NCBI RefSeq assembly: GCF_000025625.1
Contig: NC_013922.1
Location: forward strand, 1,240,001 to 1,304,000
From: Natrialba magadii ATCC 43099
Lineage (GTDB): Archaea > Halobacteriota > Halobacteria > Halobacteriales > Natrialbaceae
DNA length: 64,000 nt
Reading direction: 5' to 3'
This document shows, in pieces, positions 1 to 64,000 of this stretch. Under the pieces are notes generated by a model, which saw nothing but the letters and a program-made list of their open reading frames with translations, made no database searches and had not been told where the DNA came from. The translations under genes were made by a program, and so were the position numbers. How positions within the stretch are numbered: position 1 is the first letter of the stretch; each line of letters opens with the position of its first letter.

Positions 1-129
1 GTGGCGACTCACGGGTGGTGATGGCAGTGACAGTGGCAGTAGCAGTCGCGGTCACAGCTGACGACTGCACAGGCGAACCGACGACTAGTGCGTAGTGAGG
101 CCCTCACAGGGCAGGATCGAAAAACTGCG

Positions 130-216
130 AACCGGTGTGCGGGTACGGTATGGTACCCGGTATGCGGTGCGGTGTGCGGTGTGCGGTATGCTGTATGCGG
201 TATGCAGTATACAGTC
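130..216. repeat. heptanucleotide-period degenerate tandem repeat
   Basis: Consecutive 7-nt units such as GTGCGGT, ATGCTGT, ATGCGGT, ATGCAGT and ATACAGT lie directly 3' of the stop codon of the pterin dehydratase gene. The period is exactly seven in the right-hand half and less regular on the left. No coding sequence is visible here. Bases 1-60 carry a hexamer-period stretch built on GGCAGT/GACAGT. Confidence 0.7.
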
Positions 217-219
217 CGC

Positions 220-501
220 CTATGCGTTGCGCTCGGACTCGATCAACTCTGCCATCTCCGTATCTGCATCCGTAATGCCGCCTTCCTCGTGGGAGGTCAG
301 CCGAATCTCGACTTCCGAGTACCGAATCGTGATCTCGGGGTGGTGGAACTGCGATTCGGCGATCTCGCCGACCATCTGGGCGAAGTTGACGCCGCGAAGG
401 TAGTCGTCGAACTCGTAGACGCGAACGATCTCGTCGCCGTCCCGGTCCCACTCGTCCGGAAGCTGTGCCTCGATTTCGTCGTCTGCCAAGAGATCAGCCA
501 T
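220..501 (-). CDS. 4a-hydroxytetrahydrobiopterin dehydratase (PCD/DCoH family)
   Basis: A 93-residue protein matching the pterin-4a-carbinolamine dehydratase fold in length and motifs. The core runs FDDYLRGVNF, then a His-His-Pro segment (SQFHHPEI) followed by RYSEVEIRLTSHEEGGITDAD, the family's H-H-P ... V-x-V-x-L-x-T/S-H ... G-(I/L)-T-x-x-D pattern that lines the active site. The start at 501 (MADLL...) is preferred because the upstream in-frame extension (MGFVRKT) lies outside the family's usual length. Such proteins recycle pterins or act as dimerisation cofactors; no aromatic amino-acid hydroxylase gene is visible nearby, so the physiological role is open. Confidence 0.85.
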   Translation of the reverse strand: MADLLADDEIEAQLPDEWDRDGDEIVRVYEFDDYLRGVNFAQMVGEIAESQFHHPEITIRYSEVEIRLTSHEEGGITDADTEMAELIESERNA

Positions 502-715
502 AGTCTTCCGAACGAAGCCCACTCAAATAATGATTGTGCCATGTCGGATTGCGTGACACATTCGGCACTCACTGTACGCCTTCAGTCCACCCAACCGTGA
601 GAGAGTCCTGATAGCAGCAAATTTCGGCCTCGCCGTTGTGAGTGACCAGTTCCAGACCAGCGGTTGCTCGAGTGTCCAGTCGCTACCAGCCGGTTTCCAG
701 TCAAGCAGGAGAACT

Positions 716-762
716 CAGTCCGTAGTCCGCAGTCCGCATTTCGTAGTCCGTAGTCCACAGCC
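716..762. repeat. heptanucleotide tandem repeat (AGTCCGT/AGTCCGC)
   Basis: Units AGTCCGT, AGTCCGC, AGTCCGC, ATTTCGT, AGTCCGT and AGTCCAC follow in a strict 7-nt period immediately 3' of the hemA stop codon. The rest of the 502-765 gap shows no gene. Confidence 0.8.
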
Positions 763-765
763 CGA

Positions 766-2139
766 TCAGTCGTCGTCAGTCGCCTCGAACGCCGCCTCCG
801 TGCGCTGTGCAGTCTGCGTTCGCTCCAGCAGCGACGGTCCATCCTCGTCACCGAAATCGGGGTCGAACAGCTGGAGGGCAGTATTGATCGTACTCCAGTC
901 GTCCTCGGCCGCCGCCTCGCGCAAACTCCGCGTTGGTGGTGCGAGCAGCTGATTCACCAGCGCGTCGGCCATCGCCTCGACGACCTCGCGCTGGGCCGGC
1001 GTGAACGACTCGCCCTCGAGTTGGGACAGCGCCGTCTCGAGTTCCCGCTGTTTGATCTGGGCTGCGGATTCGTACATCGCGCCGATGACCTCGTCGGCAC
1101 GAGCCCGTTTGTACTGGTCACAGAGCAGGTCGAACTCGCGGTCGATCATCGCCTCGACCTCGCGTGCGGCGTCGGCGCGCTGCTTGCGGGTCTCCTCGGT
1201 AATCGTCTCGAGGTCGTCTAAGTCGTAGACGGTGATGGCGTCGAGGGCATCTATCGTCGGGTCGACGTCGCGCGGTTGGCCGAGGTCGACGACGACGCGT
1301 TCGGAACTGGAAACCGTTGCGTCCTCACCGACCATGGCGTCCTCGCTGTCCGTCCCGACGAAGTGCCGTCGGCAGACTACCGGCTCGTCGCTGCCGGTCG
1401 CCGCCACGATCACGTCCGCTCTCGCTGCGAGGGTATCGAGGGACTCGAGTGGAACGGCACGCGTGTCGTCGTGGTCGACGTCCGAGATGAGGTGTTCGGC
1501 GCGCGAAACAGTTCGGTTCGAGACGACGAGTTCGTCGACGCCGGCGTCGGCGAGGCTGCGTGCGGCCAGTTGACCCATCTCGCCTGCACCGACGACGAGC
1601 GCGGTCGCGCCCTCGAGCGATACTGTCTGGCCGGCGAGTTGGGTCGCGGCCGAGCCGAGCGAGACGATGCCCTCGTTGATCTTGGTCTCGGTTCGGGCGC
1701 GCTCGCCGACGTGAATGGCCTTCGTGACGGCCGGCTCGAGCATGGTGCCGATGCCGCCGGCAGCGCGGGCGTCCTCGTAGGCCGTGCGAACCTGGCCGAT
1801 GATCTGGTCCTCGCCGAGGACGACGGACTCGAGTCCGGTTGCGACGCGAAGCAGGTGTGTGAGGCTGTCGTCGTGGTCGGTGATGACGAGTGGGTCTTGG
1901 TCGTCGACAGCAGCGAAGAATTCAGAGAGTGCTGTGCGGCCAATGACGGGGTCGGAGGCAACGACGTAGGCTTCGACGCGGTTGCACGTCGAGAGCACGT
2001 AGGCCTCGTCGATGCCGGATGCCGAGCAGAGTTCTGCGACGGCAGCCTGCTGGCTGTCGGGACTCGCGGCTGCGAGATCGTCGACGGTGCCGCTCTCGTG
2101 TGTGACGCGGCCTGCGGTGACGACGCCCGCCGGAATCAT
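766..2139 (-). CDS. hemA: glutamyl-tRNA reductase
   Basis: A 457-residue enzyme that reduces glutamyl-tRNA(Glu) to glutamate-1-semialdehyde, the first committed step of C5 tetrapyrrole synthesis. The catalytic cysteine lies in the signature AYVLSTCNRVEAYVV near residue 50. The catalytic domain is followed by a Rossmann NADPH domain (ALVVGAGEMGQLAARSL) and a C-terminal helical dimerisation region. The start codon overlaps by 4 nt the stop of the upstream precorrin-2 dehydrogenase gene, so the two are almost certainly co-transcribed and translationally coupled. The C-terminal tail is a little long and acidic, as expected for a halophile. Confidence 0.96.
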   Translation of the reverse strand: MIPAGVVTAGRVTHESGTVDDLAAASPDSQQAAVAELCSASGIDEAYVLSTCNRVEAYVVASDPVIGRTALSEFFAAVDDQDPLVITDHDDSLTHLLRVATGLESVVLGEDQIIGQVRTAYEDARAAGGIGTMLEPAVTKAIHVGERARTETKINEGIVSLGSAATQLAGQTVSLEGATALVVGAGEMGQLAARSLADAGVDELVVSNRTVSRAEHLISDVDHDDTRAVPLESLDTLAARADVIVAATGSDEPVVCRRHFVGTDSEDAMVGEDATVSSSERVVVDLGQPRDVDPTIDALDAITVYDLDDLETITEETRKQRADAAREVEAMIDREFDLLCDQYKRARADEVIGAMYESAAQIKQRELETALSQLEGESFTPAQREVVEAMADALVNQLLAPPTRSLREAAAEDDWSTINTALQLFDPDFGDEDGPSLLERTQTAQRTEAAFEATDDD

Positions 2140-2852
2140 CGCTGCTCACCCCTCGATAGATACTCCTCACCCAGCACGTCCTCGATCACTTGTCGAACAT
2201 TCGGATCTCCAGCACGTAAAGCTGTCCAAACCGCCGGAGAATTGACGACGTCGGTGACGAGTTCGCGCCGGCGGGCCGGTGGCACCGCCTGTGATTTGAG
2301 TTCAGCGCGTAACTCGCCACAGAGTCTCGCCATTTCGCCCGCGCCGTCGAGGGTCTCCTCGAGTTCCTGTCGCAGGTACTTGCTCAGCGCGGGTGCAGTA
2401 CCGCCGGTCGCGATGGAGACGACGACGGGGTCCTCGCGGACCGTCGCGGGGACGACGACGCTGCCTGGTTCGCGCTCGCCGGCCCGATCGGCTCGGTTGA
2501 CGAGGACGCCACGCTCGCGGGCCGCGGTGACGATTGCGTCGTTGACCGCTTCGTCGTCGGTCGCGGCAACGACTAGCGCCGGCGTCGTGCGCTCGAGCCA
2601 GTCCGGAATTTCGTCAGGAGCGGGGGCGGCCCGACAGCGTGCTGCGTCGCCGAAGTCGGCGTCCGTGTTCGTGTTCGTGTTCGTGTTCGCGTCCGCGTCC
2701 GCGTCTCCGTCCTCGTTTGCGTCTACGAAGTCGGGGCTAACCACGATCACCTCGGCCTCTCGAGCGAATCGGCGGGCCTTCCGTGCGCCGACGGGACCGC
2801 CGCCGAAGATCAACACCGTCGCGTCGGTAAAGTCGTGGAGGAGTGGAATCAT
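2136..2852 (-). CDS. precorrin-2 dehydrogenase / sirohydrochlorin ferrochelatase-type protein
   Basis: A 238-residue homologue of the N-terminal module of siroheme synthase (CysG-N/Met8p family), which oxidises precorrin-2 to sirohydrochlorin and may insert iron. It opens with a hydrophobic strand and the NAD-binding motif VLIFGGGPVGARKARRF. LVVAATDDEAVN and GVLVNRAD follow, all typical of the family. Residues about 54-70 form a low-complexity Asp/Ala then Asn/Thr repeat encoded by hexamer repeats near 2665-2710, an insertion likely to be unstructured. It overlaps hemA by 4 nt and lies 26 nt after the siroheme decarboxylase gene, so the three genes form a heme/siroheme operon. Confidence 0.92.
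   Translation of the reverse strand: MIPLLHDFTDATVLIFGGGPVGARKARRFAREAEVIVVSPDFVDANEDGDADADANTNTNTNTDADFGDAARCRAAPAPDEIPDWLERTTPALVVAATDDEAVNDAIVTAARERGVLVNRADRAGEREPGSVVVPATVREDPVVVSIATGGTAPALSKYLRQELEETLDGAGEMARLCGELRAELKSQAVPPARRRELVTDVVNSPAVWTALRAGDPNVRQVIEDVLGEEYLSRGEQR
2665..2712 (-). repeat. in-frame hexanucleotide repeat in the precorrin-2 dehydrogenase gene
   Basis: On the plus strand GTGTTC repeats four times and is followed by GCGTCC-type hexamers. The minus-strand translation is an Asp-Ala then Asn-Thr dipeptide run. Because the period is a multiple of three, copy-number change would not shift the frame. Confidence 0.8.
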
Positions 2853-2878
2853 TGGGAGGTCTGTGAAACGGGGGTTGG

Positions 2879-3970
2879 TTACTCTGCCTCGGTCCGTGTG
2901 TTCGCGGCCGCGCGTTCGTCGAGTCTGATCCCGGTCTTCTTCAAAATCTGCGTCGAGAACAGCGAGTCCCAGTCTTCGTCCGTGACCTCCCAGTGGCGGC
3001 CCATGGTCTCACGGACCTGTTCGATCCGGCGCTCACTCTCTGCCTCGCTTCGGCCGTGGGTCATCGCGAAGAAGTTGTACGGCCAGACACCTTCGTGGCG
3101 CGGGCGCTCGTAGCAGTGCGTGACGAACGGCAGCGAGGCGACTTCGGGGCCGACCTCGGAGACGAGTTCGTCCGGCACGTTCCAGACTGTCATCCCGTTC
3201 TCCGTGTAGCCGAGTGCGTAGTGGTTCGGCACGACGCCAATGCGTCGGATCTTCCCCTCCTGCTCGAATCGCTTGACCGTTTCGAGCACCCACTCGAGTT
3301 CCTGTCCAATTGCGGCGGCTACGTCGGCGTAGGGTGTCTCGGTGAGCGGCAGGCCGTCCTGGATCTCGAGGACGAGGTCGCGTTCGGCGGGCGACAGCGT
3401 GGATTCGTCGCGTAGTTGGACGTCAGGTCCCAGTTCCGAGAGATCGATGCCGGCGTCCGTCTCGTCCTTGCTGGATCCATCGAGCGGGCCGTCCACGTAG
3501 AACTTTGCCTCGACGCGGAACTCCTGTTGCTTGGGCAAATTGTACGTCTCCTGGCCGGTTTCGTCCTCGATGGCGGCGAGCACCCCGGAGACTCGTTGCT
3601 CATCTGCCACGCTCACGACGAACCAGACGTTGAGATGCGGGTGCTCGCGCTCGTAGTTGTGCGCGACCTCGCGGTGGGCGTTGACCTGCTCGACGACCTC
3701 GTCGAACCGATCGTCGGGGGCGTGCATCGCGACAAGCGTCGCCGCACCGCCGATTTCCTGAGCGTTGACCAGCGGCCCGAACCGGGAGAGGACACCGCGC
3801 TCGTCCAGGTCGCGGATCGTCTCGAGCAGCTCCGTCTCGTCGATATCCACGCCGCCGTCGCGCATGGCGCTTGCAGCAGGTTCGAAGGGGCGTTCCACGA
3901 CGGGGAAGCCACCCTGATAGGCGTTGACGACGGCCCGCTCGCGATCTGTGAGGTCGACGTCGGCGTTCAT
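2879..3970 (-). CDS. siroheme decarboxylase, fused AhbA/AhbB-like (Lrp/AsnC fold)
   Basis: A 363-residue protein made of two tandem Lrp/AsnC-type modules, each with a winged-helix part (residues about 6-60 and 185-245) and an alpha-beta domain (about 75-150 and 250-320). It matches the AhbA/AhbB (NirD/L/G/H) family, which decarboxylates siroheme to 12,18-didecarboxysiroheme in the alternative heme pathway. Family-like segments are HPHLNVWFVV in the first half and the Arg-His ... GVWPYNFFAMTHG stretch in the second. Automated annotation often labels such proteins as transcription regulators. Position upstream of the siroheme-forming gene and hemA supports the enzymatic reading. AhbA and AhbB are separate proteins in the organisms where they were characterised; here they are one chain. 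Confidence 0.85.
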   Translation of the reverse strand: MNADVDLTDRERAVVNAYQGGFPVVERPFEPAASAMRDGGVDIDETELLETIRDLDERGVLSRFGPLVNAQEIGGAATLVAMHAPDDRFDEVVEQVNAHREVAHNYEREHPHLNVWFVVSVADEQRVSGVLAAIEDETGQETYNLPKQQEFRVEAKFYVDGPLDGSSKDETDAGIDLSELGPDVQLRDESTLSPAERDLVLEIQDGLPLTETPYADVAAAIGQELEWVLETVKRFEQEGKIRRIGVVPNHYALGYTENGMTVWNVPDELVSEVGPEVASLPFVTHCYERPRHEGVWPYNFFAMTHGRSEAESERRIEQVRETMGRHWEVTDEDWDSLFSTQILKKTGIRLDERAAANTRTEAE

Positions 3971-4131
3971 ACGTAAAACTCACGACTGGCGGAGCATAAG
4001 CGACTCGGGGTTGGGCTGGTCGCCCACGAAGAATGACCGGGAAGAGACTCGACTGCGACAGCAATCTGTGACTCGAGTACAGCGGTCGACTCGAGGGACG
4101 GTCGTATGTGTTCCAGTGGGGAGTCGCCGTG

Positions 4132-4199
4132 TGGTGCACTCGAAGTCAGTTATACTGGGGTTGCATGGTGCACTCGAAGTCAGTTATACTGGGGTTGCA
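4132..4199. repeat. perfect tandem duplication of a 34-bp unit
   Basis: Two identical 34-bp copies abut (4132-4165 and 4166-4199), each beginning TGGTGCACTCGAAG and ending ACTGGGGTTGCA. They lie between the divergent upstream side of the siroheme decarboxylase gene and the 3' end of the next membrane-protein gene. The unit contains the A/T-rich core CAGTTATACT, so a promoter-like element is duplicated; its function is unknown. Confidence 0.95.
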
Positions 4200-4235
4200 A
4201 TTCGAAGCAGGTGGCGAGAACAGGGGTCGATGGCG

Positions 4236-4790
4236 CTACGTCACCGATCCCGTTTGCACTGCTTCGTCACCACGATTGTCACCACCACGGTTGGCGACCG
4301 TCGCGAGCGCCGCGCCAGCGCAGGCAATCAGCGCAGATTGAATCCCGAACCCGAGCGGGCGGCCAACAGCCAGCAACGTCGACGGGAAATCGACGGTAAA
4401 CAGTTGCCCGACCGTCGCGAAGACCGACGAGTCACCGACGAAGAGTGTGGTACCAAAGACGACAACAACCGGCACCAGCGCACCGATGAGTGCCCCGAGG
4501 CCGACAGCTACTGCAAAGCGCCCGAACTGTCTGCTGGACTCGAGTGGGACACCGAACCGATAACCGAGAACGAACAGACCACCAATGCCGAGGAGAAAGG
4601 CGCTGGCGTCGACGACGCCATGATAGAGGACCATCGTTTCGGCCGTCGACCCGAGGCGGGGAAACCACTGCCAGTGTCCGTTGCCGAGTTGCATGGCTGC
4701 ATAGCCGGGTGACAGCTGGAGGAGTGAGACGACGAGGCCAATGAGTGCGGCACCGATTGCTGCGATGAGTGTGTTCGTTCGGACGGACAT
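4236..4790 (-). CDS. hypothetical integral membrane protein
   Basis: A 184-residue protein with about four to five hydrophobic helices: residues 7-25, 55-80, 90-115, 125-140 and 148-168. Between the first two is a loop holding a Trp/Tyr-rich segment (NGHWQWFPRLG). The C-terminus is short and polar (NRGGDNRGDEAVQ). No catalytic motif is recognised, and the family is not identified. It is a monocistronic gene with an A/T-rich upstream stretch (about 4791-4825). Confidence 0.7.
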   Translation of the reverse strand: MSVRTNTLIAAIGAALIGLVVSLLQLSPGYAAMQLGNGHWQWFPRLGSTAETMVLYHGVVDASAFLLGIGGLFVLGYRFGVPLESSRQFGRFAVAVGLGALIGALVPVVVVFGTTLFVGDSSVFATVGQLFTVDFPSTLLAVGRPLGFGIQSALIACAGAALATVANRGGDNRGDEAVQTGSVT

Positions 4791-4888
4791 ATATCACTTA
4801 TTGAATAGTAGGGACAAAAACATATGGGTGGAGTTGATGACCTGCGAACCGGTCGAGACAATTCGGCGACGAACGCCGGAACGAGGAT

Positions 4889-5293
4889 TTAGTCGCCTTC
4901 GACGCCCGTCACGTCGAAGCCAAGCTCCTCGATATCCGCGAGGATAGCCTCGTGGTCGGCACTCGCCTCGTAGTAGATGACGATGTCGAAACTCCCGTTT
5001 CGAAGCAGTTGCTGGCACTCCCAGACGAACGCCTCGTCCTCGAGTGTGAGTCCCTGGTGCTGGTTCGAGGAAAAGTCCGTGTCGTCGTTGCCCGAGTAGA
5101 CGTAGCAGTCTTTCGGGTCGTGGCCCGAGTGCTCCGCGATGATGTCGCCGGCGTCGATCGTCGCCTGCATCATCTGCACGTCCTCGCTCCCGTCGTACTC
5201 GGTGTGGATGATTGCACCATTGAGTTGGATCTCGCCCGGCTCGAGAAGTGCCTTGGTCCGCCGGTACAGATCGTCGTCGATCGCGTTACTCAT
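4889..5293 (-). CDS. DUF5778-like haloarchaeal protein
   Basis: A 134-residue soluble acidic protein that starts MSNAIDDDLYRRTKALLEPGEIQ. It is rich in acidic residues and contains a central segment (CYVYSGNDDTDFSSNQH) and a C-terminal alpha-beta segment (FDIVIYYEASADHEAILADIEELGF). It resembles a family found only in Halobacteria and named DUF5778, as far as I recall; no biochemical role is known. It is transcribed away from the cis-prenyltransferase gene that begins at 5461, so the 167-nt gap probably holds two promoters. Confidence 0.7.
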   Translation of the reverse strand: MSNAIDDDLYRRTKALLEPGEIQLNGAIIHTEYDGSEDVQMMQATIDAGDIIAEHSGHDPKDCYVYSGNDDTDFSSNQHQGLTLEDEAFVWECQQLLRNGSFDIVIYYEASADHEAILADIEELGFDVTGVEGD

Positions 5294-5460
5294 TGGGCGA
5301 ATCGAGAACGTGCGGACTGATAGCCGTCACGGTTCGACGGGGAGAACCCAACCGAAACGGGTCGTCCGTTCACGGACTCTGTGTGTTATACTACCGCATA
5401 CTTTCACTGTCGGAGAATACCACACAAGACACATAGTCCCCGATGCCGTCTCATTGACTG

Positions 5461-6438
5461 ATGAAGCGGTGGTTTCGTCGACGCGTCGATGCAGCGTACG
5501 AGCGGTTGCTCTCCCGCGAAATTGCCGGTGCCCCCACCCACGTCGCCGTCATTCAGGACGGCAACCGCCGATACGCCCGCCGGAACGGCGGCGACGCCCA
5601 CGAGGGTCATCGCGCCGGAGCCCAGACGACCGAACAGGTACTCGAGTGGTGCCAGGATATCGGCGTCGAGGAACTGACGCTGTACACATTTTCCACGGAG
5701 AACTTCAATCGCCCTGAAGACGAGCGCGAGGCGCTGTACGAACTGCTCTGTGAGAAGTTGACCGAGTTCGCCGATGCCGACCGGGTGCACGACAACGAGG
5801 TCTGTATCCAGGCGATCGGTGAAATCGACCTGCTCCCTGAACACGTCCGGGACGCCGTCGCATATGCCGAGCGCCGCACACAGGAGTACGATCAGTTCGT
5901 ACTCAACATCGCACTCGCCTATGGCGGTCGGTCACGACTGCTCGAAGCCGCTCGCGGCGTCGCAAGAGATGTCGACGCCGACAAAATCGACCCTGGCGAG
6001 ATCGATGTCGGGACGATCGAACAACGGCTATACGATCAGCCGGTTCGAGATGTCGATCTGATTATTCGTCCCGGCGGCGAGGAACGGACATCGAACTTCC
6101 TGCCCTGGCACGCGAACGGCAACGAGGCGGCCGTATTCTTCTGTACGCCCTACTGGCCGGAGTTCTCGAAGGCCGACTTCCTGCGCGGGATTCGAACCTA
6201 CGAACACCGCAAGGAATCCTGGCGGCGCACGCGCGCCCGCCGCGCACTCGCTCTACTCGGTGCAGTCAGCGAGCCGGAATTGACGGAGGCACAGTCCATC
6301 GTCAATCGGTTCCGTGACTCGCTCCCCGTCGGCGAACGACCACCCGGTGCCGACCGAGAACTGACCGGCGTCGCCGATGCCGGTGAGACGACATCGAACG
6401 ACGACGGACTCGACTCGAGTAGCCGGGCGGCCGACTGA
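5461..6438 (+). CDS. uppS: cis-prenyltransferase (undecaprenyl/polyprenyl diphosphate synthase family)
   Basis: A 325-residue member of the UppS family, which elongates allylic diphosphates with isopentenyl diphosphate to make long cis-polyprenyl diphosphates, the lipid carriers for N-glycans. The catalytic N-terminal motif is intact: VIQDGNRRYARRNGG with the essential Asp, followed by HRAG. LYTFSTENFNRPEDE and YGGRSRLLEA follow in the usual order. The C-terminal signature IIRPGGEERTSNFLPW keeps the GGE, Arg and Ser but differs in the next segment (GNEAAVFFCTPYWPEF versus the usual AYAELYFT-x-x-x-WPDF). A disordered acidic tail of about 45 residues ends the protein. A second, degenerate homologue lies 0.9 kb downstream in the opposite orientation. 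Confidence 0.92.
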   Translation: MKRWFRRRVDAAYERLLSREIAGAPTHVAVIQDGNRRYARRNGGDAHEGHRAGAQTTEQVLEWCQDIGVEELTLYTFSTENFNRPEDEREALYELLCEKLTEFADADRVHDNEVCIQAIGEIDLLPEHVRDAVAYAERRTQEYDQFVLNIALAYGGRSRLLEAARGVARDVDADKIDPGEIDVGTIEQRLYDQPVRDVDLIIRPGGEERTSNFLPWHANGNEAAVFFCTPYWPEFSKADFLRGIRTYEHRKESWRRTRARRALALLGAVSEPELTEAQSIVNRFRDSLPVGERPPGADRELTGVADAGETTSNDDGLDSSSRAAD

Positions 6439-6533
6439 GTCGGCAGCCAGGTTCCTGCCGGTCGTCCGACGGGCGACACACCCGATACACGGTCAGGCTC
6501 CGCCACAGACGTGTTAGCCATATTACCAGAAGT

Positions 6534-6545
6534 GTTTTATTAATA
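6534..6545 (+). promoter_or_regulatory. TATA-box-like element for the DUF7344-like gene
   Basis: The A/T-rich run TTTTATTAATA sits about 22-30 nt before the ATG at 6566, the spacing expected for a leaderless haloarchaeal transcript. Confidence 0.55.
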
Positions 6546-6565
6546 AGTATGACAATAGTACCTGA

Positions 6566-6937
6566 ATGTCGTCACACACCGCTCCCGTCGACGTCGAACG
6601 ATTCGTACGGTTGACGGACGTCCCACTCGACGACGTGTACGCGCTTCTCGCGAACGCCCGACTGCGCGTCACGCTCCACGTCCTCTCCGCGTGTGAAGGG
6701 CCCGTTTCGGTTGACTGGATTACCGAAGTCACCAGTCAGTGGGATGACGACCCCCGCGAGACGGTCAAAACAGAACTCGTCCACAACGTCTTGCCGAAAC
6801 TCGACGACTACCAGATACTCGAGTACGATGCGCGGTCGGGCATCGTCCGGATGGACGATCCGGTGGTCGCGTTCGAACATCCACAGTCTGAGTCGCTGTT
6901 AGTATCGGTCACCGACGAGGGCGAGTCGTTCGCCTGA
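6566..6937 (+). CDS. winged-helix protein, DUF7344-like
   Basis: A 123-residue acidic protein resembling the haloarchaeal winged-helix family currently called DUF7344. The recognisable helix-turn-helix region begins at LDDVYALLANARLRVTLHVLSACEGPVSVDWITEV, followed by a predicted wing (LDDYQILEYDARSGIVRMDD). Most members are orphan regulators with unknown targets. It has its own promoter-like element directly upstream and is followed by a long minisatellite rather than another gene. Confidence 0.75.
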   Translation: MSSHTAPVDVERFVRLTDVPLDDVYALLANARLRVTLHVLSACEGPVSVDWITEVTSQWDDDPRETVKTELVHNVLPKLDDYQILEYDARSGIVRMDDPVVAFEHPQSESLLVSVTDEGESFA

Positions 6938-6967
6938 ACCGGGGCGGAAAGTGAGCGTGGAAGCGTG

Positions 6968-7230
6968 AGAGTGAGAGGGTGGGATGTGAGAGTGTGGGAT
7001 GTGAGAGGGTGGGATGTGAGAGTGTGGGATGTGAGAGGGTGGGATGTGAGAGTGTGGGATGTGAGAGGGTGGGATGTGAGAGTGTGGGATGTGAGAGGGT
7101 GGGATGTGAGAGTGTGGGATGTGAGAGGGTGGGATGTGAGAGTGTGGGATGTGAGAGGGTGGGATGTGAGAGTGTGGGATGTGAGAGTGTGGGATGTGAG
7201 AGTGTGGGATGTGAGAGTGTGAGAGTGGGA
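6968..7230. repeat. 15-bp minisatellite, about 16 units
   Basis: The unit is AGAG(G/T)GTGGGATGTG. The variable base alternates G and T for about fourteen units, giving a 30-bp higher-order period, and the last copies are all the T type. The array fills most of the gap between two convergent genes (6937 and 7324). A run of GAATGA/GAATGG-like hexamers follows to about 7255. Open reading frames crossing the array in several frames are artefacts of the repeat. Confidence 0.97.
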
Positions 7231-7323
7231 ATGGGAATGAGAATCAGAATGAGAGAGGAGGTGCAGGCCGCGGGAGGCAGGAGTCGGGTAGCGGAGTCGG
7301 GCAACAGGAGAAACGACAAACGC

Positions 7324-8025
7324 CTAGCGCCCAAACCGACGCGAGCGATTACAGTACTCTCTGACAGCGCGCAGGAAGTCTCGTTTGCGGAAATCGCGCC
7401 AGTTGACGTCGGTAAAATACAGCTCCGAGTAGACGGACTGCCAGATCATGAAATCCGAGAGGCGCTCTGCACCGGTCTTGATGACGAGGTCAGGCTCCGA
7501 GGGGAACACCAGATGATCCTCGACACGGTCGTCGTCGATGTCGTCCGGCTCGAGAGCGCCCGCTTCGACGCCCTCCGCAAGTGTTCGGACCGCGCTCGTG
7601 AACTCGTGTTTCCCGCCGAGGCCGATTCCGATCTGGATCGGTGCGTCCGCTGGATCACGGTCGTCCGGTCCGCGGACGGCAACGTCACGAGGAGCTTCGA
7701 TCGTCTCGAGTTCGCGTCGCAGCGCGGGGACCGCGGCGGCGTCGAGGACGCTGACGTAGACGGTGACGCGCTCGGCGTACTCGAACGCCCAGTCGAAGAA
7801 CTCGATGAGCGTCTCGTAGGCACCGCGTTCGAGGAGGTCCCGTTCGGTGATGACGAGTGCGATATGCTCGGGGAGGGCGGCATCGTCCCGGCTGATTCGA
7901 CGAGCCAGGTAGCGTTCGTACAGTCCCACAGGTCGGCTTCCGCGTCCGATAGTATACAGGTTACGGGTCGTTCTCAGCGTCTGCACAGGCCCAGTCTGGG
8001 GATCGGCGCGGACAGGACCTGTCAC
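7324..8025 (-). CDS. degenerate cis-prenyltransferase homologue (possible NgBR/Nus1-like partner subunit)
   Basis: A 233-residue UppS-family protein. The N-terminal catalytic motif is absent: where active enzymes have VIxDGNRR, this reads HIALVITERDLLE. The FSTEN segment is replaced by VYVSVLDAAAV and YGGR by GLGGKHEF. The C-terminal half is nearly canonical: DLVIKTGAERLSDFMIW, then SELYFTDVNWRDFRKRDFLRAVREY, containing the RLS that binds the IPP diphosphate. This is the mirror image of the other homologue at 5461, whose N-terminus is canonical and whose C-terminus deviates. Inference: the two may act as a hetero-oligomer, as in eukaryotic DHDDS/NgBR and a reported Methanosarcina enzyme. It is divergent from the DUF92 gene with a 66-nt shared gap. 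Confidence 0.82.
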   Translation of the reverse strand: MTGPVRADPQTGPVQTLRTTRNLYTIGRGSRPVGLYERYLARRISRDDAALPEHIALVITERDLLERGAYETLIEFFDWAFEYAERVTVYVSVLDAAAVPALRRELETIEAPRDVAVRGPDDRDPADAPIQIGIGLGGKHEFTSAVRTLAEGVEAGALEPDDIDDDRVEDHLVFPSEPDLVIKTGAERLSDFMIWQSVYSELYFTDVNWRDFRKRDFLRAVREYCNRSRRFGR

Positions 8026-8091
8026 CCGTGAAACGAGGCGGCGGCGTGTTCGGGAACCTTCAAGTAACCGCCACAGAAAGACACCGATATC

Positions 8092-9435
8092 GTGACATCA
8101 CCCGTTCGGCGAGCCAGCGTCTTCGCGGCGCTGAGTACGCTGTCGCTCGCCGTGCCGCTCGCTGGGCTCGAGGTCGCGACCGCTCTCGCAGCGGCGGTCT
8201 TACTCGGCGCGTTCCTCGTCACGGATGGGCCGCTCTTCGAGCTGGTCGCCTACCCCGGTGACTACGAGGACCGCCGCCTCTACGGCCTCATTACGTTCGT
8301 TCTCGCAGCCGTCGCCCTCGGACTCGTTGCCGTCAATTCCTCGATGACACTCGCCGTCTTCGTCGGCACCGTCCTCCTCGTCGGCTACGGCAACCTCGCA
8401 GAACGGCTCGTCCGCGCCCGCTCCGACAGCGACGTGCTCGCCGTCACTGCGTTCTGTCTCGTCGCGACCGTCGCCGCAGCCCTCGGACAACTCGTGACGC
8501 TGGCCGCAGCGGCAGGCGAAGCGGCGACCGTACTCGAGTCCGCCCTGCCGAGCGTGCTCTTTCTCGCAGCCAGCGGTGCGCTTCTCGCGGCACTCTTGCG
8601 TGACGTGTTCCTGATCTACGACGATCCGGTCGTCATGCTCTCGGTCGGCTTCCTGCTCTGGCTGCTCACGGAACTCGATCCCGGACTTGGCACCGTCGAC
8701 ATCATCGTCGCACTCGCGATCACCGCCCTGTTGGGATACGTGTCGTACGCACTCGAGACAGCCTCCATCGCGGGTATGATCACCGGCGTCCTTCTCGGGT
8801 TGCTCACCATCGTCCTCGGCGGCTACGCCTGGTTTGCCGTCCTCATCGCCTTCTTCGGTGTCGGCGGCCTCTCGACGAAGTTCCGTTACGGCCGCAAGGA
8901 GGAACTCGGTGTCGCCGAGGACAACAACGGTGCCCGCGGCAGCGGGAACGTCCTCGGTAACGCCGCCGTCGCCATCGCGGCTGTCCTCGGCTACGCCGCG
9001 AGTTCGGCCGACCTGTTGCCGGTCACCGTCGATCTCTTCCTGTTCGCCTTTGCCGGCTCCGTCGCGACTGCCATGAGCGACACCCTCTCGAGTGAGGTCG
9101 GAAGCGTCTTCGAAACGCCGCGGTTGATCACCACGCTCGAGCCGGTCGAGCCGGGAACAGACGGCGGCATCACCTGGCAGGGTGAGGTGGCTGGCCTCAC
9201 CGGTGCGGCCATCGTCGGCGGGCTGAGCTACCTGCTCTTTCCGGCTGTCGGAGCCGTCGGCGCAGCGATTATCGTCGCGGCCGGCTTCGTCGGGATGACC
9301 GTCGACAGTCTCCTCGGCGCGACACTCGAGGGAACGCTGCTCGGCAATCAAGGTGTTAACTTCCTCGCGACGCTCTCCGGTGCAATCGTCTGTGCGGTGT
9401 TGTTGATGCTATTCTCGACTGCTGTGCTCGGCTGA
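8092..9435 (+). CDS. DUF92 family membrane protein (VTE6/TMEM19-like, possible polyprenyl-phosphate kinase)
   Basis: A 447-residue polytopic membrane protein starting at a GTG. The first half has about six hydrophobic helices. The second half is the DUF92 domain: FGVGGLSTKFRYGRKEELGVAE, GARGSGNVLGNAAVA, FAGSVATAMSDTLSSEVG, ETPRLITTLEPVEPGTDGG and a final helix ending in GNQGVNFLATLSGA. Plant VTE6 in this family phosphorylates phytyl phosphate, and the family is related to CTP-dependent polyprenol kinases. Its divergent pairing with a cis-prenyltransferase homologue suggests a role in making or salvaging polyprenyl phosphates for glycosylation or lipid synthesis. That is inference from context. 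Confidence 0.85.
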   Translation: MTSPVRRASVFAALSTLSLAVPLAGLEVATALAAAVLLGAFLVTDGPLFELVAYPGDYEDRRLYGLITFVLAAVALGLVAVNSSMTLAVFVGTVLLVGYGNLAERLVRARSDSDVLAVTAFCLVATVAAALGQLVTLAAAAGEAATVLESALPSVLFLAASGALLAALLRDVFLIYDDPVVMLSVGFLLWLLTELDPGLGTVDIIVALAITALLGYVSYALETASIAGMITGVLLGLLTIVLGGYAWFAVLIAFFGVGGLSTKFRYGRKEELGVAEDNNGARGSGNVLGNAAVAIAAVLGYAASSADLLPVTVDLFLFAFAGSVATAMSDTLSSEVGSVFETPRLITTLEPVEPGTDGGITWQGEVAGLTGAAIVGGLSYLLFPAVGAVGAAIIVAAGFVGMTVDSLLGATLEGTLLGNQGVNFLATLSGAIVCAVLLMLFSTAVLG

Positions 9436-9485
9436 TCGTCGCTGAGGCCGTGTTCGACTACGCACAACCGCAGGTGACAGTGCGG

Positions 9486-9542
9486 AGTGTCGGATTGTAG
9501 AGTTCGCGATGCGGAGTGCGGAGGACAGAATACGGAGTACGG
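9486..9542. repeat. heptanucleotide-period degenerate repeat
   Basis: Units GCGGAGT, GTCGGAT, TGTAGAG, TTCGCGA, TGCGGAG, TGCGGAG, GACAGAA and TACGGAG fit a 7-nt period between the DUF92 gene and the next secreted-protein gene. Confidence 0.65.
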
Positions 9543-9601
9543 ATTTTCTCACTCAGAAGCTACCCTGCGCAGTTCAAGTACCGAGCGTGTGGACCGCCAG
9601 T

Positions 9602-10717
9602 ATGGGATCGAGACGTGCGTTCGTGCGGACCGCAGCGGCACTCGTCGGCGGACTGCCATTGGTCGGCAGTGTCGGCGCTGTAGACACCGGATCGGCCATA
9701 ACCAGCGGAGTGCCCGGTGATGTTGATACCACCACTGCCGCCAACGCCTCCGACACCACCAACACTTCCGACACACCCACCCAACGAACAGCGACCGCCA
9801 ACCGCCTCCCCACGAACATCACGACACTCACCGGCAGCGCAAACCGAACCGCACTACGGGCCGCCAGACTCCCCGCCGGTCTCGCACCGCTCGTCTCCGC
9901 GTTCGAGCAGCGATTCGACAGCGTCTCGCTCGATGCACTCGAGTCCGCGACCGGCACGGCCGCCGTCGCAGGGGCCACCCCGATCGCAGGGTCGGCGACC
10001 ATCACAGGGTCCGTTTCAACGCGCGCGCTTCGACGTGACCTCTCTCGGAACGGCTTTACCGAACTCGAGTCCCAACGCGATGGGCAATCACAGGAAGCCT
10101 CGGCTGCACGGTTCATCGCCGACGAACGCGCCGTTGCCGTCGCACTCACGGAGTCCGCAGTCGTTCTCGGCTACGATTCGCGAGTCGATACAGACGCCTC
10201 ACCGGCGAGTGCACCGGCGCTCGCACACGTCGACGCGACACTCGAGCAGTCGACCCGCTCACCGTCCGGCGGGACGCTCCCTGCTGGGACGGCGGCTCAC
10301 AAACTCTCGCGGAAACTGCCGGGTGATGCAACCGGCGCTGTTGCACTCGACTCGAGTACCAGAGCCCTGCTGACGGGTGCGGTAGCTGACGCCGACGACG
10401 CTGTTTCGACTGTCGTCGACGCAGCGGCGGCGCTCGGGGCAGCAGCGCGCGTTCGATCTGCGGCGGAGACGACGCTGACCTACGGTGTCGTCGCACCACC
10501 CTCGCGGCTGTCGACCGAAACGGTCGAATCAGCGCTGTCTGTCGACGATCCATCGAGCGGAACGGATGCACCAGCACTCCGAGACGTCAGCGTCGACCGA
10601 GATGGCCGATTCGTCCTGGCAACAGCCACTGTCGATACTGAGGCACTCGTCGCTGCACACGCCCGTGCGTTCGAGATCGATGCCGACCGCGACGAGTTGC
10701 TACAGGCGCTCCGATAG
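9602..10717 (+). CDS. secreted haloarchaeal protein of unknown function (Tat-like leader)
   Basis: A 371-residue protein starting MGSRRAFVRTAAALVGGLP, a twin-arginine leader followed by a short hydrophobic stretch and a likely cleavage site near AVDTGSA. The mature part is rich in Ala, Thr, Ser and Asp and begins with a low-complexity Thr/Asn/Asp stretch (residues about 40-75) that is probably extended. The remainder looks like a soluble alpha-beta protein with no motif that I recognise. The start at 9602 is chosen because it places the twin Arg at the N-terminus; the reading frame extends upstream to 9509 through repeat sequence. Confidence 0.65.
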   Translation: MGSRRAFVRTAAALVGGLPLVGSVGAVDTGSAITSGVPGDVDTTTAANASDTTNTSDTPTQRTATANRLPTNITTLTGSANRTALRAARLPAGLAPLVSAFEQRFDSVSLDALESATGTAAVAGATPIAGSATITGSVSTRALRRDLSRNGFTELESQRDGQSQEASAARFIADERAVAVALTESAVVLGYDSRVDTDASPASAPALAHVDATLEQSTRSPSGGTLPAGTAAHKLSRKLPGDATGAVALDSSTRALLTGAVADADDAVSTVVDAAAALGAAARVRSAAETTLTYGVVAPPSRLSTETVESALSVDDPSSGTDAPALRDVSVDRDGRFVLATATVDTEALVAAHARAFEIDADRDELLQALR

Positions 10718-10746
10718 CGGCGGAGAATACGTTCGACCAGTCCGCA

Positions 10747-10767
10747 GGCGCGCCATATGGGCGCGCC
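10747..10767. terminator. GC-rich hairpin between convergent genes
   Basis: Two GGCGCGCC octamers, each self-complementary, are separated by ATATG, giving a perfect 8-bp stem with a 5-nt loop. It lies midway between the convergent 3' ends at 10717 and 10801. A terminator role is plausible, but no T-run follows on either side. Confidence 0.4.
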
Positions 10768-10800
10768 ACATCTGTCGTCGTCTGCTGACGGTCACGTAAC

Positions 10801-12276
10801 TTAGCTCGGTGGCTCGCTTGCCACATCCTCGATCGCGTGGATCTGCACACCCGACGGTCGCTTGGTGAACTGCCCGAGCGACCGCGCAATGATTCGTTCG
10901 ACACCGCGGTCGGCCGCCAGATCGAGAATTTGCTGGCTGAGAATTCCATCGAGGATGATCGTCGTCGGCGTCGTCTCGAGTGCTTCGAGCTCGTCAAAGA
11001 CATCACTCGCCGACGTTTCCTCGAGTACGTCGTTGTCGCCGTCGAGGAATCGGGCGCGGTCTGTGTCCGCGCGGATGATCGCAGTCGCGTGCTCGTAGAC
11101 TGTGTCGAGGTCGTTCGGATCCGACTCGGCGTCCGGCGCTGATTCGGGCTGTTGGTTGCGTTGTCGTTGCCGTTGTCGGTGTTGCCGTTGTCCTTGTTGT
11201 CGGTGTTGACCATCTGCCCCGGAGTGATCTGCGTCTCCCCTCGGTGTCGTTGCATCCGCGGTCTCTGCTGTAGCCGTCGCAGAATCGGGCGAATCCACGT
11301 TTGCACTCGCACGTTCAGTCTGGTCGGTCGCTCCAGCAGCCTCTGCAGACTCTGACTCGGCCGATTCGATCTGCGTTCCGCTGCGGGCGAGGCCGGTCTT
11401 GGCGTCCGTTCGGGACGGTGCCGGACTCGAGCTACCGTCTGTCGCGGCGACGGCCTCCCGCGGCTCGTTCAGCCCGGAGACAGTGTCGTAGGGGACCTTG
11501 TTCCGAAGCGACGCGAACAGCTGGTGGTGGTCGAGTTCCTCGACCGAGGTTCCGGACGGAGCGAACGCGACGTAGTCGATATCGCCGACCTGAGAGAGTT
11601 CTTCGAGAATGAGATCACCACCCCGGTCACCGTCGAGAAAGGCCGTGACGGTCCGGTGGTTCGTGAGTTCGGCGACGGCGTCGGGGACGTTCGTCCCCTC
11701 GACGGCGATGGCATTTTTCACGCCGTACTTGAGCAGCGTCAGTACGTCTGAACGTCCCTCGACGACGATGATGGCGTCGCTGTCTGTGACGCGCGGGCCG
11801 GCCGGCAACCCTTCGTACTCGGTGATATCCTCGACGCGGACGTGCTGGCGGACCTCCGCGAGAATCTCCTCGGAGGACATGACGGAATCGTCAAAGCCAG
11901 TCCGCAGGAGTTCCTTCGCACGGTCGACGACTTCCTTTCGCTTGGCCGCTCGAACGTCTTCGATTTCGCGGACCTCGAGTGTCGCGCGACATGGGCCGAC
12001 GCGAGAGATGGTTTCGAGGGAGGCGGCGAGCGTCGCTGTTTCGACCTTGTCCAGGCTGGTCGCGATGGTGACGCTGCCGTGGGACTGGCCCTGTGTGCTT
12101 GCGATTTCGACGTCAATGCGTCCGACTTTTTGTGACTGACGGAGATCGCGCAGATCGAGTTCGTCGCCGAGGAGGCCTTCGGTCTGGCCGAAGATCGCAC
12201 CGACGACGTCGCTGCGCTCGACGACCCCGTCAGCCGTGACGTCCGCGTGAATGAGGTATTTCGAGGTGTCTTCCAT
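10801..12276 (-). CDS. dnaG: archaeal DnaG primase-like protein
   Basis: A 491-residue protein of the archaeal DnaG family, which has a TOPRIM domain. It has been linked to primase activity and, in other archaea, to the exosome. The N-terminus MEDTSKYLIHADVTADGVVERSDVVGAIFGQTEGLLGDEL is the family signature and fixes the start at 12276. The TOPRIM core reads IIVVEGRSDVLTLLKYG, then TVTAFLDGDRGGDLILEEL, with the acidic catalytic residues present. Residues about 300-410 are a low-complexity linker whose Gln/Arg/His-rich segment is encoded by 6-nt repeats (about 11150-11210). The conserved C-terminal domain (TTIILDGILSQQILDLAADRGVERIIA) ends the protein. Confidence 0.93.
   Translation of the reverse strand: MEDTSKYLIHADVTADGVVERSDVVGAIFGQTEGLLGDELDLRDLRQSQKVGRIDVEIASTQGQSHGSVTIATSLDKVETATLAASLETISRVGPCRATLEVREIEDVRAAKRKEVVDRAKELLRTGFDDSVMSSEEILAEVRQHVRVEDITEYEGLPAGPRVTDSDAIIVVEGRSDVLTLLKYGVKNAIAVEGTNVPDAVAELTNHRTVTAFLDGDRGGDLILEELSQVGDIDYVAFAPSGTSVEELDHHQLFASLRNKVPYDTVSGLNEPREAVAATDGSSSPAPSRTDAKTGLARSGTQIESAESESAEAAGATDQTERASANVDSPDSATATAETADATTPRGDADHSGADGQHRQQGQRQHRQRQRQRNQQPESAPDAESDPNDLDTVYEHATAIIRADTDRARFLDGDNDVLEETSASDVFDELEALETTPTTIILDGILSQQILDLAADRGVERIIARSLGQFTKRPSGVQIHAIEDVASEPPS
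11150..11212 (-). repeat. in-frame 3/6-nt repeat in the dnaG linker
   Basis: Repeats built on GTTGTC/GTTGCC/GTTGTT encode a run of Gln, Arg, His and Asn on the minus strand. This is a basic, polar tract inside an otherwise acidic protein. Confidence 0.7.
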
Positions 12277-12476
12277 GGGAGATCTGCCCCAGACGGGGCG
12301 CGGTGACGCGAGAGTCGCGTGCAGAGACCGGGTTAGTGAAGATTTGGGTCGTGAACGGCAAATAGCTGTTGACATTCGGGGCCGTTGTGGGGTTCGGAGA
12401 CTGAACGAGTGGCCACGGTGCTGTCTGTCACTGTCAGTGGAGCCGAGAGCAGACAAACCCAATCAGTTGCCGAGCG

Positions 12477-13469
12477 TTACCGCATCGGCTGGTAGGCTCG
12501 CCAGTACCAGTAGGCCGAGACGCCGAAGAGGACGACCAGGCCACCGAGGAAGAAGAGCAGCCCTGGTGGAACCGTCGCGAGGATGGGGTCTGCTACCTCT
12601 GTAACGCCGTCCGTTACGTTTTCGAAACCACCGTCGCCGCCGTCCGTCCGGTATTCCGTATCAAACGAGTCGATGTCGTCGGCTTCGGTATCGGCCTCGT
12701 CTTCGGCGGTTGCGTCTTCGGCGGTTGCGTCGTCGGCTTCTACATCGTCTGCATCGTCGACATCGTCAGCAGCGCTTGTGTCGTCTGCATCCACCTCCTC
12801 GTCCGCTTCGGCGGCTCCGAACCCGTCTCCGTCTTCGTCTCCGTTTCCGTCGTCCGCTACATCGTCGCTCTCGTCATCTGCAGTCGTTTCGTCTCCCTCG
12901 CCCCCGTCATCTCCGTCGGCTGCTGTGCCATCCTGCTGTGTCCCGTCGTCCGTCCGTGCGTCTCCATCATCTGCTGGCGCCGCCTCGTCGGCTGGCGCTC
13001 CTGCGCCCCAGGCCTCTGCGCTATCAGGGCCAATCCACTGTGTCAGTCCGTACTGCACGAGCAGACTCCCGCCGGCGAGCGCGCCGATACCTCCGATGAG
13101 TCGGGAGAGAGCCGTCTTGAGCTGTGAGCCTGCCGACTCGTCGCTGGTTACGATTAGCGGACCATCGGTCGTCGCGTAGACACTCATCTCGTTGCCACGC
13201 GAGGAGTACCAGGTGTCGACCACCTCGACTAGGCCAGCCTCTTCGAGGTTCTCCAGGTGGTAGCGGACGTTCTGAATCGAGGAATCGATGGCGTCCGCGA
13301 TGTCGCTCGGGGTACCGGGATCGTCGTCGAGACAGGAGTAGATCTGTCGGGCTGTCGTCGAGGAGAGCGCGCTGAAAACGGCGTCGGCGTCCTCACCTTC
13401 GAGGTCGACGACACGGGGTTGCCCGTCCTGGGCGGAGGTCTCGGACCGGAGGGGGAACAGACGGGCCAT
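12477..13469 (-). CDS. membrane-anchored ArsR-like winged-helix protein with acidic linker
   Basis: A 330-residue protein. Residues about 25-100 are a winged helix of the ArsR type (VFSALSSTTARQIYSCLDDDPGTPSDIADAI, then NVRYHLENLEEAGLVEVVDTWYSSRGNEMSVYA). A hydrophobic helix follows (about 123-145, LIGGIGALAGGSLLVQYG). Next is an extremely acidic Asp/Glu/Ala segment of about 130 residues, and then a C-terminal helix (PPGLLFFLGGLVVLFGVSAYWYW). The topology suggests a cytoplasmic DNA-binding head and an external acidic loop, i.e. a membrane-tethered regulator. The ligand and targets are unknown. Start 13469 (MARLFPL) is chosen over 13502 because it leads directly into conserved sequence. Confidence 0.8.
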   Translation of the reverse strand: MARLFPLRSETSAQDGQPRVVDLEGEDADAVFSALSSTTARQIYSCLDDDPGTPSDIADAIDSSIQNVRYHLENLEEAGLVEVVDTWYSSRGNEMSVYATTDGPLIVTSDESAGSQLKTALSRLIGGIGALAGGSLLVQYGLTQWIGPDSAEAWGAGAPADEAAPADDGDARTDDGTQQDGTAADGDDGGEGDETTADDESDDVADDGNGDEDGDGFGAAEADEEVDADDTSAADDVDDADDVEADDATAEDATAEDEADTEADDIDSFDTEYRTDGGDGGFENVTDGVTEVADPILATVPPGLLFFLGGLVVLFGVSAYWYWRAYQPMR

Positions 13470-13644
13470 ATCGCTATAGTATCCATTCTCTGGCCGACAC
13501 ATATACTCCTTTTCCTACGTGAAAGAGCCGTTTTAGCTAGTAGAAATCGCACGACTGCACCGCCTTCAGTAGTTGAAGAACAACAGTCTTCGATACCGCG
13601 TGTCGAAGGAAAGTTATTACTCACGGGCGTGCCGAACACGGCGT

Positions 13645-13914
13645 ATGCGTCACCTGCAACTCGTCGGCTGGCTCGCGGTCGCGGTCGTGCTTTGTGCGCT
13701 CGCGATTCCGTGGTTCCTCTGGGGTGATTCGAGGACAGTCGCCGGCATCCCGCTCTGGCTCTGGTGGCACATTGGCTGGATGGGACTCACCTCGGTCGTC
13801 TTCTGGCTCTTCAGCCGACATGCCTGGGGACTCGGCATCGAACCTGGCGGAGCGACACAGGCCGGCAATATGGCCGCAAAAACTGAAACCGACGCCGGAG
13901 GTGACCAGCCGTGA
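13645..13914 (+). CDS. DUF3311-like small membrane protein
   Basis: An 89-residue protein with two transmembrane helices: MRHLQLVGWLAVAVVLCALAIPWFLW, then GIPLWLWWHIGWMGLTSVVFWLFS. It resembles the DUF3311 family, which is regularly found directly upstream of sodium:solute symporters and is thought to be an accessory subunit. Its stop overlaps the GTG start of the symporter gene by 4 nt, so the two are translationally coupled. Confidence 0.85.
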   Translation: MRHLQLVGWLAVAVVLCALAIPWFLWGDSRTVAGIPLWLWWHIGWMGLTSVVFWLFSRHAWGLGIEPGGATQAGNMAAKTETDAGGDQP

Positions 13915-15395
13915 CGCTGACACTCCAACTCGGCATCATCGTCGGCTACCTGATTCTGGCGCTTGCAATCGGACTCGTTGCCTACCGGCTTGCCGACCGG
14001 ACAGCAGAGGACTTCTACCTGGCGAGTCGGACCTTTGGCACGATCGTTCTCCTGTTTACCACCTTCGCGACGCTGCTCTCGGCGTTTACCTTCTTCGCCG
14101 GTCCCAACGTGGCCTACCAGCAAGGCCCCGAATGGGTGCTCGTCATGGGGCTGATGGACGGTATCATCTTCGCAATCCTCTGGTACGTAATCGGCTACAA
14201 ACAGTGGCTGCTGGGTCAGAACCACGGCTACGTTACGCTCGGCGAGATGCTCGGCGACCGGTTCGGCTCCACGTGGTTCCGTGGACTCGTGGCTGGAATC
14301 AGCCTCGTCTGGCTCTTTCCCTACGTGATGCTTCAGCAGGTCGGCGCTGGCACCGCCCTCACGGCGCTGACCGAAGGTGCAATCCCCTACTGGGCTGGCG
14401 CAGGACTGATTACGGCGTTTATGATCCTCTACGTCGTCCTCGCCGGCATGCGCGGTATCGCGTGGACAGACACCCTCCAGGGCGCGTTCATGCTCGTCGT
14501 GACCTGGGTCGCGATGCTCTGGCTGCTCGCCGTCGTCGGCGGACCGACGAGCGCAACTGCAGCACTGGAGGCGGAGGCTGCACAACATCTCGCACTCGGC
14601 AGTGACCACTACACGCCCCAGTGGATGCTCTCAACCGCAATCACGATCGGCTTCGGCGTCGCGATGTTCCCGCAGGTGAACCAGCGATTCTTCGCCGCCG
14701 GCTCTCGAACCGTCCTCAAGCGGTCGTTCGCCCTCTGGCCCATCCTCTGTGTTCTCCTGTTCGTCCCCTCCTTCCTGATCGGCGCGTGGGCCCGCGGCCT
14801 CGACGTGACGATTCCAGAGGGCGGGAACGTCCTTCCGATCGTTCTCGCCGAGTACACGCCCGTCTGGTTCGCCGCACTCGTCATCGCCGGCGCAATGGCC
14901 GCGATGATGTCCTCCTCGGACTCGATGTTGCTCTCCGGTTCGTCGTACTTTACCCGGGACCTCTACCGGCCGGTACTCGAGTCCCGCTCCGATATCCAGT
15001 CGATTTCGTCGCGACGCGAGGACCTCGTCGCACGAGTCGGCGTGGTCGTCTTCGCGACGGCGTCGTTCCTGGTGAGTCTGGTGAATCCGGCGACGCTGTT
15101 CGAACTGGGTGATGCGGCCTTCAGCGGGTTCGCACAGCTCGCCTTGCCGGTGCTGGTGGCACTCTACTGGCGCGGGACGACACGTGCAGGGATGACGGCA
15201 GGAATCCTGGCGAGTCAGGCGTTCTACCTCGCAAGCCTGTTTACCGCGGTCGTACCGAGCACCTACGCAGGGTGGACGGCGGGACTCGTGGGAATGGGAC
15301 TCGGACTCGTCGTTACGGTCGTGGTGTCGCTGGTGACGATGCCGGCTGCAGACGAGCAGCGGGCGCTGTACTTCGATGGGTTGCGCTCGGATTGA
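13911..15395 (+). CDS. sodium:solute symporter family transporter
   Basis: A 494-residue integral membrane protein of the SSS family (LeuT-type fold) with about 13 hydrophobic helices. It starts at a GTG. The N-terminal region contains RLADRTAEDFYLASRTFGTIVLLFTTFATLLSAFTFFAGPNVAYQQGPEWVL, typical of the PanF/pantothenate and carboxylate branch. The middle holds the sodium-site helix AGAMAAMMSSSDSMLLSGSSYFTRDLY, where consecutive Ser residues bind Na+ in this family. The substrate cannot be told from sequence; organic acids or pantothenate are possible. The upstream DUF3311-like gene is its likely small partner. Confidence 0.92.
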   Translation: MTLTLQLGIIVGYLILALAIGLVAYRLADRTAEDFYLASRTFGTIVLLFTTFATLLSAFTFFAGPNVAYQQGPEWVLVMGLMDGIIFAILWYVIGYKQWLLGQNHGYVTLGEMLGDRFGSTWFRGLVAGISLVWLFPYVMLQQVGAGTALTALTEGAIPYWAGAGLITAFMILYVVLAGMRGIAWTDTLQGAFMLVVTWVAMLWLLAVVGGPTSATAALEAEAAQHLALGSDHYTPQWMLSTAITIGFGVAMFPQVNQRFFAAGSRTVLKRSFALWPILCVLLFVPSFLIGAWARGLDVTIPEGGNVLPIVLAEYTPVWFAALVIAGAMAAMMSSSDSMLLSGSSYFTRDLYRPVLESRSDIQSISSRREDLVARVGVVVFATASFLVSLVNPATLFELGDAAFSGFAQLALPVLVALYWRGTTRAGMTAGILASQAFYLASLFTAVVPSTYAGWTAGLVGMGLGLVVTVVVSLVTMPAADEQRALYFDGLRSD

Positions 15396-15512
15396 ACTCG
15401 GGTTGTACACTGAGCACGTACAAATCGAGCGCGACGAGCGTGTCTCCCGCGACGCCCAACAGTGTCGTACGGAGCGACACACCGAAAGGCCTCCTCGTCC
15501 TATCGCATCGCA

Positions 15513-16226
15513 ATGCCAACCGATCTTCCCTCCTCACTCGCCGACGCGTGGCAGCCACTCGGCACCCGTTCTGGGAGCACGAGCGTGCTCGTCGCCTCGA
15601 TCACCGCCGAGACGACGCTGTACGAACCAGTCGACGAACCGGCGACCGCTGCAATCGGCGCGGGCGACATCCCCGTCAGGTCGCTCTTCGCTGTCGATCT
15701 CTCGATCTCTCCGCCGCTATCGGCCATCGGCATCGCCCCCGACGCCGCCCTCTCGAAGGCCGCACCCAAAGCCAAGTCTCAGTTCGTCGACACCGTCGCC
15801 GACGACGGCCTCACCGTCGAGGAAACACGGGACGTACTCGAATTCGAAGGGCCGAACGGAGCGGTCGGTCGGTGGTACGTGCTCGACGTGAGCTACACGG
15901 TCGATTCGGAACAGGTATCCAACGGAACCGACCAGCTCGCCGCCGAAGCGAACGTCGCCGTCTGGCCGACCGCGGAGAGTTACGGGGTCGCCGGCGGCGT
16001 GTTGCCACTCGAGTCCGTCGTGGAGCAGGCAGCCGATTCGGCCGGTAGATCCGAACTCGAGTCCGGCCTCAACGTGAATCCGGAGCGCGACCGCGAGACG
16101 ATCGCAACGCTGATTCGGTCGATCGACTTCGGCGACGATGCTACCGAGGCTGATGACGTCGCCGAGGATGACGTTCCCGACGAATCAGCAGCCACGTCGG
16201 ACGAGTCGCCCGACGCGGACGCCTGA
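15513..16226 (+). CDS. hypothetical acidic haloarchaeal protein
   Basis: A 237-residue protein beginning MPTDLPSSLADAWQPLG. It has no signal peptide or membrane helix. It alternates beta-strand-like segments (TSVLVASITAETTLYEP, SLFAVDLSISPPLSAIGI, GRWYVLDVSYTVD) with helices, and ends in about 30 very acidic residues (DDATEADDVAEDDVPDE) that are probably disordered. I recognise no family function. The next gene starts 48 nt downstream on the same strand, so co-transcription with the CARF-like regulator is possible. Confidence 0.7.
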   Translation: MPTDLPSSLADAWQPLGTRSGSTSVLVASITAETTLYEPVDEPATAAIGAGDIPVRSLFAVDLSISPPLSAIGIAPDAALSKAAPKAKSQFVDTVADDGLTVEETRDVLEFEGPNGAVGRWYVLDVSYTVDSEQVSNGTDQLAAEANVAVWPTAESYGVAGGVLPLESVVEQAADSAGRSELESGLNVNPERDRETIATLIRSIDFGDDATEADDVAEDDVPDESAATSDESPDADA

Positions 16227-16274
16227 CCACCCCAATCCAATACTGTTAGGAGATGACCGGTCCAAGTCGGAGCT

Positions 16275-17171
16275 ATGCAAACACACATCGTTCCGGTCGG
16301 CTTCGACTACGACCGGCTGATCGCCCCGCTCGTGCGCGATCAGATCGACGTCGACAGCGTCATCCTACTGGAGGGCGCGGTCGGCAGCGAGGCCAACGTC
16401 GAGTACTCCCGACACCTCTCGGAGAAACTCGAAACCGACTTCCGGAGCCTGCTCGGGGCCGAAACCGAACGCTTCGTCCTCGAAGACGTCTACGACTACG
16501 ACGAGGCGTTCGAGCAGGCCTACGACCTCATCACCGCCGAACTCGACGCCGGCAACGAGGTCTGGGTCAACGTCGCCGCGATGCCCCGCACCGTGAGCTT
16601 CGCGTTCGCGACGGCCGCGAACTCGCTGATGGTCGAACGCGAGGACGAACGCGAGCAGATCCACACCTACTACACGGCTCCCGAAAAGTATCTGGAGACC
16701 GAACTGGCAGAGGAGCTCCGTGAGCAGAGTCGGCTTCTCGAGGAACTCAAGAACGGCGCCGTCGAAGACGACCAGATCGACGACCGTCTCGAGAGCGCCC
16801 GCGACCTCCTCTCGGAGTTCGACGAGCGCGGCACCACGATCGGCGCGAAGGAAATCGACGGCGCGCATATCGTCGAACTTCCCGTCACCTCGTTCTCGAA
16901 CGTCAAGCCGTTCGAGGAGCTAATCCTCTACAAACTCGGTGAGGACGGCGAGTTCGACTCGGTCTCCGAACTCGCGGAGTCGCTCGCCCGCGAATTGAAC
17001 GAAGAGTACACCGACAGCTTCCGCTCGAAGGTCATCTACAACGTCGATCGCCTCGGACCGGGCGGCAAGGGGTACATCGAACGTGAGGAACACGGCAAGT
17101 CCTACCGAACCCGACTCTCCAGAATTGGCGAACTGTGGGTGCGCGCACACTCCGATTCCGAGTCAGTGTAG
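16275..17171 (+). CDS. HFX_2341/DUF6293-type regulator with CARF-like N-terminal domain and winged helix
   Basis: A 298-residue soluble protein. The N-terminal half begins THIVPVGFDYDRLIAPLVRD and contains NEVWVNVAAMPRTVSFAFATAANSLM. This Rossmann-like arrangement resembles the nucleotide-sensing domain of CARF and Csa3-like proteins. The C-terminal half (about 200-298) looks like a winged helix (LYKLGEDGEFDSVSELAESLARELNEEYTDSFRSKVIYNVDRL, then GKGYIEREEHGKSYRTRLSRIG). Haloarchaeal homologues are annotated as HFX_2341 family regulators. No CRISPR array or cas gene is present in the window, so any cyclic-nucleotide ligand and target genes are unknown. Confidence 0.8.
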   Translation: MQTHIVPVGFDYDRLIAPLVRDQIDVDSVILLEGAVGSEANVEYSRHLSEKLETDFRSLLGAETERFVLEDVYDYDEAFEQAYDLITAELDAGNEVWVNVAAMPRTVSFAFATAANSLMVEREDEREQIHTYYTAPEKYLETELAEELREQSRLLEELKNGAVEDDQIDDRLESARDLLSEFDERGTTIGAKEIDGAHIVELPVTSFSNVKPFEELILYKLGEDGEFDSVSELAESLARELNEEYTDSFRSKVIYNVDRLGPGGKGYIEREEHGKSYRTRLSRIGELWVRAHSDSESV

Positions 17172-17199
17172 GTCTCAGGTGGTATCCCACCCGCGTTGC

Positions 17200-17207
17200 A
17201 CTCCTTT
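17200..17207. repeat. left copy of an 8-bp target-site-like duplication (ACTCCTTT)
   Basis: ACTCCTTT directly precedes the GG end of the left IS-like terminus. The same 8 bp directly follow the right terminus at 22185-22192. Confidence 0.75.
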
Positions 17208-17510
17208 GGCTCTGTTGAAACCCTCACTACCTGACAAGAGAGGCGTGCTGAATATAGAGCATGAGTTCAGCACTGCAGTTTCGTTTGTATCACTCGGAGG
17301 TCAGAGAATTGATCATCCAGTAGAGTTGCGATATTTTGCTCTGCGTTCCCTTGCTTCGTTCGGCCGCTCGGCAAAGTGTTGATGAAAAGCACGTCGTCAC
17401 TACCCTCAACCGCTCCAAAATTGTGGCTTCGATGATCCTTAGCTCGCCTCTCGCACCTATTAGTGAAAAATGATCTATAGAGAGTCGAAGGAATAGGTTT
17501 CAACTAAGAA
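17208..17510 (+). mobile_element. left IS-end remnant of the RND island
   Basis: The terminus reads GGCTCTGTTGAAACCCTCA and is followed by a subterminal segment (CGTGCTGAATATAGAGC) that also occurs, inverted, at the right edge near 22120-22135. No transposase reading frame remains in the 342-nt gap between the CARF-like gene and the CopD-like gene. An internal GGTTTCAAC near 17496 is complementary to the terminus, so a short MITE-like form is also possible. Confidence 0.7.
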
Positions 17511-17513
17511 ATC

Positions 17514-17954
17514 CTACAACAAAGCAGCAACGATGAGCAACGCAATTGAGATCGCGCTTGCCCCAATAAACCACGGTTGCGCTGCTGTTGCTGCAGATAC
17601 TGTAGACTTCTCCGCAGAGATGTGCATGAGAGGACGAGAGCCGAAGTAGAGTACAATCGGTAAGAGAAACCACAACCCGACCATACTCAGTACGAGATGG
17701 CCTCGGTCCGTCGTTTGTAACGTTTCAGCAGTATAGAGCGTGCCCGCAAGATGGCCACCTGTGAACAGTAATAGCAGAACTGACGCGACTGTCACGTACC
17801 AAAACCGCCGAACGATTAGGGAGATCGCGTTCTCGTTGAGCGATTCGTTGCGAGCAGCCGGGATAACTGCACCTGCAATCACGAGGGTTCCGCCCGTCCA
17901 GACTGCAGCAAAGACGGTGTGTATTATCATGACGACATCGAAAGTCGTCATCAT
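17514..17954 (-). CDS. CopD-like four-helix membrane protein
   Basis: A 146-residue protein with four hydrophobic helices. The first, VMIIHTVFAAVWTGGTLVIAGAVIP, contains the His and the W-x-G-G pattern seen in CopD and related small membrane proteins. Helix two carries GGHLAGT, and the last two helices flank a short loop (SRPLMHISAEK). Members of this broad family bind heme or copper, or have unknown roles. The gene is divergent from the HTH regulator and lies within the island bounded by IS-like ends. Its A/T-richer codons set it apart from most genes in the window. Function is tentative. Confidence 0.65.
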   Translation of the reverse strand: MMTTFDVVMIIHTVFAAVWTGGTLVIAGAVIPAARNESLNENAISLIVRRFWYVTVASVLLLLFTGGHLAGTLYTAETLQTTDRGHLVLSMVGLWFLLPIVLYFGSRPLMHISAEKSTVSAATAAQPWFIGASAISIALLIVAALL

Positions 17955-18292
17955 TGTGGATCACTGCTCCGAGAATGTAGACGCCCGTGGTTGCAGTCAC
18001 CCTGGAAAATGATCGAATTGGCGGTTCTGCGTTGGTATTGGAACGTCTTTCGAGTAGCACATATTTCACTGGACATCATAATCGATGTCGAAAGGAGAAT
18101 ATAAGGAGAAGAGGAGACGTCCCAGAACGTGGGACTAGGGTGCAGTATTGGAAAGCTATTCGTCGGCGAATCTTCGACACTAGTCTAATGATATGGGAAT
18201 GGCCAAGACCTCTTTGACCTCTCAGCCGAAACGGAGAGTAACACCGGCGATCTTGCCCGCGAAGCTCCTGGGAATCCATTCACATCGAGGAA
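17955..18292. other. 338-nt divergent intergenic region inside the island
   Basis: No coding sequence is supported here. The segment is A/T-richer than the surrounding chromosome and probably contains the divergent promoters of the CopD-like and HTH genes; GAGAATATAAGG near 18101-18112 is TATA-like. A small hairpin, GTCCCAGAACGTGGGAC, lies near 18119-18135. Confidence 0.5.
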
Positions 18293-18748
18293 ATGAGTGA
18301 AGAAAACATCAACTGGAATCGGCTCTGTCTGATCCCGTCAAAGAGAAGTGAAATTGAATCGAACCATATAATGGGAGAGGAGAGTTCAAAGACGCACGAA
18401 GAGGCAGACATTTCCACAGTGTTGGAGTCGCTCGATGATAGCAAATGCCGGAAGATACTCCAGTCATTGTACGAGCCGAAATCTGCGAACACGCTGTGTG
18501 ATGAATGTGGATTCCCTAAATCGACCATGTATCGAAAGTTAGAGTTGCTTCGTGATGCTGATCTTGTCAAGGAGTATACAGAAGTTCGTCGAGATGGACC
18601 GAACGTAACCCTCTATGAACGAAATTTCACGAACATTTCGGTCGGAATCGACGAGGCTGACGAATTTACGCTCGAAATCGATCGGCCCGAAGAGAGCCCG
18701 GAAGACCGATTAGCAACGTTCTGGTCGGAGATGAAAAAAGAATCATGA
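18293..18748 (+). CDS. winged-helix transcriptional regulator (ArsR-like) of the RND island
   Basis: A 151-residue protein with a winged helix at residues about 42-105: VLESLDDSKCRKILQSLYEPKSANTLCDECGFPKSTMYRKLELLRDADLVKEYTEV. The start may be 18293 or the internal ATG at 18371 (MGEESSKTHEE), since the first 26 residues are not typical of the family. It overlaps the downstream 3-TM gene by 4 nt, and the RND gene follows about 190 nt later on the same strand, so local regulation of the exporter is likely by context. Codon use is A/T-rich. Confidence 0.75.
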   Translation: MSEENINWNRLCLIPSKRSEIESNHIMGEESSKTHEEADISTVLESLDDSKCRKILQSLYEPKSANTLCDECGFPKSTMYRKLELLRDADLVKEYTEVRRDGPNVTLYERNFTNISVGIDEADEFTLEIDRPEESPEDRLATFWSEMKKES

Positions 18749-19023
18749 TCGGTCCATTCGAACTACTGCTCGGGCTCGTCAAATTGGCTGTTCTCGTGCT
18801 TGGAGGGGCAGTCTCCGTGATGGCTTACAGAGCATACCTTCGAACGAAAATCGAGGGACTCCAGTACTTCTCGGCCGGGTTGTTGGTTATTACACTCGGG
18901 ATGTTCTTAGCTGGAGTTCTTCATCACGTTCTCGGCGTGTCATCAGTTGTTGGGCTTTTCATCGAGAGCTTGCTTTTCTGTGTCGGCTTCCTCATCATGA
19001 TCTTCGCGCTCTATCGGCGGTAA
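18745..19023 (+). CDS. small three-helix membrane protein (DUF7521-like)
   Basis: A 92-residue protein with three helices: LLLGLVKLAVLVLGGAVSVMAY, then GLLVITLGMFLAGVLHHVLG, then LFIESLLFCVGFLIMIFALY. The linker YRAYLRTKIEGLQYFSAG is characteristic of a haloarchaeal family that is typically encoded right after a winged-helix regulator, as here (4-nt overlap). It may sense membrane state for the paired regulator; this is inference. Confidence 0.72.
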   Translation: MIGPFELLLGLVKLAVLVLGGAVSVMAYRAYLRTKIEGLQYFSAGLLVITLGMFLAGVLHHVLGVSSVVGLFIESLLFCVGFLIMIFALYRR

Positions 19024-19211
19024 CTTCTACCCGTTAATGGGCGCACTGGCGCTTCAAATTCTGTCTGTAGTTGTCCCAGATGTTGGGACGCCACCATCAC
19101 CCCATATCAATTCCTCCCTGAGAAGCAAGTAATGCGTACTCGCCAGACAATTGCTGCGCTACCAGTACGGCCTGTGGACCTTCTCACAAGATCGGAGGTT
19201 GGAGATCCGCG

Positions 19212-21779
19212 ATGAACGGAGACATTTCAACCCGGTACGCGAATGCGATCGTCTCGCGGAGCAAATTGGTAATCGTCCTCGTCCTCGTACTGACAGCCGC
19301 TGTCACAGCAGGAGCCGTCATTGGTGATCCAGCAGACGATGATGTGAATCAATTCGAGGTCGATTCCGCTGAGACAGACGCCCAGGAAGTAATCGAAGAA
19401 CAGTACGGTACGGACGAGCAGATGGTCACGCAGATCGTCGTCCGTGATTCGAACGGTGACGTACTCACCCAAGATTCACTTCTTAAGAGTTTGCAGTTCC
19501 AACAGGAAATCTCCGATGAGGAGTCGATACACACGACACTTTCCGAGGATGGAATCGTTGGAATAGAGAACGTCGTTGCCACGGCTGCAGTGTTCGAAGA
19601 CCGAGCCGCGAGTGGCGATGGACAGTTCGAGACCAGTTCGCCGACCCTCGACGAGCAAATCGATTCGCTCGCGTCTCGTTCTGAATCGGAGTTCACCGAC
19701 CTGTTGGAAACGGTCCTCGATCCAGATGGGGATTTCCATGGAGAGGACCCTGCAGAATTCCTTCCAACATCGTACGAGCCCGGTTCGACTGAAGCCGATT
19801 CTCGAATCACGTTCGTCTTCCACAGTGACGATGCCGGTTCCGACGAGGAACCAGCGGCGGTCTTCGACGCACAACTCGAAATCGAATCGTTGTTCGAGGC
19901 GTTCTTCGACGACGGGTTCGTCTTCGGGGAGGGGATTACTGACGCGGCAAGTGCGAGCGCTATCGGAGATAGTTTCACGCTCATCACCCCTGTTGCACTC
20001 GTCCTCATTCTGTTTGTTCTCGCGGTAACGTATCGCGATGTCGTTGACGTGTTGATCGGACTGTTCGGTATTGGAACGGTGATGGCCTGGATCGTGGGGC
20101 TTCAGGGGTGGCTCGAAATTCCGATGGATTCGATGTTGATCGCCGTCCCATTTCTCTTAGTTGGCCTCTCGATCGACTATTCACTCCACGTCGTGATGAG
20201 ATACCGGGAGGCGAGAGAAGGTTCGCTAACCGAACCAGTAGCCGACGAAACAAACGGTGGATGGCAATCCCCTCGGGCTGGCATGGGCCTCGGTCTCGCT
20301 GGCGTCGTCCTCGCACTCGCAGCTGCGACGGTGTCAACAGGAATCGGCTTCCTCTCGAACGTACTCAGTCCACTTCCCGCAATTCAGAACTTTGCACTCC
20401 TCAGCGCGGGTGGGATCCTCGCAACGTTCGTCGCGTTCGGCGTCCTGATCCCTGCGATAAAGGTCGAAGTTGACGAGTTGCTCGAAACCAGATTTGGCCG
20501 AAACCGAGCCAAAGAGCCCTTCGGAACGGGAACTGGCATCGTCAATAGGGTCCTCCTCAACGGCGTGAGTCTCGTCAGGAAGGCACCTGTCGTTGTCATT
20601 CTCGTCGCATTGGTACTCGCTGTTGGCGGCGCATACGGTGCGACGGGGCTCGATACTGAGTTCAACCAGGCCGACTTCCTGCCTGAAGACGCTCCTGACT
20701 GGACACAGTCTCTCCCAGGTCCACTCGCTCCAGACACGTACACGATTTCAGAGGACGTCGCGTATCTGGGAGAGAACTTCCAGGATCGCGGGCCAAATTC
20801 ACAAGCACAGATATTGCTAACAGGCAATATAACGGATCCATCGACACTCGTCGCTATCGAGAACGCGTCACAGAACGTCAGCGGAACGAGTACGATTGAT
20901 GTCGGCGCAGACGGAACAGTTGCAGTAGAGGGACCTACTTCGGTACTGCAAACGGTCGCAAGTGAGAACGAGTCTGTGGCAGCCGCTCTGGACGAACGGG
21001 ACACTACTGGTGATGGCCTCCCGAATGAAGATGTCGAAGGCCTCTACGATGTCGTATACGATGTCGCTCCTGACGAGGCAGCGTCGGTACTTCATCGAAC
21101 GGCGGATGGCGAGTACGAATCGGCTCGGCTCATCGTCTCAGTTCGTGGTGATGCGGCTTCGCAGGATATTGCTGCGGACGTGAACAGCCTCGGTGACGAG
21201 ATAGAAACGAGTGCCTCTGTGTCGGCCGTTGCAACCGGTGGTCCCGTCACTACAGCAGTCGTTCAAGACGCACTCCTCGAAACACTCATCCCGGCATTTA
21301 CCACGACTGTCGTCGTGATTCTGGTGTTCCTCACGATCCTCTACTGGGTTCGACATAGAGAGCTCACCCTCGGTGCGATCACGCTTGCACCCGTTGTCGC
21401 GGCGCTGGCGTGGTTACTCGGAGCGATGGCACTCCTCGATGTACCCTTCAACACTGAGACGATAGTAATGACGAGTCTCGCTATTGGACTCGGAGTAGAC
21501 TACAGCATTCACGTCGGGGAACGGTTTATCGCTGAACGGCAACGACAATCCTCACTGGAGGAGGCGTTGACGAGGACTGTCGTCGGAACTGGTGGGGCAC
21601 TACTCGGAAGTGCAGCGACAACAGCCGCTGGGTTCGGTGTGCTCGCACTCGCACTTTCACCGCCACTCCAGCGATTCGGGATCGTTACTGGCCTCAGTAT
21701 CATGTTTGCGTTCGTCGCGTGCTTGACAGTGTTACCATGTCTCCTACTCGTTCGAGAGCGGCTGATCGAGTGGTTCTGA
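19212..21779 (+). CDS. RND superfamily (MMPL-type) exporter, island copy
   Basis: An 855-residue protein with the RND layout. There is one helix at residues 18-38, a large external domain (about 40-250) and five helices. These are followed by a second copy of the same pattern, with an external domain at about 440-690 and C-terminal helices. Both halves keep the sterol-sensing-like motif: LVGLSIDYSLHVVMRYRE in the first half and LAIGLGVDYSIHVGERF in the second, whose Asp residues relay protons. Family members export lipids, pigments or drugs. The protein is clearly homologous along its full length to the resident exporter at 22221-24809, but its codons are much A/T-richer, pointing to acquisition from another haloarchaeon. 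Confidence 0.93.
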   Translation: MNGDISTRYANAIVSRSKLVIVLVLVLTAAVTAGAVIGDPADDDVNQFEVDSAETDAQEVIEEQYGTDEQMVTQIVVRDSNGDVLTQDSLLKSLQFQQEISDEESIHTTLSEDGIVGIENVVATAAVFEDRAASGDGQFETSSPTLDEQIDSLASRSESEFTDLLETVLDPDGDFHGEDPAEFLPTSYEPGSTEADSRITFVFHSDDAGSDEEPAAVFDAQLEIESLFEAFFDDGFVFGEGITDAASASAIGDSFTLITPVALVLILFVLAVTYRDVVDVLIGLFGIGTVMAWIVGLQGWLEIPMDSMLIAVPFLLVGLSIDYSLHVVMRYREAREGSLTEPVADETNGGWQSPRAGMGLGLAGVVLALAAATVSTGIGFLSNVLSPLPAIQNFALLSAGGILATFVAFGVLIPAIKVEVDELLETRFGRNRAKEPFGTGTGIVNRVLLNGVSLVRKAPVVVILVALVLAVGGAYGATGLDTEFNQADFLPEDAPDWTQSLPGPLAPDTYTISEDVAYLGENFQDRGPNSQAQILLTGNITDPSTLVAIENASQNVSGTSTIDVGADGTVAVEGPTSVLQTVASENESVAAALDERDTTGDGLPNEDVEGLYDVVYDVAPDEAASVLHRTADGEYESARLIVSVRGDAASQDIAADVNSLGDEIETSASVSAVATGGPVTTAVVQDALLETLIPAFTTTVVVILVFLTILYWVRHRELTLGAITLAPVVAALAWLLGAMALLDVPFNTETIVMTSLAIGLGVDYSIHVGERFIAERQRQSSLEEALTRTVVGTGGALLGSAATTAAGFGVLALALSPPLQRFGIVTGLSIMFAFVACLTVLPCLLLVRERLIEWF

Positions 21780-22220
21780 CACGTCTTGTTGTAGTTAGGA
21801 GACGACGCACTGACGTGGTGCCACTCTACGCACTGGTGGGATTACTGAGGGCCTGTTGACTTGCCCCCTTCTTCTACTGAAATAGCCGTTGTGTAGAGCT
21901 GCAACAGTTAGCTCTGCGCTCGGTCGCTCGGCACAACGAACTTTTGCGCTGCGGGCGCGGCAGGCCGTACCTTCGGCAAAACTTCGCTGAAAAGCACTCC
22001 TTCCTCCCCTACGGTCGGTCACCGGCCAGCTCGCTCACTCTGTTCACTCGCGGTGAGTGCACAGTTCTTCTACTGTGCTGACCGATCACGCCTTCGAAGA
22101 TCGGCTCACAGTGGTACAACATTCGCGCTCTGTATTCAGCACGGCTGCTGAAACCTATCACCGATTGAGGGTTTCAACAAGGCCACTCCTTTCCTTACCC
22201 CATTATTGGTGCTCTCACAC
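21780..22220. other. right IS-end remnant and gap between convergent RND genes
   Basis: About 440 nt without a supported gene. From about 21848 the sequence resembles a non-autonomous element with terminal GGCCTGTTGAC on the left and GTTTCAACAAGGCC on the right (ending at 22184). Inside are a GCTGAAAAGCAC segment that also occurs near 17383 in the left remnant and the CTCGCTCACTCTGTTCACTCGC motif common in haloarchaeal intergenic repeats. The island ends here. Confidence 0.6.
22185..22192. repeat. right copy of the 8-bp target-site-like duplication (ACTCCTTT)
   Basis: ACTCCTTT directly follows the right IS-like terminus, matching the octamer at 17200-17207. Confidence 0.75.
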
Positions 22221-24809
22221 TCACACTCGCTCCAGCACCCGCTCTCGCAACACCAGCAGACACGGCAACACCGTGAGACACGCGACGAACGCGAAGATGA
22301 TGCTCACACCGGTCACGATCCCGAACCGCTGTAGCGGCGGGGCCAGCGCCAGCGCGAGCACACCGAATCCCGCCGCCGTCGTGAGCGCACTTCCAAGCAG
22401 CGCGCCACCCGTCCCCGTCACCGTCGCAGCGAGAGCGGACTCGAGTGTCGGCTGCTGGTCGCGTTCGGCGACGAAGCGCTCGCCGACGTGGATGCTGTAG
22501 TCGACGCCGAGTCCGATCGCGAGGCTAGTGATAACTGCTGTCTCGCTGTTGAACGGAATATCGAGGACAGCCATCGCTCCCAGAAGCCACGCGAGCGCAG
22601 CGACGACCGGCGCGAGCGTGATCGCGCCGAGTGAGAGCGCCCGATGGCGAACCCAGTACAGGATCGTCAAGAAGACGAGAATGACGACCAGCGTGACGGC
22701 GAACGCCTGGACGAGCGTCTCGAGGAGCGCGTCCTGGACGACGGCGGTCGTCACCGGGCCACCGGTCGCGATTGCCGTACTCGGGGACTGAGATTCGATT
22801 ACGCTGGCGACGCCGCGCGTGTCGTCGGCGATATCCTGCGCGGCGGCATCGCCGCGAACGCTCGCGAGTAGCCGTGCCGAATCGTACTCGCCGTCGTCAG
22901 TTCGGGAGAGCACTGACGAGACGGCCTCTTCGTCGGCCTCGTACAGCACGTCGTAAAAGCCGGCGACGTCCTCGTCTGGAAGGTCGTTCCCGCTCGTGTC
23001 TCGCTCGTCGAGTTCGGCGGCGACGGTGTCGTTCTCCGCTGCGAGGTCGTCGATAACCGAGACAGGACTGTCGATTGCGGCGGTGCCGTCCGCCTGGACC
23101 GTGATCGTGCTGTTCTCCTCGATATCGCTGGTCGCGTTCTCGATGGCGGTCAGCGTTGCTGGATCAGCCGGTGAGTCACGTATCAGTATCTGGCTCTGGC
23201 TGTCTGGCCCCTGTTCCTGGAAGTTCTCGCCGAGATACTCCGCTTCGGCACTGATCGTGTACGTATCGGGTGCGAGCGGCCCGGGGAGCGACTTGGCCCA
23301 CTCCGGCGCATCCTCCGGCAGGAAGTCGGCCTCGTTGAACTCGGTGTCGATCCCCGTGGCTCCGTACGCACCGCCAATGGCCAACACGAGCGCGAGCAGA
23401 ACGATGACGACCGGTGCCCGCTGGACGAGTTCGACGACTCCTGACAGACCGCGGTTGACCGGCCCCGTTCCCCGGCCGAAGGGCTGCTTGCGGCGGTCAC
23501 GACTGAAGCGGTTCTCGAGTAGGTCGTCGACTTCGACTTTCAGCGCAGGGATGAAAACGGCGAAGGCGACGAACGTCGCGAGAATGCCACCCGCGCTCAG
23601 GATCGCGAAGTCCTGAATCGCCGGCAGCGGACTGACGACGTTCGAGAGGAAACCGACCCCGGTCGAGAACGTGGTCGCGGCGAGGGCAAGCACGACGCTC
23701 GCGAGACCGAACTGCATCCCCGGTCTGACGCCTGCCGCGGGAGTTTCCCCATCGGTGTCCGCTGAACGGTGCGCAGCCTGCCCCGTCTCGAGTTGTCCCG
23801 TTCTCGCCTCCCGTGAGCGCATCACGACGTGTAACGAGTAGTCGATCGAGAGCCCGATCAACAGGAACGGAACGGCGATCAGCAACTGACTCATCGGGAT
23901 TTCGAGCCAGCCCATGAGGCCGCCGAGCCAGCCCATGACGACGGCGATACCGGCGATGCCGAGCAGCACGTCGACGACGTCCCTGTAGGCCGTCCCGAGC
24001 GCGAACAGCACGAGGACGAGCGCGACGGGCGTGATGATCGCGAAACTGTCACCGACCGCGTTCGACGACGCCTCGTCAGTGACACCCTGTCCGAAGAGGA
24101 ACGCATCGTCGAATCGGTCGTCGACGAGATCGGCGATCTCGACCTGCGCGTCGTAGGCTGCCTGTGGCTCGTCGTCAGGGCCGCTGTCGTCTATCTGGAA
24201 GACAAATCCGATCCGGGACTCGGCGTCAGTCGACCCCGGTTCGTACTCCGTCGGCAGGAACTCGTATGGATCCTCACCCTGCGTCTGGTCGCTGTCCGGA
24301 TCGAGCACGTCCGCGAGCAATGCCTCCACCTCGTCGTCCGACCGGGACTCGAGTGCATCGAGTTGTTCCTCGAGGGTGGGCGCGCTCGTGTCCGGTGGCC
24401 CGTTCGCCTCGGCGGCGCGGTCCTCGAAGACGGCACCGGTTGCAACGATGTTTTCGAGGGTGACGAAGCCCTGGTCATTCAGTGTTGCGTTGAGCGATTC
24501 GTTCTCCTGCACATCCTGTTGGAGACGTAGCCCCTCCAGCAGCGAGTCGCGGGTGAGGACGTCTCCGCCCTCATCGCGGACGACAAGCTGAGCGACGACG
24601 CCGTCGTCAGTCTCGTACGTTTCGTCAATCTCCTCGAGTGCGGCCGTTTCCTCGGAGTCGGTTTCGAACTGACCGATGCCGCCGTCTTCTGTCTCCCCGA
24701 TCGCAGCCCCGGCTGCGATGACGGCTGTGAGCACCAGCACGAGGACGACGACGAGTCGGCTGTGATCGACGATCGTCTCGGCGTATCGAGAGGAGAGTCC
24801 GCCGCTCAT
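22221..24809 (-). CDS. RND superfamily (MMPL-type) exporter, resident copy
   Basis: An 862-residue paralogue of the island exporter, with the same two-half topology and the motifs LIGLSIDYSLHVVMRSRE and LAIGLGVDYSIHVGERF. Long stretches of the membrane domain match the island copy almost residue for residue (for instance TILYWVRHR and GAITLAPVVAALAWLLGAM). The external loops differ more, e.g. an insertion with ETGQAAHRSADTDG after helix 4. Its codons are G/C-rich like the rest of the chromosome. It faces the island copy tail to tail across the IS remnant and has no linked regulator. Confidence 0.93.
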   Translation of the reverse strand: MSGGLSSRYAETIVDHSRLVVVLVLVLTAVIAAGAAIGETEDGGIGQFETDSEETAALEEIDETYETDDGVVAQLVVRDEGGDVLTRDSLLEGLRLQQDVQENESLNATLNDQGFVTLENIVATGAVFEDRAAEANGPPDTSAPTLEEQLDALESRSDDEVEALLADVLDPDSDQTQGEDPYEFLPTEYEPGSTDAESRIGFVFQIDDSGPDDEPQAAYDAQVEIADLVDDRFDDAFLFGQGVTDEASSNAVGDSFAIITPVALVLVLFALGTAYRDVVDVLLGIAGIAVVMGWLGGLMGWLEIPMSQLLIAVPFLLIGLSIDYSLHVVMRSREARTGQLETGQAAHRSADTDGETPAAGVRPGMQFGLASVVLALAATTFSTGVGFLSNVVSPLPAIQDFAILSAGGILATFVAFAVFIPALKVEVDDLLENRFSRDRRKQPFGRGTGPVNRGLSGVVELVQRAPVVIVLLALVLAIGGAYGATGIDTEFNEADFLPEDAPEWAKSLPGPLAPDTYTISAEAEYLGENFQEQGPDSQSQILIRDSPADPATLTAIENATSDIEENSTITVQADGTAAIDSPVSVIDDLAAENDTVAAELDERDTSGNDLPDEDVAGFYDVLYEADEEAVSSVLSRTDDGEYDSARLLASVRGDAAAQDIADDTRGVASVIESQSPSTAIATGGPVTTAVVQDALLETLVQAFAVTLVVILVFLTILYWVRHRALSLGAITLAPVVAALAWLLGAMAVLDIPFNSETAVITSLAIGLGVDYSIHVGERFVAERDQQPTLESALAATVTGTGGALLGSALTTAAGFGVLALALAPPLQRFGIVTGVSIIFAFVACLTVLPCLLVLRERVLERV

Positions 24810-25389
24810 GCAACATCACGCGATCGCATCCAGTTCATTGTCCAGCGATCGAACCTGGTGGTTCGAAGACACGTCACACTCATACTGGTCCTAGTAGGGC
24901 GGACGGTGATACCAGTTCGGCCGTACTAGTTGGATACTCGAACAGTGGTTCGCCCTTCTCCCTTTGTTTCACACGTGAGGTGGGATGGTCCGGGATAGTC
25001 AGACATGGGATGGCATGGACTGGGATGGTCTGGCATGGACGGGGGTGGTCTGGCGTGGGCTGGGTTGCTGAGATGGAATGGGACAGGACGAAGTCCAAGA
25101 GTAAGACGCGAAACACCTAACATTGCTGGCGTTGAAGTGGCTGGTATATGACCGATTCCGTCGCGGTCGCAACCGCAATTGCAGTTGCAGTCGTGGTCCG
25201 TCAGTTCGATGGCCCGCGCGAGTCGGTGTTCGTAGGGGCCCCGTAGCCCCCCATCACCCACCCTGTTTCGACGGATGTATTGTCGGCGACCAGCATTCAC
25301 CGAGCAACGACCGGTATCACCATGGATTACAGTCACTGCCGTACCACCCTGACGACGCATCGACGACGCCCGATTCGGGCGGTGAGAGC
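24810..25389. other. 580-nt gap before valS with degenerate G-rich repeats
   Basis: No gene is supported. Bases about 24980-25090 contain imperfect copies of a 20-nt motif (TGGGATGGTCTGGCATGGAC) and shorter GGGATGG units. Bases about 25155-25195 hold a hexamer-like run (GTCGCGGTCGCAACCGCAATTG...). The valS reading frame stays open back to 25123, but its upstream part encodes no aminoacyl-tRNA synthetase sequence. Confidence 0.6.
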
Positions 25390-28080
25390 ATGAGCATGGA
25401 CGACCCAGCACAGGCCGACGAGACGGCTCACCACGAGCCCACACTCGAGAGCGGCTACGATCCCGAAACCGTCGAGTCCCACTGGCAGGACCGATGGGTC
25501 GACGAGGAAATCTACGCCTACGAGAGCGACCCGAAGCGAGACCCGAACACGGTCTACGCCATCGACACGCCGCCGCCGACGGTGTCGGGCAGTCTGCACA
25601 TGGGCCACCTCTACGGCTCGACGCTGCAGGATTTCGCCGCCCGATTCCAGCGAATGACAGACGGCGAGGTGCTGTTCCCGTTCGGCTACGACGACAACGG
25701 GATCGCCTCCGAGCGCCTGACCGAGACAGAACTCGACATTCGCCACCAGGACTACGAGCGCCGCGAGTTCCAGGAACTCTGTCGCGAGGTCTGTACGGAG
25801 TACGAGGCCGAGTTTACCGAGAAGATGCAGGATCTCGGAACCTCGATCGACTGGTCGAACACCTACAAGACGATCGAGCCCCGCGTCCAGCGCATCTCGC
25901 AACTCTCCTTCCTCGACCTCTACGAGAAGGGCCGAGAGTACCGCAAGAAGGCACCCGCGATCTGGTGTCCAGAGTGTGAGACCGCAATTTCGCAGGTCGA
26001 GATGGAAGACGACGAGCGCGGCTCGCACTTTAACGATATCGCGTTCGAACTAGCTTCCGACGGCACGGACCGTGAGGAGTTCGTCATCTCGACGACCCGA
26101 CCGGAACTCATCCCGGCCTGTGTCTCCGTCTTCGTCCACCCCGACGACGAGGAAAATCGGGATCTGGTCGGCGAGACAGCAAAAATCCCGATCTTCGGCC
26201 ACGAGGTGCCGATCATCGCCGACGAGCGCGTCGACATGGAGAAAGGCAGCGGCGTCGTCATGTGCTGTACGTTCGGCGACCAGAACGACATCGAGTGGTA
26301 CCAGGCCCACGACCTGCCGCTTCGCGTCGCCATCGACGAGTCCGCGACGATGACTGATCTCGCCGGCGACTACGAGGGCCTCTCGACGGAAGAAGCACGC
26401 GAGGCCATCGTCGAGGATCTGGACGACGAGGGCTCCCTCCGGGACCGCTGGGAGATCACCCACGCCGTCGGTGTCCACGAGCGCTGTGACACCCCCGTCG
26501 AGTACCGCGTCTCCAAGCAGTGGTACGTCGAGATCCTCGATCACAAAGAGGAGTACCTCGAGGCCGGCCAGGAGATGGACTGGTACCCCGAAAAGATGTT
26601 CACCCGCTACAAGCACTGGATCGAGGGCCTGGAGTGGGACTGGCTCATCTCGCGCCAGCGCGACTCGGGGATTCCGTTCCCGGTCTGGTACTGCGAGGAC
26701 TGCGACCATCCGATCATGGCCGAGAAAGAGGACCTGCCGGTCGACCCCCTCTCGGACGAGCCGCCAGTCGACGCCTGTCCAGAGTGTGGCCACGACGAGT
26801 TCGACCCCGAAGAGGACGTCTTCGACACGTGGGCGACCTCCTCACTGACGCCACTCATCAACGCCGGCTGGGACTGGGACGAAGAGAGCGAGGAGTTCGC
26901 GATGGACAAGCCAGAACTGTACCCGTTCGATCTGCGCCCACAGGGCCACGACATCATCTCGTTCTGGCTGTTCCACACCGTCGTCAAGTGCTACGAACAC
27001 ACCGGCGAGGTGCCCTTCGACGCGACGATGATCAACGGCCACGTCCTGGACGAGAACCGCGAGAAGATGTCCAAGTCCAAGGGCAACATCGTCGCTCCCG
27101 ACGAGGTGCTCGCTGAGTACCCAGTCGATGCCGTTCGCTTCTGGGCCGCAAGCGCCGCCGTCGGCGACGACTTCCCGTACCAGGAGAAGGATCTCCGAGC
27201 CGGCGAAAAACTCCTGCGTAAACTCTGGAACGCCTCGAAGCTCGTCGACACCCTCGCTCCCGCAGACCCCGAGGAGCCGGACGAACTCGAGCCCATCGAC
27301 CGCTGGCTGCTCGCCGAACTCGACGACGCCGTCGCAGAACTCACCACGCAGTTCGAAGAATACGAGTTCGCCAAGGCCCGCGACCGCCTGCGAACGTTCT
27401 TCTGGAACACCTTCTGTGACGACTACCTCGAAATCGCGAAGGGCCGCGAGGACAACCCCTCGACGCAGTACGCGCTGCGGACAGCACACCGGACCTTCCT
27501 CGAGTTGTGGGCACCGTTCCTCCCGCACGTCACGGAGGAAATCTGGCAGGCAGTGTATGCAGACAGCAACGCTTCGCTCGGCGATGCAAGCATCCACACC
27601 CGCGACTGGCCCACCCCACAGGGCTACGAGGCCGACCTCGCAGCCGGCGAAACCGCACTCGAGGTCATCGGCGCGCTCCGACGCTACAAGAGCGAGAACC
27701 AGCTCCCGCTCAACGCCGATCTCGAGTCGGTCGCCGTCTACGGTCCGATCGAGGGCTTCGAGGACGCCATCCAGAACGTGATGCACGTCCAGGAGCTCAC
27801 CGTGCTCGAGTCAGAGCCGGAGGTCACCACCGAAATCACCTCGATCGACCTCGACTACTCCACGCTCGGGCCGAAATTCGGCTCCAAAGTCGGCGATATC
27901 GACGCCGGCATCGAGAGCGGCGAGTACGAGATCGAGGCGGACGACGACGGCACCGCAACCGCGCTTCACGTCGCCGACGAGGAACTCGAGTCCGACCTGT
28001 TCGAGATCGAACGCGAGCGCACCTACTCCGGCGAGGGTGAGATGATCGAGACGGAGTCGGCTGTGGTCGTACTCGAGTAG
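25390..28080 (+). CDS. valS: valyl-tRNA synthetase
   Basis: An 896-residue class I synthetase that charges tRNA(Val). The HIGH-type motif is TPPPTVSGSLHMGHLYGSTLQDF near residue 60 and the KMSKS loop is DENREKMSKSKGNIVAPDEV. Between them lie the editing (CP1) domain and zinc-knuckle-like Cys pairs (IWCPECETA; CEDCDHPI; CPECGHDEFD). The anticodon-binding domain follows (LWAPFLPHVTEEIW). The start at MSMDDPAQ (25390) gives a normal length; an upstream extension of 89 codons is in frame but unlike the family. A T-rich stretch directly follows the stop. Confidence 0.97.
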   Translation: MSMDDPAQADETAHHEPTLESGYDPETVESHWQDRWVDEEIYAYESDPKRDPNTVYAIDTPPPTVSGSLHMGHLYGSTLQDFAARFQRMTDGEVLFPFGYDDNGIASERLTETELDIRHQDYERREFQELCREVCTEYEAEFTEKMQDLGTSIDWSNTYKTIEPRVQRISQLSFLDLYEKGREYRKKAPAIWCPECETAISQVEMEDDERGSHFNDIAFELASDGTDREEFVISTTRPELIPACVSVFVHPDDEENRDLVGETAKIPIFGHEVPIIADERVDMEKGSGVVMCCTFGDQNDIEWYQAHDLPLRVAIDESATMTDLAGDYEGLSTEEAREAIVEDLDDEGSLRDRWEITHAVGVHERCDTPVEYRVSKQWYVEILDHKEEYLEAGQEMDWYPEKMFTRYKHWIEGLEWDWLISRQRDSGIPFPVWYCEDCDHPIMAEKEDLPVDPLSDEPPVDACPECGHDEFDPEEDVFDTWATSSLTPLINAGWDWDEESEEFAMDKPELYPFDLRPQGHDIISFWLFHTVVKCYEHTGEVPFDATMINGHVLDENREKMSKSKGNIVAPDEVLAEYPVDAVRFWAASAAVGDDFPYQEKDLRAGEKLLRKLWNASKLVDTLAPADPEEPDELEPIDRWLLAELDDAVAELTTQFEEYEFAKARDRLRTFFWNTFCDDYLEIAKGREDNPSTQYALRTAHRTFLELWAPFLPHVTEEIWQAVYADSNASLGDASIHTRDWPTPQGYEADLAAGETALEVIGALRRYKSENQLPLNADLESVAVYGPIEGFEDAIQNVMHVQELTVLESEPEVTTEITSIDLDYSTLGPKFGSKVGDIDAGIESGEYEIEADDDGTATALHVADEELESDLFEIERERTYSGEGEMIETESAVVVLE

Positions 28081-28120
28081 GTTTTGTCGTCCGTCTTGTC
28101 TCGGTTTCCGTTTTCTGCGT
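28081..28120 (+). terminator. pyrimidine-rich putative terminator after valS
   Basis: GTTTTGTCGTCC...CTCGGTTTCCGTTTTCTG directly follows the valS stop codon. Repeated short T-runs are the usual archaeal termination signal. Confidence 0.45.
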
Positions 28121-28159
28121 GGCGCTTTCCGTCCGCCAGAGTGTTCGCGCAGGACGTGT

Positions 28160-28219
28160 TTGCAGCAACGCAGATCTGTTAGTTGATCGTTGCAGCAACG
28201 CAGGTCCGTTAGTTGATCG
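28160..28219. repeat. 30-bp tandem duplication spanning a stop codon
   Basis: Copies at 28160-28189 and 28190-28219 share TTGCAGCAACGCAG and CGTTAGTTGATCG-like parts with about three differences. The second copy includes the stop codon and last codons of the Tat-exported protein gene (stop at 28209), so the first copy is a duplicated 3' end. Confidence 0.8.
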
Positions 28220-29258
28220 CCAGGTCCTCCCGCCAGATCGCCGTAGCGATGACGCGATCGCCGTCGATCTCGAGCGAACGGTCCTCACCTGAAGCGCCGA
28301 GCACTGCCTCGAGGGCAGCCTCGTCCGGATCGTCGATCACCGCCGCGAAGTCGCCGGTAGCCGTCTCCTCGTCCTCGACGGTGAACGAGGAACTGATCCC
28401 CTCTGCACCCTCGAGTTCGTCGTACTCGAAATCAATGTCGACGAGCCCGTCGGTCGGGTCACCGTACTGTCCAACGGCGACGTCGACACCGCCGTTATTG
28501 TTACCGTCGGCCTCCTGTTCGAGCAGCCACGCGAGCGTCTCAGAGTCGTCCGTCGCACGTTCAGTCTCGCCGTCAGCGGCCTGGATCGCGCTCTCGAGTG
28601 CGGTCAATGGATCGTCGGCCGCCGGAACCGCTTCGGCAACCAGGATCGCATCTGTCCCGACGGCAACCGCCACGTCAGCCTCGGGATCGACCGGCGTGTA
28701 GATGTCGTACGCACCGATCTCGTCCGTTCGCTCGAGTTGCTGGAGGAACTCGGCGTCCGCCTCGGCGGTGACTTGGGCGTCGATTTCGTCGGGGTCGATT
28801 TCGCCGGTCGCGACGAACACACGGTCGGTCAACAGCAGGTCCTCGACGGTCGAGTCGAACGTTTCGGCCTCGAGAATCCGTCCGAGCCTGTACTGGGCAA
28901 GATCCAGCGCGACGTAGAAGTACGCCGAGAGCAGCGCCTCCGAGAGAGGTGCGACCATCGGATCTGCTTCGAACTCCGGTGGTACTTCCTCCGCTGGCTC
29001 GGTCACCTCTCCCTCGAGTTCCGCCTGGATCTCGTCGCCGACGGCCGTCCAGTCGACGAAGACGAACTCGAGGGCGTCGTCCTCGAGGGTGAGCCATCGA
29101 CTGTACTCCGGGTAGGCGTCTGTGTCGTCTTCGTTGTCGGTCTCGTCTTCCTGTGCTGCCGCGTCGGCTGCCAGCCAGTCCGCGGGTCCGACGGCGGCAG
29201 TCGTTGCGAGTCCGATCGCCCCCGTGAACTCGAGAACGGTCCGTCGGTTCGGTGTCAT
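28209..29258 (-). CDS. Tat-exported haloarchaeal protein of unknown function
   Basis: A 349-residue protein starting MTPNRRTVLEFTGAIGLATTAAVG, a twin-arginine signal with cleavage likely near ADAAAQEDE. The mature part is strongly acidic. It contains regularly spaced segments (WLTLEDDALEFVFVDWTAVGDEI, LLSAYFYVALDLAQYRLGRIL, AVAVGTDAILVAEAVPAADDPLTALESAIQAA) that suggest two related alpha-beta modules. I recognise no enzymatic motif. Start 29258 is chosen because it puts the twin Arg at positions 5-6. It is monocistronic, with the divergent valS region on one side and the ABC operon on the other. Confidence 0.75.
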   Translation of the reverse strand: MTPNRRTVLEFTGAIGLATTAAVGPADWLAADAAAQEDETDNEDDTDAYPEYSRWLTLEDDALEFVFVDWTAVGDEIQAELEGEVTEPAEEVPPEFEADPMVAPLSEALLSAYFYVALDLAQYRLGRILEAETFDSTVEDLLLTDRVFVATGEIDPDEIDAQVTAEADAEFLQQLERTDEIGAYDIYTPVDPEADVAVAVGTDAILVAEAVPAADDPLTALESAIQAADGETERATDDSETLAWLLEQEADGNNNGGVDVAVGQYGDPTDGLVDIDFEYDELEGAEGISSSFTVEDEETATGDFAAVIDDPDEAALEAVLGASGEDRSLEIDGDRVIATAIWREDLAIN

Positions 29259-29352
29259 AACAGTGTGCCACATCGCCAACTACGATATAGTCGGGGCCTT
29301 CCTTCGTCGCGAACTGATGGTTAGCTGCGTGTTGAATTGTGGCCACGCCGGG

Positions 29353-30210
29353 TCAGATATCTCGTCGCGTAAAGAGCAGTAACGAAAGGCCGACCAACAC
29401 GAGAAAGCCCACGAGGAGAACGGCGGCGTCACCGAACGCGTACTCCTCGCGGACGAGGATTGCCGTTTCGTCGTAGTACCGGCTCGGGGTCACCGCACCG
29501 ATCCACTCGAAATCCGGGTCCAGTCCGGAGACCGCGTCGACCAGCCAGAGGACGAACACGAGCGTCAGTGCCGCCGCCCTGGCGGTTCTCGGACGGTCGA
29601 CAACCGTGGAGAGCACAAATCCGATGCCGGCACAGACCAGCAGATACGGAATCGAGAGCAGGTGTACCATCGTGAGGGCAACAGGGTTGAACGATTCGCC
29701 GATGATGAGCGCACCGACGTAGACGATGGTTGCTACCCCGACGTTCAACACGACGAGCGGGACCCACAGCGCCGCGATTTTCTGGAGGACGACCGACTCG
29801 CGTGAGACCGGATTTGAAAGGGTGAGATCCATCTTCCGGTCGTCGATGTCGGCCGCGATCAGTCCTGCACCGACGTACGCGAAATAGATGCCGACGAGGA
29901 TCACCCAGAAAAACGAGTAGATTTCGGCGGCGATGAACCCCTCAATCGTGTGCAGCGCTTCGATCCCGAAGAGGTCGAAGAAAAATGCCGGGAACGCCTG
30001 CTCGAGCGCTTCCATCTCTTCGGAGAGACTGGGGAACATCGAAAAGTACAGCGCTGACAGGAGGCCGAATACCACGACGAGGACGACCGAGGCCCGGACG
30101 CGCTTTCCCGACTCGACGCGGAGGATGGCCGTGGAACTATCGGTTCCATTCGTTGCTGGAGGGCCATCAGCAGCAGCCGTCGTGGTATCGCTGCCCGTAT
30201 CCCCCGCCAT
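29353..30210 (-). CDS. ABC-2 type transporter permease (second copy)
   Basis: A 285-residue permease with six hydrophobic helices and an N-terminal polar segment of about 30 residues. Family features are the cytoplasmic loop KMDLTLSNPVSRESVVLQKIAALWVPLVVLN after helix two and the C-terminal FTRRDI. The start at 30210 shares one base with the stop of the upstream permease (TGATG), showing tight coupling. It is a clear paralogue of that gene, so the transporter probably has two different membrane subunits. Substrate unknown. Confidence 0.85.
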   Translation of the reverse strand: MAGDTGSDTTTAAADGPPATNGTDSSTAILRVESGKRVRASVVLVVVFGLLSALYFSMFPSLSEEMEALEQAFPAFFFDLFGIEALHTIEGFIAAEIYSFFWVILVGIYFAYVGAGLIAADIDDRKMDLTLSNPVSRESVVLQKIAALWVPLVVLNVGVATIVYVGALIIGESFNPVALTMVHLLSIPYLLVCAGIGFVLSTVVDRPRTARAAALTLVFVLWLVDAVSGLDPDFEWIGAVTPSRYYDETAILVREEYAFGDAAVLLVGFLVLVGLSLLLFTRRDI

Positions 30211-30992
30211 CAGATATCCCTCCGAACGAAGACGACGGTGGCAATCGCAAGTAACGCGAAAAACGCCACCAGGAGGACCCCAGCGTCGGCAAACGCGTAT
30301 TCCTGATGAACCAGAACATCTCCCGGATCGAAGTACCGACTCGGCGCGATCGCACCGACCCACTCGAAATCCGGGTCCATATGAGAGAGTCCGTCGACCA
30401 GCCAGAGGACGAATACGAGCCCTAGCGCGGTAGCCTGGGCGCTCTCGACACGCTCGAGAACGACTGAGAGAACGATGCCGATCCCGGCACAGACTAGCAG
30501 GTAGGGGACGGTGAACAGATGCGCGATCACGAGCGTGACGGGATCGAGCGTCTCGCCGATAAGCAGGAGTCCGACGTAGAGGACCGCGAACAGACCAACG
30601 TTCAGTGCGACCAGCGGTACCCACAGTGCGGCAACCTTCTGGAGGACGACCGACTCGCGTGAGACCGGCGTCGAGAGGAGGAGATCCATCCGGCGTGTTC
30701 GGATGTCGTCGACGATCATCCCGGCGCTGACGTACGCGAAGTAGATACCGGCGAACAGCAGCCAGATGATGGAGAAGATATAGCCGCCAACGAACCCCTC
30801 GATCGTGTGAATCTCCTCGATACCCAGCAGTCCGAGCAGGACCGGCGGAAACGCCTCCTCGATGAGTTCAGCTTCTTCCGCAAAGCCGGGGAAGACGGCG
30901 AGTACGAACGCGAGTACCAGCCCCAATAGGCCGGTCAGAACGAGCGAACTGCGGACCAGCTGTCTCGACTCGGCACGCAGAACGGCTGTCAT
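30210..30992 (-). CDS. ABC-2 type transporter permease (first copy)
   Basis: A 260-residue membrane protein with six helices: LVLTGLLGLVLAFVLAVFPGF, IWLLFAGIYFAYVSAGMI and four more. It carries the loop RMDLLLSTPVSRESVVLQKVAALWVPLVALN and ends FVRRDI, as its paralogue does. It overlaps the ATPase gene by 4 nt and the second permease by 1 nt. Together they form an ATPase-permease-permease exporter operon resembling NatAB or bacteriocin/antibiotic exporters. Confidence 0.87.
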   Translation of the reverse strand: MTAVLRAESRQLVRSSLVLTGLLGLVLAFVLAVFPGFAEEAELIEEAFPPVLLGLLGIEEIHTIEGFVGGYIFSIIWLLFAGIYFAYVSAGMIVDDIRTRRMDLLLSTPVSRESVVLQKVAALWVPLVALNVGLFAVLYVGLLLIGETLDPVTLVIAHLFTVPYLLVCAGIGIVLSVVLERVESAQATALGLVFVLWLVDGLSHMDPDFEWVGAIAPSRYFDPGDVLVHQEYAFADAGVLLVAFFALLAIATVVFVRRDI

Positions 30993-31930
30993 CCTCCCTC
31001 CGGCTGCGCACTGCCCCCGTAGTAGTGTTTGAAAATCTCGTCGAGTTGTGGATCGGTGATCTCGACGTTAGCGATGTCGAACTCCCCCAGGTGATCGATG
31101 AGCGCGTTGTACTCACCAGTGTACGTAAACTGCACTGCGCTGTCGACGATATCGAGGTCGATCATATCGTCCGTCACGAACCGCGTCTCGTCGACCGGCT
31201 CCGCGAGGTGGACCCACACGCGTTTGCCGCTGCGTTCCAGGAGCGTGTCGATGTCCTCGAGAGCGACCAATCCGCCCTCCCGAATGATCCCGACGCGATC
31301 GCAGACGCGCTGGACTTCGCTCAGCACGTGCGACGAGAAGAAGATCGTTTTCCCTGCGTCGCGTTCTTTCTCGAGAAACGCGTGCATTCGATCCTGTTTG
31401 AGCGGGTCGAGTCCCGACGTCGGCTCGTCGAGAATCGCGAGATCCGGATCGTGCATGAACGCCTGAACGATGCCAAGCATCCGTTTGTTCCCGTGCGAGT
31501 AGGTTTCGACCGGCTTCTCGAGTGGCGGATGGAACAGCTCCAGGAGTTCGTCCCGTCGTTCGTCCCCGCGCATCCGGGCGAAATAATCGAGGACCTGACG
31601 ACCGGTCAATCGCTCTTCGAATCCGAGCGTGTCCGGGAGGTACCCGATGTTGGCTTTCACCTCGGTGAGCGCCCGCCGATTACGGATGTCCGCACCGAGC
31701 ACTTCAGCGGTTCCCGAAGTCGGTTTGATGAGTCCAAGTAACAGCCGGATGGTCGTCGTCTTGCCCGCTCCGTTCGGGCCGAGATAGCCGAATATCTCGC
31801 CGGGTTCGACGGTAAAGCTGACCGCGTCGTTAGCCATGACCTCGCCGTATCGTTTGGTGAGATTGTCCAACCTGATCGTTGCTGCATCGTGATCTGGATC
31901 GGTCTCACGTGTCTCGGTTTGCGTCGACAT
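30989..31930 (-). CDS. ABC transporter ATP-binding protein
   Basis: A 313-residue ATPase. Walker A is GYLGPNGAGKTTTIRLLLGL, the Q-loop region IGYLPDTLGFEERLTGRQVLDYF, the signature YSHGNKRMLGIVQAF (a variant of LSGGQ, as in several ABC-2 exporters), and Walker B LAILDEPTSGLDPLKQ, followed by the H-loop FFSSHVLSEVQ. The C-terminal about 90 residues (GLVALEDIDTLL onward) form the regulatory extension typical of CcmA/NatA-type subunits. It is the first gene of the three-gene operon. Confidence 0.94.
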   Translation of the reverse strand: MSTQTETRETDPDHDAATIRLDNLTKRYGEVMANDAVSFTVEPGEIFGYLGPNGAGKTTTIRLLLGLIKPTSGTAEVLGADIRNRRALTEVKANIGYLPDTLGFEERLTGRQVLDYFARMRGDERRDELLELFHPPLEKPVETYSHGNKRMLGIVQAFMHDPDLAILDEPTSGLDPLKQDRMHAFLEKERDAGKTIFFSSHVLSEVQRVCDRVGIIREGGLVALEDIDTLLERSGKRVWVHLAEPVDETRFVTDDMIDLDIVDSAVQFTYTGEYNALIDHLGEFDIANVEITDPQLDEIFKHYYGGSAQPEGG

Positions 31931-32231
31931 GAGTACTCCTCTCGTGGCTCCACGCGGTTGCTACCGCGACGTACTGCGCTGCGCTACGTTACTCGACACC
32001 GCCACAGAATATAAACATCTGTCTTACCTCTCACACAATTTCTCGACGTGATTGATGTTTTGAAGCTGTCATATCTCTCCGTTCTCGTCGGAACGAATGT
32101 CGGTGATAAGTGACTGTGTGTTGTGGAAACATCTGTCAAAACATCGTGCTGGTCAAACTACCGTCCATCACCTATTCGGTTTGGAACAAGAGAACGGGAA
32201 GGAAAACGACCAAACGGAGCGACAAAACGGG
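31931..32231. other. intergenic region upstream of the ABC operon
   Basis: No gene is supported. On the minus strand GTTTATATT at about 32008-32016 is a good TATA-box candidate about 80 nt before the ATPase start. The remaining sequence up to the DUF1405 stop is A/T-rich without clear structure. Confidence 0.5.
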
Positions 32232-32963
32232 TTACGAATCAGAGTCAGCACCAGCAGTCGCCCCAGTCTGTTGCGTGTCGCTCTCGAGTACCGCTTCGCA
32301 CTTCTTTACCCGAATCGAGAGCGCGAGAAACAGCGCGAGCAGCGTAAACGTCACTTCGCCGGCAGCGATGACGCCGAGCGCGTCGGCCTGCAGGAACATC
32401 GGTTCGTCGCGCGCGACAGGAATCGCGGTGTGGTGGGGCTCGCCGACGATTGGGATAAAGTAGTCGACGATCAGATTACTCGTATACCAGACGAACGCGA
32501 CGGCAACACCCCAGACAGGGAAGTCGGTGATTCGGTAGAGAACGAGCGCCTGGACAACCATCCCGAGGTGGCTCCAGAAGAGGAACTGGAACATCAGCGG
32601 GTGGAGATACGAGTACGAGTCGTAGAACACGAGCAAGGTGTACGGCGTCCAGAGCCCAAGGATGATGTTTCCGAAGAACGCGAGCGCGGTCAGCCACGGC
32701 AGTTCGTGGCCAAGTTTCCAGGCAGCAATGGCCAGCGCGATGAACAGCGTCGCCATCGGACTGTCCGGCACCCAGGGCCACATTACGGCCGGCGTCTGGG
32801 CGAACTGTCCCGAGTAGTACCAGAAGCCAAAGACTGTCCCGAGAAGGTTGATTGTCACGACGAGCCAGGCGAATCTGAGCCCGAGGTTCTCGAGTACCCG
32901 CGGGACAGGAGCGAGGTATCGCGGGAGTGGGGTACGAGTCGGCAATCCGGTCGACGATGTCAT
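32232..32963 (-). CDS. DUF1405 family membrane protein
   Basis: A 243-residue protein with about six helices. It matches DUF1405 (Bacillus YpjA-like) in its hallmark segments: LGTVFGFWYYSGQFAQTPAVMWPWVPDSPMATLFIALA, then LGLWTPYTLL and WSHLGMVVQALVLY. Function of the family is unknown. The C-terminal about 20 residues are polar. Start 32963 is preferred over 33029, because the extra residues have no family counterpart and overlap the divergent upstream region. Confidence 0.85.
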   Translation of the reverse strand: MTSSTGLPTRTPLPRYLAPVPRVLENLGLRFAWLVVTINLLGTVFGFWYYSGQFAQTPAVMWPWVPDSPMATLFIALAIAAWKLGHELPWLTALAFFGNIILGLWTPYTLLVFYDSYSYLHPLMFQFLFWSHLGMVVQALVLYRITDFPVWGVAVAFVWYTSNLIVDYFIPIVGEPHHTAIPVARDEPMFLQADALGVIAAGEVTFTLLALFLALSIRVKKCEAVLESDTQQTGATAGADSDS

Positions 32964-33033
32964 CAGTTCGTCTACTGGTTGGCCGGAGAACGCAAAATGG
33001 TAGCGGTATCGTCGAACGAGCGTCGTCACTACG

Positions 33034-33718
33034 TTGGATGGTGAAGTGGTGCTCGAAAACCGTCATCCAGGGTGGGGTCTCTGGTGGAAGCTGTTGGCAA
33101 TTGCCGGATTCTTCTTCCTGTTTATAGTAACAACTGCAACTAGTTACACACTGATCGCACAGCCCACTCACGGGTCACGTTGTTCCCCGCTCGCTGTGTC
33201 GCGGTTCTCACTCACTTCGTTCGCTCGCGGGTCACGTTGTTCCCCGCTCGCGGTCCGCGGTTCTCACTCACTTCGTTCGTTCCGAACCGCGCTCGCTCCG
33301 AACCGCGCTCGCTCCGAACCGCGCTCGTCGTGCGATCAGGTGTGCATTGACTTGCAGTGGCTACTATAGTTTGAGTGCAGGACTGGACGGAATTCTGGGT
33401 GGGTTGCTGGTCGCCGGTGCAATCGTCGGATACGTTGCATTTGCACGTTCTAAATCACGGTACATCGTCACCGATGAACGTGTAAAGATGGACATTGGGT
33501 TCATAAACGGCGCATCGCGCGAATATCGGATCTCCGACGTGCAGGGGATCGACACGTCCCAGAGCCTCATCGGGAAGCTCTTTTCCATTGGGGATATAGC
33601 CGTTCGAACCGCTGATGGCACCGAAATCCCGTGGCGAGGCGTCCCCGATCACGAACAAGTAGCACACACCATTCGAGAGCACCAACGCAAGTACGACCAG
33701 ACGATGGATCGAAAGTAA
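33034..33718 (+). pseudogene. PH-domain (bPH2-like) membrane protein gene interrupted by repeat DNA
   Basis: Two halves of one likely gene in different frames. The 5' part (33034 to about 33145) encodes MDGEVVLENRHPGWGLWWKLLAIAGFFFLFIV, the usual start and first helix of bPH2 proteins. The 3' part (about 33372-33718) encodes a second helix and the PH domain (SRYIVTDERVKMDIGFINGASREYRISDVQGIDTSQSLIGKLFSIGDIAVRTADG). Between them, about 33150-33365 is direct-repeat DNA with no homology to the family. It shifts the frame and brings a stop at 33367. The 3' part alone could still be translated from a TTG at 33347, but without the first helix. Confidence 0.72.
33150..33365. repeat. repeat-rich insertion in the PH-domain gene
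   Basis: A 57-bp unit (GGGTCACGTTGTTCCCCGC ... CTCACTCACTTCGTTCG) occurs at about 33172 and 33229. It is followed by three copies of a 16-bp unit (CCGAACCGCGCTCGCT). Similar CACTCACTTCGTTCGCTC-type words are widespread between haloarchaeal genes. No transposase is present. Confidence 0.8.
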
Positions 33719-33810
33719 ATCCGTCTCTCATTTCGTTCTGTTTGTTTCGCGTCATGCCGGAATCAGAACCAACAGATACGTGTAAGTGCCGTGGGTGAAA
33801 ACGCCACACC

Positions 33811-34719
33811 ATGTCCGAGACGACAGATCTCGAAGACCTTCGACGTGGAACCGATCTCGTCAAGCGCGGCTTCGCACAGATGCAAAAGGGCGGCGTCATC
33901 ATGGACGTCGTCAACCCCGAACAGGCCCGAATCGCCGAAGACGCGGGCGCAGTCGCCGTCATGGCACTCGAAGCAGTACCGGCGGACATCCGCAAGCGCG
34001 GCGGCGTCGCCCGGATGGCAGACCCAGCGGACGTCGAGGAAATCGTCAACGAAGTCTCGATTCCGGTAATGGGCAAAGCCCGAATCGGGCACACGAAAGA
34101 AGCACAGATACTCGAGTCCGTCGGCGTCGACATGATCGACGAGTCCGAAGTACTCACGCCCGCAGACGATGCCTACCACATCGATAAGCGCGACTTTACG
34201 GCTCCGTTCGTCTGTGGCGCGCGCAATCTCGGCGAAGCATTGCGCCGGATCGAGGAGGGTGCGGCGATGATCCGAACGAAGGGTGAAGCCGGGACGGGTG
34301 ACGTGAACCAGGCTGTCCACCACCAGCGGACGATCAAAGGGGAGATCCGCCAACTGGAGGGGATGACCCACGAGGAACGCGAGGCCTACGCCCGCGAAAT
34401 CGAAGCGCCTGCGGAACTCGTCCACGAAACGGCAGAGATGGGGCGTCTCCCGGTCGTCAACTTCGCCGCGGGCGGTATCGCGACGCCTGCAGACGCGGCG
34501 CTCATGATGCATCACGAGTGTGACGGCATCTTCGTCGGCAGCGGTATCTTCGGCGCGGAGAACCCGCCAGCAATGGGTGAGGCAATCGTCGAGGCCGTAA
34601 ACAACTGGGACGACGCCGACGAACTCGCAGAGATTTCGAAGAACCTCGGCAAGGGGATGAAAGGCGACGCAAACGTCGATCTTCCCGAAGAAGAGAAACT
34701 CCAGAGCCGCGGCGTCTAA
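33811..34719 (+). CDS. pdxS: pyridoxal 5'-phosphate synthase, PdxS subunit
   Basis: A 302-residue (beta/alpha)8 enzyme that makes PLP from ribose 5-phosphate, glyceraldehyde 3-phosphate and ammonia supplied by PdxT. The substrate-binding lysine near residue 84 lies in [21 protein letters not shown]. The second lysine is in [16 protein letters not shown], and the phosphate-binding loop is [18 protein letters not shown] followed by [10 protein letters not shown]. Length and sequence are fully typical. pdxT is not in the window. Confidence 0.97.
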
Positions 34720-34833
34720 GAACAACGACCCTCGAATTTGGCAGTGGTTTGAGGAAGGAGGAACGACGAACGATGGAGCGCGACGAGTACTATCAGAGAC
34801 GACGTGGGCAGTCAGTCTCGAACGTTCCTCGCG

Positions 34834-36129
34834 TTACTTCGTGTTCGCTTTGTCCTTTTTGTCCTTCTTGTCCTTCCCGTAGTCCTTGTCCTTCTTGTGG
34901 GCGTCTTTCTTGCCCTTCTTGCCCTTCTTGCCTTTCTTCCCTTTCTTCCCTTTCTTGATTTTGGCCACCGCTGCGGCGTTAACCAGCCCGGAACCCTGCT
35001 TTTTGGACGGCAGACCGAGGTCGATCGCTGTGTCGGTCATGAAGTACCGGGCTTCCTTTGCAGAGTAGCCCTTCGCCATCAGCAGCGCTGCCGTTCCAGT
35101 GACGTGCGGCGTTCCAAACGAGGACCCGGTTGCAACACCGTACTCGCCGCCTGGTATCGTTGAGAGGATATCGACACCCGGTGCAGCCAGCTCGATCTCG
35201 GGACCGTAGTTCGAGAACTCCGCGAAGCCATCGTCTTGTGTCGTCGAACTCACTGCGACAACTTCCTCTGCGGATGCTGGGTACGAAACGGCCTCACCGC
35301 TATTGCCAGCCGAGGAAACCATCAGGAGGCCCCGCTGGTGGGCAAAGTGGATTGCCCGCTGTACGAGCGGCGAGTAGGGACCGCTCAGACTCATGTTGGC
35401 CACATCACAGCCCTTGATTGCGGACCAGATGATCCCCATCGCGACGTCGGATGCATAGCCCACACCCTCCTGGTTCAACACTTTCACGGCGTGGAGCGTC
35501 GACTCCGGCGCGACACCGACGACACCGAAGTCGTTGTCGGCTGCAGCGATCGTTCCGGCAATGTGGGTGCCGTGGCCGTTGTCGTCGATCCAGTTGATCT
35601 CGGGATAGCCAACCGCACGGTTGTACGCGATACCCTCACCGATATTCTCGGCGAGGTCCGGATGGGTCGGGTCGATCCCGGTGTTGATCACTGCGACGTT
35701 CGCTCCCTTTCCGCGCTTGCTCGCTTTGTGGGCTTTCCGTGCACCGATTCGTTCGACGCCCCAGGGAACGACTTGTCCCCCAGCGTTGTCGTTGTCGTCG
35801 TTCGTATCCGAACCCGCGTAGTACTCCTGATCCGGTGCAACGAAGTCGATGTGATCGGACTCCGTGAGCGCCTCCATGTCTTCAACCGCTGCCTCGACAG
35901 TGAGGGTGTTCACCGAGTGAATCGCGTGGATGACGTTGTCCGCCGCGTCCCTGATTTGCTGTTCTCCCGTCTCGGTCGCGTACCCAGCGTTAAACCGACC
36001 CGCTTCACCGTGGGAGTCAGCCTGCACGCTCGACACGCTCGCGAGTCCGCCCAGAGCGATCCCCGCACCGCTAACCGTTTTGAGCACGTTCCGTCGACCG
36101 GTACTGTTGTGCGTCATTTCATCCGACAT
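34834..36129 (-). CDS. Tat-exported subtilisin-like serine protease (halolysin-like) with lysine-rich tail
   Basis: A 431-residue peptidase S8. It has a Tat signal (GRRNVLKTVSGAGIALGG) and a short inhibitor-I9-like propeptide (about 45-110). The catalytic triad is present: Asp in VAVINTGIDPTHPDL, His in DNGHGTHIAGTIAA and Ser in GSSFGTPHVTGTAALL. The last about 45 residues are an almost pure Lys/Gly/Asp tail built on KKG repeats (34837-34965 on DNA). That is striking, because secreted haloarchaeal proteins are normally acidic. Halolysins usually end in a PPC or other folded extension instead. The mature protease would act outside the cell. Confidence 0.92.
   Translation of the reverse strand: MSDEMTHNSTGRRNVLKTVSGAGIALGGLASVSSVQADSHGEAGRFNAGYATETGEQQIRDAADNVIHAIHSVNTLTVEAAVEDMEALTESDHIDFVAPDQEYYAGSDTNDDNDNAGGQVVPWGVERIGARKAHKASKRGKGANVAVINTGIDPTHPDLAENIGEGIAYNRAVGYPEINWIDDNGHGTHIAGTIAAADNDFGVVGVAPESTLHAVKVLNQEGVGYASDVAMGIIWSAIKGCDVANMSLSGPYSPLVQRAIHFAHQRGLLMVSSAGNSGEAVSYPASAEEVVAVSSTTQDDGFAEFSNYGPEIELAAPGVDILSTIPGGEYGVATGSSFGTPHVTGTAALLMAKGYSAKEARYFMTDTAIDLGLPSKKQGSGLVNAAAVAKIKKGKKGKKGKKGKKGKKDAHKKDKDYGKDKKDKKDKANTK
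34837..34965 (-). repeat. 9-bp-period repeat encoding the lysine-rich protease tail
   Basis: On the plus strand CTTCTTGCC/CTTTCTTCC-type units repeat in a 9-nt period and give Lys-Lys-Gly on the minus strand, followed by Lys-Asp-rich sequence. Confidence 0.85.
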
Positions 36130-36153
36130 GACAGTCGCAACGAGAATACCTAC

Positions 36154-36167
36154 GTAAATTGTATAAT
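36154..36167 (-). promoter_or_regulatory. TATA-box-like element of the protease gene
   Basis: On the minus strand ATTATACAATTTA lies about 26-38 nt before the ATG at 36129, the usual spacing for a leaderless haloarchaeal promoter. Confidence 0.55.
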
Positions 36168-36347
36168 CCCGCCTACCGATCAGTATCCGAAAACTGAACT
36201 ACTCGAGTACAACACTCACTTCGAATCTAACGTGCCGATGAGAGCGCGGCCAATACGCCGGTGTGACGAGTCGGCGTACGTGAAGGTTTCCAGCTACTAG
36301 ACGCCAGGTACCCCACAAACGGAGAGCTGAAAGTGGTAAAGCGGTTG

Positions 36348-36719
36348 TCAGTCGTTCTTGGTAGTCGGCTGCCACCAGGTCTGTAGCGGCGGCAAGACGC
36401 CCATACGCCACGCTAGGAGCAGCGTACAGTACGTCACGAGCGCGCCACAGCCGAGCGAGAGAACGATCACGGGAGCGAACCACGCCCCGCCAACTGCGAG
36501 CAGCGCCGCGAGCGCGAGCGAGCCAAACTGGACGGACCAGCGCTCCCAGTAGTAGCGAACCCGCGCCGGATCGCGAGCCGCGAGCAGTTCGAACCCAACC
36601 GTGAGCGCGCCGCCGACGACAAACAATGACGGCGAGAGCGACGTGCCACTCGCCAGCGCGAGGCCGCCGAAGATGGCGAGAGTGAGCACGGCGAGTGCGG
36701 CGTCGACTCGAGTACCCAT
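36348..36719 (-). CDS. small hypothetical membrane protein
   Basis: A 123-residue protein with three to four helices: VDAALAVLTLAIFGGLALASG, LFVVGGALTVGFELLA, and SLALAALLAVGGAWFAPVIVLSLGCGALVTYCTLLLAW. A charged loop (ARDPARVRYYWERW) lies between the second and third. Start 36719 (MGTRVD) avoids an implausible Phe/His-rich extension. No family function is recognised. thrB follows in the same direction upstream, separated by a T-rich terminator-like stretch. Confidence 0.65.
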   Translation of the reverse strand: MGTRVDAALAVLTLAIFGGLALASGTSLSPSLFVVGGALTVGFELLAARDPARVRYYWERWSVQFGSLALAALLAVGGAWFAPVIVLSLGCGALVTYCTLLLAWRMGVLPPLQTWWQPTTKND

Positions 36720-36826
36720 ACCTGCGTCTGCGACAGGGGAGACGATAGTAGTGTGGCCGACACAGAGGGGCGAATCGACTGCAGGGACGGTGACGGGAGG
36801 ACTGAAGAAATGGTGAAAGAAGAACG

Positions 36827-36862
36827 TCCGTGAAAACCAACAAAACAACAAAACCAAAACCG
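36827..36862 (-). terminator. T-rich terminator-like stretch after thrB
   Basis: The minus strand reads GGTTTTGGTTTTGTTGTTTTGTTGGTTTT immediately after the thrB stop at 36864, i.e. several U-runs in the transcript, the typical archaeal terminator. Confidence 0.6.
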
Positions 36863-36863
36863 T

Positions 36864-37754
36864 TCAGGACCGGTCGCCGTACACGTGCGCACCCTCACCA
36901 ATCGCCGTCTGATAAGCACGACTTTCGATCCCCACAGCATCGAAGGCATCGAGCATCGCGCCGGCAACCGCGCCGCGGTCCGACTCAGTCCGACAGACCG
37001 CGAGGATGGCGGGGCCGGCACCGCTGACGGTGACGCCAGTCGCACCGGACTCGAGTGCGGCCTCGCGGACGGCGTCGTAGCCGTCGATCAGGACGCTGCG
37101 CTCGGGGGTGACGATTTCGTCTGCCATGCCGCGGCCGACGAGTTCGGGGTCGTTGCGCGTCATGCCGACGGAGAGGGTAGCGGCGTGGCCGACGGTGTCG
37201 ACGACGTCGCCGAGTCGGGCCTGTTCGGGGACGACACCGCGTGCGTCGCACGTCGAGACGGTGATCTCGGGCAGGCAGACGACGACGGGGAGCGACGCAT
37301 CGACCTGCGTAATGCCGTCGTCGGTGACGATGACGAAGCCACCGAGTAGCGACGGGGCGACGTTGTCGGCGTGTGCCGTGCCAGAGACGATTGCCTCACC
37401 CTCGGCGGCGATGGGGACGAGTTCCTTGCGCGAGAGACCGCGATCGTAGAGTTCGTTGAGGGCGACGGCAGCGCCAGCTGCGCTGGCGGCCGAGGAACCA
37501 AGCCCGGAGGAGGGCCGGACACCTTTGTCGATCTCGATGTGTGCGGGGGCGTCGAGCGCCTCGGCGACGGCACCGACGGTGTTCTTCTTCGGGTCTTCGG
37601 GGATGTATTCGCTGCCAGTTCCGGTCACGGTGATCGTCGTTTCGGGGGCGCGAGACACCCGGACGATATCGGCGGGTGCGCCGAGCGCGACGCCGAAGAC
37701 GTCGAAGCCGCTCCCCAGGTTTGCGCTCGTCGCTGGAGCCCGCACGGTGAGCAT
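36864..37754 (-). CDS. thrB: homoserine kinase
   Basis: A 296-residue GHMP kinase that phosphorylates L-homoserine in threonine synthesis. The N-terminus MLTVRAPATSANLGSGFDVFGVALG is the family signature. The ATP-binding GHMP motif is VRPSSGLGSSAASAAGAAVALNELYD at about residue 85, and the C-terminal motif 3 is ATGVTVSGAGPAILAVC. Length is normal. It is preceded by heptamer repeats and the transducer genes, which are unrelated in function. Confidence 0.95.
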   Translation of the reverse strand: MLTVRAPATSANLGSGFDVFGVALGAPADIVRVSRAPETTITVTGTGSEYIPEDPKKNTVGAVAEALDAPAHIEIDKGVRPSSGLGSSAASAAGAAVALNELYDRGLSRKELVPIAAEGEAIVSGTAHADNVAPSLLGGFVIVTDDGITQVDASLPVVVCLPEITVSTCDARGVVPEQARLGDVVDTVGHAATLSVGMTRNDPELVGRGMADEIVTPERSVLIDGYDAVREAALESGATGVTVSGAGPAILAVCRTESDRGAVAGAMLDAFDAVGIESRAYQTAIGEGAHVYGDRS

Positions 37755-37831
37755 GGCGAATCATTGCGACACTGCAGGCAAAAAGGTAGCGGAGCGCGGT
37801 CAGTGAACGGCTACTGCAACTCGAGTTTGGC

Positions 37832-37915
<84 letters not shown>

Positions 37916-37931
37916 TCCTACTCGCTCTTCG

Positions 37932-40608
37932 TTACTCGTCGTCCGGTGTGTTGTCGAACGTGAAGACGTCGTCTGGATCGTCACCGTCGTCTTCGTCAGC
38001 CGCAGTCTCGTGGTCATCGTCGGCGACACCCGTTTCGCTGTCGACAGCCTCGTCACCGCTCGCTTCGACGGCGAGCGGGTCGGGTTGATCATCAGTCGTG
38101 GCCGCGTCGGAATCGACCTCGGCCGAGTCAAGCGGGTCGTCTCCTGGGTTCGATTCCTCGACGGGTTCGAACGCCGTCTCCTCGTCGAACGTAATTCCAG
38201 TAGTCGTGTCCTCACCGTCGCCCGTATCGTCGCTGCTGAGGTCGAGTTCCGTCTGTGGAGCTTCGAGCTCGGCTTCCACATCGAGCTCTGCGTCCTCGAC
38301 ATCGGTCTCGAACCGGTCGAGGGCTGCCGAGAGCTGGCCGGACTGCTGGGAGAGGTTCGACGCCGAGTTCGTCACCTCGGTCAGTGCCGTCGTCTGCTCC
38401 TCGGCGGCTGCCGCCACGTTCTCCGCTTCGGTCGTCGTCTCTTCAGAAACGGTGGCTGCGTCGTCGACCATCGCGACGACCTCCTGCGTCGAGGCTGCCT
38501 GCTGTTCCGTCGCCGCCGAAATCTCCTGGACACCGATGTTCGTCTCGCGAGCGAGTTCTGCGATCTCTTCTAATGCATCCACTGCTTCCTGCACCTGCTG
38601 TCCGGCGTCGACGATGTCCGAACTCGTTCCCTGCACTTCTGTGGCGGATTGTTCGGTCCGCTCGCGGATGGACTCGAGTCGGTCTTCTGCTTCGTCAGCC
38701 GCTTCGGCAACGTCCTCGGAGAGCGCCTTGACCTCCTTCGCGACGACCGAGAAGCCTTCTTCGTCCTCGCCGCTGGCGGAGCGGGAAGCCTCGATGTTGG
38801 CGTTGAGCGCCAGCATGTTCGTCTGGCGGGCAATCTCGGAAATCGTCGCGATGAGTTGGTCGATCTGCTGGACTTCTTCTTCGAGGCGCTCGATTCCTGC
38901 GACCGCATCGCCGGCCTCGGTCTCGATTTCGTCCATCGCAGCGATCGCGTCCTGGGCGGCTTCCTGACCCTCCTGGCCGGTGGTGACCGTCCGCTCGGCG
39001 ATGTCTGCGACCTGGTTCGAGGAGGCAGCAATCTCCTCCGTCGTGGTCGAGAGCGCGCTCATCTCCTGGTTGACCGACTGGAGCGACTGGTTCTGCCGTT
39101 CTGCACCGTCGGAAATCTCCTGCACCGATTCGGTGACCTGCTGGGAGGCCGAGCGGACCTCCTCGCTCGAGGCGGTCACCTGCTCGGAGGCCGTGGCGAC
39201 GTCGGTCGCGAACTGGCTGAGTTCCCGCGACGGTCTGCTCGATCTCCTCGAGCATGACGTTGAAGTCCGTCGCGATGTCGGCCATCGCCTCGTTGTCGCT
39301 GTCGGCGTCCATTCGCGCGGTGAGGTCGCCGTCGGCGGCGGCCTCCATCACGTCGCTGTACTCGTCGGCGGTCCGCTCGAGTTGCCGATTGATTCGAGCG
39401 ACGCGTTCGCGTTCGTGTTCTGCGTCCTCGCGCGCAGTTTCGGCTTCATCGATGGTTTCGACGAGCGAACCGCGCATGTCGTCGAACGAGTCGTAGAGAA
39501 CACCGATTTCGTCGATACGGGAAGATTCGACGGTCGTATCGTACGCACCGTCTCTGATCGAGGTCGCGCGCTCGGAGAGATCGCTCAGCGAGCGGGCCGT
39601 ATTCCGGCCGAGAATCGTCCCGAAGAGCCCGATCAGCGCAACGCCGGCGAACGTGATCAACAGTCCGAACTGGGTCGCGCTGTTGGCGAGACCGAGCGCA
39701 TCTGCTTCGTCCGTGTGGACGAGGACGGTCCAGCCGTCGTTGGTCGTGTAATAGCCGGCGACGTACCCCTCAGGGTCGAAGTTGTACGGTTCGTTCTGTA
39801 GCGTCTCGCCCGGTGGATCGTCGACCCGGATCGAGCCGCGTGCTTCTTCCTGACTCGCCTCGAGAACGCCGTTTGTATCCTCGTACTCCATAAGGAACGT
39901 CTGGCCCGCGTCATCTATGCTGCCGCCGAGATAGGCGTCGTCGCCGACGATCTGTCCCTGCTCGTCGACAACGGTCACGACCGTTCCCGAGTCGGCCGCA
40001 GAGACCATCCCGGTCGAGCGATCGGCGAGATCGAAGCTAAAGACCAACGCACCGTCTCCACCATCGACGCCGACGTAGTACGAAACAACCGCCTGCTCGT
40101 CAGTTTCGGTACCGGTTTCGTCCGGCGTCGCGTACGGTTCCGTCTGCTGCACGAGGTTCGTCGAAAGATCCTCGTTGAGTTCGTCTGTCTCTGGGAACTC
40201 GAGTTCCTCGACCGTCTCGGCGTCGGTCCCGATGCCGGTGAGAATTTCACCGGACTCTGTGTCTACGTAGAGAGCGTTAACACGCGCTTCGGAGAGGTCG
40301 TAGTAGACGTTCTCCAGATAGGAGTCGATCGCCGCCACGTCGCCGCTATCGGTCACCGGTGCGTCGGCTGTCGTGGCAACCTGATTCTCGTTCTGTGTGA
40401 GCCACTCTTCGAGTGCGACTCCCTCCTGATACGCTGCATCCTCTCGCTCGTCGAGCGATGTCGCCTCGACGTTGTCCGTGAGCAACGTCGTCGAAACCAA
40501 TCCGAGGCCACCGATCGAGAGCCCGAGGACGAGGAAGACTATTCCAAACTTCACTGCGAAACTTCGTCTGATGAACGACGGTATGAGACGCCGTCCCTTC
40601 CACACCAT
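37932..40608 (-). pseudogene. methyl-accepting transducer (Htr) with a one-base frameshift
   Basis: The gene would encode about 891 residues. It has an N-terminal helix (FGIVFLVLGLSIGGLGLVS), an extracellular Cache-like sensor (about 45-310), a second helix (FGLLITFAGVALIGLFGTIL), HAMP and coiled coil, and a C-terminal signalling domain whose hairpin tip includes IARQTNMLALNANIEASRSASGEDEEGFSVVAKEVKALSEDV. The frame breaks at 39224-39226, where CCC replaces the CC found at the same place (42239-42240) in the tandem paralogue. Upstream of this the reading frame ends EQTVAGTQPVRD instead of EQTVAELSQFATD. One deleted base would restore the full protein, so it is a recent mutation or a sequencing error. 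Confidence 0.9.
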
Positions 40609-40614
40609 AGGTGC

Positions 40615-40648
40615 TAACGATAAGCAATGTACTTAATTCTTATCGTTA
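40615..40648 (-). promoter_or_regulatory. perfect 10-bp inverted repeat around the promoter of the first transducer
   Basis: TAACGATAAG (40615-40624) and CTTATCGTTA (40639-40648) are exact inverted repeats separated by 14 nt that contain an A/T-rich TATA-like stretch (AATTAAGTA on the minus strand). It begins six bases upstream of the ATG at 40608. The arrangement is that expected for an operator that blocks a leaderless promoter. Confidence 0.7.
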
Positions 40649-40796
40649 AACGTGACTGTCTGTGCATACTATAGCAGTAGTGTGAGTTGAACAAATCACT
40701 CGGGCGGAGAGAATTCTCGGTGTTGTCCAGACTGGGAGACGTGAGAGAACGTCTCAGTGGGAGAACGAATCAGCGTGAGGCCTGTCCGACGAACGG

Positions 40797-43592
40797 TTAT
40801 TCGTCGTCTGACGTGTTTCCGAACGTGAATACGTCGTCGGTGCTGGCTTCGTTTTCGTTCTCGTCCTCGTCCTCGTTTTCGTTTTCGTCTTCGTCGTCTC
40901 TGTCGCGGTCTACGCCTTCATCTCCGTCGGTGTCTCCATCGTCCGAACTGTCGTCAGTCGTCTCTGCTCCGCCGACAGGTCCGAGTGGGTCAGACTGCCC
41001 AGCATCTGTTGCAAGTGGATCAGACTGCTCAGCAGTCCCACTATCACTGGATTCAGCGCCGACTGGGTCGAGCGGTTCGCCGAAGCCAGTCGATTCGTCG
41101 GCCGGTTCGAACGCCGTCTCGTCATCGAACACAACGTCGCTTCCCGTCTCATCGTCGTCGAACACAACGTCGCTTCCCGCTTCATCTTCGTCGAAGGTGA
41201 CGCCGATTGACTCCTCATTTCCATCGTCAGCAGCGTCGAGCGGCTGTTCGCCGAGGTCGAGTTCAGTCTGTGGTGCCTCGAGTTCCGCGTCCGGATCGAG
41301 TTCCGCATCCTCGACATCGGTCTCGAACCGGTCGAGTGCCGCCGAGAGCTGGCCGGACTGCTGGGAGAGGTTCGACGCCGAGTTCGTCACCTCGGTCAGT
41401 GCCGTCGTCTGCTCCTCGGCGGCTGCCGCCACGTTCTCCGCTTCGGTTGTCGTCTCTTCAGAAACGGTGGCCGCATCGTCGACCATCGCGACGACCTCCT
41501 GTGTCGAGGCCGCCTGCTGTTCCGTCGCCGCCGAAATCTCCTGGACGCCGACGTTCGTCTCACGGGCCAGTTCTGCAATCTCCTCCAGCGCATCCACCGC
41601 TTCCTGCACCTGCTGGCCAGCGTCGACGATATCCGAACTCGTCCCCTGCACTTCCGCGGCGGATTGTTCGGTCCGCTCGCGGATGGACTCGAGTCGGTCT
41701 TCTGCTTCGTCGGCCGCTTCGGCAACGTCCTCGGAGAGCGCCTTGACCTCCTTCGCGACGACCGAGAAGCCTTCTTCGTCCTCGCCGCTGGCGGAGCGGG
41801 AAGCCTCGATGTTGGCGTTGAGCGCCAGCATGTTCGTCTGGCGGGCAATCTCAGAAATCGTCGCGATGAGTTGGTCGATCTGCTGGACCTCTGCCTCGAG
41901 ACGCTCGATTTCTGCGACGGCGTCGTCGGCTTCGGTCTCGATTTCGTCCATCGCGGTCATTGCGTCTCGCGCAGCTTCCTGGCCGGTCTGCCCGGTCGAA
42001 ACTGTCTGCTCGGCGATGTCCGCGACTTCGTTCGAGGAGGCGGCGATCTCTTCGGTCGTCGTCGAGAGCGCGCTCATCTCCTGGTTGACCGACTGGAGCG
42101 ACTGGTTCTGCCGTTCTGCACCGTCGGAAATCTCCTGCACCGATTCGGTGACCTGCTGGGAGGCCGAGCGGACCTCCTCGCTCGAGGCGGTCACCTGCTC
42201 GGATGCTGTCGCGACGTCGGTCGCGAACTGGCTGAGTTCCGCGACGGTCTGCTCGATCTCCTCGAGCATGACGTTGAAGTCCGTCGCGATGTCGGCCATC
42301 GCCTCGTTGTCGCTGTCGGCGTCCATTCGCGCGGTGAGGTCGCCGTCGGCGGCGGCCTCCATCACGTCGCTGTACTCGTCGGCGGTCCGCTCGAGTTCGT
42401 CGTTGATCTCGGCGATGCGTTCGCGCTCGTGCTCGGCCTCTTCGCGGGCGGTTTCGGCCTCGTCGATCTGCTCGCGGAGGGCGACGCGCATGGAGTCGAA
42501 TCCGTCGTAGAGCCGACCGATGTTGTCGATACGCCTGGTCTCGAGGTCGACGTCGAGGTCACCGTCTTCTATCTGGCCGGCCTTGTCCGTCAGGCGGTCG
42601 ATCGAAACCGCCGTGTTTCGGCCGAGCACCGCGCCGACCATCCCGATCATGAGGACGCCAACGATCGTTGCAATGTATCCCCAGTCGTTGACCGTGTTGA
42701 CGAAGCCGTACGCCTGGTCGGTCGGTTCGTGTGTCAGAACGACCCAGTCAGTGCCGTAGACCCGGGCCGAACTGACGACGTACTCGTCGGTGTCGAAGTC
42801 GTAGGTGTCGAGGACGCTCGCACCGTTACCCGAAACCTCCCACGTGCTCGCACCCGACGTGCGTGCGGTGTCGACGAGCGTGTCGTTGCCGTCGTAGGAT
42901 TCGCCGAGCGCCGCGTAGTCGTCGCCGTATCCAGCGTTGTCGAGTATGACCTCGTTGTCCCCGTCGACGACGACGGTCGCGACCTGCTCGCCGTCCTGGA
43001 ACTGGCCGCCGTAGGCCTCGAGTTCGGCCGTGTAAACGATCGCTCTGTCGTCCTGACCAGGAACCGTTACGACATAGGTGATGACGGCAGCGTCTTCGTC
43101 GAGTTCACCGTCGAGGACGTACGGCTCAGACACCCAGGGCACCTCAACCGTTGCCTCGTCGAAGGCGGTTTCAGGAACGGACTCGAGTTCGTCCGTCGAC
43201 GCGCCGCGGACGTCACCGTCGGTGCTTGCGAGGATCGAGCCCTCCTCAAGGTCGACGTAGCTGATCGAGAAAATGTCGGCGTCGAGGTGTTCTTCCCAGT
43301 CGAGCAGCCGTTGTTCGATCGCGGCCGGCTCGTCACTCGCGACGACATCCGAGTGTGCGAACGTCGAAATCGTCTGTTCGTTCTGTTCGTTCCACATCTG
43401 CAGCCCCTGTGCTTCCTGTCCGGCGAAGGACGTCTGATCGGCCTGGACACGCTCTTCGACCTCGTGAGTGATGCCAGCGGTCGCAACGAACCCGATCAAC
43501 CCCACCGAAAGTCCGAGTACCAGTAACGCGATGCCAAACTTGACCGCGTACCGGCGTCGGATCGCTGCAGGTACTACTCGTCGGAGATCCAT
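40797..43592 (-). CDS. methyl-accepting chemotaxis transducer (Htr family)
   Basis: A 931-residue transmembrane receptor. Helix 1 is about 15-35 (FGIALLVLGLSVGLIGFVA). An extracellular Cache-type domain spans about 40-290, and helix 2 (IATIVGVLMIGMVGAVLG) is about 305-325. Two HAMP-like segments follow, then the long signalling hairpin with the tip sequence RQTNMLALNANIEASRSASGEDEEGFSVVAKEVKAL. The last about 130 residues are a very acidic low-complexity tail partly encoded by hexamer repeats (Asp-Glu-Asn). It would signal to CheA/CheW to control archaellum rotation. From HAMP to the end of the signalling domain it is nearly identical to the upstream-numbered paralogue at 37932, while the sensors differ. 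Confidence 0.93.
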   Translation of the reverse strand: MDLRRVVPAAIRRRYAVKFGIALLVLGLSVGLIGFVATAGITHEVEERVQADQTSFAGQEAQGLQMWNEQNEQTISTFAHSDVVASDEPAAIEQRLLDWEEHLDADIFSISYVDLEEGSILASTDGDVRGASTDELESVPETAFDEATVEVPWVSEPYVLDGELDEDAAVITYVVTVPGQDDRAIVYTAELEAYGGQFQDGEQVATVVVDGDNEVILDNAGYGDDYAALGESYDGNDTLVDTARTSGASTWEVSGNGASVLDTYDFDTDEYVVSSARVYGTDWVVLTHEPTDQAYGFVNTVNDWGYIATIVGVLMIGMVGAVLGRNTAVSIDRLTDKAGQIEDGDLDVDLETRRIDNIGRLYDGFDSMRVALREQIDEAETAREEAEHERERIAEINDELERTADEYSDVMEAAADGDLTARMDADSDNEAMADIATDFNVMLEEIEQTVAELSQFATDVATASEQVTASSEEVRSASQQVTESVQEISDGAERQNQSLQSVNQEMSALSTTTEEIAASSNEVADIAEQTVSTGQTGQEAARDAMTAMDEIETEADDAVAEIERLEAEVQQIDQLIATISEIARQTNMLALNANIEASRSASGEDEEGFSVVAKEVKALSEDVAEAADEAEDRLESIRERTEQSAAEVQGTSSDIVDAGQQVQEAVDALEEIAELARETNVGVQEISAATEQQAASTQEVVAMVDDAATVSEETTTEAENVAAAAEEQTTALTEVTNSASNLSQQSGQLSAALDRFETDVEDAELDPDAELEAPQTELDLGEQPLDAADDGNEESIGVTFDEDEAGSDVVFDDDETGSDVVFDDETAFEPADESTGFGEPLDPVGAESSDSGTAEQSDPLATDAGQSDPLGPVGGAETTDDSSDDGDTDGDEGVDRDRDDEDENENEDEDENENEASTDDVFTFGNTSDDE

Positions 43593-43620
43593 CGATATGC
43601 AACGCGTGTAACCGTTCCCA

Positions 43621-43629
43621 CATAAATTG
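43621..43629 (-). promoter_or_regulatory. TATA-box-like element of the second transducer
   Basis: CAATTTATG on the minus strand lies about 29-37 nt before the ATG at 43592. Confidence 0.5.
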
Positions 43630-43830
43630 TCATTCGAGAGTATCAGTTCCGATAATCGGTCAGAGAGGGAGTAATTACCACTGTTTGCTGAACTCGTCGT
43701 CGCTACCGGTAGTCGCTGCGAACGCTTGTATACCCCTCCGATCCATTGTTATTCGACTGTTAGTTTCAGTAAACGTTCCAATCGGCTTCGAGGGTGGGCA
43801 GGGTGTGGGACCCGTTGACCTCCGGAACCG

Positions 43831-43844
43831 TTAAGAAATATAGG
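43831..43844 (+). promoter_or_regulatory. TATA-box-like element of the substrate-binding protein gene
   Basis: TTAAGAAATATAGG lies about 20-32 nt before the ATG at 43863, consistent with a leaderless transcript. Confidence 0.5.
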
Positions 43845-43862
43845 TCGAAAGGACATTCCAGT

Positions 43863-45287
43863 ATGAGTGACTCTACCGGGGATCGGTTGACTTCGTCACC
43901 AGTCAGTGGGGAGCGCGGGGAGCCATCGACACAGCAGGGGCAGCAACGGGCTGGCAAGAACGGGTCGGCCCCGATCCGACGCCGCCGATTTTTGCAGGCA
44001 ACCGCTGTGACGACCGCAACGGCCTCGCTCGCCGGCTGTACGGACAGCTACGAGACGCTCGTCGAAAGCGCCACGTCCGACGAAGACGACGACACTGTCA
44101 CGATTGGCGTTCTCGCGCCAAATCCGGACAGCGACTTCATCGGCCGCTCGATGGCGCAGGCAGCCCAGGTCGCTGTCGAGGAACTCAACGAAAACGGCGG
44201 GATCAACGGTCACGAGGTTGAACTCAGTGTCCGGGATACGAACGCAAGTGCATCTGAAGCCCGCCGACAGTACCAGCAACTCATCCTGGAAGACGGCGCA
44301 GTCGCCACAACGGGCGTCTTCGATAGCCCCGCGCTCGTCAACATCATGGACGATATCGCCGAGCAGGAGACGATTCACCTGACGACGGGTGCCGCAGCCG
44401 CAGACGCGACGCGACTCGTCAACGAGCAGTACGACGAGTACAAGTACCACTTCCGGGTGGGCGTCATCAACGAGTTCGATCTCGGCCGAGCTAAGATCGA
44501 CTTCCTCGACGACATGGCCGACGAGATCGGCTGGGAGTCGATCGCCGCGCTTGCGGAGGACTACCAGTGGTCCGAGGGTATCTGGGAGGCGACACAGGAC
44601 CGACTCGACGATCTCGACCTCGACGTCGTTATGGAGGAACGCTACCCGCCCGCGACGGACGACTTCACCGACCTCTACAGTGAGGCGGCAGCGGCGGGCG
44701 CTGACGCCGTGCTCATCACGGCGGCACACACGGGGAACGAGGCCATGCTCGACTGGGCGTACCCGAACCGACCCGAACAGCAACCCCAGCCACAGCCGTT
44801 CGCGTTCGGCGGCACGCACGTCCCGATGCAGTTGCCCTCCTACTACGAACAGACCGACGGTGCCTGCCGATACGGATTCGGCCAGATCAACGCGACGGAA
44901 CAGAGTACCACCGGCGATCTGACCCAGGAGTTCGTCTCGACCTACCAGGACCGATTCGACGGCGAGAGTCCGGTGTACACCGGCTACGGAACCTACGACG
45001 CAATTCTCGTCTACGCCGAAGCCGTCGAAGCCGCCGGAACGTTCGACGCGGACGACGTGGTCTCCGAACTCGAGTTCATTCAGTTCTCGGGTGCGTCGGG
45101 GCCGGTCGAGTTCTACGGTCCGGATCACGAGTTCGCTCACGACCTCGCCTACGAGGCGAGCAACCCACTGTACTTCCAGTGGCAGGAAGACGACGACGGA
45201 ACCGGCGTTCAGGAGATTATCTGGCCGGAAGAAGAGGCGACGAGCGAGTATCAAGCGCCAGCGTGGCTCCAATCACCGAGCCCCTAG
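43863..45287 (+). CDS. Tat-lipoprotein substrate-binding protein, branched-chain amino-acid/amide type
   Basis: A 474-residue periplasmic-binding-fold protein. The leader contains RRRRFLQATAVTTATASLAGC: a twin-arginine motif followed by a lipobox with Cys at about position 58, so it should be lipid-anchored outside the cell. The mature part has the LivJ/UrtA-type opening (VTIGVLAPNPDSDFIGRSMAQAAQVAVEELNENGGINGHEVEL) and the second-lobe pattern ADAVLITAAHTGNEAML. No permease or ATPase gene accompanies it. It is divergent from the transducer gene at 43592, which suggests it presents a ligand to that receptor, as BasB does for BasT in Halobacterium. The ligand is not predictable. Confidence 0.87.
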   Translation: MSDSTGDRLTSSPVSGERGEPSTQQGQQRAGKNGSAPIRRRRFLQATAVTTATASLAGCTDSYETLVESATSDEDDDTVTIGVLAPNPDSDFIGRSMAQAAQVAVEELNENGGINGHEVELSVRDTNASASEARRQYQQLILEDGAVATTGVFDSPALVNIMDDIAEQETIHLTTGAAAADATRLVNEQYDEYKYHFRVGVINEFDLGRAKIDFLDDMADEIGWESIAALAEDYQWSEGIWEATQDRLDDLDLDVVMEERYPPATDDFTDLYSEAAAAGADAVLITAAHTGNEAMLDWAYPNRPEQQPQPQPFAFGGTHVPMQLPSYYEQTDGACRYGFGQINATEQSTTGDLTQEFVSTYQDRFDGESPVYTGYGTYDAILVYAEAVEAAGTFDADDVVSELEFIQFSGASGPVEFYGPDHEFAHDLAYEASNPLYFQWQEDDDGTGVQEIIWPEEEATSEYQAPAWLQSPSP

Positions 45288-45311
45288 TCCCTGGTCTCTA
45301 GTCTCGACTCG

Positions 45312-45956
45312 TTAATCGCTGGTTCCGTCGCCACTGGACCCGGCCCCATCGTTACTGCCATCGGCGTCGACAGCCGTCTCCTCACTCACACCGACCGCCT
45401 GTGAAACGTCGATGTCGTCAGGTTCGTCCTGCCCACCGACAATGAGGTCACCAGTCGCCGTCTCGACGTAGACGTCGTCCGCGAAGCCACCCTCGGCGTG
45501 TGGATGTACTGGATCCTCGAGTTTTTCCGGGGTCGAGGGCGCTTCGGTCAACCCTTCCGGTGGTTTGAACTGTCCGAGTGGCTCGTCGATCGTAATGTCC
45601 CAGCGCTCGAAGAATTCCCGGTAGCGATCGTAGTGGGCCTCGAGTTCGTCTGCCGGGAACTCCATCATCTCCGTCCAGCCGTGATTGTAGAAGTCGAAGT
45701 TGGCCTGGATGTGCGTAATCTCCCGGGCTTCGGCTTCGGAGTAGCCGTCGTTGAGCGCCCGCAGGTAGGTGTCAACCGTCGCCTCGAAGAGGTCATCGAG
45801 GTGAGCCTCGCGCTCGTCGGCGTGTTCGGGGTCTGCCTTCCGCAAAAAGACGCGAGTGTGCAGTCTAACGAGTCCCGATTTGGCGACCGACCGAACGACG
45901 GGCGTCTCGAGTGCCGTTCGCGATGCGAAGTGGCGCGCGTTCTGACGGAGCTTCAT
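45312..45956 (-). CDS. DUF6149-like haloarchaeal protein
   Basis: A 214-residue protein starting MKLRQNARHFASRTALETPVVRSVAKSGLVRLHTRVF. It resembles a family restricted to Halobacteria (DUF6149, from memory). Conserved-looking segments are THIQANFDFYNHGWTEMMEFPADELEAHYDRYREFFERWDITIDEPLGQFKPPEGL. The last about 60 residues are acidic and disordered. Function is unknown. It converges on the binding-protein gene, with only 24 nt between the two stops. Confidence 0.7.
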   Translation of the reverse strand: MKLRQNARHFASRTALETPVVRSVAKSGLVRLHTRVFLRKADPEHADEREAHLDDLFEATVDTYLRALNDGYSEAEAREITHIQANFDFYNHGWTEMMEFPADELEAHYDRYREFFERWDITIDEPLGQFKPPEGLTEAPSTPEKLEDPVHPHAEGGFADDVYVETATGDLIVGGQDEPDDIDVSQAVGVSEETAVDADGSNDGAGSSGDGTSD

Positions 45957-46167
45957 GGAGGCTGCTAGAGCAGGGAGTGTAAAGAGCCGTTCGGGACAGC
46001 GAGTGTTTTTCGTCGGAAACGTGGCTGCTGCTGCTGCGGAGAGTTGCTATGTTAGCAAGGTTCATAATTTCGCACGAGTAGTTGGAGATCGTTCAAGTAT
46101 TCGAGATCGAAGGGAAAAATGAGCGAGATAGCAATCCACTTTAACCCGCATTACGAACGGTCGGGAT

Positions 46168-47406
46168 ATGACAGAGTACGTCATCATCGGAGACGGGATC
46201 TCGGGCAGTTCGGCCGCCGAGACCCTCCGGGAGGAAGACCCGGAGTCGACGATCACCGTCATCACCGATGAGGGGGAGCCACTGTATAATCGTATTCTCA
46301 TCAAAGAGCACGCGAAGGGCAAACTTCCCGAAGCGCCGATTTCGATCCACGACGAGGAGTGGTACGAAGAGCGCGACATCGACCTCTCGCTCAACACGCA
46401 CGTCTCGTCGATCGACGCCGACGAGAAGGTCGTCCACACCCACGAGGGAGAGGACATCACCTACGACAAGCTTCTCGTCGCGACGGGCGGCACGCCAACG
46501 CAGCTGCCAGTCGACCACAGTGACGCCGACGGCATCCACCACTTCTGGACGTTCCAGGACGCACGGAACATCCGCGAGAGCGCAGAAGCCGCAGAAAACG
46601 GCGTCATCGTCGGTGCCGGTCTCCTCGGCATTGACTTCGCCGCAGTCTGTGGCTCGCAGGGCGTCGACGGAAAGTACCTGATGCGCGGTGACCGCTGGTG
46701 GCGCTACGCGCTCTCGGAAGACGGCGCGGAGATCATGCACGAGGGCATGCGCGAGAAGGGCGTCGAGCCGGTCTTCGACAGCGGTGTCGACCACTTCGAG
46801 ACCGACGACGACGGGACCGTCACCGCCGCCGTCGACCCCAACGGCGAGCGCTTCGAGTGTGACTTCGCCGGCGTCGCCATCGGCCTGACGTTCAACACCG
46901 AGTTCCTCCGTGGTGTCGACCTCGAGATGGACAACGGCATCGTCGTCGACGAATACATGCAGACGAGTGTCGACGACATCTACGCGGCCGGTGACATCAC
47001 GCGCTTCTACGACGTCCTGCTCGGTGACCGGGCCCAGAACGGATCCTGGGGCTCGGCCAAGGAACAGGGCCGCGTCGCCGCGATCAACATGGCCGCAGAC
47101 GACGAGGACGAGGTCTTCGAGTGGGTCTCCTCGTACTCGATTACGCACTTCGACTTCCCGTTCCTCTCCTTCGGTCACCCGACCATCGGCGACGAGCACG
47201 CCGAACGACGCTACAGCGACACCGAGTGGCGACGCATCGCCTTCAAGGACGGCAAGATCGTCGGCGGCGTTCTCATCGGCGACCTCTCGCCACAGAGCAC
47301 GCTCAAACAGCTCATGCGCGAACAGCGCGAGGTTGCCGACCAGGCAGAGGTGCTGCTCGAGCAGTCGGTCGACGCCGACAAGCTTGCACCCACACAGGAA
47401 CAGTAA
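46168..47406 (+). CDS. NAD(P)/FAD-dependent pyridine nucleotide-disulphide oxidoreductase
   Basis: A 412-residue flavoprotein of the ferredoxin/rubredoxin/nitrite reductase NAD(P)H-binding group. The first FAD motif is YVIIGDGISGSSAAETLRE at the N-terminus, the second dinucleotide motif is NGVIVGAGLLGIDFAAVCGSQG at about 140-165, and the C-terminal FAD motif is DIYAAGDITRFYD. The YNRILIKEHAKGKLPEAP segment near residue 45 is typical of the nitrite-reductase-like branch. No CxxC disulphide site is present. The electron acceptor is unknown. A TATA-like CTTTAAC lies about 24 nt before the start. Confidence 0.9.
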   Translation: MTEYVIIGDGISGSSAAETLREEDPESTITVITDEGEPLYNRILIKEHAKGKLPEAPISIHDEEWYEERDIDLSLNTHVSSIDADEKVVHTHEGEDITYDKLLVATGGTPTQLPVDHSDADGIHHFWTFQDARNIRESAEAAENGVIVGAGLLGIDFAAVCGSQGVDGKYLMRGDRWWRYALSEDGAEIMHEGMREKGVEPVFDSGVDHFETDDDGTVTAAVDPNGERFECDFAGVAIGLTFNTEFLRGVDLEMDNGIVVDEYMQTSVDDIYAAGDITRFYDVLLGDRAQNGSWGSAKEQGRVAAINMAADDEDEVFEWVSSYSITHFDFPFLSFGHPTIGDEHAERRYSDTEWRRIAFKDGKIVGGVLIGDLSPQSTLKQLMREQREVADQAEVLLEQSVDADKLAPTQEQ

Positions 47407-47472
47407 CGTCCTCGTCTGGCCCTGATCGGCCAGCCTTGGCTGCTGCGGTCTGTGAGTACAAGTGGACAGACA

Positions 47473-47883
47473 CTACCGAACGATCGTTACCGGAACCGGT
47501 GCTCGCCGAGCGACTCGTTCTGCAACGCTCCCTAACAACGCCCGCGAGACACCTGTCCGCCCGTGACTCCCGATGATGATCCGATCGACCGGCTGCTCGC
47601 GCGCATAGTTTACGATCGCCCGCGCCGGTCGCCCTTCGATCAGTTCGGTGTCGAACGATTGGGTTCCAAGCTGCTCTTCAGCCCGCTCAAATAACTCCAT
47701 TGCCTGCTCTCGTCGCTGCTCGAGCATCGTTCCCGTTCCCAGGTGGCCGACTTCGCCGTACCCACTCTCGGAGAGGTCCACTACGTGTACCGCCGTGAGG
47801 TCGTCGTCCGGGTGCTCGGAAAGGGCGTACTCGAGTGCAGCCCACCCGGGTTCTGACTCGTCGAGTGCGACGAGCAGGTGCAT
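47473..47883 (-). CDS. universal stress protein, UspA family
   Basis: A 136-residue single-domain Usp. It starts MHLLVALDESEPGWAALEYAL and ends with the ATP-binding signature IIIGSHGRTGVSRALLGSVAERVARRAPVPVTIVR (G-2x-G-9x-G-S pattern). Start 47883 is preferred because the upstream extension (MCTVHKLKYVQNVAFR) is not part of the domain. It converges on the oxidoreductase gene and is divergent from the NrfD-like gene. Confidence 0.92.
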   Translation of the reverse strand: MHLLVALDESEPGWAALEYALSEHPDDDLTAVHVVDLSESGYGEVGHLGTGTMLEQRREQAMELFERAEEQLGTQSFDTELIEGRPARAIVNYAREQPVDRIIIGSHGRTGVSRALLGSVAERVARRAPVPVTIVR

Positions 47884-48095
47884 ACGAAACGCTACGTTCT
47901 GAACATACTTGAGTTTGTGTACCGTACACATACGTCTGCCCAGACCCGTCCACAGACTCCGCTGTCAATCGGTTCGGACGACTGGCAATCGACACGTACG
48001 AGTCAGGGAGTGTGAAGACCGACGGTAGTGACCTTGCAAGACCAACGTTCGAAACGAAAGGGATTGCCGGGGTAGGGCTGTGTGGACTATTCGCA

Positions 48096-49463
48096 ATGAG
48101 CACGAAATCCCCGTCAAAGGCCGATCTCCTGCGGCCAATTCGAGAGACATCGACGGCATACTACGTCCTGGTTGCCGTTGCGGCGATCGCGTTCGGTCTC
48201 TTCTTGCTCGGGTGGGCCTACCAGTTAGCCGAAGGGATGATCGTCACCGGACTGGGAGACTGGGGTACCGGTGGCGGGGTCACCTGGGGTATCTACATCG
48301 GCGCGTTCATCTGGTGGGTCGGCATCGCTCATGGAGGAATTATCCTCTCTGCTGCGGTGCGACTCCTTGGCATGGAGCGATACATGCCGGTTGCGAGACT
48401 GGCCGAATTGCTCACGCTCGGGGCGCTCTCTGCGGCCGGTTTCTACATCGTCGTCCACCTCGGTCGGCCGGATCGGATGGTGACGAGCGTCATCGGACAC
48501 TACCACATCACGGTGAACAACTCGCCGCTCGTGTGGGACGTGACGGTCATCACGGCCTACTTCGTGCTGACGGCGACGTACCTCGCGCTGACGCTTCGGT
48601 ACGACATCAGTCGGCTCAGGGACGACCTTCCAGATCGGTACGGACCGATTTACTCGCTGCTCACGATCGGCTACTCCGAGCGTGAGGATGCGGTCATCCA
48701 ACGGATGGTCTGGTGGATCGCGCTTGCGATCATCATCATGGCACCACTCTTGCTCCACGGCGGCGTCATTCCGTGGCTGTTCGCCGTGATTCCGTCGATG
48801 CCACGCTGGTTCGGTGCCGTTCAGGGCCCGCAGTTCCTCACGATCGCGCTTACCTCTGCGATTAGCGGCGTCATCATCCTCTCGGCGGCGTTCCGGCGAG
48901 CCTACGACTGGGACCATATCATCACGGACGACGTCTTCCGCGGCCTGTTGCTCTGGCTCGGCTTCTTCAGCCTGCTGTTCCTCTGGCTCCAGCTACAGCA
49001 GGTCACCGCCGGAAGCTTCGCTCCACCGATCGACCTCAGCGTCGTCTGGTCTGCGACCCTGTCCGACCCGATCTACATCGTCGCCATGTTGCTCGTCGGA
49101 CTCGTGCTCGCGTTCATCTTCGCCCAAACACTTCGGCCCTCGCTGTTCTCCAGGGGCCGCGCAATCGTCTGCGCTGTTGCTGTCCTCACCGCGACGCTCC
49201 TCGAGAAGGTTCTGTTCGTCGTCGAGGGCATGTTCCACCCCTCCTTCGAAATCTACGCGGCGACGCCCGGCTACTACATCCCAAGTCTGATCGAGATTGC
49301 GTCCGTCATCGGCACGATCGGCATGGTGTCGCTGTTCTTCCTGCTCGTCGCCAAGATCGTCCCGGTACTCGAGTTACACGCGATCGAACACCTGCAGGCG
49401 GAGCATCAGGAGGGCCGGACGAGCGACCACGCGAGTCGGCAGTCGGCGTCGGAAGACGAGTAG
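48096..49463 (+). CDS. NrfD/PsrC-type polysulfide-reductase-like membrane subunit
   Basis: A 455-residue membrane protein with ten hydrophobic helices. It starts with TAYYVLVAVAAIAFGLFLLGWAYQLAEGM and contains the NrfD/PsrC/HybB family segments TWGIYIGAFIWWVGIAHGG and VVHLGRPDRM, plus a quinone-site-like region (LGMERYMPVARLAEL). Family members anchor an iron-sulphur subunit and pass electrons between it and the quinone pool. No ferredoxin-like or molybdopterin subunit lies beside it, so it is an orphan here, or its partners are elsewhere. Start 48096 (MSTKSPSK) is chosen because the extension upstream is not hydrophobic or family-like. Confidence 0.85.
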   Translation: MSTKSPSKADLLRPIRETSTAYYVLVAVAAIAFGLFLLGWAYQLAEGMIVTGLGDWGTGGGVTWGIYIGAFIWWVGIAHGGIILSAAVRLLGMERYMPVARLAELLTLGALSAAGFYIVVHLGRPDRMVTSVIGHYHITVNNSPLVWDVTVITAYFVLTATYLALTLRYDISRLRDDLPDRYGPIYSLLTIGYSEREDAVIQRMVWWIALAIIIMAPLLLHGGVIPWLFAVIPSMPRWFGAVQGPQFLTIALTSAISGVIILSAAFRRAYDWDHIITDDVFRGLLLWLGFFSLLFLWLQLQQVTAGSFAPPIDLSVVWSATLSDPIYIVAMLLVGLVLAFIFAQTLRPSLFSRGRAIVCAVAVLTATLLEKVLFVVEGMFHPSFEIYAATPGYYIPSLIEIASVIGTIGMVSLFFLLVAKIVPVLELHAIEHLQAEHQEGRTSDHASRQSASEDE

Positions 49464-49525
49464 CGCAGCGTTTGCTGGCTTCCGTACTCACCTCCACCCA
49501 CTCCCCCTCCCCTTACCTCGCCTTC

Positions 49526-50239
49526 TCACGTATTCGAGTCGCCGGCCGGCGGCATCACCGCTGCAACTGCTCGAAGCCACGCCTCAAAATCGTCGCCAGC
49601 AGCGGCTTCCAGCGCGGCCGAGGCCGCGCCGGTCGCGTCGACGCCGCAGTCGAACGCCTGCTCCACGTCCTCAGCGGTTCGAATGCCGCCGCCGACGAAG
49701 ACCCTGGTTTTCGACGATTCGGCGGCGACGAACTCGACGAACGACTCGAGTCCCTCCGGATCCGATCGCACCATGCCACCCTCGGAGGCGATGTCCGCGG
49801 GCTGTTCGAACAGCAGGCAGTCCGGCGCGGGGTCGAACGCGAGCGCCGCCGCGGCAGTCTGGTGGTCCGGGACGCAGACGATCGATTCCAGTCCGAGCGC
49901 GTCGCAGCGCTCGATGAGTCGGCCAACGGTCCCAAAGGTGTCCTCGTTCTCAGGGTGATTGACGAAGACAGCGTCAGCGCCGGCAGCGGCGACCGCCTCG
50001 CAGGTCGCGTCGCCGATACTCGCATCTTCGTGACGGACAGCGGTCTGGGCAACGATCGGAAGCGTGGTCTCCGACGCGACGAGGCGTATATCAGGAACCT
50101 GTGGCGCGAGCGCGAACCGGCGCTCGGTGTCGTCTGCGACGCGTTCGACCGTCGCCGCGAACTCACGAAGGTCGTCGCCGACGACCTCGGGGTTGGTCTT
50201 GGTGTTGACCAGAAAGAAGGGGTACTCGAGTTCGGACAT
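49526..50239 (-). CDS. triosephosphate-isomerase-like protein lacking the catalytic histidine
   Basis: A 237-residue TIM-barrel protein alignable by eye with archaeal triosephosphate isomerase along its length. Matching elements are the start FFLVNTKTNPE (Lys retained), LAPQVPDIRLVA, VFVNHPENED, SIVCVPDHQT, and VFVGGGIRTAEDVEQAF near the end. The AQHVD segment holding the catalytic His is replaced by AQTAVRHED, and the VEPPELIGTG segment with the catalytic Glu reads FEQPADIASEGG (Glu retained, loop altered). It is therefore probably not a normal TIM; a different isomerase or lyase reaction is possible. The start at 50239 matches the family. Confidence 0.72.
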   Translation of the reverse strand: MSELEYPFFLVNTKTNPEVVGDDLREFAATVERVADDTERRFALAPQVPDIRLVASETTLPIVAQTAVRHEDASIGDATCEAVAAAGADAVFVNHPENEDTFGTVGRLIERCDALGLESIVCVPDHQTAAAALAFDPAPDCLLFEQPADIASEGGMVRSDPEGLESFVEFVAAESSKTRVFVGGGIRTAEDVEQAFDCGVDATGAASAALEAAAGDDFEAWLRAVAAVMPPAGDSNT

Positions 50240-50356
50240 ACCCACACATTCGATGGGGCGGTGTATCGCAGTTGTGGTCAACGCCGTTAGAAGAAACGAC
50301 TGCAACCAGCAGGAGACGGCCCGACCTTTAGGCGTCAGTTCCCCATATCGGATGAT

Positions 50357-50596
50357 ATGGCAGCAACGCTAACCGACGACGAGGTTGGAAAGACGGTCGT
50401 CGACGCAGAGCAGAAGGAACTCGGAATCGTCGCGAAGGTCGACGGCGGCCGCGCTTACGTCGATCCCAACCCGTCCGTCGCCGAACACGTGATGGCCGCA
50501 GTGGGCTGGGAAGGCGAGGACGAGGAGGACTACCTCGTCACGGAGGATATGATCGCGTCAGTCGGCGACGAGATCGTGCTGCAGGGCGATCTGTGA
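50357..50596 (+). CDS. PRC-barrel-like small haloarchaeal protein
   Basis: A 79-residue acidic protein beginning MAATLTDDEVGKTVVDAEQKELGIVAKVDGGRAYVDPNPSVAEHVM. The pattern of short beta strands (GKTVVDAEQKELGIVAKV, AYVDPNPS, DEIVLQGDL) resembles a PRC-barrel half, a fold that stores or binds RNA-processing or photosystem-type ligands. Function is unknown. Its stop is five bases from the terminal hairpin of the IS200/IS605 remnant, so the element inserted exactly behind it. Confidence 0.7.
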   Translation: MAATLTDDEVGKTVVDAEQKELGIVAKVDGGRAYVDPNPSVAEHVMAAVGWEGEDEEDYLVTEDMIASVGDEIVLQGDL

Positions 50597-50600
50597 ACTA

Positions 50601-50650
50601 CCCTACCCTACTCGCTCACGGCTGAGGCCGTTCGCTCGTTGAGGGTAGGG
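50601..50650 (-). terminator. terminal hairpin of the IS200/IS605-type remnant
   Basis: CCCTACCCT (50601-50609) pairs with AGGGTAGGG (50642-50650), and inside it ACGGC pairs with GCCGT around TGAG. It overlaps the tnpB stop codon at 50608. In IS200/IS605 elements, the region at the tnpB 3' end encodes the guide (omega) RNA and the right end, so this hairpin probably marks that end. Confidence 0.6.
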
Positions 50651-51501
50651 CTTCCTGCTTCCACGACGCGCTTTGCAGACACGGAATCGGTGTCCGTAGG
50701 GAGCGCAGTCTCCACAGGCGTTCGAAAATCACTGCGCGATTTTCGCAGCCCATCAGAATCGCACGGCGATTCTGAGGACGTTGATTCGGAGTGTCCCACT
50801 CCTATATCTTCGAGGCCGCGAGAAAGGATGTTCCACGCTGCATTCGCGTCCCTGTCCGCCTCAAACCCACAGGCAGGACAAGAGTGTTCACGAACCCACA
50901 ACGGCTTATCTGTCGAGACGCCGCACGCCGCGCACTCTTTCGTCGTTCCTCTCGGGTTGACCATCACGAAATGCGTCCCTTCACGCTTACACTTGTATTC
51001 GAGCAACGAGAGAAACGTTCGCCACGCCGCCGACGCCCTGTTGCGGCTGTTCGACGGCGAGTCCATCATCCCCTTCACGTTCAGATCTTCGACCGCCACG
51101 AAGTCGTACTCCCGAGCGTAGTAGTTCGAGAGTTTGTGCAAGAAGTCGCGGCGCTTACGTCGGAGGTCGGCGTGACACTCTGCGACACGACGCCGTTGCT
51201 TCTCGTAGTTGTTCGACCCGTGTTGCTTCCGCGAGAGCTTCCGTTGCTCACGTTCCAGCCGCTCCCGTTCGTCGGAGAGGTCCAACGACCCGATCGCTGC
51301 CCCATCGGTATCGTGGGCGTACTTGAGAATCCCCACGTCGATTCCGACGCACTGCTCGGGGTTCTCAGGCGGTTCGGGCAGTTCATGGTCCATTTCGACG
51401 CCGAACGTAGCGAACCACTCGCCCGTCGGCTCCTTCTTGAGCGTGACCTGTTTGAGTGCCGCATCGTCCTCAGAAACGCTCGCGTTTCTGATGGGCTGCA
51501 C
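50608..51501 (-). pseudogene. 5'-truncated IS200/IS605 (IS1341-type) TnpB
   Basis: A 297-residue fragment of TnpB, a transposon-encoded RNA-guided DNA endonuclease. The RuvC-like active site is complete: Asp in VGIDVGILKYAHDTDG, Glu in FVAVEDLNVKGM, and the final Asp in ADRDANAAWNI. The zinc ribbon is CAACGVSTDKPLWVREHSCPACG. About 100-120 N-terminal residues expected of full TnpB are missing. Homology begins near LKQVTLKKEPTGEWFATFGVE and is preceded by a hairpin module. The reading frame opens with GTG at 51501 in that module. No tnpA is nearby. Nuclease function without the N-terminal domain is unlikely. Confidence 0.88.
50714..50780 (+). repeat. double-hairpin module, copy A
   Basis: ACAGGCGTTC, then stem-loop 1 (CGAAAATC/GATTTTCG), then GCAGCCCAT, then stem-loop 2 (CAGAATCGC/GCGATTCTG), then AGGACG. 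It lies inside the 3' part of tnpB. Copy B at 51465-51526 has the same linkers in inverted orientation, with different stem sequences. Confidence 0.8.
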
Positions 51502-51526
51502 AAGAGCTTGCTCTTGTGAACGCTGT
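51465..51526 (-). repeat. double-hairpin module, copy B
   Basis: Read on the minus strand: ACAGCGTTC, stem-loop 1 (CACAAGAGC/GCTCTTGTG), GCAGCCCAT, stem-loop 2 (CAGAAACGC/GCGTTTCTG), AGGACG. It sits at the truncated 5' end of tnpB and supplies the fragment's apparent start codon. Stem 2 differs from copy A at one position on each arm, and both arms still pair. Confidence 0.8.
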
Positions 51527-51611
51527 ATCCCCTCCCTACTGCGCTACTCACTCACTCCGCTCGTTGCGTTGCTCCTTGAGGAAGGGGGCTTAGCGCCTCA
51601 ATTCAGCTAAA
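51527..51611. mobile_element. outer flank of the IS200/IS605 remnant
   Basis: This 85-nt segment holds ATCCCCTCCC and GAGGAAGGGGGC, which can pair imperfectly across ACTCACTCACTCCGCTCGTTG, and then GCGCCTCAATTCAGCTAAA. It looks like another folded element end abutting the stop codon of the coiled-coil gene at 51612. No gene is present. Confidence 0.5.
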
Positions 51612-52208
51612 CTACCTGTTTGTCTTGGTGCCGTCTCCGCTCTGATCACCGTCGTTCGCATCGCTCTCGTCCGCCGACTCCGCCGGATCGTCGGCCGACC
51701 CAGCCGCCGCAGCCGCCTCGTACATCGTCTCACGCTCCTCGAAGTACACCGGCGCATCGGTCTCCGCTTCGAAGCGAATCACTCGCTCGAGTGCAGCCTG
51801 TCCGTCCGCGGCCTCGGATTGCAACTCCGCAGCCAGATCGGTGTAATCGGCCGCGAGCTGCTGAAACGCCTCCATTCGCGTCTGTTTCGCCTCGACCAGA
51901 AACTGCTTTTCCTCGACATCGTTCTCGAGTGCCTCGATTTCGTCGAGGTCCGTCTCGTCCGTCTCAGAGCCGACACCGGTTGCACCTGTGGTTCCCGCCG
52001 ACGGGGTCGCCGTGCCGTTGACGCCAGAGGACTGGGACTCGAGTCGGGATCGGATTTCGGCCATGTCCTCATCGATGTCGTCGAGCAGGTCATCGGCCTC
52101 CTCGCGCATGGTTTCGACGTGGCCCGTGAGCAGTCCCGCCTGGGTTCGACAGTACTCGACGAAGTCGTCAACCGAGAGTGTGTTCCGACCGTCGCTGTCG
52201 TCGCTCAT
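51612..52208 (-). CDS. hypothetical coiled-coil haloarchaeal protein
   Basis: A 198-residue acidic protein. Residues about 10-60 (VDDFVEYCRTQAGLLTGHVETMREEADDLLDDIDEDMAEIRSRLE) and 85-150 (IEALENDVEEKQFLVEAKQTRMEAFQQLAADYTDLAAELQSE) form amphipathic helices likely to make coiled coils. They are joined by a Gly/Thr/Ser-rich linker (GVNGTATPSAGTTGATG). The tail is disordered and acidic. No family function is recognised. It lies divergent from uvrA with about 190 nt between starts. Confidence 0.7.
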   Translation of the reverse strand: MSDDSDGRNTLSVDDFVEYCRTQAGLLTGHVETMREEADDLLDDIDEDMAEIRSRLESQSSGVNGTATPSAGTTGATGVGSETDETDLDEIEALENDVEEKQFLVEAKQTRMEAFQQLAADYTDLAAELQSEAADGQAALERVIRFEAETDAPVYFEERETMYEAAAAAGSADDPAESADESDANDGDQSGDGTKTNR

Positions 52209-52395
52209 GAGTGGTCATTCGGGGTACCGACCGAAGATACTTTGGTCACCGCAGTTTCTCATGCCCAGTGCTAACAGCCACCACGACATTCAGGTTTCAG
52301 ACTCGTTAAGTTGCTCCGGCCACTGACACAACTACAATGAATCGAGCACCGTTGCTGCGACCGCTATTCTCACGTCAGCCGACGAGGAGCGACCG

Positions 52396-55359
52396 ATGAG
52401 TAAGGAGACGATCGAGGTACGCGGTGCGGAAGAACACAACCTGAAAGATATCGACGTGACGATTCCACGCGAGGAACTCACCGTGGTCACCGGTCTTTCG
52501 GGCTCTGGGAAGTCGTCGCTGGCGTTCGAGACGGTCTACGCCGAAGGCCAGCGCCGATACATCGAGAGCCTCTCGGCCTACGCACGGAACTTCCTGGGCC
52601 AGATGGACAAGCCCCAGGTCGAGACCGTCGAAGGCCTCTCGCCGGCGATTTCGATCGACCAGAAGAACGCGGCGAACAACCCGCGTTCGACGGTCGGGAC
52701 GGTGACGGAGCTCCACGACTACCTCCGCTTGCTGTACGCCCGCGTTGGGACGCCTCATTGTCCCGAGTGTGGCCGTGAAGTCGGCGAGCAGTCGGCCCAG
52801 AACATGGTCGAGCGAATTCTCGAACTCCCCGAGGGCACGAAGGCCAAACTCGCCGCGCCCGTCGTCCGCGACCAGAAAGGTGCGTTCGAGGACCTCTTCG
52901 AAGAGTTAGTATCTGAAGGGTACGCTCGCGTCGAGGTCGACGGCGAGGAACACGACCTCACGCTCGACCGCCCCGAACTGGACGAGAACTTCGATCACAC
53001 GATCGACGTGATCGTCGACCGCGTGAAGGTCTCGACCGAGGCCCGGCCTCGAATCGTCGACAGCGTCGAAACGGCGCTCGACGAGGCCGAGGGCGTCCTG
53101 AAGGTCATTCTCCCCGATGCACCCGAGGAGGTCGCAGCCGAACTCGGCGAGGAAGCCCGCCGAACCGGCGCACTGGGCGATGAATCCCAGAGCGACGACC
53201 GCTCCGTCGTCGAGTTCTCGAAGGACCTCGCCTGCACCCACTGTGGCATCGACGTTCCGGAGATTGAGACCCGCTCGTTCTCCTTCAACTCGCCACACGG
53301 TGCCTGTCCCGAGTGTGAGGGGCTCGGCGAGACGAAGGAAGTCGACGAGGACTTCGTCATTCAGGACCCCTCGAAACCCATCAAGCACGTCTTCGAGGCC
53401 TGGAGCTACAACCGCTCGTACTACCAGACGCGCCTCGACGCCGTCGCTGAGCACTTCGATGTCTCACTCTCAACGTCGTTCGAGGACCTGGATACGGATG
53501 TCCAACAGCAGTTCCTCTACGGCACCGACCGCGAGGTCGTCTTCAAGCGCAGCACGAAAAACGGCATCCGGCGCAAGCAAAAGCGCTTCGAGGGCGTCAT
53601 CCCGAATCTGGAGCGGCGCTACCTCGAAACCGACTCCGACTCCACCCGCGAACACATCGAGGACTACATGTCCGTCACCGAGTGCCCGGCCTGTGACGGC
53701 ACCCGTCTCAAGCCCGCCTCCCGCGCCGTGCTCGTCGACGACACCGCCATCACGGAGATCAACGCGCTGTCCATCGGCGACGCACTCGACCACTTCGAGT
53801 CGATGGAAGCCGACCTCACCGAGCGCGAGAAGGTTATCGCCGAGGAGATCCTGAAAGAGATTCGTGCCCGTCTCGGCTTCATGGTCGAGGTTGGACTCGA
53901 GTACCTCACGCTCGACCGTGAGGCCTCGACGCTCTCCGGTGGGGAGAGCCAGCGCATTCGCCTGGCGACCCAGATCGGGTCCGGACTCGTCGGCGTCCTG
54001 TACGTCCTCGACGAGCCCTCGATCGGGCTTCACCAGCGGGACAACGATCGACTGCTCGACACCTTAGAGGAACTTCGGGATCTGGGCAACACGCTGCTGA
54101 TCGTCGAGCACGACGAGGAGACGATGCGCCGTGCGGACACTGTTGTCGACATGGGTCCCGGACCGGGTAAGCGCGGCGGCGAGGTCGTCGTCAACGGCCC
54201 CGTCGATGACGTCAAAGCCTGCGAGGACTCGGTGACGGGCGACTACCTCTCCGGACGCCGGCAGATTCCGGTGCCCGAAGAGCGACGCGACCCGGATGGC
54301 GCATTGACGATTCTTGGCGCGCGTCAGCACAACCTGAAGGACCTGGATGTGGATCTCCCACTTGGCTGCTTTACCGCGATCACGGGCGTCTCGGGATCCG
54401 GCAAGTCAACCCTGATGCACGACGTGCTGTACAAGGGAATCGCCCGCCAGATGAACGACAACACGAGCGTCATCCCGGGCGATCACGACAGCCTCGAGGG
54501 ACTCGAGGACGTCGAGACGGTGCGCCTGATCGACCAGTCGCCGATCGGTCGCACGCCGCGGTCCAATCCCGCGACCTACACCGGCGTCTTCGACCACATC
54601 CGCGACCTGTTCGCCCAGACCAAGCTGTCGAAACAGCGCGGCTACGAGAAGGGCCGCTTCTCGTTCAACGTCAAGGAAGGACGCTGTGAGGAGTGTGGCG
54701 GCCAGGGTACAGTGAAGATCGAGATGAACTTCCTCTCGGACGTGTACGTCCCCTGTGAGGAGTGTGACGGCGCGCGGTACAACGACGCCACGCTTGACGT
54801 CACCTACAAGGGCAAGACGATTTCCGACGTGCTCGACATGGAGGTCGACGAGGCCTACGAGTTCTTCGAGTCGAACTCCCAGCTCCGCCGTCGCCTCAAA
54901 CTGCTGAAGGACGTCGGCCTGGACTACATGACTCTCGGCCAGCCCTCGACGACCCTCTCGGGTGGGGAGGCCCAGCGGATCAAGCTCGCCGAGGAACTCG
55001 GCAAGAAAGACAGCGGGAACACCCTCTACCTGCTCGACGAGCCGACGACGGGGCTGCACAGCGAGGACGAGCGCAAGCTGATCAACGTCCTCCACCGGCT
55101 CACCGACAACGACAACACCGTCGTCGTCATCGAGCACGAACTCGACCTGGTGAAAAACGCCGACCACGTCATCGACCTCGGACCCGAAGGTGGCGAGAAC
55201 GGCGGCGAAATCGTGGCGACGGGGACGCCAGAGGAAGTCGCCCGACTCGACGACTCCCACACCGGCCGCTACCTGCGTGATCTACTTCCGAAGGTCGACA
55301 TCGACGGGCCACGCGGCGAGCGCGTCGAGCCGGTCTCGGCACCGATGGACGACGACTGA
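52396..55359 (+). CDS. uvrA: excinuclease ABC subunit A
   Basis: A 987-residue UvrA, the damage-recognition ATPase of bacterial-type nucleotide excision repair, widespread in haloarchaea by ancient transfer. The first Walker A is [19 protein letters not shown] at about residue 35 and the second is [19 protein letters not shown] at about 665. Zinc-binding Cys pairs are present ([17 protein letters not shown] ... [18 protein letters not shown] ... CEECDG). Both ABC signatures ([32 protein letters not shown]) and Walker B segments ([30 protein letters not shown]) are intact. Length is typical. Confidence 0.98.
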
Positions 55360-55526
55360 GGCAGAAACTCGCGTCCTGAGTAAGATTCCGGCCTTCTGTT
55401 CTTGATTGCGAGCTGATCCTTGCACCTGCGTCACGACGAGCGGGTGTGCCAGCGATCCGTTCGGAACGGTATCTTGTTGTTGGGTAACCATTATGTAGCT
55501 ATCAGTAATAGCCAAAGGTGGTGTCA

Positions 55527-55763
55527 ATGAACCGACGAACCATCCTCAAACGAGCCAGCGCAGCAGGACTGGGAGTCGCAACAATCGGTGCGGGAAGTGC
55601 CGCCGCACGAAACGACGAGCCGGAGGTCCGCCGGGTCGAAATCGACGGCGAAACGTACCTCGTGTTCGGCGACGCAACTGTTGACGACCTGAGCGAGGAC
55701 GACCTCTGCACCTGCGACAACTGTGACCCCGTCCTCTGTGACTGGTGTGGCCCCTGCCGGTAA
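55527..55763 (+). CDS. small Tat-exported Cys-rich peptide
   Basis: A 78-residue protein starting MNRRTILKRASAAGLGVATIG, a clear twin-arginine leader with a short hydrophobic stretch and an Ala-rich cleavage site near GSAAARNDE. The mature part of about 45-50 residues begins acidic (RVEIDGETYLVFGDATVDDLSEDD) and ends with a compact segment, LCTCDNCDPVLCDWCGPCR, holding six Cys in 17 residues. This layout recalls small secreted haloarchaeal peptides such as halocin C8, which has a Tat leader and a Cys-rich C-terminus. The Cys content is lower here, and no immunity or modification gene is adjacent. A metal-binding peptide is the alternative. Confidence 0.72.
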   Translation: MNRRTILKRASAAGLGVATIGAGSAAARNDEPEVRRVEIDGETYLVFGDATVDDLSEDDLCTCDNCDPVLCDWCGPCR

Positions 55764-56117
55764 CCACCACCCAAACACGGCTCATTTTTCGTGGCGACGA
55801 TCCGGAAGCGGGAGTCCGTACTCGATGACGATCCGGAATCAGGAGTCCGTACTCGAGTACGCCGTGCGAACCGGTTCACCGACGCACTGTCACTGACACT
55901 GTTACTGCCACTGTTACTGCCACTGTCACTGTGCGTCGGCACTGCCAGACAGAACATAGCACGGTCTGTATCAGTGGTACTGCGACTATCACTGCACTGT
56001 CGGCGTGGAGGCACTGACGCTCAATCCAGCGTCACAGACCATACTGTGAACTAAATCCAGACCGTACTGCAGAGACCATACTGTGAACCGACCTCAGACC
56101 CAGTCGCCACGGAAACG
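55764..56117. other. 354-nt gap with three kinds of short repeats
   Basis: No gene is supported. Bases about 55795-55855 hold two near-copies of a GACGATCCGGAA...GGAGTCCGTACTCGA unit. Bases about 55880-55935 are a hexamer-period run (CACTGT/TACTGC). Bases about 56040-56100 repeat CAGACCATACTGTGAAC-like units. Confidence 0.7.
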
Positions 56118-57128
56118 CTAGCAGAGACAGAACGTCGACCCTTCGAGTCCCTCGTACAGTCCGTCGGAGAGATATTTGAGCCCGGTATCACAGGCGATGG
56201 TGACGATCACATCGTCCGGGTCACGCGCCTCGGCGGTGCGGCGAGCAGCAGCGACGTTCATTCCCGTACTGGTTCCGACGAGTAACCCCTCCTCGCTGGC
56301 AATCTGCTGTACTGTTTCGATACCGTCGTCGGTTGGAATCGTGTACACACGGTCGTAGAGTTCGTCATCGACCAGTGGAGGAGATGCGACGATTGCAGTC
56401 CCCTGCACGCTGTGCTCGCCCGTGGTTCCGTCGGTGAGGACGGGCGACTCGGCGGGCTCAACCACCCCAATATCGATATCGCGATTGCTCTCGCGCAACG
56501 CTTTTGCAGTGCCCATCGCACAGCCACCGGTCCCGACGATCATCACGAACTCGTCGATATCGGGCTGCTGGGTGAGAATCTCCGCACCGAGTGCGCGGTA
56601 GCCGTCGAGTTGGTCTGGATTTTCGAACTGATTGGTGAAGTATGCGCCCGTTTCGTCGGCAATGCGTTCGGTTTCGCGCCGAAGATCATCGAAGAGGCCG
56701 TCGTACGCGACACCGTCCGGTGTTTCGACGACCTCGACATCGGCACCGAGAGCCCGCATCGATGCAATCTTCTCGTCGGCGACGCAGTCGGCGGTGACGA
56801 CCCGGAACGGGTGACCGAGTACCGAACAGACGAACGCGAGACTCGAACCCGTGCTGCCGCCCGTGAACTCGATCACTGGCTCACCAGGTTCGAGTTCACC
56901 ACGCTCACGTGCCGCTCGAATCATAGCGAGTGCCATGCGGTCTTTGATGCTTCCGGTCGGGTTTCCACCCTCCCACTTGGCGTAAATCGTTGCCCCGTCG
57001 TCCGGCGAGATGGTGGGGAGTTCAACCAGCGGTGAATCGCCAATAGCGGCTATCGTCCCATCGTCAGCAGCAGACAGCTCGAGTGGTTCGTGATTCTCGT
57101 GATCGTCCATACCCGCTCGATCGTTCAT
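56118..57128 (-). CDS. cysteine-synthase-family PLP enzyme
   Basis: A 336-residue fold-type II PLP enzyme. The PLP lysine is in the classic GGNPTGSIKDRMALAMIRAARERG near residue 60. The substrate loop is EFTGGSTGSSLAFVC, and the phosphate-binding glycine loop is MIVGTGGCAMGTAKAL. The C-terminal GLLVGTSTGMNVAAARR and DTGLKYLS segments are typical of CysK/CysM. It probably makes cysteine from O-acetylserine or O-phosphoserine, but related cystathionine beta-synthases share these motifs. The start at 57128 (MNDRAGMDDHENHEP) or 57110 is chosen, because the longer open frame upstream lacks family sequence. Confidence 0.87.
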   Translation of the reverse strand: MNDRAGMDDHENHEPLELSAADDGTIAAIGDSPLVELPTISPDDGATIYAKWEGGNPTGSIKDRMALAMIRAARERGELEPGEPVIEFTGGSTGSSLAFVCSVLGHPFRVVTADCVADEKIASMRALGADVEVVETPDGVAYDGLFDDLRRETERIADETGAYFTNQFENPDQLDGYRALGAEILTQQPDIDEFVMIVGTGGCAMGTAKALRESNRDIDIGVVEPAESPVLTDGTTGEHSVQGTAIVASPPLVDDELYDRVYTIPTDDGIETVQQIASEEGLLVGTSTGMNVAAARRTAEARDPDDVIVTIACDTGLKYLSDGLYEGLEGSTFCLC

Positions 57129-57330
57129 GGAGTAGTGTTCGACGGTAGCGCGTATATAAGGGGTTCGACCCCCAGATAGATGACAGCACGGAGCAGACGT
57201 ATGAGATGCTGCTCTTGTCCACCCAGTTGCCCAGCGGAGCGCCGCTTGCACCCATCGTCGCCGAGGAAAACCCGAACGGTTACCGGACCCGAAGCGAAAC
57301 CCTCCCGTAGATACGTATGCGAGGGATTCG

Positions 57331-57735
57331 ATGACGACGGAGACACTCCAGCGGCGACTGCTCGGCGGCGGCCTCGTGGCACTCCTCGTTGCGGCCAGTC
57401 TGCTCACTCTCGACGGCGCAGGCGCTACACTCAATCAATTCATCGTGGGCTGGCTCGCAGCAGGTGGCGCGCTGCTTGTCGTTGCCGGCCTCCAGAATCG
57501 GTTCCCACTCGGTGTTGCGACCCTCGGCTGGCCGAAACTCGCCGCCGCCGGCCTCGCAATTCTCTCGATCGGCTCGAGTACTGTCGGTTTCCTCCAGCTA
57601 TTTGTCGCCCCCGCCGGCCTGGGACTTCTGAACGGCATCCTCGCCGTGCTCGCCGCACTGGTGCTCGCACTGGGTGCACTCGAGTGCTGGCTGGGTGGTG
57701 TGTTACTCGACGAGGAGTTGTTTGCGGTCGAGTGA
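57331..57735 (+). CDS. small hypothetical membrane protein
   Basis: A 134-residue protein with four helices: LLGGGLVALLVAASLLTLDGAG, FIVGWLAAGGALLVVAGL, LAAAGLAILSIGSSTVGFLQLFVA, and LLNGILAVLAALVLALGALECWLGGVLL. Short polar ends and no conserved motif are seen. It starts about 200 nt from the divergent cysteine-synthase-family gene and lies upstream of the beta-propeller gene in the same direction; any joint function is unknown. Confidence 0.65.
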   Translation: MTTETLQRRLLGGGLVALLVAASLLTLDGAGATLNQFIVGWLAAGGALLVVAGLQNRFPLGVATLGWPKLAAAGLAILSIGSSTVGFLQLFVAPAGLGLLNGILAVLAALVLALGALECWLGGVLLDEELFAVE

Positions 57736-57838
57736 TCGCAACCGCGGCCGCAACTCGACCGCGGCGTGACCGCAGCCAACCGCGATGCGAACGGGCTAAA
57801 CCACGACTCGTTTGTACAGTGACTGCATAGCACACCGC

Positions 57839-58852
57839 ATGCGCGTCTACGTAGCGCTGCGAGACCGGCTGCTTCGCTGTTCGACCGACGGCACGTCGTG
57901 GGAGACTGCGACGCAACTCGAGGGACGGGCACTCGAGTGCGTCGCCACCACACCTGCTACACCCGACCGGGTGTTCGTCGGGGCCTTCGAGAGCGGGCTG
58001 TTCCGGAGCACCGACGGCGGGGAGACGTTCGAGCGACTCGAGACGGACGACGTGTTCGAGAGCGACGCCGTGATGTCGCTCACGATCAGTCCGCACGATC
58101 CGGACGTGATCTACGCGGGGACGGAGCCGAGTCGGGTCTACCGCAGCACGGACGGCGGCGATTCCTGGACGCGCCGCGACGGACTCACCGACCTTCCCTC
58201 GGCGTCGGAGTGGTACTTCCCGCCGCGTCCGGAGACCCATCACGTTCGCTGGCTCGAGGTGGATCCGTTCGATCCGGATCGGCTCTACGTGGGCATCGAG
58301 GCCGGCGCGTTCGTCCTGAGCGAGGACGGCGGGGAGACGTGGCGCGAGCGCCCCGAGGGGTCGCGAATCGACAACCACAGTCTGGCAACGCACCCGGATC
58401 GCGAGGGACGCGTCTACACTGCGGCCGGCGACGGCTACGCCGAGAGCGACGACGGCGGCGAACACTGGGACCAGCCACAGGACGGACTCGACCACCGCTA
58501 CTGCTGGAGCGTCGTTCCCGACCCGGCGGATCCCGAGCGCGTACTCGTCTCGAGTGCGAGCGGTGCGTCGACGGCCCATACGGCGAGTCGGGCGGAGTCG
58601 TACGTGTATCGCAGGAGAAAAGACGAGGGCGACCCATGGGAGCGCCTCGACGGAACCGGATTGCCGATGGGTGACGGTGTCGTCCGTGCCATCTTCGCGG
58701 CTGCTGAGGAATCCGGCGAGATCTATGGGGTGAACAACCAGGGACTGTACGTTACGGAGAACTTCGGCGATTCCTGGGACCGGGTCGACATCGAGTGGCC
58801 CGAGGGGGCAGAGACGCAAACCCCGCGCGGGCTGGCTGTGGTCGAGCCGTAG
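57839..58852 (+). CDS. BNR/Asp-box beta-propeller protein
   Basis: A 337-residue soluble protein with repeated Asp-box motifs: STDGTSW, STDGGETF, STDGGDSW, SEDGGETW, SDDGGEHW and a late NFGDSW. They are spaced 40-60 residues apart, as in sortilin/sialidase-like propellers of the VPS10 and photosystem-II-assembly (Ycf48-like) types. Each motif is preceded by a strand such as DVIYAGTEPSRVYR. No signal peptide is present, so it is likely cytoplasmic. The catalytic residues of sialidases are not evident. Start 57839 (MRVYVALRDRLLRCS) is preferred to the TTG at 57812. Confidence 0.85.
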   Translation: MRVYVALRDRLLRCSTDGTSWETATQLEGRALECVATTPATPDRVFVGAFESGLFRSTDGGETFERLETDDVFESDAVMSLTISPHDPDVIYAGTEPSRVYRSTDGGDSWTRRDGLTDLPSASEWYFPPRPETHHVRWLEVDPFDPDRLYVGIEAGAFVLSEDGGETWRERPEGSRIDNHSLATHPDREGRVYTAAGDGYAESDDGGEHWDQPQDGLDHRYCWSVVPDPADPERVLVSSASGASTAHTASRAESYVYRRRKDEGDPWERLDGTGLPMGDGVVRAIFAAAEESGEIYGVNNQGLYVTENFGDSWDRVDIEWPEGAETQTPRGLAVVEP

Positions 58853-58888
58853 TGTAGCCGGGGAGGAGTGGAAGGTCGGAAGGTCGGG

Positions 58889-59755
58889 CTACGGCTCCGA
58901 GGGAGCCAAAAACCGCTCACCCGCACGCCGATACTCGAACAGCGACACGATCAGCGCGGCGTGCAGTGGCGCGATGAGTGCGCCGGTCAGAAACGTTCCA
59001 ACGACCGGAACGCTGGCGAGGAGCCACGTACCGATACCGAGGAGCAAAACCAGCCCGAGCACCGTCCAGCGCTCACCGCGGACCACAGCCCCGCTCCAGC
59101 GGAGGGCATTCCAGGGCGACACACCAGCGGCGACGAGTCCGGGTGCTGGAAAAAGCCACACCAGCGCGAACAGAGCGAGCGCCAGCGGAACGATCCCCAG
59201 CAACCCCATGTTCTGGAGAAATTCGGCCGAACTGAGCAGCCGATACCCCAGATCGAGTCCAACGACGAGACCGACGTACGACGGAAGCGGCCCGAAGTGT
59301 GCCTCGCCGTCCAGAAGCGCAGTGAACGTGAGCACGCCCGCAGCGCTCACTGCGAGCAGCGAGAGAACGTAGAGGCCGCCTCCCCAGACGAGATACGGGA
59401 GTTCGAGCCCGACGAGCGCCTCGAGCGGGAGCGTCGTCTGGCCGGTCGCGGTTGGGTAGCCGACGAACTCGAGATGGATCGTCGCCTGCTCGAGGCCGCC
59501 GTACTCGAGTACCGGGATCGGATCGTGGCGTCGCATCGTGTCGATGATTGCGAGGACGAAGCCGGCGAGTGCGAAGGGTGCGAGGAGGAGAGGGTTCCTG
59601 CCGATACGAGCGATAGCCGTCGAGAGGGCGCGCGTGACGTACCACGCTGGGTGATCGTCTCGATTGGAGTGAGGGCCAGAGTTTGAACCTGAGCCTGAAC
59701 CTGAGCCTGGGCCCGAACCAGAGCCTGAGTCGCGACCAGCAGCACCGTCCGACAC
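58889..59755 (-). CDS. hypothetical membrane protein with Gly-Ser-rich N-terminus
   Basis: A 288-residue protein. Residues about 9-35 are Gly/Ser/Pro repeats encoded by a 6-nt repeat (59680-59735). Then come five to six helices (LLLAPFALAGFVLAII, LPYLVWGGGLYVLSLLAVSAAGVLTFTALL, LGIVPLALALFALVWLF, WTVLGLVLLLGIGTWLLASVPVVGTFLTGALIAPLHAALIVSLF). The pattern matches haloarchaeal membrane proteins of unknown function. It lies two nt from the PQQ-propeller gene on the same strand, so the two are likely co-transcribed. Confidence 0.72.
   Translation of the reverse strand: MSDGAAGRDSGSGSGPGSGSGSGSNSGPHSNRDDHPAWYVTRALSTAIARIGRNPLLLAPFALAGFVLAIIDTMRRHDPIPVLEYGGLEQATIHLEFVGYPTATGQTTLPLEALVGLELPYLVWGGGLYVLSLLAVSAAGVLTFTALLDGEAHFGPLPSYVGLVVGLDLGYRLLSSAEFLQNMGLLGIVPLALALFALVWLFPAPGLVAAGVSPWNALRWSGAVVRGERWTVLGLVLLLGIGTWLLASVPVVGTFLTGALIAPLHAALIVSLFEYRRAGERFLAPSEP
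59676..59738 (-). repeat. in-frame hexanucleotide repeat (GS-rich N-terminus)
   Basis: CCTGAG/CCTGAA/CCTGGG units on the plus strand encode the Gly-Ser dipeptide run of the membrane protein. The period is a multiple of three, so copy-number change would keep the frame. Confidence 0.8.
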
Positions 59756-59757
59756 GA

Positions 59758-61038
59758 TTAGCTCCCCTCCTCGAGCGCCATCAGGCCCTCGTCGCCGAAG
59801 ACGTACAGTACGCCGTCGGCGGCGATCGGCTGTGAGAAGTAGATTGCGTCCTCGTACGTCCAGCGCCGGTCGCCGGTATCGGCGTCGATCGCGACCAGTT
59901 CGGACATCTGATAGCCGAGGTAGACGACACCGTCGGCGACGATGGGATGTGTATCGGGGCTGTACTCAGCCGTCCACTCGCGCTCGCCGGTTTCGAGGCC
60001 GATCGCGTGCAGTGACTCCGTGCCGTCCGTGACGAACACCGTCCCGTCGGCGACTGCAGCGCTCCCGTCGGTGCCGTTCCCGTCGTGGAAGTAGTCCCAC
60101 ACTAGACTGCCGTCGGCGCGGTCGAACAGCGCGACGCCCTTCCGGTCGGGGACGACAATTCCCGCATCAGTCACCGTTGGTGCCTGAAACTCGCGGTACT
60201 GGAGGTTGCTTTCCTCGCGGGGGGCTGGGTGGGCCTGCCAGCGAGTCGTTCCCGTCTCCGCGTCGAAGGCGACGAGATCACCGGGGGTACTCGAGACGTA
60301 GACGGTGCCGTCGGAGACGACTGGTTGATTCGTACCGATCGATCGTTCCTTGCCGATAACGTGCTCCCATTGCTGCTGGCCGCTGCTCGCGTCCAGTGCG
60401 GCGACCCGGTCGGTTTCGGGGATAACTGCGTACACGGTTCCGTCCGCGGCGACGGGGGAGGGCTCGCGTGCTGACGAACTGGACCAGTTGCTGGTGTCCT
60501 GGCCGGGTGCGTGCCAGCGCTCGGTGCCGATGGGGCGTCCGAGCAGTTCGTAGCCGCCGTCGGCGCTCAGGCCGTAGACACCCGTTCGGCTGTAGACTGC
60601 GAGCGTGTCGCTCCGGTAGGCCGTCGCCTCGGCACGGGCTGGCGTCGACCAGTACGACCCCGATCGTTCGAATTGGATCTCGCCAGTATCGCGGTCGAAG
60701 GCGACCAGGGAGTCACGGCCAACGCCGTACAGGGTGTCACCGACGAGTATCGGTGCCGTCAACCCATGCATCGTCGACGCTGTATCCTGTCGCCATGCGA
60801 GTTCGGGGGTCGATTTCGGCCCTGATGCATCGGGGTTGTGAGCCGTTCCGGCGGGGTCGTATCGCGCCAGGGGCCACTCGATTCGGTCGGTGTGGTCGGC
60901 GCGGTCAGCGCGGTCGGCATCCTCCCCATTGTCGGCGAGTATCGGCTCCGTTCCGGCCAGCGCTGCGGCCGTCACAGTAGTGCCGACGGCACCGGCAATT
61001 CCGGCAGCGCCGACGAGGAGGCGTCGTCTGGAGGGCAT
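59758..61038 (-). CDS. Tat-exported PQQ-like beta-propeller protein
   Basis: A 426-residue protein starting MPSRRRLLVGAAGIAGAVGTTVTAAALAG, a twin-arginine leader. The rest shows repeated propeller blades of the PQQ/BamB type. Examples are GDTLYGVGRDSLVAFDRDTGEIQFERS, GTVYAVIPETDRVAALDASSGQQQWEHV, GTVYVSSTPGDLVAFDAETGTTRWQ, and TVFVTDGTESLHAIGLETGEREWTAEY. Each has the G-x-V/L-Y-V ... A-L-D-x-x-T/S-G-x-x-x-W pattern. It lacks obvious quinoprotein dehydrogenase residues, so it may be a secreted scaffold or binding protein. It should act outside the cell, next to the membrane protein encoded just downstream. Confidence 0.9.
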   Translation of the reverse strand: MPSRRRLLVGAAGIAGAVGTTVTAAALAGTEPILADNGEDADRADRADHTDRIEWPLARYDPAGTAHNPDASGPKSTPELAWRQDTASTMHGLTAPILVGDTLYGVGRDSLVAFDRDTGEIQFERSGSYWSTPARAEATAYRSDTLAVYSRTGVYGLSADGGYELLGRPIGTERWHAPGQDTSNWSSSSAREPSPVAADGTVYAVIPETDRVAALDASSGQQQWEHVIGKERSIGTNQPVVSDGTVYVSSTPGDLVAFDAETGTTRWQAHPAPREESNLQYREFQAPTVTDAGIVVPDRKGVALFDRADGSLVWDYFHDGNGTDGSAAVADGTVFVTDGTESLHAIGLETGEREWTAEYSPDTHPIVADGVVYLGYQMSELVAIDADTGDRRWTYEDAIYFSQPIAADGVLYVFGDEGLMALEEGS

Positions 61039-61252
61039 CTATCCGGCGGTTTAGTCAGGCAAGTAATATGTCTTTTCGTTAGTCGGGAGCGGCGGCTGAA
61101 CCCGTGTTGAGTCAGTGCACGACGCACAACGCTCGACGGACCACTGAAGTGGCGACGTGCTGTTCGGCTCGTGGCGACTCCCCGGCAGCCACTGAGCGCT
61201 TCGAAATCCTTTTAGGCGCTACACGGGGATAGTAGGGTAACTGAGTGATATC

Positions 61253-61573
61253 ATGGACGTCGACATCATCTCCGAATCGGAGAACCCCATGTTGCACCGG
61301 ACGGACGTCACGTTCGAACTGACCCACGAGGACGCCACGCCAGAGCGTCTCCAGGTCCGTGACAGTCTCGCAGCCAAACTGAACAAGGACGCCGACGAGG
61401 TCGTCATCCGCAAACTCGAGACGAAGTTCGGGATGCGAAAGACCGTTGGCGAGGCCAAGGTCTACGACAGCGCAGACCACGCCCGCGACGTCGAGCAGGA
61501 CCACATGCTCGAGCGAAACAAGATCGGCGTCGAGGACGAGGCCGAGGCAGAAGCCGACGCGGAGGAAGCATAA
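61253..61573 (+). CDS. rps24e: 30S ribosomal protein S24e
   Basis: A 106-residue archaeal S24e. MDVDIISESENPMLHRTDVTFELTHEDATP is the family N-terminus, followed by VVIRKLETKFGMRKTVGEAKVYDSADHARDVEQDHMLERN. The C-terminal EDEAEAEADAEEA is a haloarchaeal acidic tail. Its stop (TAA) directly precedes the start of S27ae, with no gap. The order rps24e-rps27ae-kae1 is common in archaea. Confidence 0.96.
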   Translation: MDVDIISESENPMLHRTDVTFELTHEDATPERLQVRDSLAAKLNKDADEVVIRKLETKFGMRKTVGEAKVYDSADHARDVEQDHMLERNKIGVEDEAEAEADAEEA

Positions 61574-61708
61574 ATGGCGCGCTACGAACTCTACGGCGAC
61601 GACGGCACCACCGAAGGCGACCAGTGCCCCCGCTGTGGCGACGTCTTCCTCGCCGACCACGGCGACCGCAAGCACTGTGGCAAGTGCGGCTACACCGAGT
61701 GGGAGTAA
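61574..61708 (+). CDS. rps27ae: 30S ribosomal protein S27ae
   Basis: A 44-residue zinc-ribbon ribosomal protein. The sequence reads [22 protein letters not shown]..., with Cys pairs CPRCG and CGKCG and an interior [13 protein letters not shown]. It is immediately adjacent to S24e (ATG follows its TAA) and 19 nt before the GTG of the Kae1-Bud32 gene. Length and motif agree with the archaeal family. Confidence 0.96.
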
Positions 61709-61727
61709 CGACGCCCACCGCTGAGTC

Positions 61728-63401
61728 GTGACCACAAGTTCAGCCACACGAACACGCGTTCTCGGCATCGAAGGCACCGCCTGGGCCGCCAGCGCGGCCG
61801 TCTTCGACACCGAGTCCGACGACGTTTTTATCGAAACCGACGCCTACGAGCCAGACAGCGGCGGCATTCACCCCCGCGAGGCCGCAGAACACATGCACGA
61901 CGCCATCCCGCGCGTCGTCGAGACGGCACTCGCACACGCCCGGGAGACGTTCGACGGGCCCGACACAGAGCCGCCCGTAGACGCCGTCGCCTTCTCGCGT
62001 GGCCCCGGCCTCGGACCGTGTCTTCGGACGGTCGGCACGGCAGCGCGGGCGCTCGCCCAGTCGCTCGACGTGCCGCTTATCGGCGTGAATCACATGGTGG
62101 CCCACCTCGAGATCGGTCGCCACACAGCCGACTTCGACTCGCCGGTCTGTCTGAACGCGAGCGGCGCGAACGCGCACCTGCTCGCGTACCGCAACGGCCG
62201 CTATCGCGTGCTCGGGGAGACGATGGACACCGGCGTCGGCAACGCCATCGACAAGTTCACCCGCCACGTCGGCTGGTCCCATCCCGGCGGACCGAAGGTC
62301 GAGGCGGCCGCGAAAGACGGCGAACTCATCGACTTGCCCTACGTCGTGAAGGGAATGGATTTCTCCTTCTCGGGTATTATGAGTGCCGCGAAGCAGCGCT
62401 ACGATAATGGGATTCCTGTCGAGGACATCTGTTACTCGCTGCAGGAGACCATCTTCGCCATGCTGACGGAAGTCGCCGAACGCGCGCTCTCGCTGACCGG
62501 CAGCGACGAACTCGTCCTCGGCGGCGGTGTCGGACAGAACGCCCGCCTCCGTGAGATGCTCGCAGACATGTGCGACCAGCGCGGGGCGGACTTTCACGCA
62601 CCCGAGCCGCGATTCCTGCGCGACAACGCGGGGATGATCGCCGTCCTCGGCGCGAAGATGTACGAGGCCGGCGAGACGCTTGCGATCGAAGACTCGCGCG
62701 TCGACCCGAACTTCCGGCCGGATCAGGTACCCGTCACCTGGCGTACGGACGAGCCAGAGCTCGCGGTCGGCCGTGGAGGAGACAGCGCAGGCGAGGAAAC
62801 AGAACAGGTCCAGGGCGCTGAGGCCGTCGTCAACCTCGACTCCACCACCGGCCGCGTCACCAAACGCCGACGGCCCAAAGCCTACCGCCACCCCGACCTC
62901 GACGAACGCCTCCGCACGGAGCGGACTCGTCTCGAAGCCCGCCTGACGAACCTCGCCCGCCGCGAGGGCGTCCCTACACCCGTGCTCTCGGACATCGATC
63001 CGAAGGAGTCGGTACTCGAGTTCGCCTTCGTCGGCGACTGCGATCTGCGCGCGGTTCTCGACGACGAGTCGGGGGAGACGCACGTCCGGAACGTGGGTCG
63101 CCATCTCGCGCGACTCCACCGGGCTGGCATCGTTCACGGAGATCCGACGACACGAAACGTACGGATCGCTGCAGACCGCACCTATCTCATCGACTTCGGA
63201 CTGGGCTACCACACCGACCACGTCGAGGACTACGCGATGGACCTACACGTCTTCGACCAGAGTCTCGTCGGGACCGCGAACGACCCCGAGCCGCTCCGCG
63301 AAGCGGTCCGTGAGGGGTATCGCGAGGTCGGCGAGGAGCGGGTACTCGAGCGGCTGCTCGACGTCGAGGGACGCGGCCGGTACGTGGGCGGAGAGAGCTG
63401 A
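61728..63401 (+). CDS. bifunctional Kae1/Bud32: tRNA N6-threonylcarbamoyladenosine synthesis and kinase
   Basis: A 557-residue fusion of Kae1 (TsaD/Gcp-like, about 1-325) and the Bud32 atypical kinase (about 345-557), typical of haloarchaea. It starts at a GTG. Kae1 motifs are VLGIEGTAWAASAAVFD, the metal-binding HMVAHLEIGRH and the nucleotide loop ELVLGGGVGQNARLREML. Bud32 has the nucleotide-binding lysine in RVTKRRRPKAYRHPDLDERL, the catalytic HGDPTTRNVRI and the metal-binding IDFGLGYHT. With other KEOPS subunits the enzyme adds the threonylcarbamoyl group to A37 of ANN-decoding tRNAs. Confidence 0.96.
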   Translation: MTTSSATRTRVLGIEGTAWAASAAVFDTESDDVFIETDAYEPDSGGIHPREAAEHMHDAIPRVVETALAHARETFDGPDTEPPVDAVAFSRGPGLGPCLRTVGTAARALAQSLDVPLIGVNHMVAHLEIGRHTADFDSPVCLNASGANAHLLAYRNGRYRVLGETMDTGVGNAIDKFTRHVGWSHPGGPKVEAAAKDGELIDLPYVVKGMDFSFSGIMSAAKQRYDNGIPVEDICYSLQETIFAMLTEVAERALSLTGSDELVLGGGVGQNARLREMLADMCDQRGADFHAPEPRFLRDNAGMIAVLGAKMYEAGETLAIEDSRVDPNFRPDQVPVTWRTDEPELAVGRGGDSAGEETEQVQGAEAVVNLDSTTGRVTKRRRPKAYRHPDLDERLRTERTRLEARLTNLARREGVPTPVLSDIDPKESVLEFAFVGDCDLRAVLDDESGETHVRNVGRHLARLHRAGIVHGDPTTRNVRIAADRTYLIDFGLGYHTDHVEDYAMDLHVFDQSLVGTANDPEPLREAVREGYREVGEERVLERLLDVEGRGRYVGGES

Positions 63402-63529
63402 CGGCCGTTCACGACCTTCCCGAGAGCTGAGAACCGAGGACCAGTTCGCGGCTTCGTTCGGTACCCACAGTCAGCTCATCGAGTGCCGAGACCCAGACAC
63501 TCTTGTCCCGACGCGAGTAGTCACGACCG

Positions 63530-64000
63530 ATGGAGACGAGTACGAATACGAGTACCGAGACACGCAGCGACACCGACGCCACTGACGCCACAGCGCCCAC
63601 CGTTCTCCTCACCGGCTACGAACCCTTCGGCGACTTCGAAACCAACCCCGCTCGCCAACTCGCCGCGCGCCTCGACGGCACCGACCTCGGCACCCACACT
63701 GTCGTCGGCCGCGAACTGCCCGTCGTGTTCGATCAGGCCGCGGACGTACTCGAGTCCGCCATCGACGAGCACGATCCTGACATCGTCTGCGCGCTGGGGC
63801 TGGCCGGCGGCCGGAACACGCTCTCGCTCGAGCGTGTGGGGATCAACCTCCGGGATACGAGCGCCTCCGGCATTCCGGACAACGACGACCGTGAGCCTGT
63901 CGACGAGTGCGTCGTCGCGGATGGGCCGGACGCCTACTTCACGACGCTGCCGGTGCGAGCGATGAAAGCGGCAATGCAGGACGCCGGCGTACCGACGACG
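63530..64000 (+). CDS. pyroglutamyl-peptidase I (Pcp), partial at window end
   Basis: The first 157 codons of a peptidase C15 gene that continues beyond the window. The N-terminal about 22 residues are a Thr/Asp/Ser-rich extension. Next is the family opening APTVLLTGYEPFGDFETNPARQLAARLDG, and the segment ALGLAGGRNTLSLERVGINL carries the catalytic Glu. INLRDTSASGIPDNDDREPVDE precedes the part where the catalytic Cys and His would appear, which is outside the window. Pcp removes N-terminal pyroglutamate from peptides. The start at 63530 is the first ATG that gives the family sequence. Confidence 0.9.
   Translation, partial: METSTNTSTETRSDTDATDATAPTVLLTGYEPFGDFETNPARQLAARLDGTDLGTHTVVGRELPVVFDQAADVLESAIDEHDPDIVCALGLAGGRNTLSLERVGINLRDTSASGIPDNDDREPVDECVVADGPDAYFTTLPVRAMKAAMQDAGVPTT

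Follow-up and report, generated by a model that had tools for sequence, protein, structure and literature searches.

Two cis-prenyltransferase paralogues, here designated A and B, lie tail to tail in the 64,000-nucleotide stretch of the Natrialba magadii genome that was analysed (the window) and very probably act together as a single heteromeric cis-polyprenyl diphosphate synthase, in which the C-terminal RxG tail of B completes A. A hetero-oligomeric polyprenyl synthase had been proposed in an initial annotation of this DNA, and that proposal is now supported by complementary motif loss in the two proteins, co-occurrence of their genes across 292 genomes, conserved gene order, the clades that the two proteins form and the folds predicted for them.

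The source genome is that of a near-complete member of the Halobacteria (4 contigs, 99.9% complete) and contains exactly two PF01255 genes, both of which were found where the initial annotation had placed them. Gene A (5461..6438, + strand) encodes a protein of 325 residues that matches profile positions 1-216 of 219 in PF01255 with 225 bits (E 1e-66; cut-off 27), matches TIGR00055 as well, and is predicted to be the catalytic subunit, with a DHDDS-like role. Gene B (7324..7929, - strand) encodes 201 residues that match PF01255 at profile positions 117-219 only (91 bits, 1e-25; cut-off 27), and is predicted to provide a non-catalytic, RxG-donating subunit with an NgBR-like role. The reading frame of B is open to 8025; given that alignments of its homologues begin at VGLYERY, the GTG at 7929 is the probable start. 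Divergent from B lies a gene for a DUF92/VTE6-like integral membrane protein (8092..9435, + strand), for which the earlier assignment to DUF92 was correct (PF01940, 196 bits, E 7e-58; cut-off 27.5).

Several other features of the locus were recorded. A 15-bp tandem repeat of GTGAGAGTGTGGGAT (6971-7221; 16.7 copies, 94% matches) lies between a DUF7344 gene and the 3' end of B and gives rise to spurious repetitive open reading frames. The reading frame at 2879-3970 (- strand) matches the NCBIfam equivalogs for the two subunits of siroheme decarboxylase, AhbA and AhbB, as a natural fusion, and is found near the A-B locus in 28 of 59 halobacterial loci. A DUF5778 gene (4889-5293, - strand) is close to A in 40/59 of these loci, and the reading frame beyond DUF92 at 10801-12462 (- strand), which from its sequence may encode a DnaG-type primase, is a conserved neighbour in 40/59. 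A scan for sigma-70 promoters found nothing, as expected for an archaeon.

Protein A carries the DGNRR and FSTEN motifs, has an altered C-terminal segment (RTSNFLPWHANGNEAAVFFC) and does not end in RxG. As first described, B is without DGN and FSTEN and retains the GAERLSDFMIWQ..ELYFTDVNW segment; in addition, its chain ends in RRFGR, that is, RFG plus one residue, the tail codons and stop occupying 7324..7338 (- strand). To these may be compared 110 A-type, 78 B-type and 54 third-pattern proteins extracted from loci across Halobacteriota, other archaea and Asgard archaea. DGN was present in 110/110 A-type and 0/78 B-type proteins, and in 53/54 of the third set, which comprises full-length enzymes that also end in an RxG tail, the tail being there by definition of the set. 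A C-terminal RxG-x was observed in none of the 110 A-type proteins and in 77 of the 78 B-type proteins, the remaining one ending in KFGK. One A protein of family f29 (L152:8021-8809), whose RAGE end may be a remnant of an RxG tail or a chance occurrence of one, had fallen into the third set by the tail rule and was returned to A for the trees. Outside Halobacteriota, all archaeal enzymes read end in RxG-x, with the exception of an extra Thermoplasmatota copy (L310). A single chain there thus holds both elements, which in Halobacteriota are shared out between A and B. Thus, A shows the pattern of a catalytic subunit (the Asp and the substrate-binding Arg residues kept, the C-terminal RxG missing) and B that of a non-catalytic subunit (family similarity in the C-terminal part only, no DGN, an RxG end). 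Both patterns are found again in essentially all genomes of the class and in nearly all of the phylum sample, and so are not the product of chance.

The initial annotation had described the defects of the two proteins as complementary and had looked to the RLS of B as the element that reaches the active site of A. The motif loss is indeed complementary, but the defect of A lies elsewhere. Residues D33, R36, R37, N81, R203, R209 and S211 of A are conserved in 46/46 of the A rows of the alignment, and A reads RTS in place of RLS, only the middle residue being variable (T in 26, L in 12 and V in 5). Residues R203, R209 and S211 are the equivalents of R205, R211 and S213 of human DHDDS, which in the human complex hold phosphate in the IPP site (PMC7573591). 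A therefore keeps every substrate-binding residue, including those of its S2 site, and has no need of the RLS of B; what is missing from A is the RxG. In B, the RLS is poorly kept across the phylum (R in 32/45, S in 28/45) and has gone altogether from some families (which read EIPEF or DTVLSDV), where RxG is nevertheless retained. The RxG of B is nearly invariant (R in 44/45, G in 45/45), and on this pattern of conservation it is the tail that selection has kept in B. This tail stands at the same distance from the chain end as in NgBR (R290-L-G-K293), namely RxG plus one residue, and in the solved human complex the C-terminal RxG tail of NgBR crosses over to the active site (PMC7573591). Completion of A's active site by the RLS segment of B, in compensation for a defective segment in A, would account for the retention of GAERLSDFMIW in B and for the RTS of A, but is extremely unlikely given this distribution of conserved residues, and was rejected on that ground.

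The predicted structures, which were of monomers only, are consistent with a two-subunit enzyme completed by the RxG tail. The model of A (pLDDT 87) has human DHDDS (7pax_A) as its best Foldseek match and aligns to UppS structures with a Z score of 29.6 (rmsd 1.9, 234 aligned). After the catalytic domain, from about residue 240 (6178..6438, + strand), the model continues as a long helix (237-268), a turn, a second helix (271-287) and a disordered tail, in the place where homodimers and single-copy enzymes have their RxG tail. The model of B (pLDDT 87) has the cis-prenyltransferase subunit fold; it aligns to UppS and DHDDS with Z scores of about 15 (UppS: rmsd 2.9, 182 aligned), and to NgBR (6z1n_B) over 177 residues, up to the chain end, with a Z score of 13.9 and an rmsd of 4.0. 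No transmembrane segment was found in B, neither B nor any of 78 homologues (0/78) containing a 19-residue hydropathy segment above 1.6.

The presence of all substrate-binding residues in A, together with the weak activity of human DHDDS by itself (PMC7573591), could be taken to mean that A works as a homodimer, with B being an independent protein (perhaps a scaffold, or a regulator of A) and contributing nothing to the active site. This is very unlikely, since the RxG tail of B stays conserved while the rest of the protein decays, A is without the RxG that single-copy archaeal enzymes keep (the one Thermoplasmatota copy apart), and B lacks the transmembrane segment that an anchor would require. 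In the preferred heteromeric arrangement, the allylic starter and isopentenyl diphosphate would both be bound by A, whose own site (D33, R36/R37, R203, R209, S211) is complete and would catalyze the reaction. B, having lost catalysis and kept the same subunit fold, would associate with A through the usual dimer interface, its C-terminal RFG-R tail entering the active site of A in place of the RxG tail that A has lost. The heteromer would then make the chain of the carrier lipid (archaeal dolichol). Physical pairing of A with B, insertion of the tail, enzyme activity, product length and the role in dolichol phosphate synthesis are all matters that we infer.

Co-occurrence of the two genes across Halobacteria, raised in the initial annotation together with that of DUF92, holds well. 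Among 292 Halobacteria genomes searched, B was found in all 292 and A in 291. In the single genome without A (G071), the gene that stands upstream of A in a relative occupies bases 72-916 of its contig, in an orientation that puts A past the contig end, so that the loss is most likely an assembly gap. Apparent damage to B in another genome (G235) was likewise set aside, as B there runs into a contig end. In the Halobacteriota sample, 84 of 90 genomes contained matches, each of the 84 having at least two; the six genomes with no match comprised five of family f18 and one that is 76% complete. In the five f18 genomes (G298, G307, G316, G325 and G332; 75-91% complete) no cis-prenyltransferase was found and DUF92 was present in all five. 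DUF92 itself was found in 89/90 genomes of the phylum sample. Pairing of A with B is not strictly 1:1, given that several Halobacteria have two to three copies of A beside one B, which suggests that one B may serve several catalytic subunits. Extra copies of A with one B were recorded in G067, G104, G147 and G225, and two of each in G194.

The order of the genes is also conserved. Where A and B are neighbours (within 6 kb) in the phylum sample they are tail to tail in 31/31 cases, and B and DUF92, if neighbours within 3 kb of each other, are divergent in 36/36, with the full order A> <B DUF92> observed in 42 of the 59 halobacterial loci. The B-DUF92 linkage survives in families from which A has moved away (f15, f19 and f27), and the A-B linkage survives where DUF92 has done so (f14, f21, f28 and f29). 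Given that A and B are convergent, and thus form no operon and are not co-transcribed, conservation of their order reflects some cause other than co-transcription.

Phylogenetic analysis placed A in one clade (100/96) and B, apart from one very long branch, in another (100/99), both distinct from the single-copy archaeal enzymes. A single clade of A plus B was not rejected by the AU test (p 0.349), consistent with a single duplication no later than the base of Halobacteriota, and A, B and the related genes largely follow the species tree. On these phylogenies, a duplication with complementary loss probably took place at or before that base. Homodimeric UppS and the single-copy archaeal cis-prenyltransferases share with A and B the fold and the DGN(R) and RxG elements, but have both elements in one chain, whereas in A and B they are divided between chains.

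A close parallel is provided by the eukaryotic enzymes DHDDS/NgBR, Rer2/Nus1 and CPT/LEW1, in which, as in A and B, the resemblance of the non-catalytic subunit to the family is confined to its C-terminal part. Human NgBR also ends, like B, in RxG plus one residue. By contrast, NgBR and Nus1 have an N-terminal membrane anchor and B has none, and B is closer in score to bacterial homodimers than to NgBR. Descent of both pairs from one ancestral heteromer, which would affect the account of their origin only, would fit the position of DHDDS as the top PDB match of the A profile and the AU test for a clade of A plus DHDDS, which was not rejected (p 0.416). However, the best tree places DHDDS outside the clade of A, and the B profile favours bacterial homodimers (UppS, up to 126 bits) over NgBR (51 bits). 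Moreover, no half-profile B-like gene was found in sampled archaea outside Halobacteriota or in Asgard archaea (79 genomes searched, 70 with a match), where the matches were full length to the profile end and mostly one per genome. Shared descent is unlikely, if by no means negligible, and the origin of A and B was probably separate from that of the eukaryotic pair; this reading of a parallel origin rests on the absence of B from Asgard and other archaea and not on the tree.

Two cis-prenyltransferase paralogues acting as one carrier-lipid enzyme, as proposed here, have a precedent in Methanosarcina mazei, in which MM_0618 and MM_1083 are described as forming a heteromeric C45-50 cis-prenyltransferase (Emi et al. 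2019, as cited in PMC8131916). The three matches in Methanosarcina sp. G394 are A, B and another copy of full length. A protein of the related genome G311 (L125) is an orthologue of MM_0014 (E 5e-80), the type having been assigned in G311 and not in G394. MM_0014 was considered as a homologue of A or B and set aside, as it forms a separate third type in the tree. If the remaining Methanosarcina copy is of the MM_0014 type, A and B are, by elimination, probably orthologous to MM_0618 and MM_1083. In family f13 of the sample, to which the genome with the MM_0014 type belongs, the two genes are not linked, whereas they are linked tail to tail in N. magadii. A heteromeric enzyme of this kind is thus already known; its conservation across the phylum, the evidence for RxG over RLS and the linkage to DUF92 are added here.

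A role for the DUF92 protein can be put forward more tentatively. VTE6, which we take to belong to PF01940, is like the product of the DUF92 gene here a membrane protein of that family. In plants and algae, VTE6 is a phytyl-phosphate kinase and acts on isoprenyl phosphate (PMC7580956). For the archaeal DUF92 branch, no known activity is given in the papers found. Action of DUF92 on polyprenyl phosphate is a candidate role that fits the divergent linkage to B, but it is more doubtful than probable. Because the f18 genomes keep DUF92 and no cis-prenyltransferase was found in them, it may act on a different isoprenyl phosphate. The combined proposition, that a single split of the synthase into catalytic and RxG-donating subunits took place at the root of Halobacteriota, separately from that in eukaryotes, and that DUF92, marked out by the conserved A - B - DUF92 locus, is the missing enzyme that next acts on polyprenyl (di)phosphate in archaeal dolichol phosphate synthesis, is somewhat unlikely.

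In summary, a probable enzyme can be named for the lipid that carries sugars for protein glycosylation in haloarchaea and in nearly all of the sampled phylum, and two genes would be needed for it. A gene annotated as 'UppS' and expressed without its partner would accordingly be expected to show weak activity. As a pair that has no membrane anchor, A and B would offer a model for the DHDDS/NgBR arrangement, and they suggest that an active site has twice been divided between two chains. DUF92 may in turn be a concrete candidate for the missing step of archaeal dolichol phosphate synthesis, one that is testable in genetically tractable haloarchaea.

Follow-up and report, generated by a model that had tools for sequence, protein, structure and literature searches.

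How an exporter operon with transposon-like boundaries was brought between two conserved host genes, and from which lineage, is the question raised by this locus of Natrialba magadii. The window analyzed here is a 64-kb stretch (C1:1240001-1304000 of the 4,443,643-bp genome); within it, the island occupies positions 17208-22184 (4,977 bp). The evidence below makes it very probable that a mobile insertion cassette (MIC) entered here with a foreign CopD/HTH-DUF7521-RND module, one that IS5-type transposases would have mobilized in trans.

Structure of the island and its insertion site

Direct reading of the sequence shows inverted tips alike at 17/19 bases, with the octamer ACTCCTTT perfect on both outer sides as a target-site duplication (left copy at 17200..17207, right copy at 22185..22192, neither with a strand). 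The left end (LE; 17208..17272, + strand) consists of the 19-bp tip GGCTCTGTTGAAACCCTCA and the subterminal segment TGCTGAATA at 17246-17254; the right end (RE; 22120..22184, − strand) consists of the tip GGCCTTGTTGAAACCCTCA and the same segment, as the complement of 22133-22141. The subterminal pair CGTGCTGAATA is thus found at both ends, at unequal distance to the tip: because TGCTGAATA lies 38 bp from the left tip versus 43 bp from the right, LE and RE are not mirror copies. Each boundary is one single end, LE of class-38 and RE of class-43, and no further ends of this kind occur within the 64-kb window. Neither the ORF content nor the profile matches of the interior include a transposase gene. 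The IS5-type DDE transposase (NF033579) found in relatives with the same tips is absent, and the island is an IS5 derivative, not itself an IS5 element. The composition of the island differs from that of its surroundings (GC 0.535 vs 0.64 outside), as does third-position GC, which is 0.52-0.61 in the island genes versus 0.78-0.84 in the four nearest flanking genes. The first-pass annotation had described inverted ends with two differences, an octamer directly outside both, genes richer in A/T than their flanks, and a missing transposase, and all four observations hold.

Both neighboring genes are intact, because the element entered the spacer where they converge, at a point 28 bp from either stop codon. 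These are an HFX_2341-family regulator (16275..17171, + strand; NF051475, E 4e-172) and a resident RND exporter (22221..24809, − strand). In three congeners (G002, G004, and G005) the two genes adjoin and the island is absent between them. The empty-site spacers of these congeners are too diverged from N. magadii to align the ACTCCTTT octamer, and the exact pre-insertion sequence was not recovered. The ends, the octamer, and this absence bear out the earlier proposal that the cassette moved as one unit: LE, passengers, and RE would have entered together downstream of the HFX_2341 gene, beside the resident RND gene, with duplication of 8 bp.

Origin of the cargo module

The first cargo gene (17514..17954, − strand), divergent from the other three, encodes a CopD-like membrane protein of 146 aa, for which the PF05425 match is weak (E 8.9e-5, under the cut-off). 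The remaining genes lie on the + strand and encode a 151-aa HTH_20/ArsR-like regulator (18293..18748; PF12840), a 92-aa DUF7521 small membrane protein (18745..19023; PF24365, 1e-24) whose gene overlaps the preceding one by 4 bp, and an 855-aa RND exporter of the MMPL/HAE3 type, assigned by profile matches (19212..21779). Apart from the weakness of the CopD assignment, these Pfam-type matches agree with the gene content first read from the sequence (a CopD-like gene, an HTH/3-TM pair, and an RND exporter), and the earlier view that the exporter travels with its own regulator is borne out. The island probably gives its host an extra, self-regulated export system.

A CopD-like gene facing HTH-DUF7521-RND is also found in genome G411, with identities of 69, 75, 80, and 74% in gene order (75% for the HTH and 80% for the DUF7521 counterparts), and the CopD-like gene is kept beside the other three in L319, L323, L326, L328, and L330. 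No transposon ends were identified near the module in G411 and several other family members; its existence elsewhere without such ends suggests that they were acquired around pre-existing genes. The congeners contain HTH-DUF7521-RND at another place, at 54-65% identity, and an HTH search recovered no second copy of this set in N. magadii.

A tree of RND proteins (53 rows) places the island RND as sister to that of G411 (support 99/97), with the congener copies joining next (100/100). The resident RND, which shares 66% amino acid identity with the island RND, falls in another clade; this separation rules out the island gene as a duplicate of its neighbor. The topology also contradicts vertical inheritance with the flanking genes, which the first-pass annotation had set against transposition. 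Together with the shared gene order in G411 and the contrast in GC3, it indicates that the module is foreign to the insertion locus and probably also to N. magadii as a species. On the evidence of these sequences, the module derives from a lineage near G411, and did not descend the Natrialba line with its flanks. The landing of the island beside an RND gene 66% identical to its own may reflect either chance or retention by selection.

The parent insertion sequences and the element family

The two-part end pattern is present in 140/392 Halobacteriales genomes, representing 60/95 genera; read backwards, it is absent from all 392. In a phylum-wide sample it was recovered from 32/393 genomes, every one belonging to Halobacteriales, and from none of the other Halobacteriota sampled. 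A 71-bp RE consensus matched 279 places in 143 plasmid records, for which the organisms listed are haloarchaea. A search for viral carriage with one version of the end pattern found no exact match in 2.9 million viral contigs.

Pairing of ends was assessed for 208 strong ends in 121 fetched haloarchaeal loci and the window, with a pair defined as an opposite tip whose outer octamer agrees with no more than 1 mismatch, and the reversed octamer serving as control. This procedure identified 54 distinct elements versus 1 in the control, placing the association of ends and octamer beyond chance. The 8-bp repeat is, as earlier proposed, a target-site duplication. With the addition of one element from a genome assigned by inference to Halostagnicola (G042), the set grows to 55; in 35 of them the octamers are identical. 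The octamers show a symmetric preference (R at position 1, W at 3 and 6, Y at 8). Paired elements range from 209 to 9,484 bp in size; two of the smallest pairs (209 and 215 bp) may be chance. Counting against this picture, 133/208 strong ends are unpaired within the fetched stretches, so that some family members have decayed, extend past the sequence examined, or consist of a lone end. Pairing of a class-38 with a class-43 end is the rule in most transposase-less elements.

Clustering of the ORFs within the 54 elements recovered one widely recurrent family, an IS5 transposase present in 8 elements; the next largest clusters have two members each. In 8/8 cases the transposase, matching models NF033579 (IS5_2) and PF01609, adjoins one end, and the tips on the transposase side are GGCTCTGTTGAAATCCTCAG or GGCCTTGTTGAAACCCTTG. 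In the reverse test, 12 ISHla2/ISHxa2-type plasmid copies, 83-96% identical to the local transposase, were sampled. In all 12, a GGCTCTGTTGAAA-type tip, with up to 2 mismatches allowed, lies 52 bp ahead of the transposase start codon. Nine of the 12 copies have a second tip and a perfect 8-bp repeat, the tips spanning 1,166-3,325 bp; among the rest, one has octamers offset by one base and two are unpaired. Because every sampled copy starts with the same kind of tip, the island ends are assigned by sequence to the IS5 family, ISHla2/ISHxa2 group; the island likewise has the GGCTCTGTTGAAATCCT-like terminal sequence and 8-bp duplication of that group.

Extra DNA is found between the transposase and the right end in every paired ISHla2-type element. 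For example, Halopiger ISHxa2 carries an RDD-family protein, the Haloplanus element a PAS protein, and the Halorussus element TrkA-C together with a formate/nitrite transporter. The class-43 RE is common to cassettes and transposase-bearing elements, being used by those of Haloplanus and Halorussus. The cassettes thus descend from a group of IS5 elements that themselves transport passenger genes. Two further associations of the ends were rejected: a dispersed 150-bp repeat in RE, considered as a capture site, is scattered in related genomes without ends, and a TnpB by an end in Halomicrobium urmianum, considered as a partner, reflects a TnpB-type gene interrupted by insertion.

The N. magadii genome contains additional elements with the same ends. 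Three have perfect octamers: C1:2171897-2172469 (573 bp; TTTCGTCC), C3:233924-234575 (652 bp; AAACCTTC), and C3:245235-245847 (613 bp; GGGTGAGT). Each holds one small ORF, and these are unrelated. A fourth, at C1:2099461-2101386 (1,926 bp), has a 7/8 octamer; the remaining occurrences are single ends only or have octamers that do not match. An intact IS5-type transposase (273 aa) is encoded, with a small membrane-protein-like ORF, in a 1,471-bp element present as two copies that differ at a single base, at ~806 kb and ~1,209 kb of C1 (transposase gene of the latter near C1:1209.5-1210.3 kb). The tips of this potential helper (both ends) match the LE of the island at 17/19 positions and the RE at 15/19, and the subterminal sequences of island and helper differ. 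These mismatches suggest that the mover may have been another ISHla2-type copy. The genome paper put the number of transposase genes at about 36 and regarded their effect on the genome as minimal (PMC3403918); since the cassettes carry no transposase, counts of this kind would miss them.

Across elements, cargo is different nearly every time, with no dominant family. Transporters include RND/MMPL, PHO4, TrkH with Usp, Na/Ca exchanger, formate/nitrite transporter, and SBF symporter proteins; enzymes include glyoxalase, a Cys/Met PLP enzyme, a luciferase-like monooxygenase, and acyl-CoA dehydrogenase; other cargo comprises a GST with an HxlR regulator, a DNA methylase, and a pilin (TrkH/Usp, the Na/Ca exchanger, and the methylase lie in end-to-end candidates whose octamers do not match). 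Some cargo matches PADLOC defense models, chiefly methyltransferase and CARF/Csa3-like models. The Halostagnicola element (C1:957512-957974; 463 bp; octamer GCTTTCAC) is 97% identical to the island over its first 65 bp and 90% over its last 63 bp, and encodes an unrelated small membrane ORF and no transposase. As the clearest single case, it indicates that ends and cargo have separate histories.

Proposed mobilization in trans and its alternatives

The island combines two inverted ends related to an identifiable IS (ISHla2-type IS5 tips), passenger genes in place of a transposase, and a duplication with the length found in the parent IS (8 bp in the island and in 9/12 transposase-bearing elements). 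Mobile insertion cassettes with these features are known in bacteria, and according to one account the IS231A transposase mobilizes MIC231A1 in trans (PMC3913671). We infer that an ISHla2-type transposase would bind both ends of the island in trans, cut out or copy the cassette, and join it to an 8-bp staggered cut. The genes may have been enclosed, for example, when a passenger-carrying IS used an RE beyond neighboring genes and subsequently lost its transposase side.

Alternatively, an autonomous IS5 element with passengers could have inserted here first and its transposase gene decayed in place later. Every paired transposase-bearing element has passenger DNA, so that removing a single gene would yield a cassette. 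However, the 38-bp position of TGCTGAATA in the LE is shared with many elements that have no transposase, unlike the transposase-side end, and the LE contains neither the GAGTTACAGG nor the GCTGACAAACA segment of such ends. The same LE also occurs on the transposase-less Halostagnicola element, which suggests that the cassette form was already transposase-less when spreading. The shared LE thus largely refutes decay in place, and we consider this origin unlikely.

The first-pass annotation favored a compound transposon, in which the genes were carried along between a pair of independent IS or MITE copies. The inverted ends at either side and the 8-bp repeat outside them are features that this reading would share, but each boundary has a single end and no complete IS or MITE: a second end of the opposite class lies inside neither boundary, and the class-38 plus class-43 pair is that of most single small elements. 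A compound origin is therefore very improbable. IS6-family ends moved by an IS6 transposase are more improbable still: the 8-bp duplication, the likeness of the tip GGCTCTGTTG to a published IS6 consensus (PMC7986276), and the presence of IS6-type genes in N. magadii speak for them, but the local IS6 copies have other tips (GGCACTGTCTAG), the local IS6 protein is unmatched in all paired elements, and the cassette tip is found on IS5 elements, the transposase between such ends being IS5. An IS6 pseudo-compound transposon was rejected because the island has single inverted ends only, not directly repeated flanking IS; an IS1595/ISH4 origin was rejected because the three local IS1595 copies end in CGCTCTTNTGTAG, unlike the island.

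The preferred reading, a trans-mobilized cassette, can be compared with several known systems. The island resembles MIC231 of the Bacillus cereus group, mic-qnrD, and mic-qnrS2 in its IS-type inverted ends, target duplication, and passengers replacing the transposase; it and its relatives differ in being IS5 rather than IS231 derivatives, in their archaeal host, in ends consistently unlike in structure, in cargo of up to several genes (to 9.5 kb), and in an order-wide family. ISHla2 and ISHxa2 share the tip, the duplication, and passenger DNA between transposase and RE, but encode a transposase, and past the tip their left ends are unlike that of the island. Haloarchaeal MITEs are short non-autonomous elements, as are several island relatives that measure 463-652 bp and contain at most one small ORF, whereas the island holds a complete 4.9-kb gene module. 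Integron cassettes depend on a tyrosine integrase and attC sites. In effect, they and TIME-COMPs also gather unrelated genes behind shared recombination sequences, with movement in trans; however, neither a tyrosine integrase with attC sites nor two complete TIMEs, which bound TIME-COMPs as described in PMC13367494, were seen at the island. A passenger gene carried by a haloarchaeal transposon is noted in one study (PMC10544981), and the archaeal entries of a MITE review are brief (PMC10969869). No description of MICs in haloarchaea was found among the open-access papers searched, and archaeal cassettes of this kind appear to be undescribed so far.

Gene transfer among haloarchaea is known to be frequent, and the movement of single genes and small operons is mostly unexplained. 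Transposase-less cassettes with recognizable ends and 8-bp scars offer a concrete, searchable vehicle through which many islands in these genomes could be traced. Taken across the family, the data hint at an order-wide haloarchaeal gene-cassette economy on IS5 ends, a broader reading that we put forward tentatively and at somewhat less than even confidence: ISHla2-type transposases would serve compatible LE and RE in trans, packaging unrelated genes and regulated operons and spreading them among chromosomes and megaplasmids. If so, exporters, phosphate, potassium, and formate transporters, enzymes, and methyltransferases would represent packaged cargo, and the system would be functionally similar to integron cassettes while based on a DDE transposase.

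Repeats and variable genes at the island

A dispersed repeat of ~150 bp lies immediately inward of the island's right end (window 21931-22084), and a shorter related stretch occurs inward of the left end (17334-17416). Copies at 82-84% are dispersed over other Natrialba genomes and the genome with the closest island cargo (G411), without cassette ends; weaker matches, likewise without ends, occur in a presumed Halostagnicola (G042) and in G396. The flanking resident RND gene (22221-24809) is variably present beside the HFX_2341 gene among congeners, being missing there in three of six (N. aegyptia, N. chahannaoensis, and G006).

Cassette ends in other haloarchaeal loci

The biggest of all end pairs seen bounds a 9.5-kb candidate element on a Natronosalvus rutilus plasmid (L125:33585-43068), with a perfect octamer, ACTCTAAC, and ~10 cargo genes, including TauE/SafE, HTH regulators, a peptidase, and a hydrolase. 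In Halomicrobium urmianum, a left end breaks a TnpB-type gene (L124:3235-4086) close to its 3' end. Two tips stand in tandem at L140:3214-3245 (GGCTCCGTTGAAATCCCGGCTCTGTTGAAACTC), which suggests that one element inserted exactly at another's end.

IS5 copies and a putative chromosomal inversion

The N. magadii main contig carries two mutually inverted copies of the 1,471-bp IS5 element, the candidate helper, one base apart in sequence, at ~806 kb (L236:901-2371) and ~1,209 kb (L230:1431-2901). The octamers outside them, ATTCGATA and TTATAACC, are swapped between copies, which is the signature of recombination between the two having inverted ~400 kb of the chromosome.

What the first reader, a model, noticed from the sequence alone, without database searches (positions are those of the whole stretch)
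50714..51526. Inverted double-hairpin modules with covarying stems at a tnpB remnant
Copies A (50714-50780, plus) and B (51465-51526, minus) share linkers GCGTTC, GCAGCCCAT and AGGACG while their stems differ. Stem 2 is CAGAATCGC/GCGATTCTG in A and CAGAAACGC/GCGTTTCTG in B: a change on one arm is compensated on the other. Stem 1 is wholly different in sequence but pairs in both. This pattern indicates selection or copying of structure, not sequence. Copy B forms the apparent 5' end of the truncated gene.
Basis: seen in the sequence. Interest (0 to 1): 0.75.

Follow-up and report, generated by a model that had tools for sequence, protein, structure and literature searches.

The report
Tiny mobile double-hairpin repeats in haloarchaea
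The two odd DNA modules are copies of a very short, widespread repeat of salt-loving archaea that folds into two hairpins and inserts into genes, once in frame inside an apparently essential enzyme gene of this organism; it resembles a bacterial repeat class whose way of moving is still unknown.

Summary
Modules A and B belong to a dispersed 52-62-nt repeat: CG + hairpin 1 + short linker + hairpin 2 + GGACG. A covariance model finds it in 255 of 293 genomes of the order, 8 copies here and up to 52 in one genome. Stems covary strongly: 524 two-sided against 7 one-sided changes, with no excess of G.T over A.C mismatches, so the conserved thing looks like a DNA hairpin. It inserts after R-CG (61 of 64 sites). 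The clearest empty site is in tryptophanyl-tRNA synthetase: this genome carries a 60-nt in-frame copy that 12 of 12 relatives viewed lack. It is not a fixed part of tnpB. B is the scar of a deletion between two module copies, one at the transposon's left end and one inside tnpB; a second fusion crosses over elsewhere. Closest known kind: bacterial CGTC-tagged REP dimers, which also lack a known transposase; several of their defining features are not met. No RAYT in 293 genomes; no R1-type copies beside Y1 transposases. Mobiliser unknown. Literature searches found no haloarchaeal description; supplements were not searchable.

The parts
50719..50780 (+). Module A, CG...GGACG; the inserted unit is 50721-50780 (60 nt, in frame in tnpB, which is on the other strand)
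   Evidence: empty site GAATCAACG|CCTGTGG in ISHma12-type elements
50723..50745 (+). A hairpin 1 (CGAAAATCA.../...CGATTTTCG)
50753..50775 (+). A hairpin 2 (TCAGAATCGC/GCGATTCTGA)
51465..51522 (-). Module B, CG...GGACG, product of recombination between a left-end module and a tnpB-internal module
51499..51518 (-). B hairpin 1 (CACAAGAGC/GCTCTTGTG)
51470..51491 (-). B hairpin 2 (TCAGAAACGC/GCGTTTCTGA)
50608..51501 (-). 5'-truncated tnpB (OrfB_IS605 and Cas12f1-like TNB domains), N-terminal part lost
51529..51589 (-). Left-end palindrome of the decayed IS605-type element (CCCCTCCC.../...GGAAGGGG), followed by GATACAG
   Evidence: coordinates read by eye
50601..50651 (-). Right-end palindrome of the decayed IS605-type element (CCCTACCC.../...GGGTAGGG)
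   Evidence: coordinates read by eye

Best explanation
A and B are copies of a non-autonomous small mobile repeat of haloarchaea: two half-repeats, each CGTYC plus a hairpin, in head-to-head inverted order around a short linker. This is the architecture of a REPIN or CGTC-REP dimer. Shown: dispersed copies, precise insertion after R-CG leaving CG on both sides, strong two-sided stem covariation, and gene truncation that fits recombination between copies. Inferred: it moves as hairpin-forming single-stranded DNA cut 3' of GRCG by an enzyme acting in trans, plausibly of the HUH/Y1 type, because the target resembles the element's own 3' end (GGACG) and no longer target duplication is seen. The window locus is a decayed IS605-type element whose tnpB took module A in frame near its 3' end. 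It lost its N-terminal coding part by recombination between a left-end module and a tnpB-internal module, leaving B. Confidence below is for the identity; for the HUH/Y1 enzyme alone I would say 0.4.
For: 255 of 293 genomes; 16-52 copies in each of 8 copy-rich genomes. Covariation 524 two-sided vs 7 one-sided. Empty sites: TrpRS in 12 of 12 relatives viewed; IS605 left end and tnpB 3' site; tnpB mid site. Target purine before CG 61 of 64 vs 46.5% background. Fusion: B left flank 86% to the G013 left end and right flank 93% to the G013 tnpB site; L016 is a second fusion with a different crossover. Named plasmid records with copies: 30.
Against: No transposase was found with it: no RAYT over cut-off in 293 genomes; of 32 Y1 loci none has an R1-type module and one has a related one; G013 has 10 modules and no Y1 match. 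Movement was not observed. The 64 sites are not all independent, and the covariation count is on an alignment fitted to the model.
Confidence: 0.8

Rival explanations
1. A structured RNA element (regulatory RNA, or part of the tnpB guide RNA) conserved for its RNA fold.
For: Strong covariation. Module A lies about 110-170 nt before the tnpB stop, near where haloarchaeal guide RNAs overlap tnpB (position as described in passages of PMC12558985).
Against: G.T and A.C mismatches are about equal once the closing pair is set aside, 5 vs 7, whereas RNA selection should favour G.U on one strand. Copies sit on either strand, in unrelated genes and contexts. No relevant Rfam match.
Confidence: 0.07
2. 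Members of the Haloquadratum SMR/PATE class: small mobile repeats or terminal-only IS605 derivatives.
For: Haloarchaeal, transposase-free, often inside IS605-type elements; mobilisation of SMRs is also enigmatic (passages of PMC3119063).
Against: SMRs are about 80-110 bp with terminal inverted repeats. Here 52-62 nt with two hairpins. The ends of the IS605 elements that I viewed do not match the module. The SMR sequences are in supplements I could not read.
Confidence: 0.12
3. Stem covariation is produced by mutation, not selection: template switching between hairpin arms copies one arm onto the other. This concerns the cause of the covariation and can hold together with the best explanation.
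For: Very few one-sided intermediates. Hypervariable inner stems and loops at one orthologous site, with A.C intermediates in A itself.
Against: Outer stem 2 (CAGAA/TTCTG) and linkers are nearly invariant, which needs recognition or selection. Recombination between copies also swaps whole stems.
Confidence: 0.2

Closest known systems
CGTC-tagged REPs, HH dimers (Di Nocera 2013, PMC3733652; abstract, sections 6 and 17 part 1, and passages read)
   Same: CGTC-like tags at both outer ends, hairpin halves head to head, heterodimers, intragenic copies, no associated transposase
   Different: Described in bacteria. Stems there begin with A/T pairs, loops are 4-5 nt and the tail is CCA. Here half 1 has tag CGTT, stems begin with C-G (half 1) or T-A then C-G (half 2), and the linker is CAGCCCA, GAGCCAAT or others.
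REPINs / GTAG REPs with RAYT (PMC3116915 search listing only; PMC6006769 passages)
   Same: Two inverted hairpin repeats as a small mobile unit
   Different: Tag GTAG and a linked RAYT gene; neither found here
Rickettsia palindromic elements RPE-4 and RPE-6 (as described in PMC3733652)
   Same: Palindromic repeats in frame inside protein genes
   Different: Bacterial and of different sequence
SMR and PATE elements of Haloquadratum (PMC3119063, passages)
   Same: Transposase-free haloarchaeal repeats that often sit inside IS605-type elements
   Different: Longer, with terminal inverted repeats or IS605 end palindromes
ISHma12/ISHmu6-type IS200/IS605 elements
   Same: Host of the window insertions; the tnpB remnant belongs here
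   Different: The module is an optional insertion, absent from several of these elements

Membership tests
CGTC-tagged REP dimers | Unpaired CGTC tag at the outer foot of each half | tested here: inconclusive
   Half 2 carries CGTC(C), nearly invariant; half 1 carries CGTT(C), a variant not named in the section read
CGTC-tagged REP dimers | Stem 8-9 bp with A/T pairs at the first two positions | tested here: not met
   Stems about 8-11 bp, first pairs C-G then A-T or G-C (half 1), T-A then C-G (half 2)
CGTC-tagged REP dimers | Loops of 4-5 nt | tested here: inconclusive
   Loops vary, mostly about 2-5 nt depending on where the stem is ended
CGTC-tagged REP dimers | Tail after the stem fitting CCA | tested here: inconclusive
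   Linkers CAGCCCA, GAGCCAAT and TGCCAAT contain CCA but not directly after stem 1
CGTC-tagged REP dimers | Mostly head-to-head dimers, often heterodimers | tested here: met
   All 81 elements listed; the finder requires two hairpins, so single halves were not counted
CGTC-tagged REP dimers | Intragenic copies | tested here: met
   In frame in trpS, tnpB, an FAD oxidoreductase gene and a two-repeat protein
CGTC-tagged REP dimers | No flanking transposase gene of its own | tested here: met
   32 Y1 loci: 0 with R1-type modules, 1 with a related one; gene clustering around 179 loci shows tnpB and IS240-type genes, which the modules interrupt
GTAG REPIN with RAYT | GTAG tag and a RAYT gene in the genome | tested here: not met
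   Tags are CGTT/CGTC; NF047646 over cut-off in 0 of 293 genomes
Haloquadratum SMR | 80-110 bp with terminal inverted repeats | tested here: not met
   52-62 nt with only short CGTYC/GRACG ends
Haloquadratum SMR | Sequence identity with an HqIRS family | not testable with these tools
   Sequences are in supplements (no supplement look-ups allowed)
RNA family (Rfam) | Match to a curated model | tested here: not met
   No match to the modules in 50200-52300 at E up to 1

The most novel reading that the evidence does not exclude
An order-wide archaeal REPIN-like mobile DNA, recognised by hairpin shape plus short linkers rather than by stem sequence, moved after GRCG by an enzyme other than a RAYT, and inserting in frame into essential genes. 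Finding its enzyme in a tractable haloarchaeon would answer how CGTC-type repeats move at all.
Probability: 0.45. Interest if true: 0.75.

Novelty: new variant of a known kind. Interest (0 to 1): 0.62.

Why it matters
CGTC-tagged repeats were reported from bacteria without a known mobiliser (PMC3733652). A related family in most sampled genomes of an archaeal order that has tractable laboratory species makes that question directly testable. It also gives in-frame insertion of a palindrome into a single-copy aminoacyl-tRNA synthetase gene, and shows how repeat copies can mediate decay of tnpB genes.

Tried and rejected
Rejected: a fixed part of tnpB coding sequence (empty sites and non-tnpB copies). 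Insertion into palindrome loops as a general rule: arms of 8 or more flank 7 of 97 sites against 1.1% of control CG sites, so only a minority. RAYT as mobiliser. A dedicated neighbour gene. Presence in viruses: 0 matches in viral contigs and 0 phage records. A search outside the order gave 6 weak matches among genomes listed as same phylum only (E 9.5e-5 to 6.1e-4), not followed up.

Limits: copy counts are capped at 18 scored candidates per genome. One search used the best 112 of 138 rows (102 unique). One search was given 99 sources, fewer than half of the real loci then held. Searches use my own finder, which misses the G148/G208 subfamily and treats related sites as separate unless their flanks are equal. 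In-frame test: of 62 site classes, 12 of 29 in long ORFs are in frame and 4 of 33 elsewhere; long ORFs in G+C-rich DNA are partly spurious, and several insertions in transposase genes are out of frame. IS6/IS240-type naming for L037 and L030 is by eye or recall; L039 is Pfam-supported. Mechanisms of IS608, ISDra2 and similar HUH elements are recalled. The TrpRS alignment break is a sequence alignment; no structure was predicted.

Full report
Check of the observation. The inserted unit of A is 50721-50780 (+); B runs CG...CG at 51465-51522 (-). Both fold better than dinucleotide shuffles. The linker-plus-stem-2 pattern occurs 47 times in 24 of 61 genomes of the window and its relatives, and 0 times when read backwards.

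What it is. Thirty-two distinct copies gave a 60-position covariance model. It finds 8 copies in the window's genome, matches in 255 of 293 genomes of the order, and 16, 17, 19, 20, 36, 45, 46 and 52 copies in eight copy-rich genomes. In a phylum sample of 246 genomes, 39 of the 45 genomes with a match are in the order; the other 6 are weak. A module query matches 30 named plasmid records, for example Haloterrigena turkmenica pHTUR02 and Haloferax larsenii pHl5678-1, and no phage record. Architecture: CG, TT or TC, hairpin 1, linker, hairpin 2, GGACG; subfamilies vary linker and end. Adjacent copies in one genome overlap by two bases, apparently sharing the CG.

Covariation. On the 32 copies, 119 cells change on both sides and none on one side. 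On 138 model-aligned copies (128 distinct), 524 change on both sides and 7 on one; that alignment is fitted to the structure. Among the best 112 rows (102 unique) there are 1706 Watson-Crick cells, 12 G.T, 7 A.C and 6 others. Seven of the 12 G.T are at the closing pair, leaving 5 against 7. An RNA-level constraint on one strand should favour G.U, so the data point to a DNA hairpin or to arm-to-arm copying. At the A site of related tnpB genes, 11 distinct versions show the inner stem changing in place, with A.C intermediates that include the window's own copy A.

Insertion. In tryptophanyl-tRNA synthetase (NF008928), with one match in this genome at E <= 1e-60, GCGACG|ACGACGAG is interrupted by 60 nt, adding 20 residues in frame. 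All 12 relatives viewed, of 30 found, have the empty site. The extra residues fall where the alignment to a solved TrpRS (3a04) breaks and resumes (query 458/479, chain 316). IS605-type elements show an empty and a related filled left end, and empty tnpB 3' sites; tnpB mid-site empty forms are. Of 64 distinct sites, 61 have a purine before CG against 46.5% of background CG, so the target resembles the element's own end. Other in-frame copies: tnpB at three places, an FAD oxidoreductase gene and a 233-aa ORF with two copies. Out-of-frame copies interrupt other tnpB and transposase genes, so in-frame placement is probably survival, not targeting.

Own genome contexts: three copies in tnpB genes, one in TrpRS, one in a Pfam-supported IS240-type transposase remnant, one in a similar remnant by eye, and two unassigned, one of which is a weak match.

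The window locus. In G013 (L010, L029) one IS605-type locus carries separate modules at its left end, inside tnpB and at the tnpB 3' end. In the window the left flank of B matches that left end (86%; 55% to the internal site) and the right flank matches the internal site (93%; 59% to the left end). L016 shows the same kind of fusion (73% and 91%) with the crossover between the two hairpins instead of after the second. These look like two deletions by recombination between module copies, and explain why B is the apparent start of the truncated gene.

Mechanism. Best guess: single-stranded, hairpin-guided movement by an enzyme in trans, cutting after GRCG. Precise insertion and the site preference are shown; the enzyme is inferred. 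RAYT is absent over cut-off in 293 genomes, and no Y1 locus among 32 carries R1-type modules. This parallels the bacterial CGTC repeats, for which the authors found no dedicated transposase (PMC3733652).

Literature. Searches found no description of this repeat in haloarchaea. RepRanger (PMC12306157, passages) sampled other archaea. The nearest haloarchaeal work is PMC3119063 (passages), whose repeat sequences are in supplements that I could not read. Novelty is therefore a new variant of a known kind, not proof of being undescribed.

Noticed in passing
L003 1473-1534 (+), G000 C1:1724686-1724749: In-frame 20-residue module insertion in the only tryptophanyl-tRNA synthetase gene found in the window's genome.
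   Followed up: yes
L009 1473-1534 and about 1563-1617: A trpB-like gene with an in-frame module and, close behind, a second related hairpin insertion that keeps the frame but contains a TGA stop.
   Followed up: partly
L215 1312-1375 and 1501-1564: One 233-aa ORF carries two in-frame modules at matching positions (ADELG|V) of two helix-turn-helix-like repeats; no Pfam or NCBIfam match.
   Followed up: partly
L257-L276 (genome G211): Many copies share flanks beyond the module (CCCGG...ACGCAAGC), so they lie inside a longer repeat of unknown kind.
   Followed up: no
L237-L256 (genome G148): A subfamily with linker GAGCCAAT and end TGATGACG lies in a larger repeated intergenic unit (GGGACTCAAAGGGGC...GTAAGCACCGCAG).
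   Followed up: no
L191 2347-2407 and L194 2097-2156: A more symmetrical relative (CGTTCAC...GTGAACG, linker GGCTAA) at the left end of IS605-type elements, with empty sites in sister elements.
   Followed up: partly
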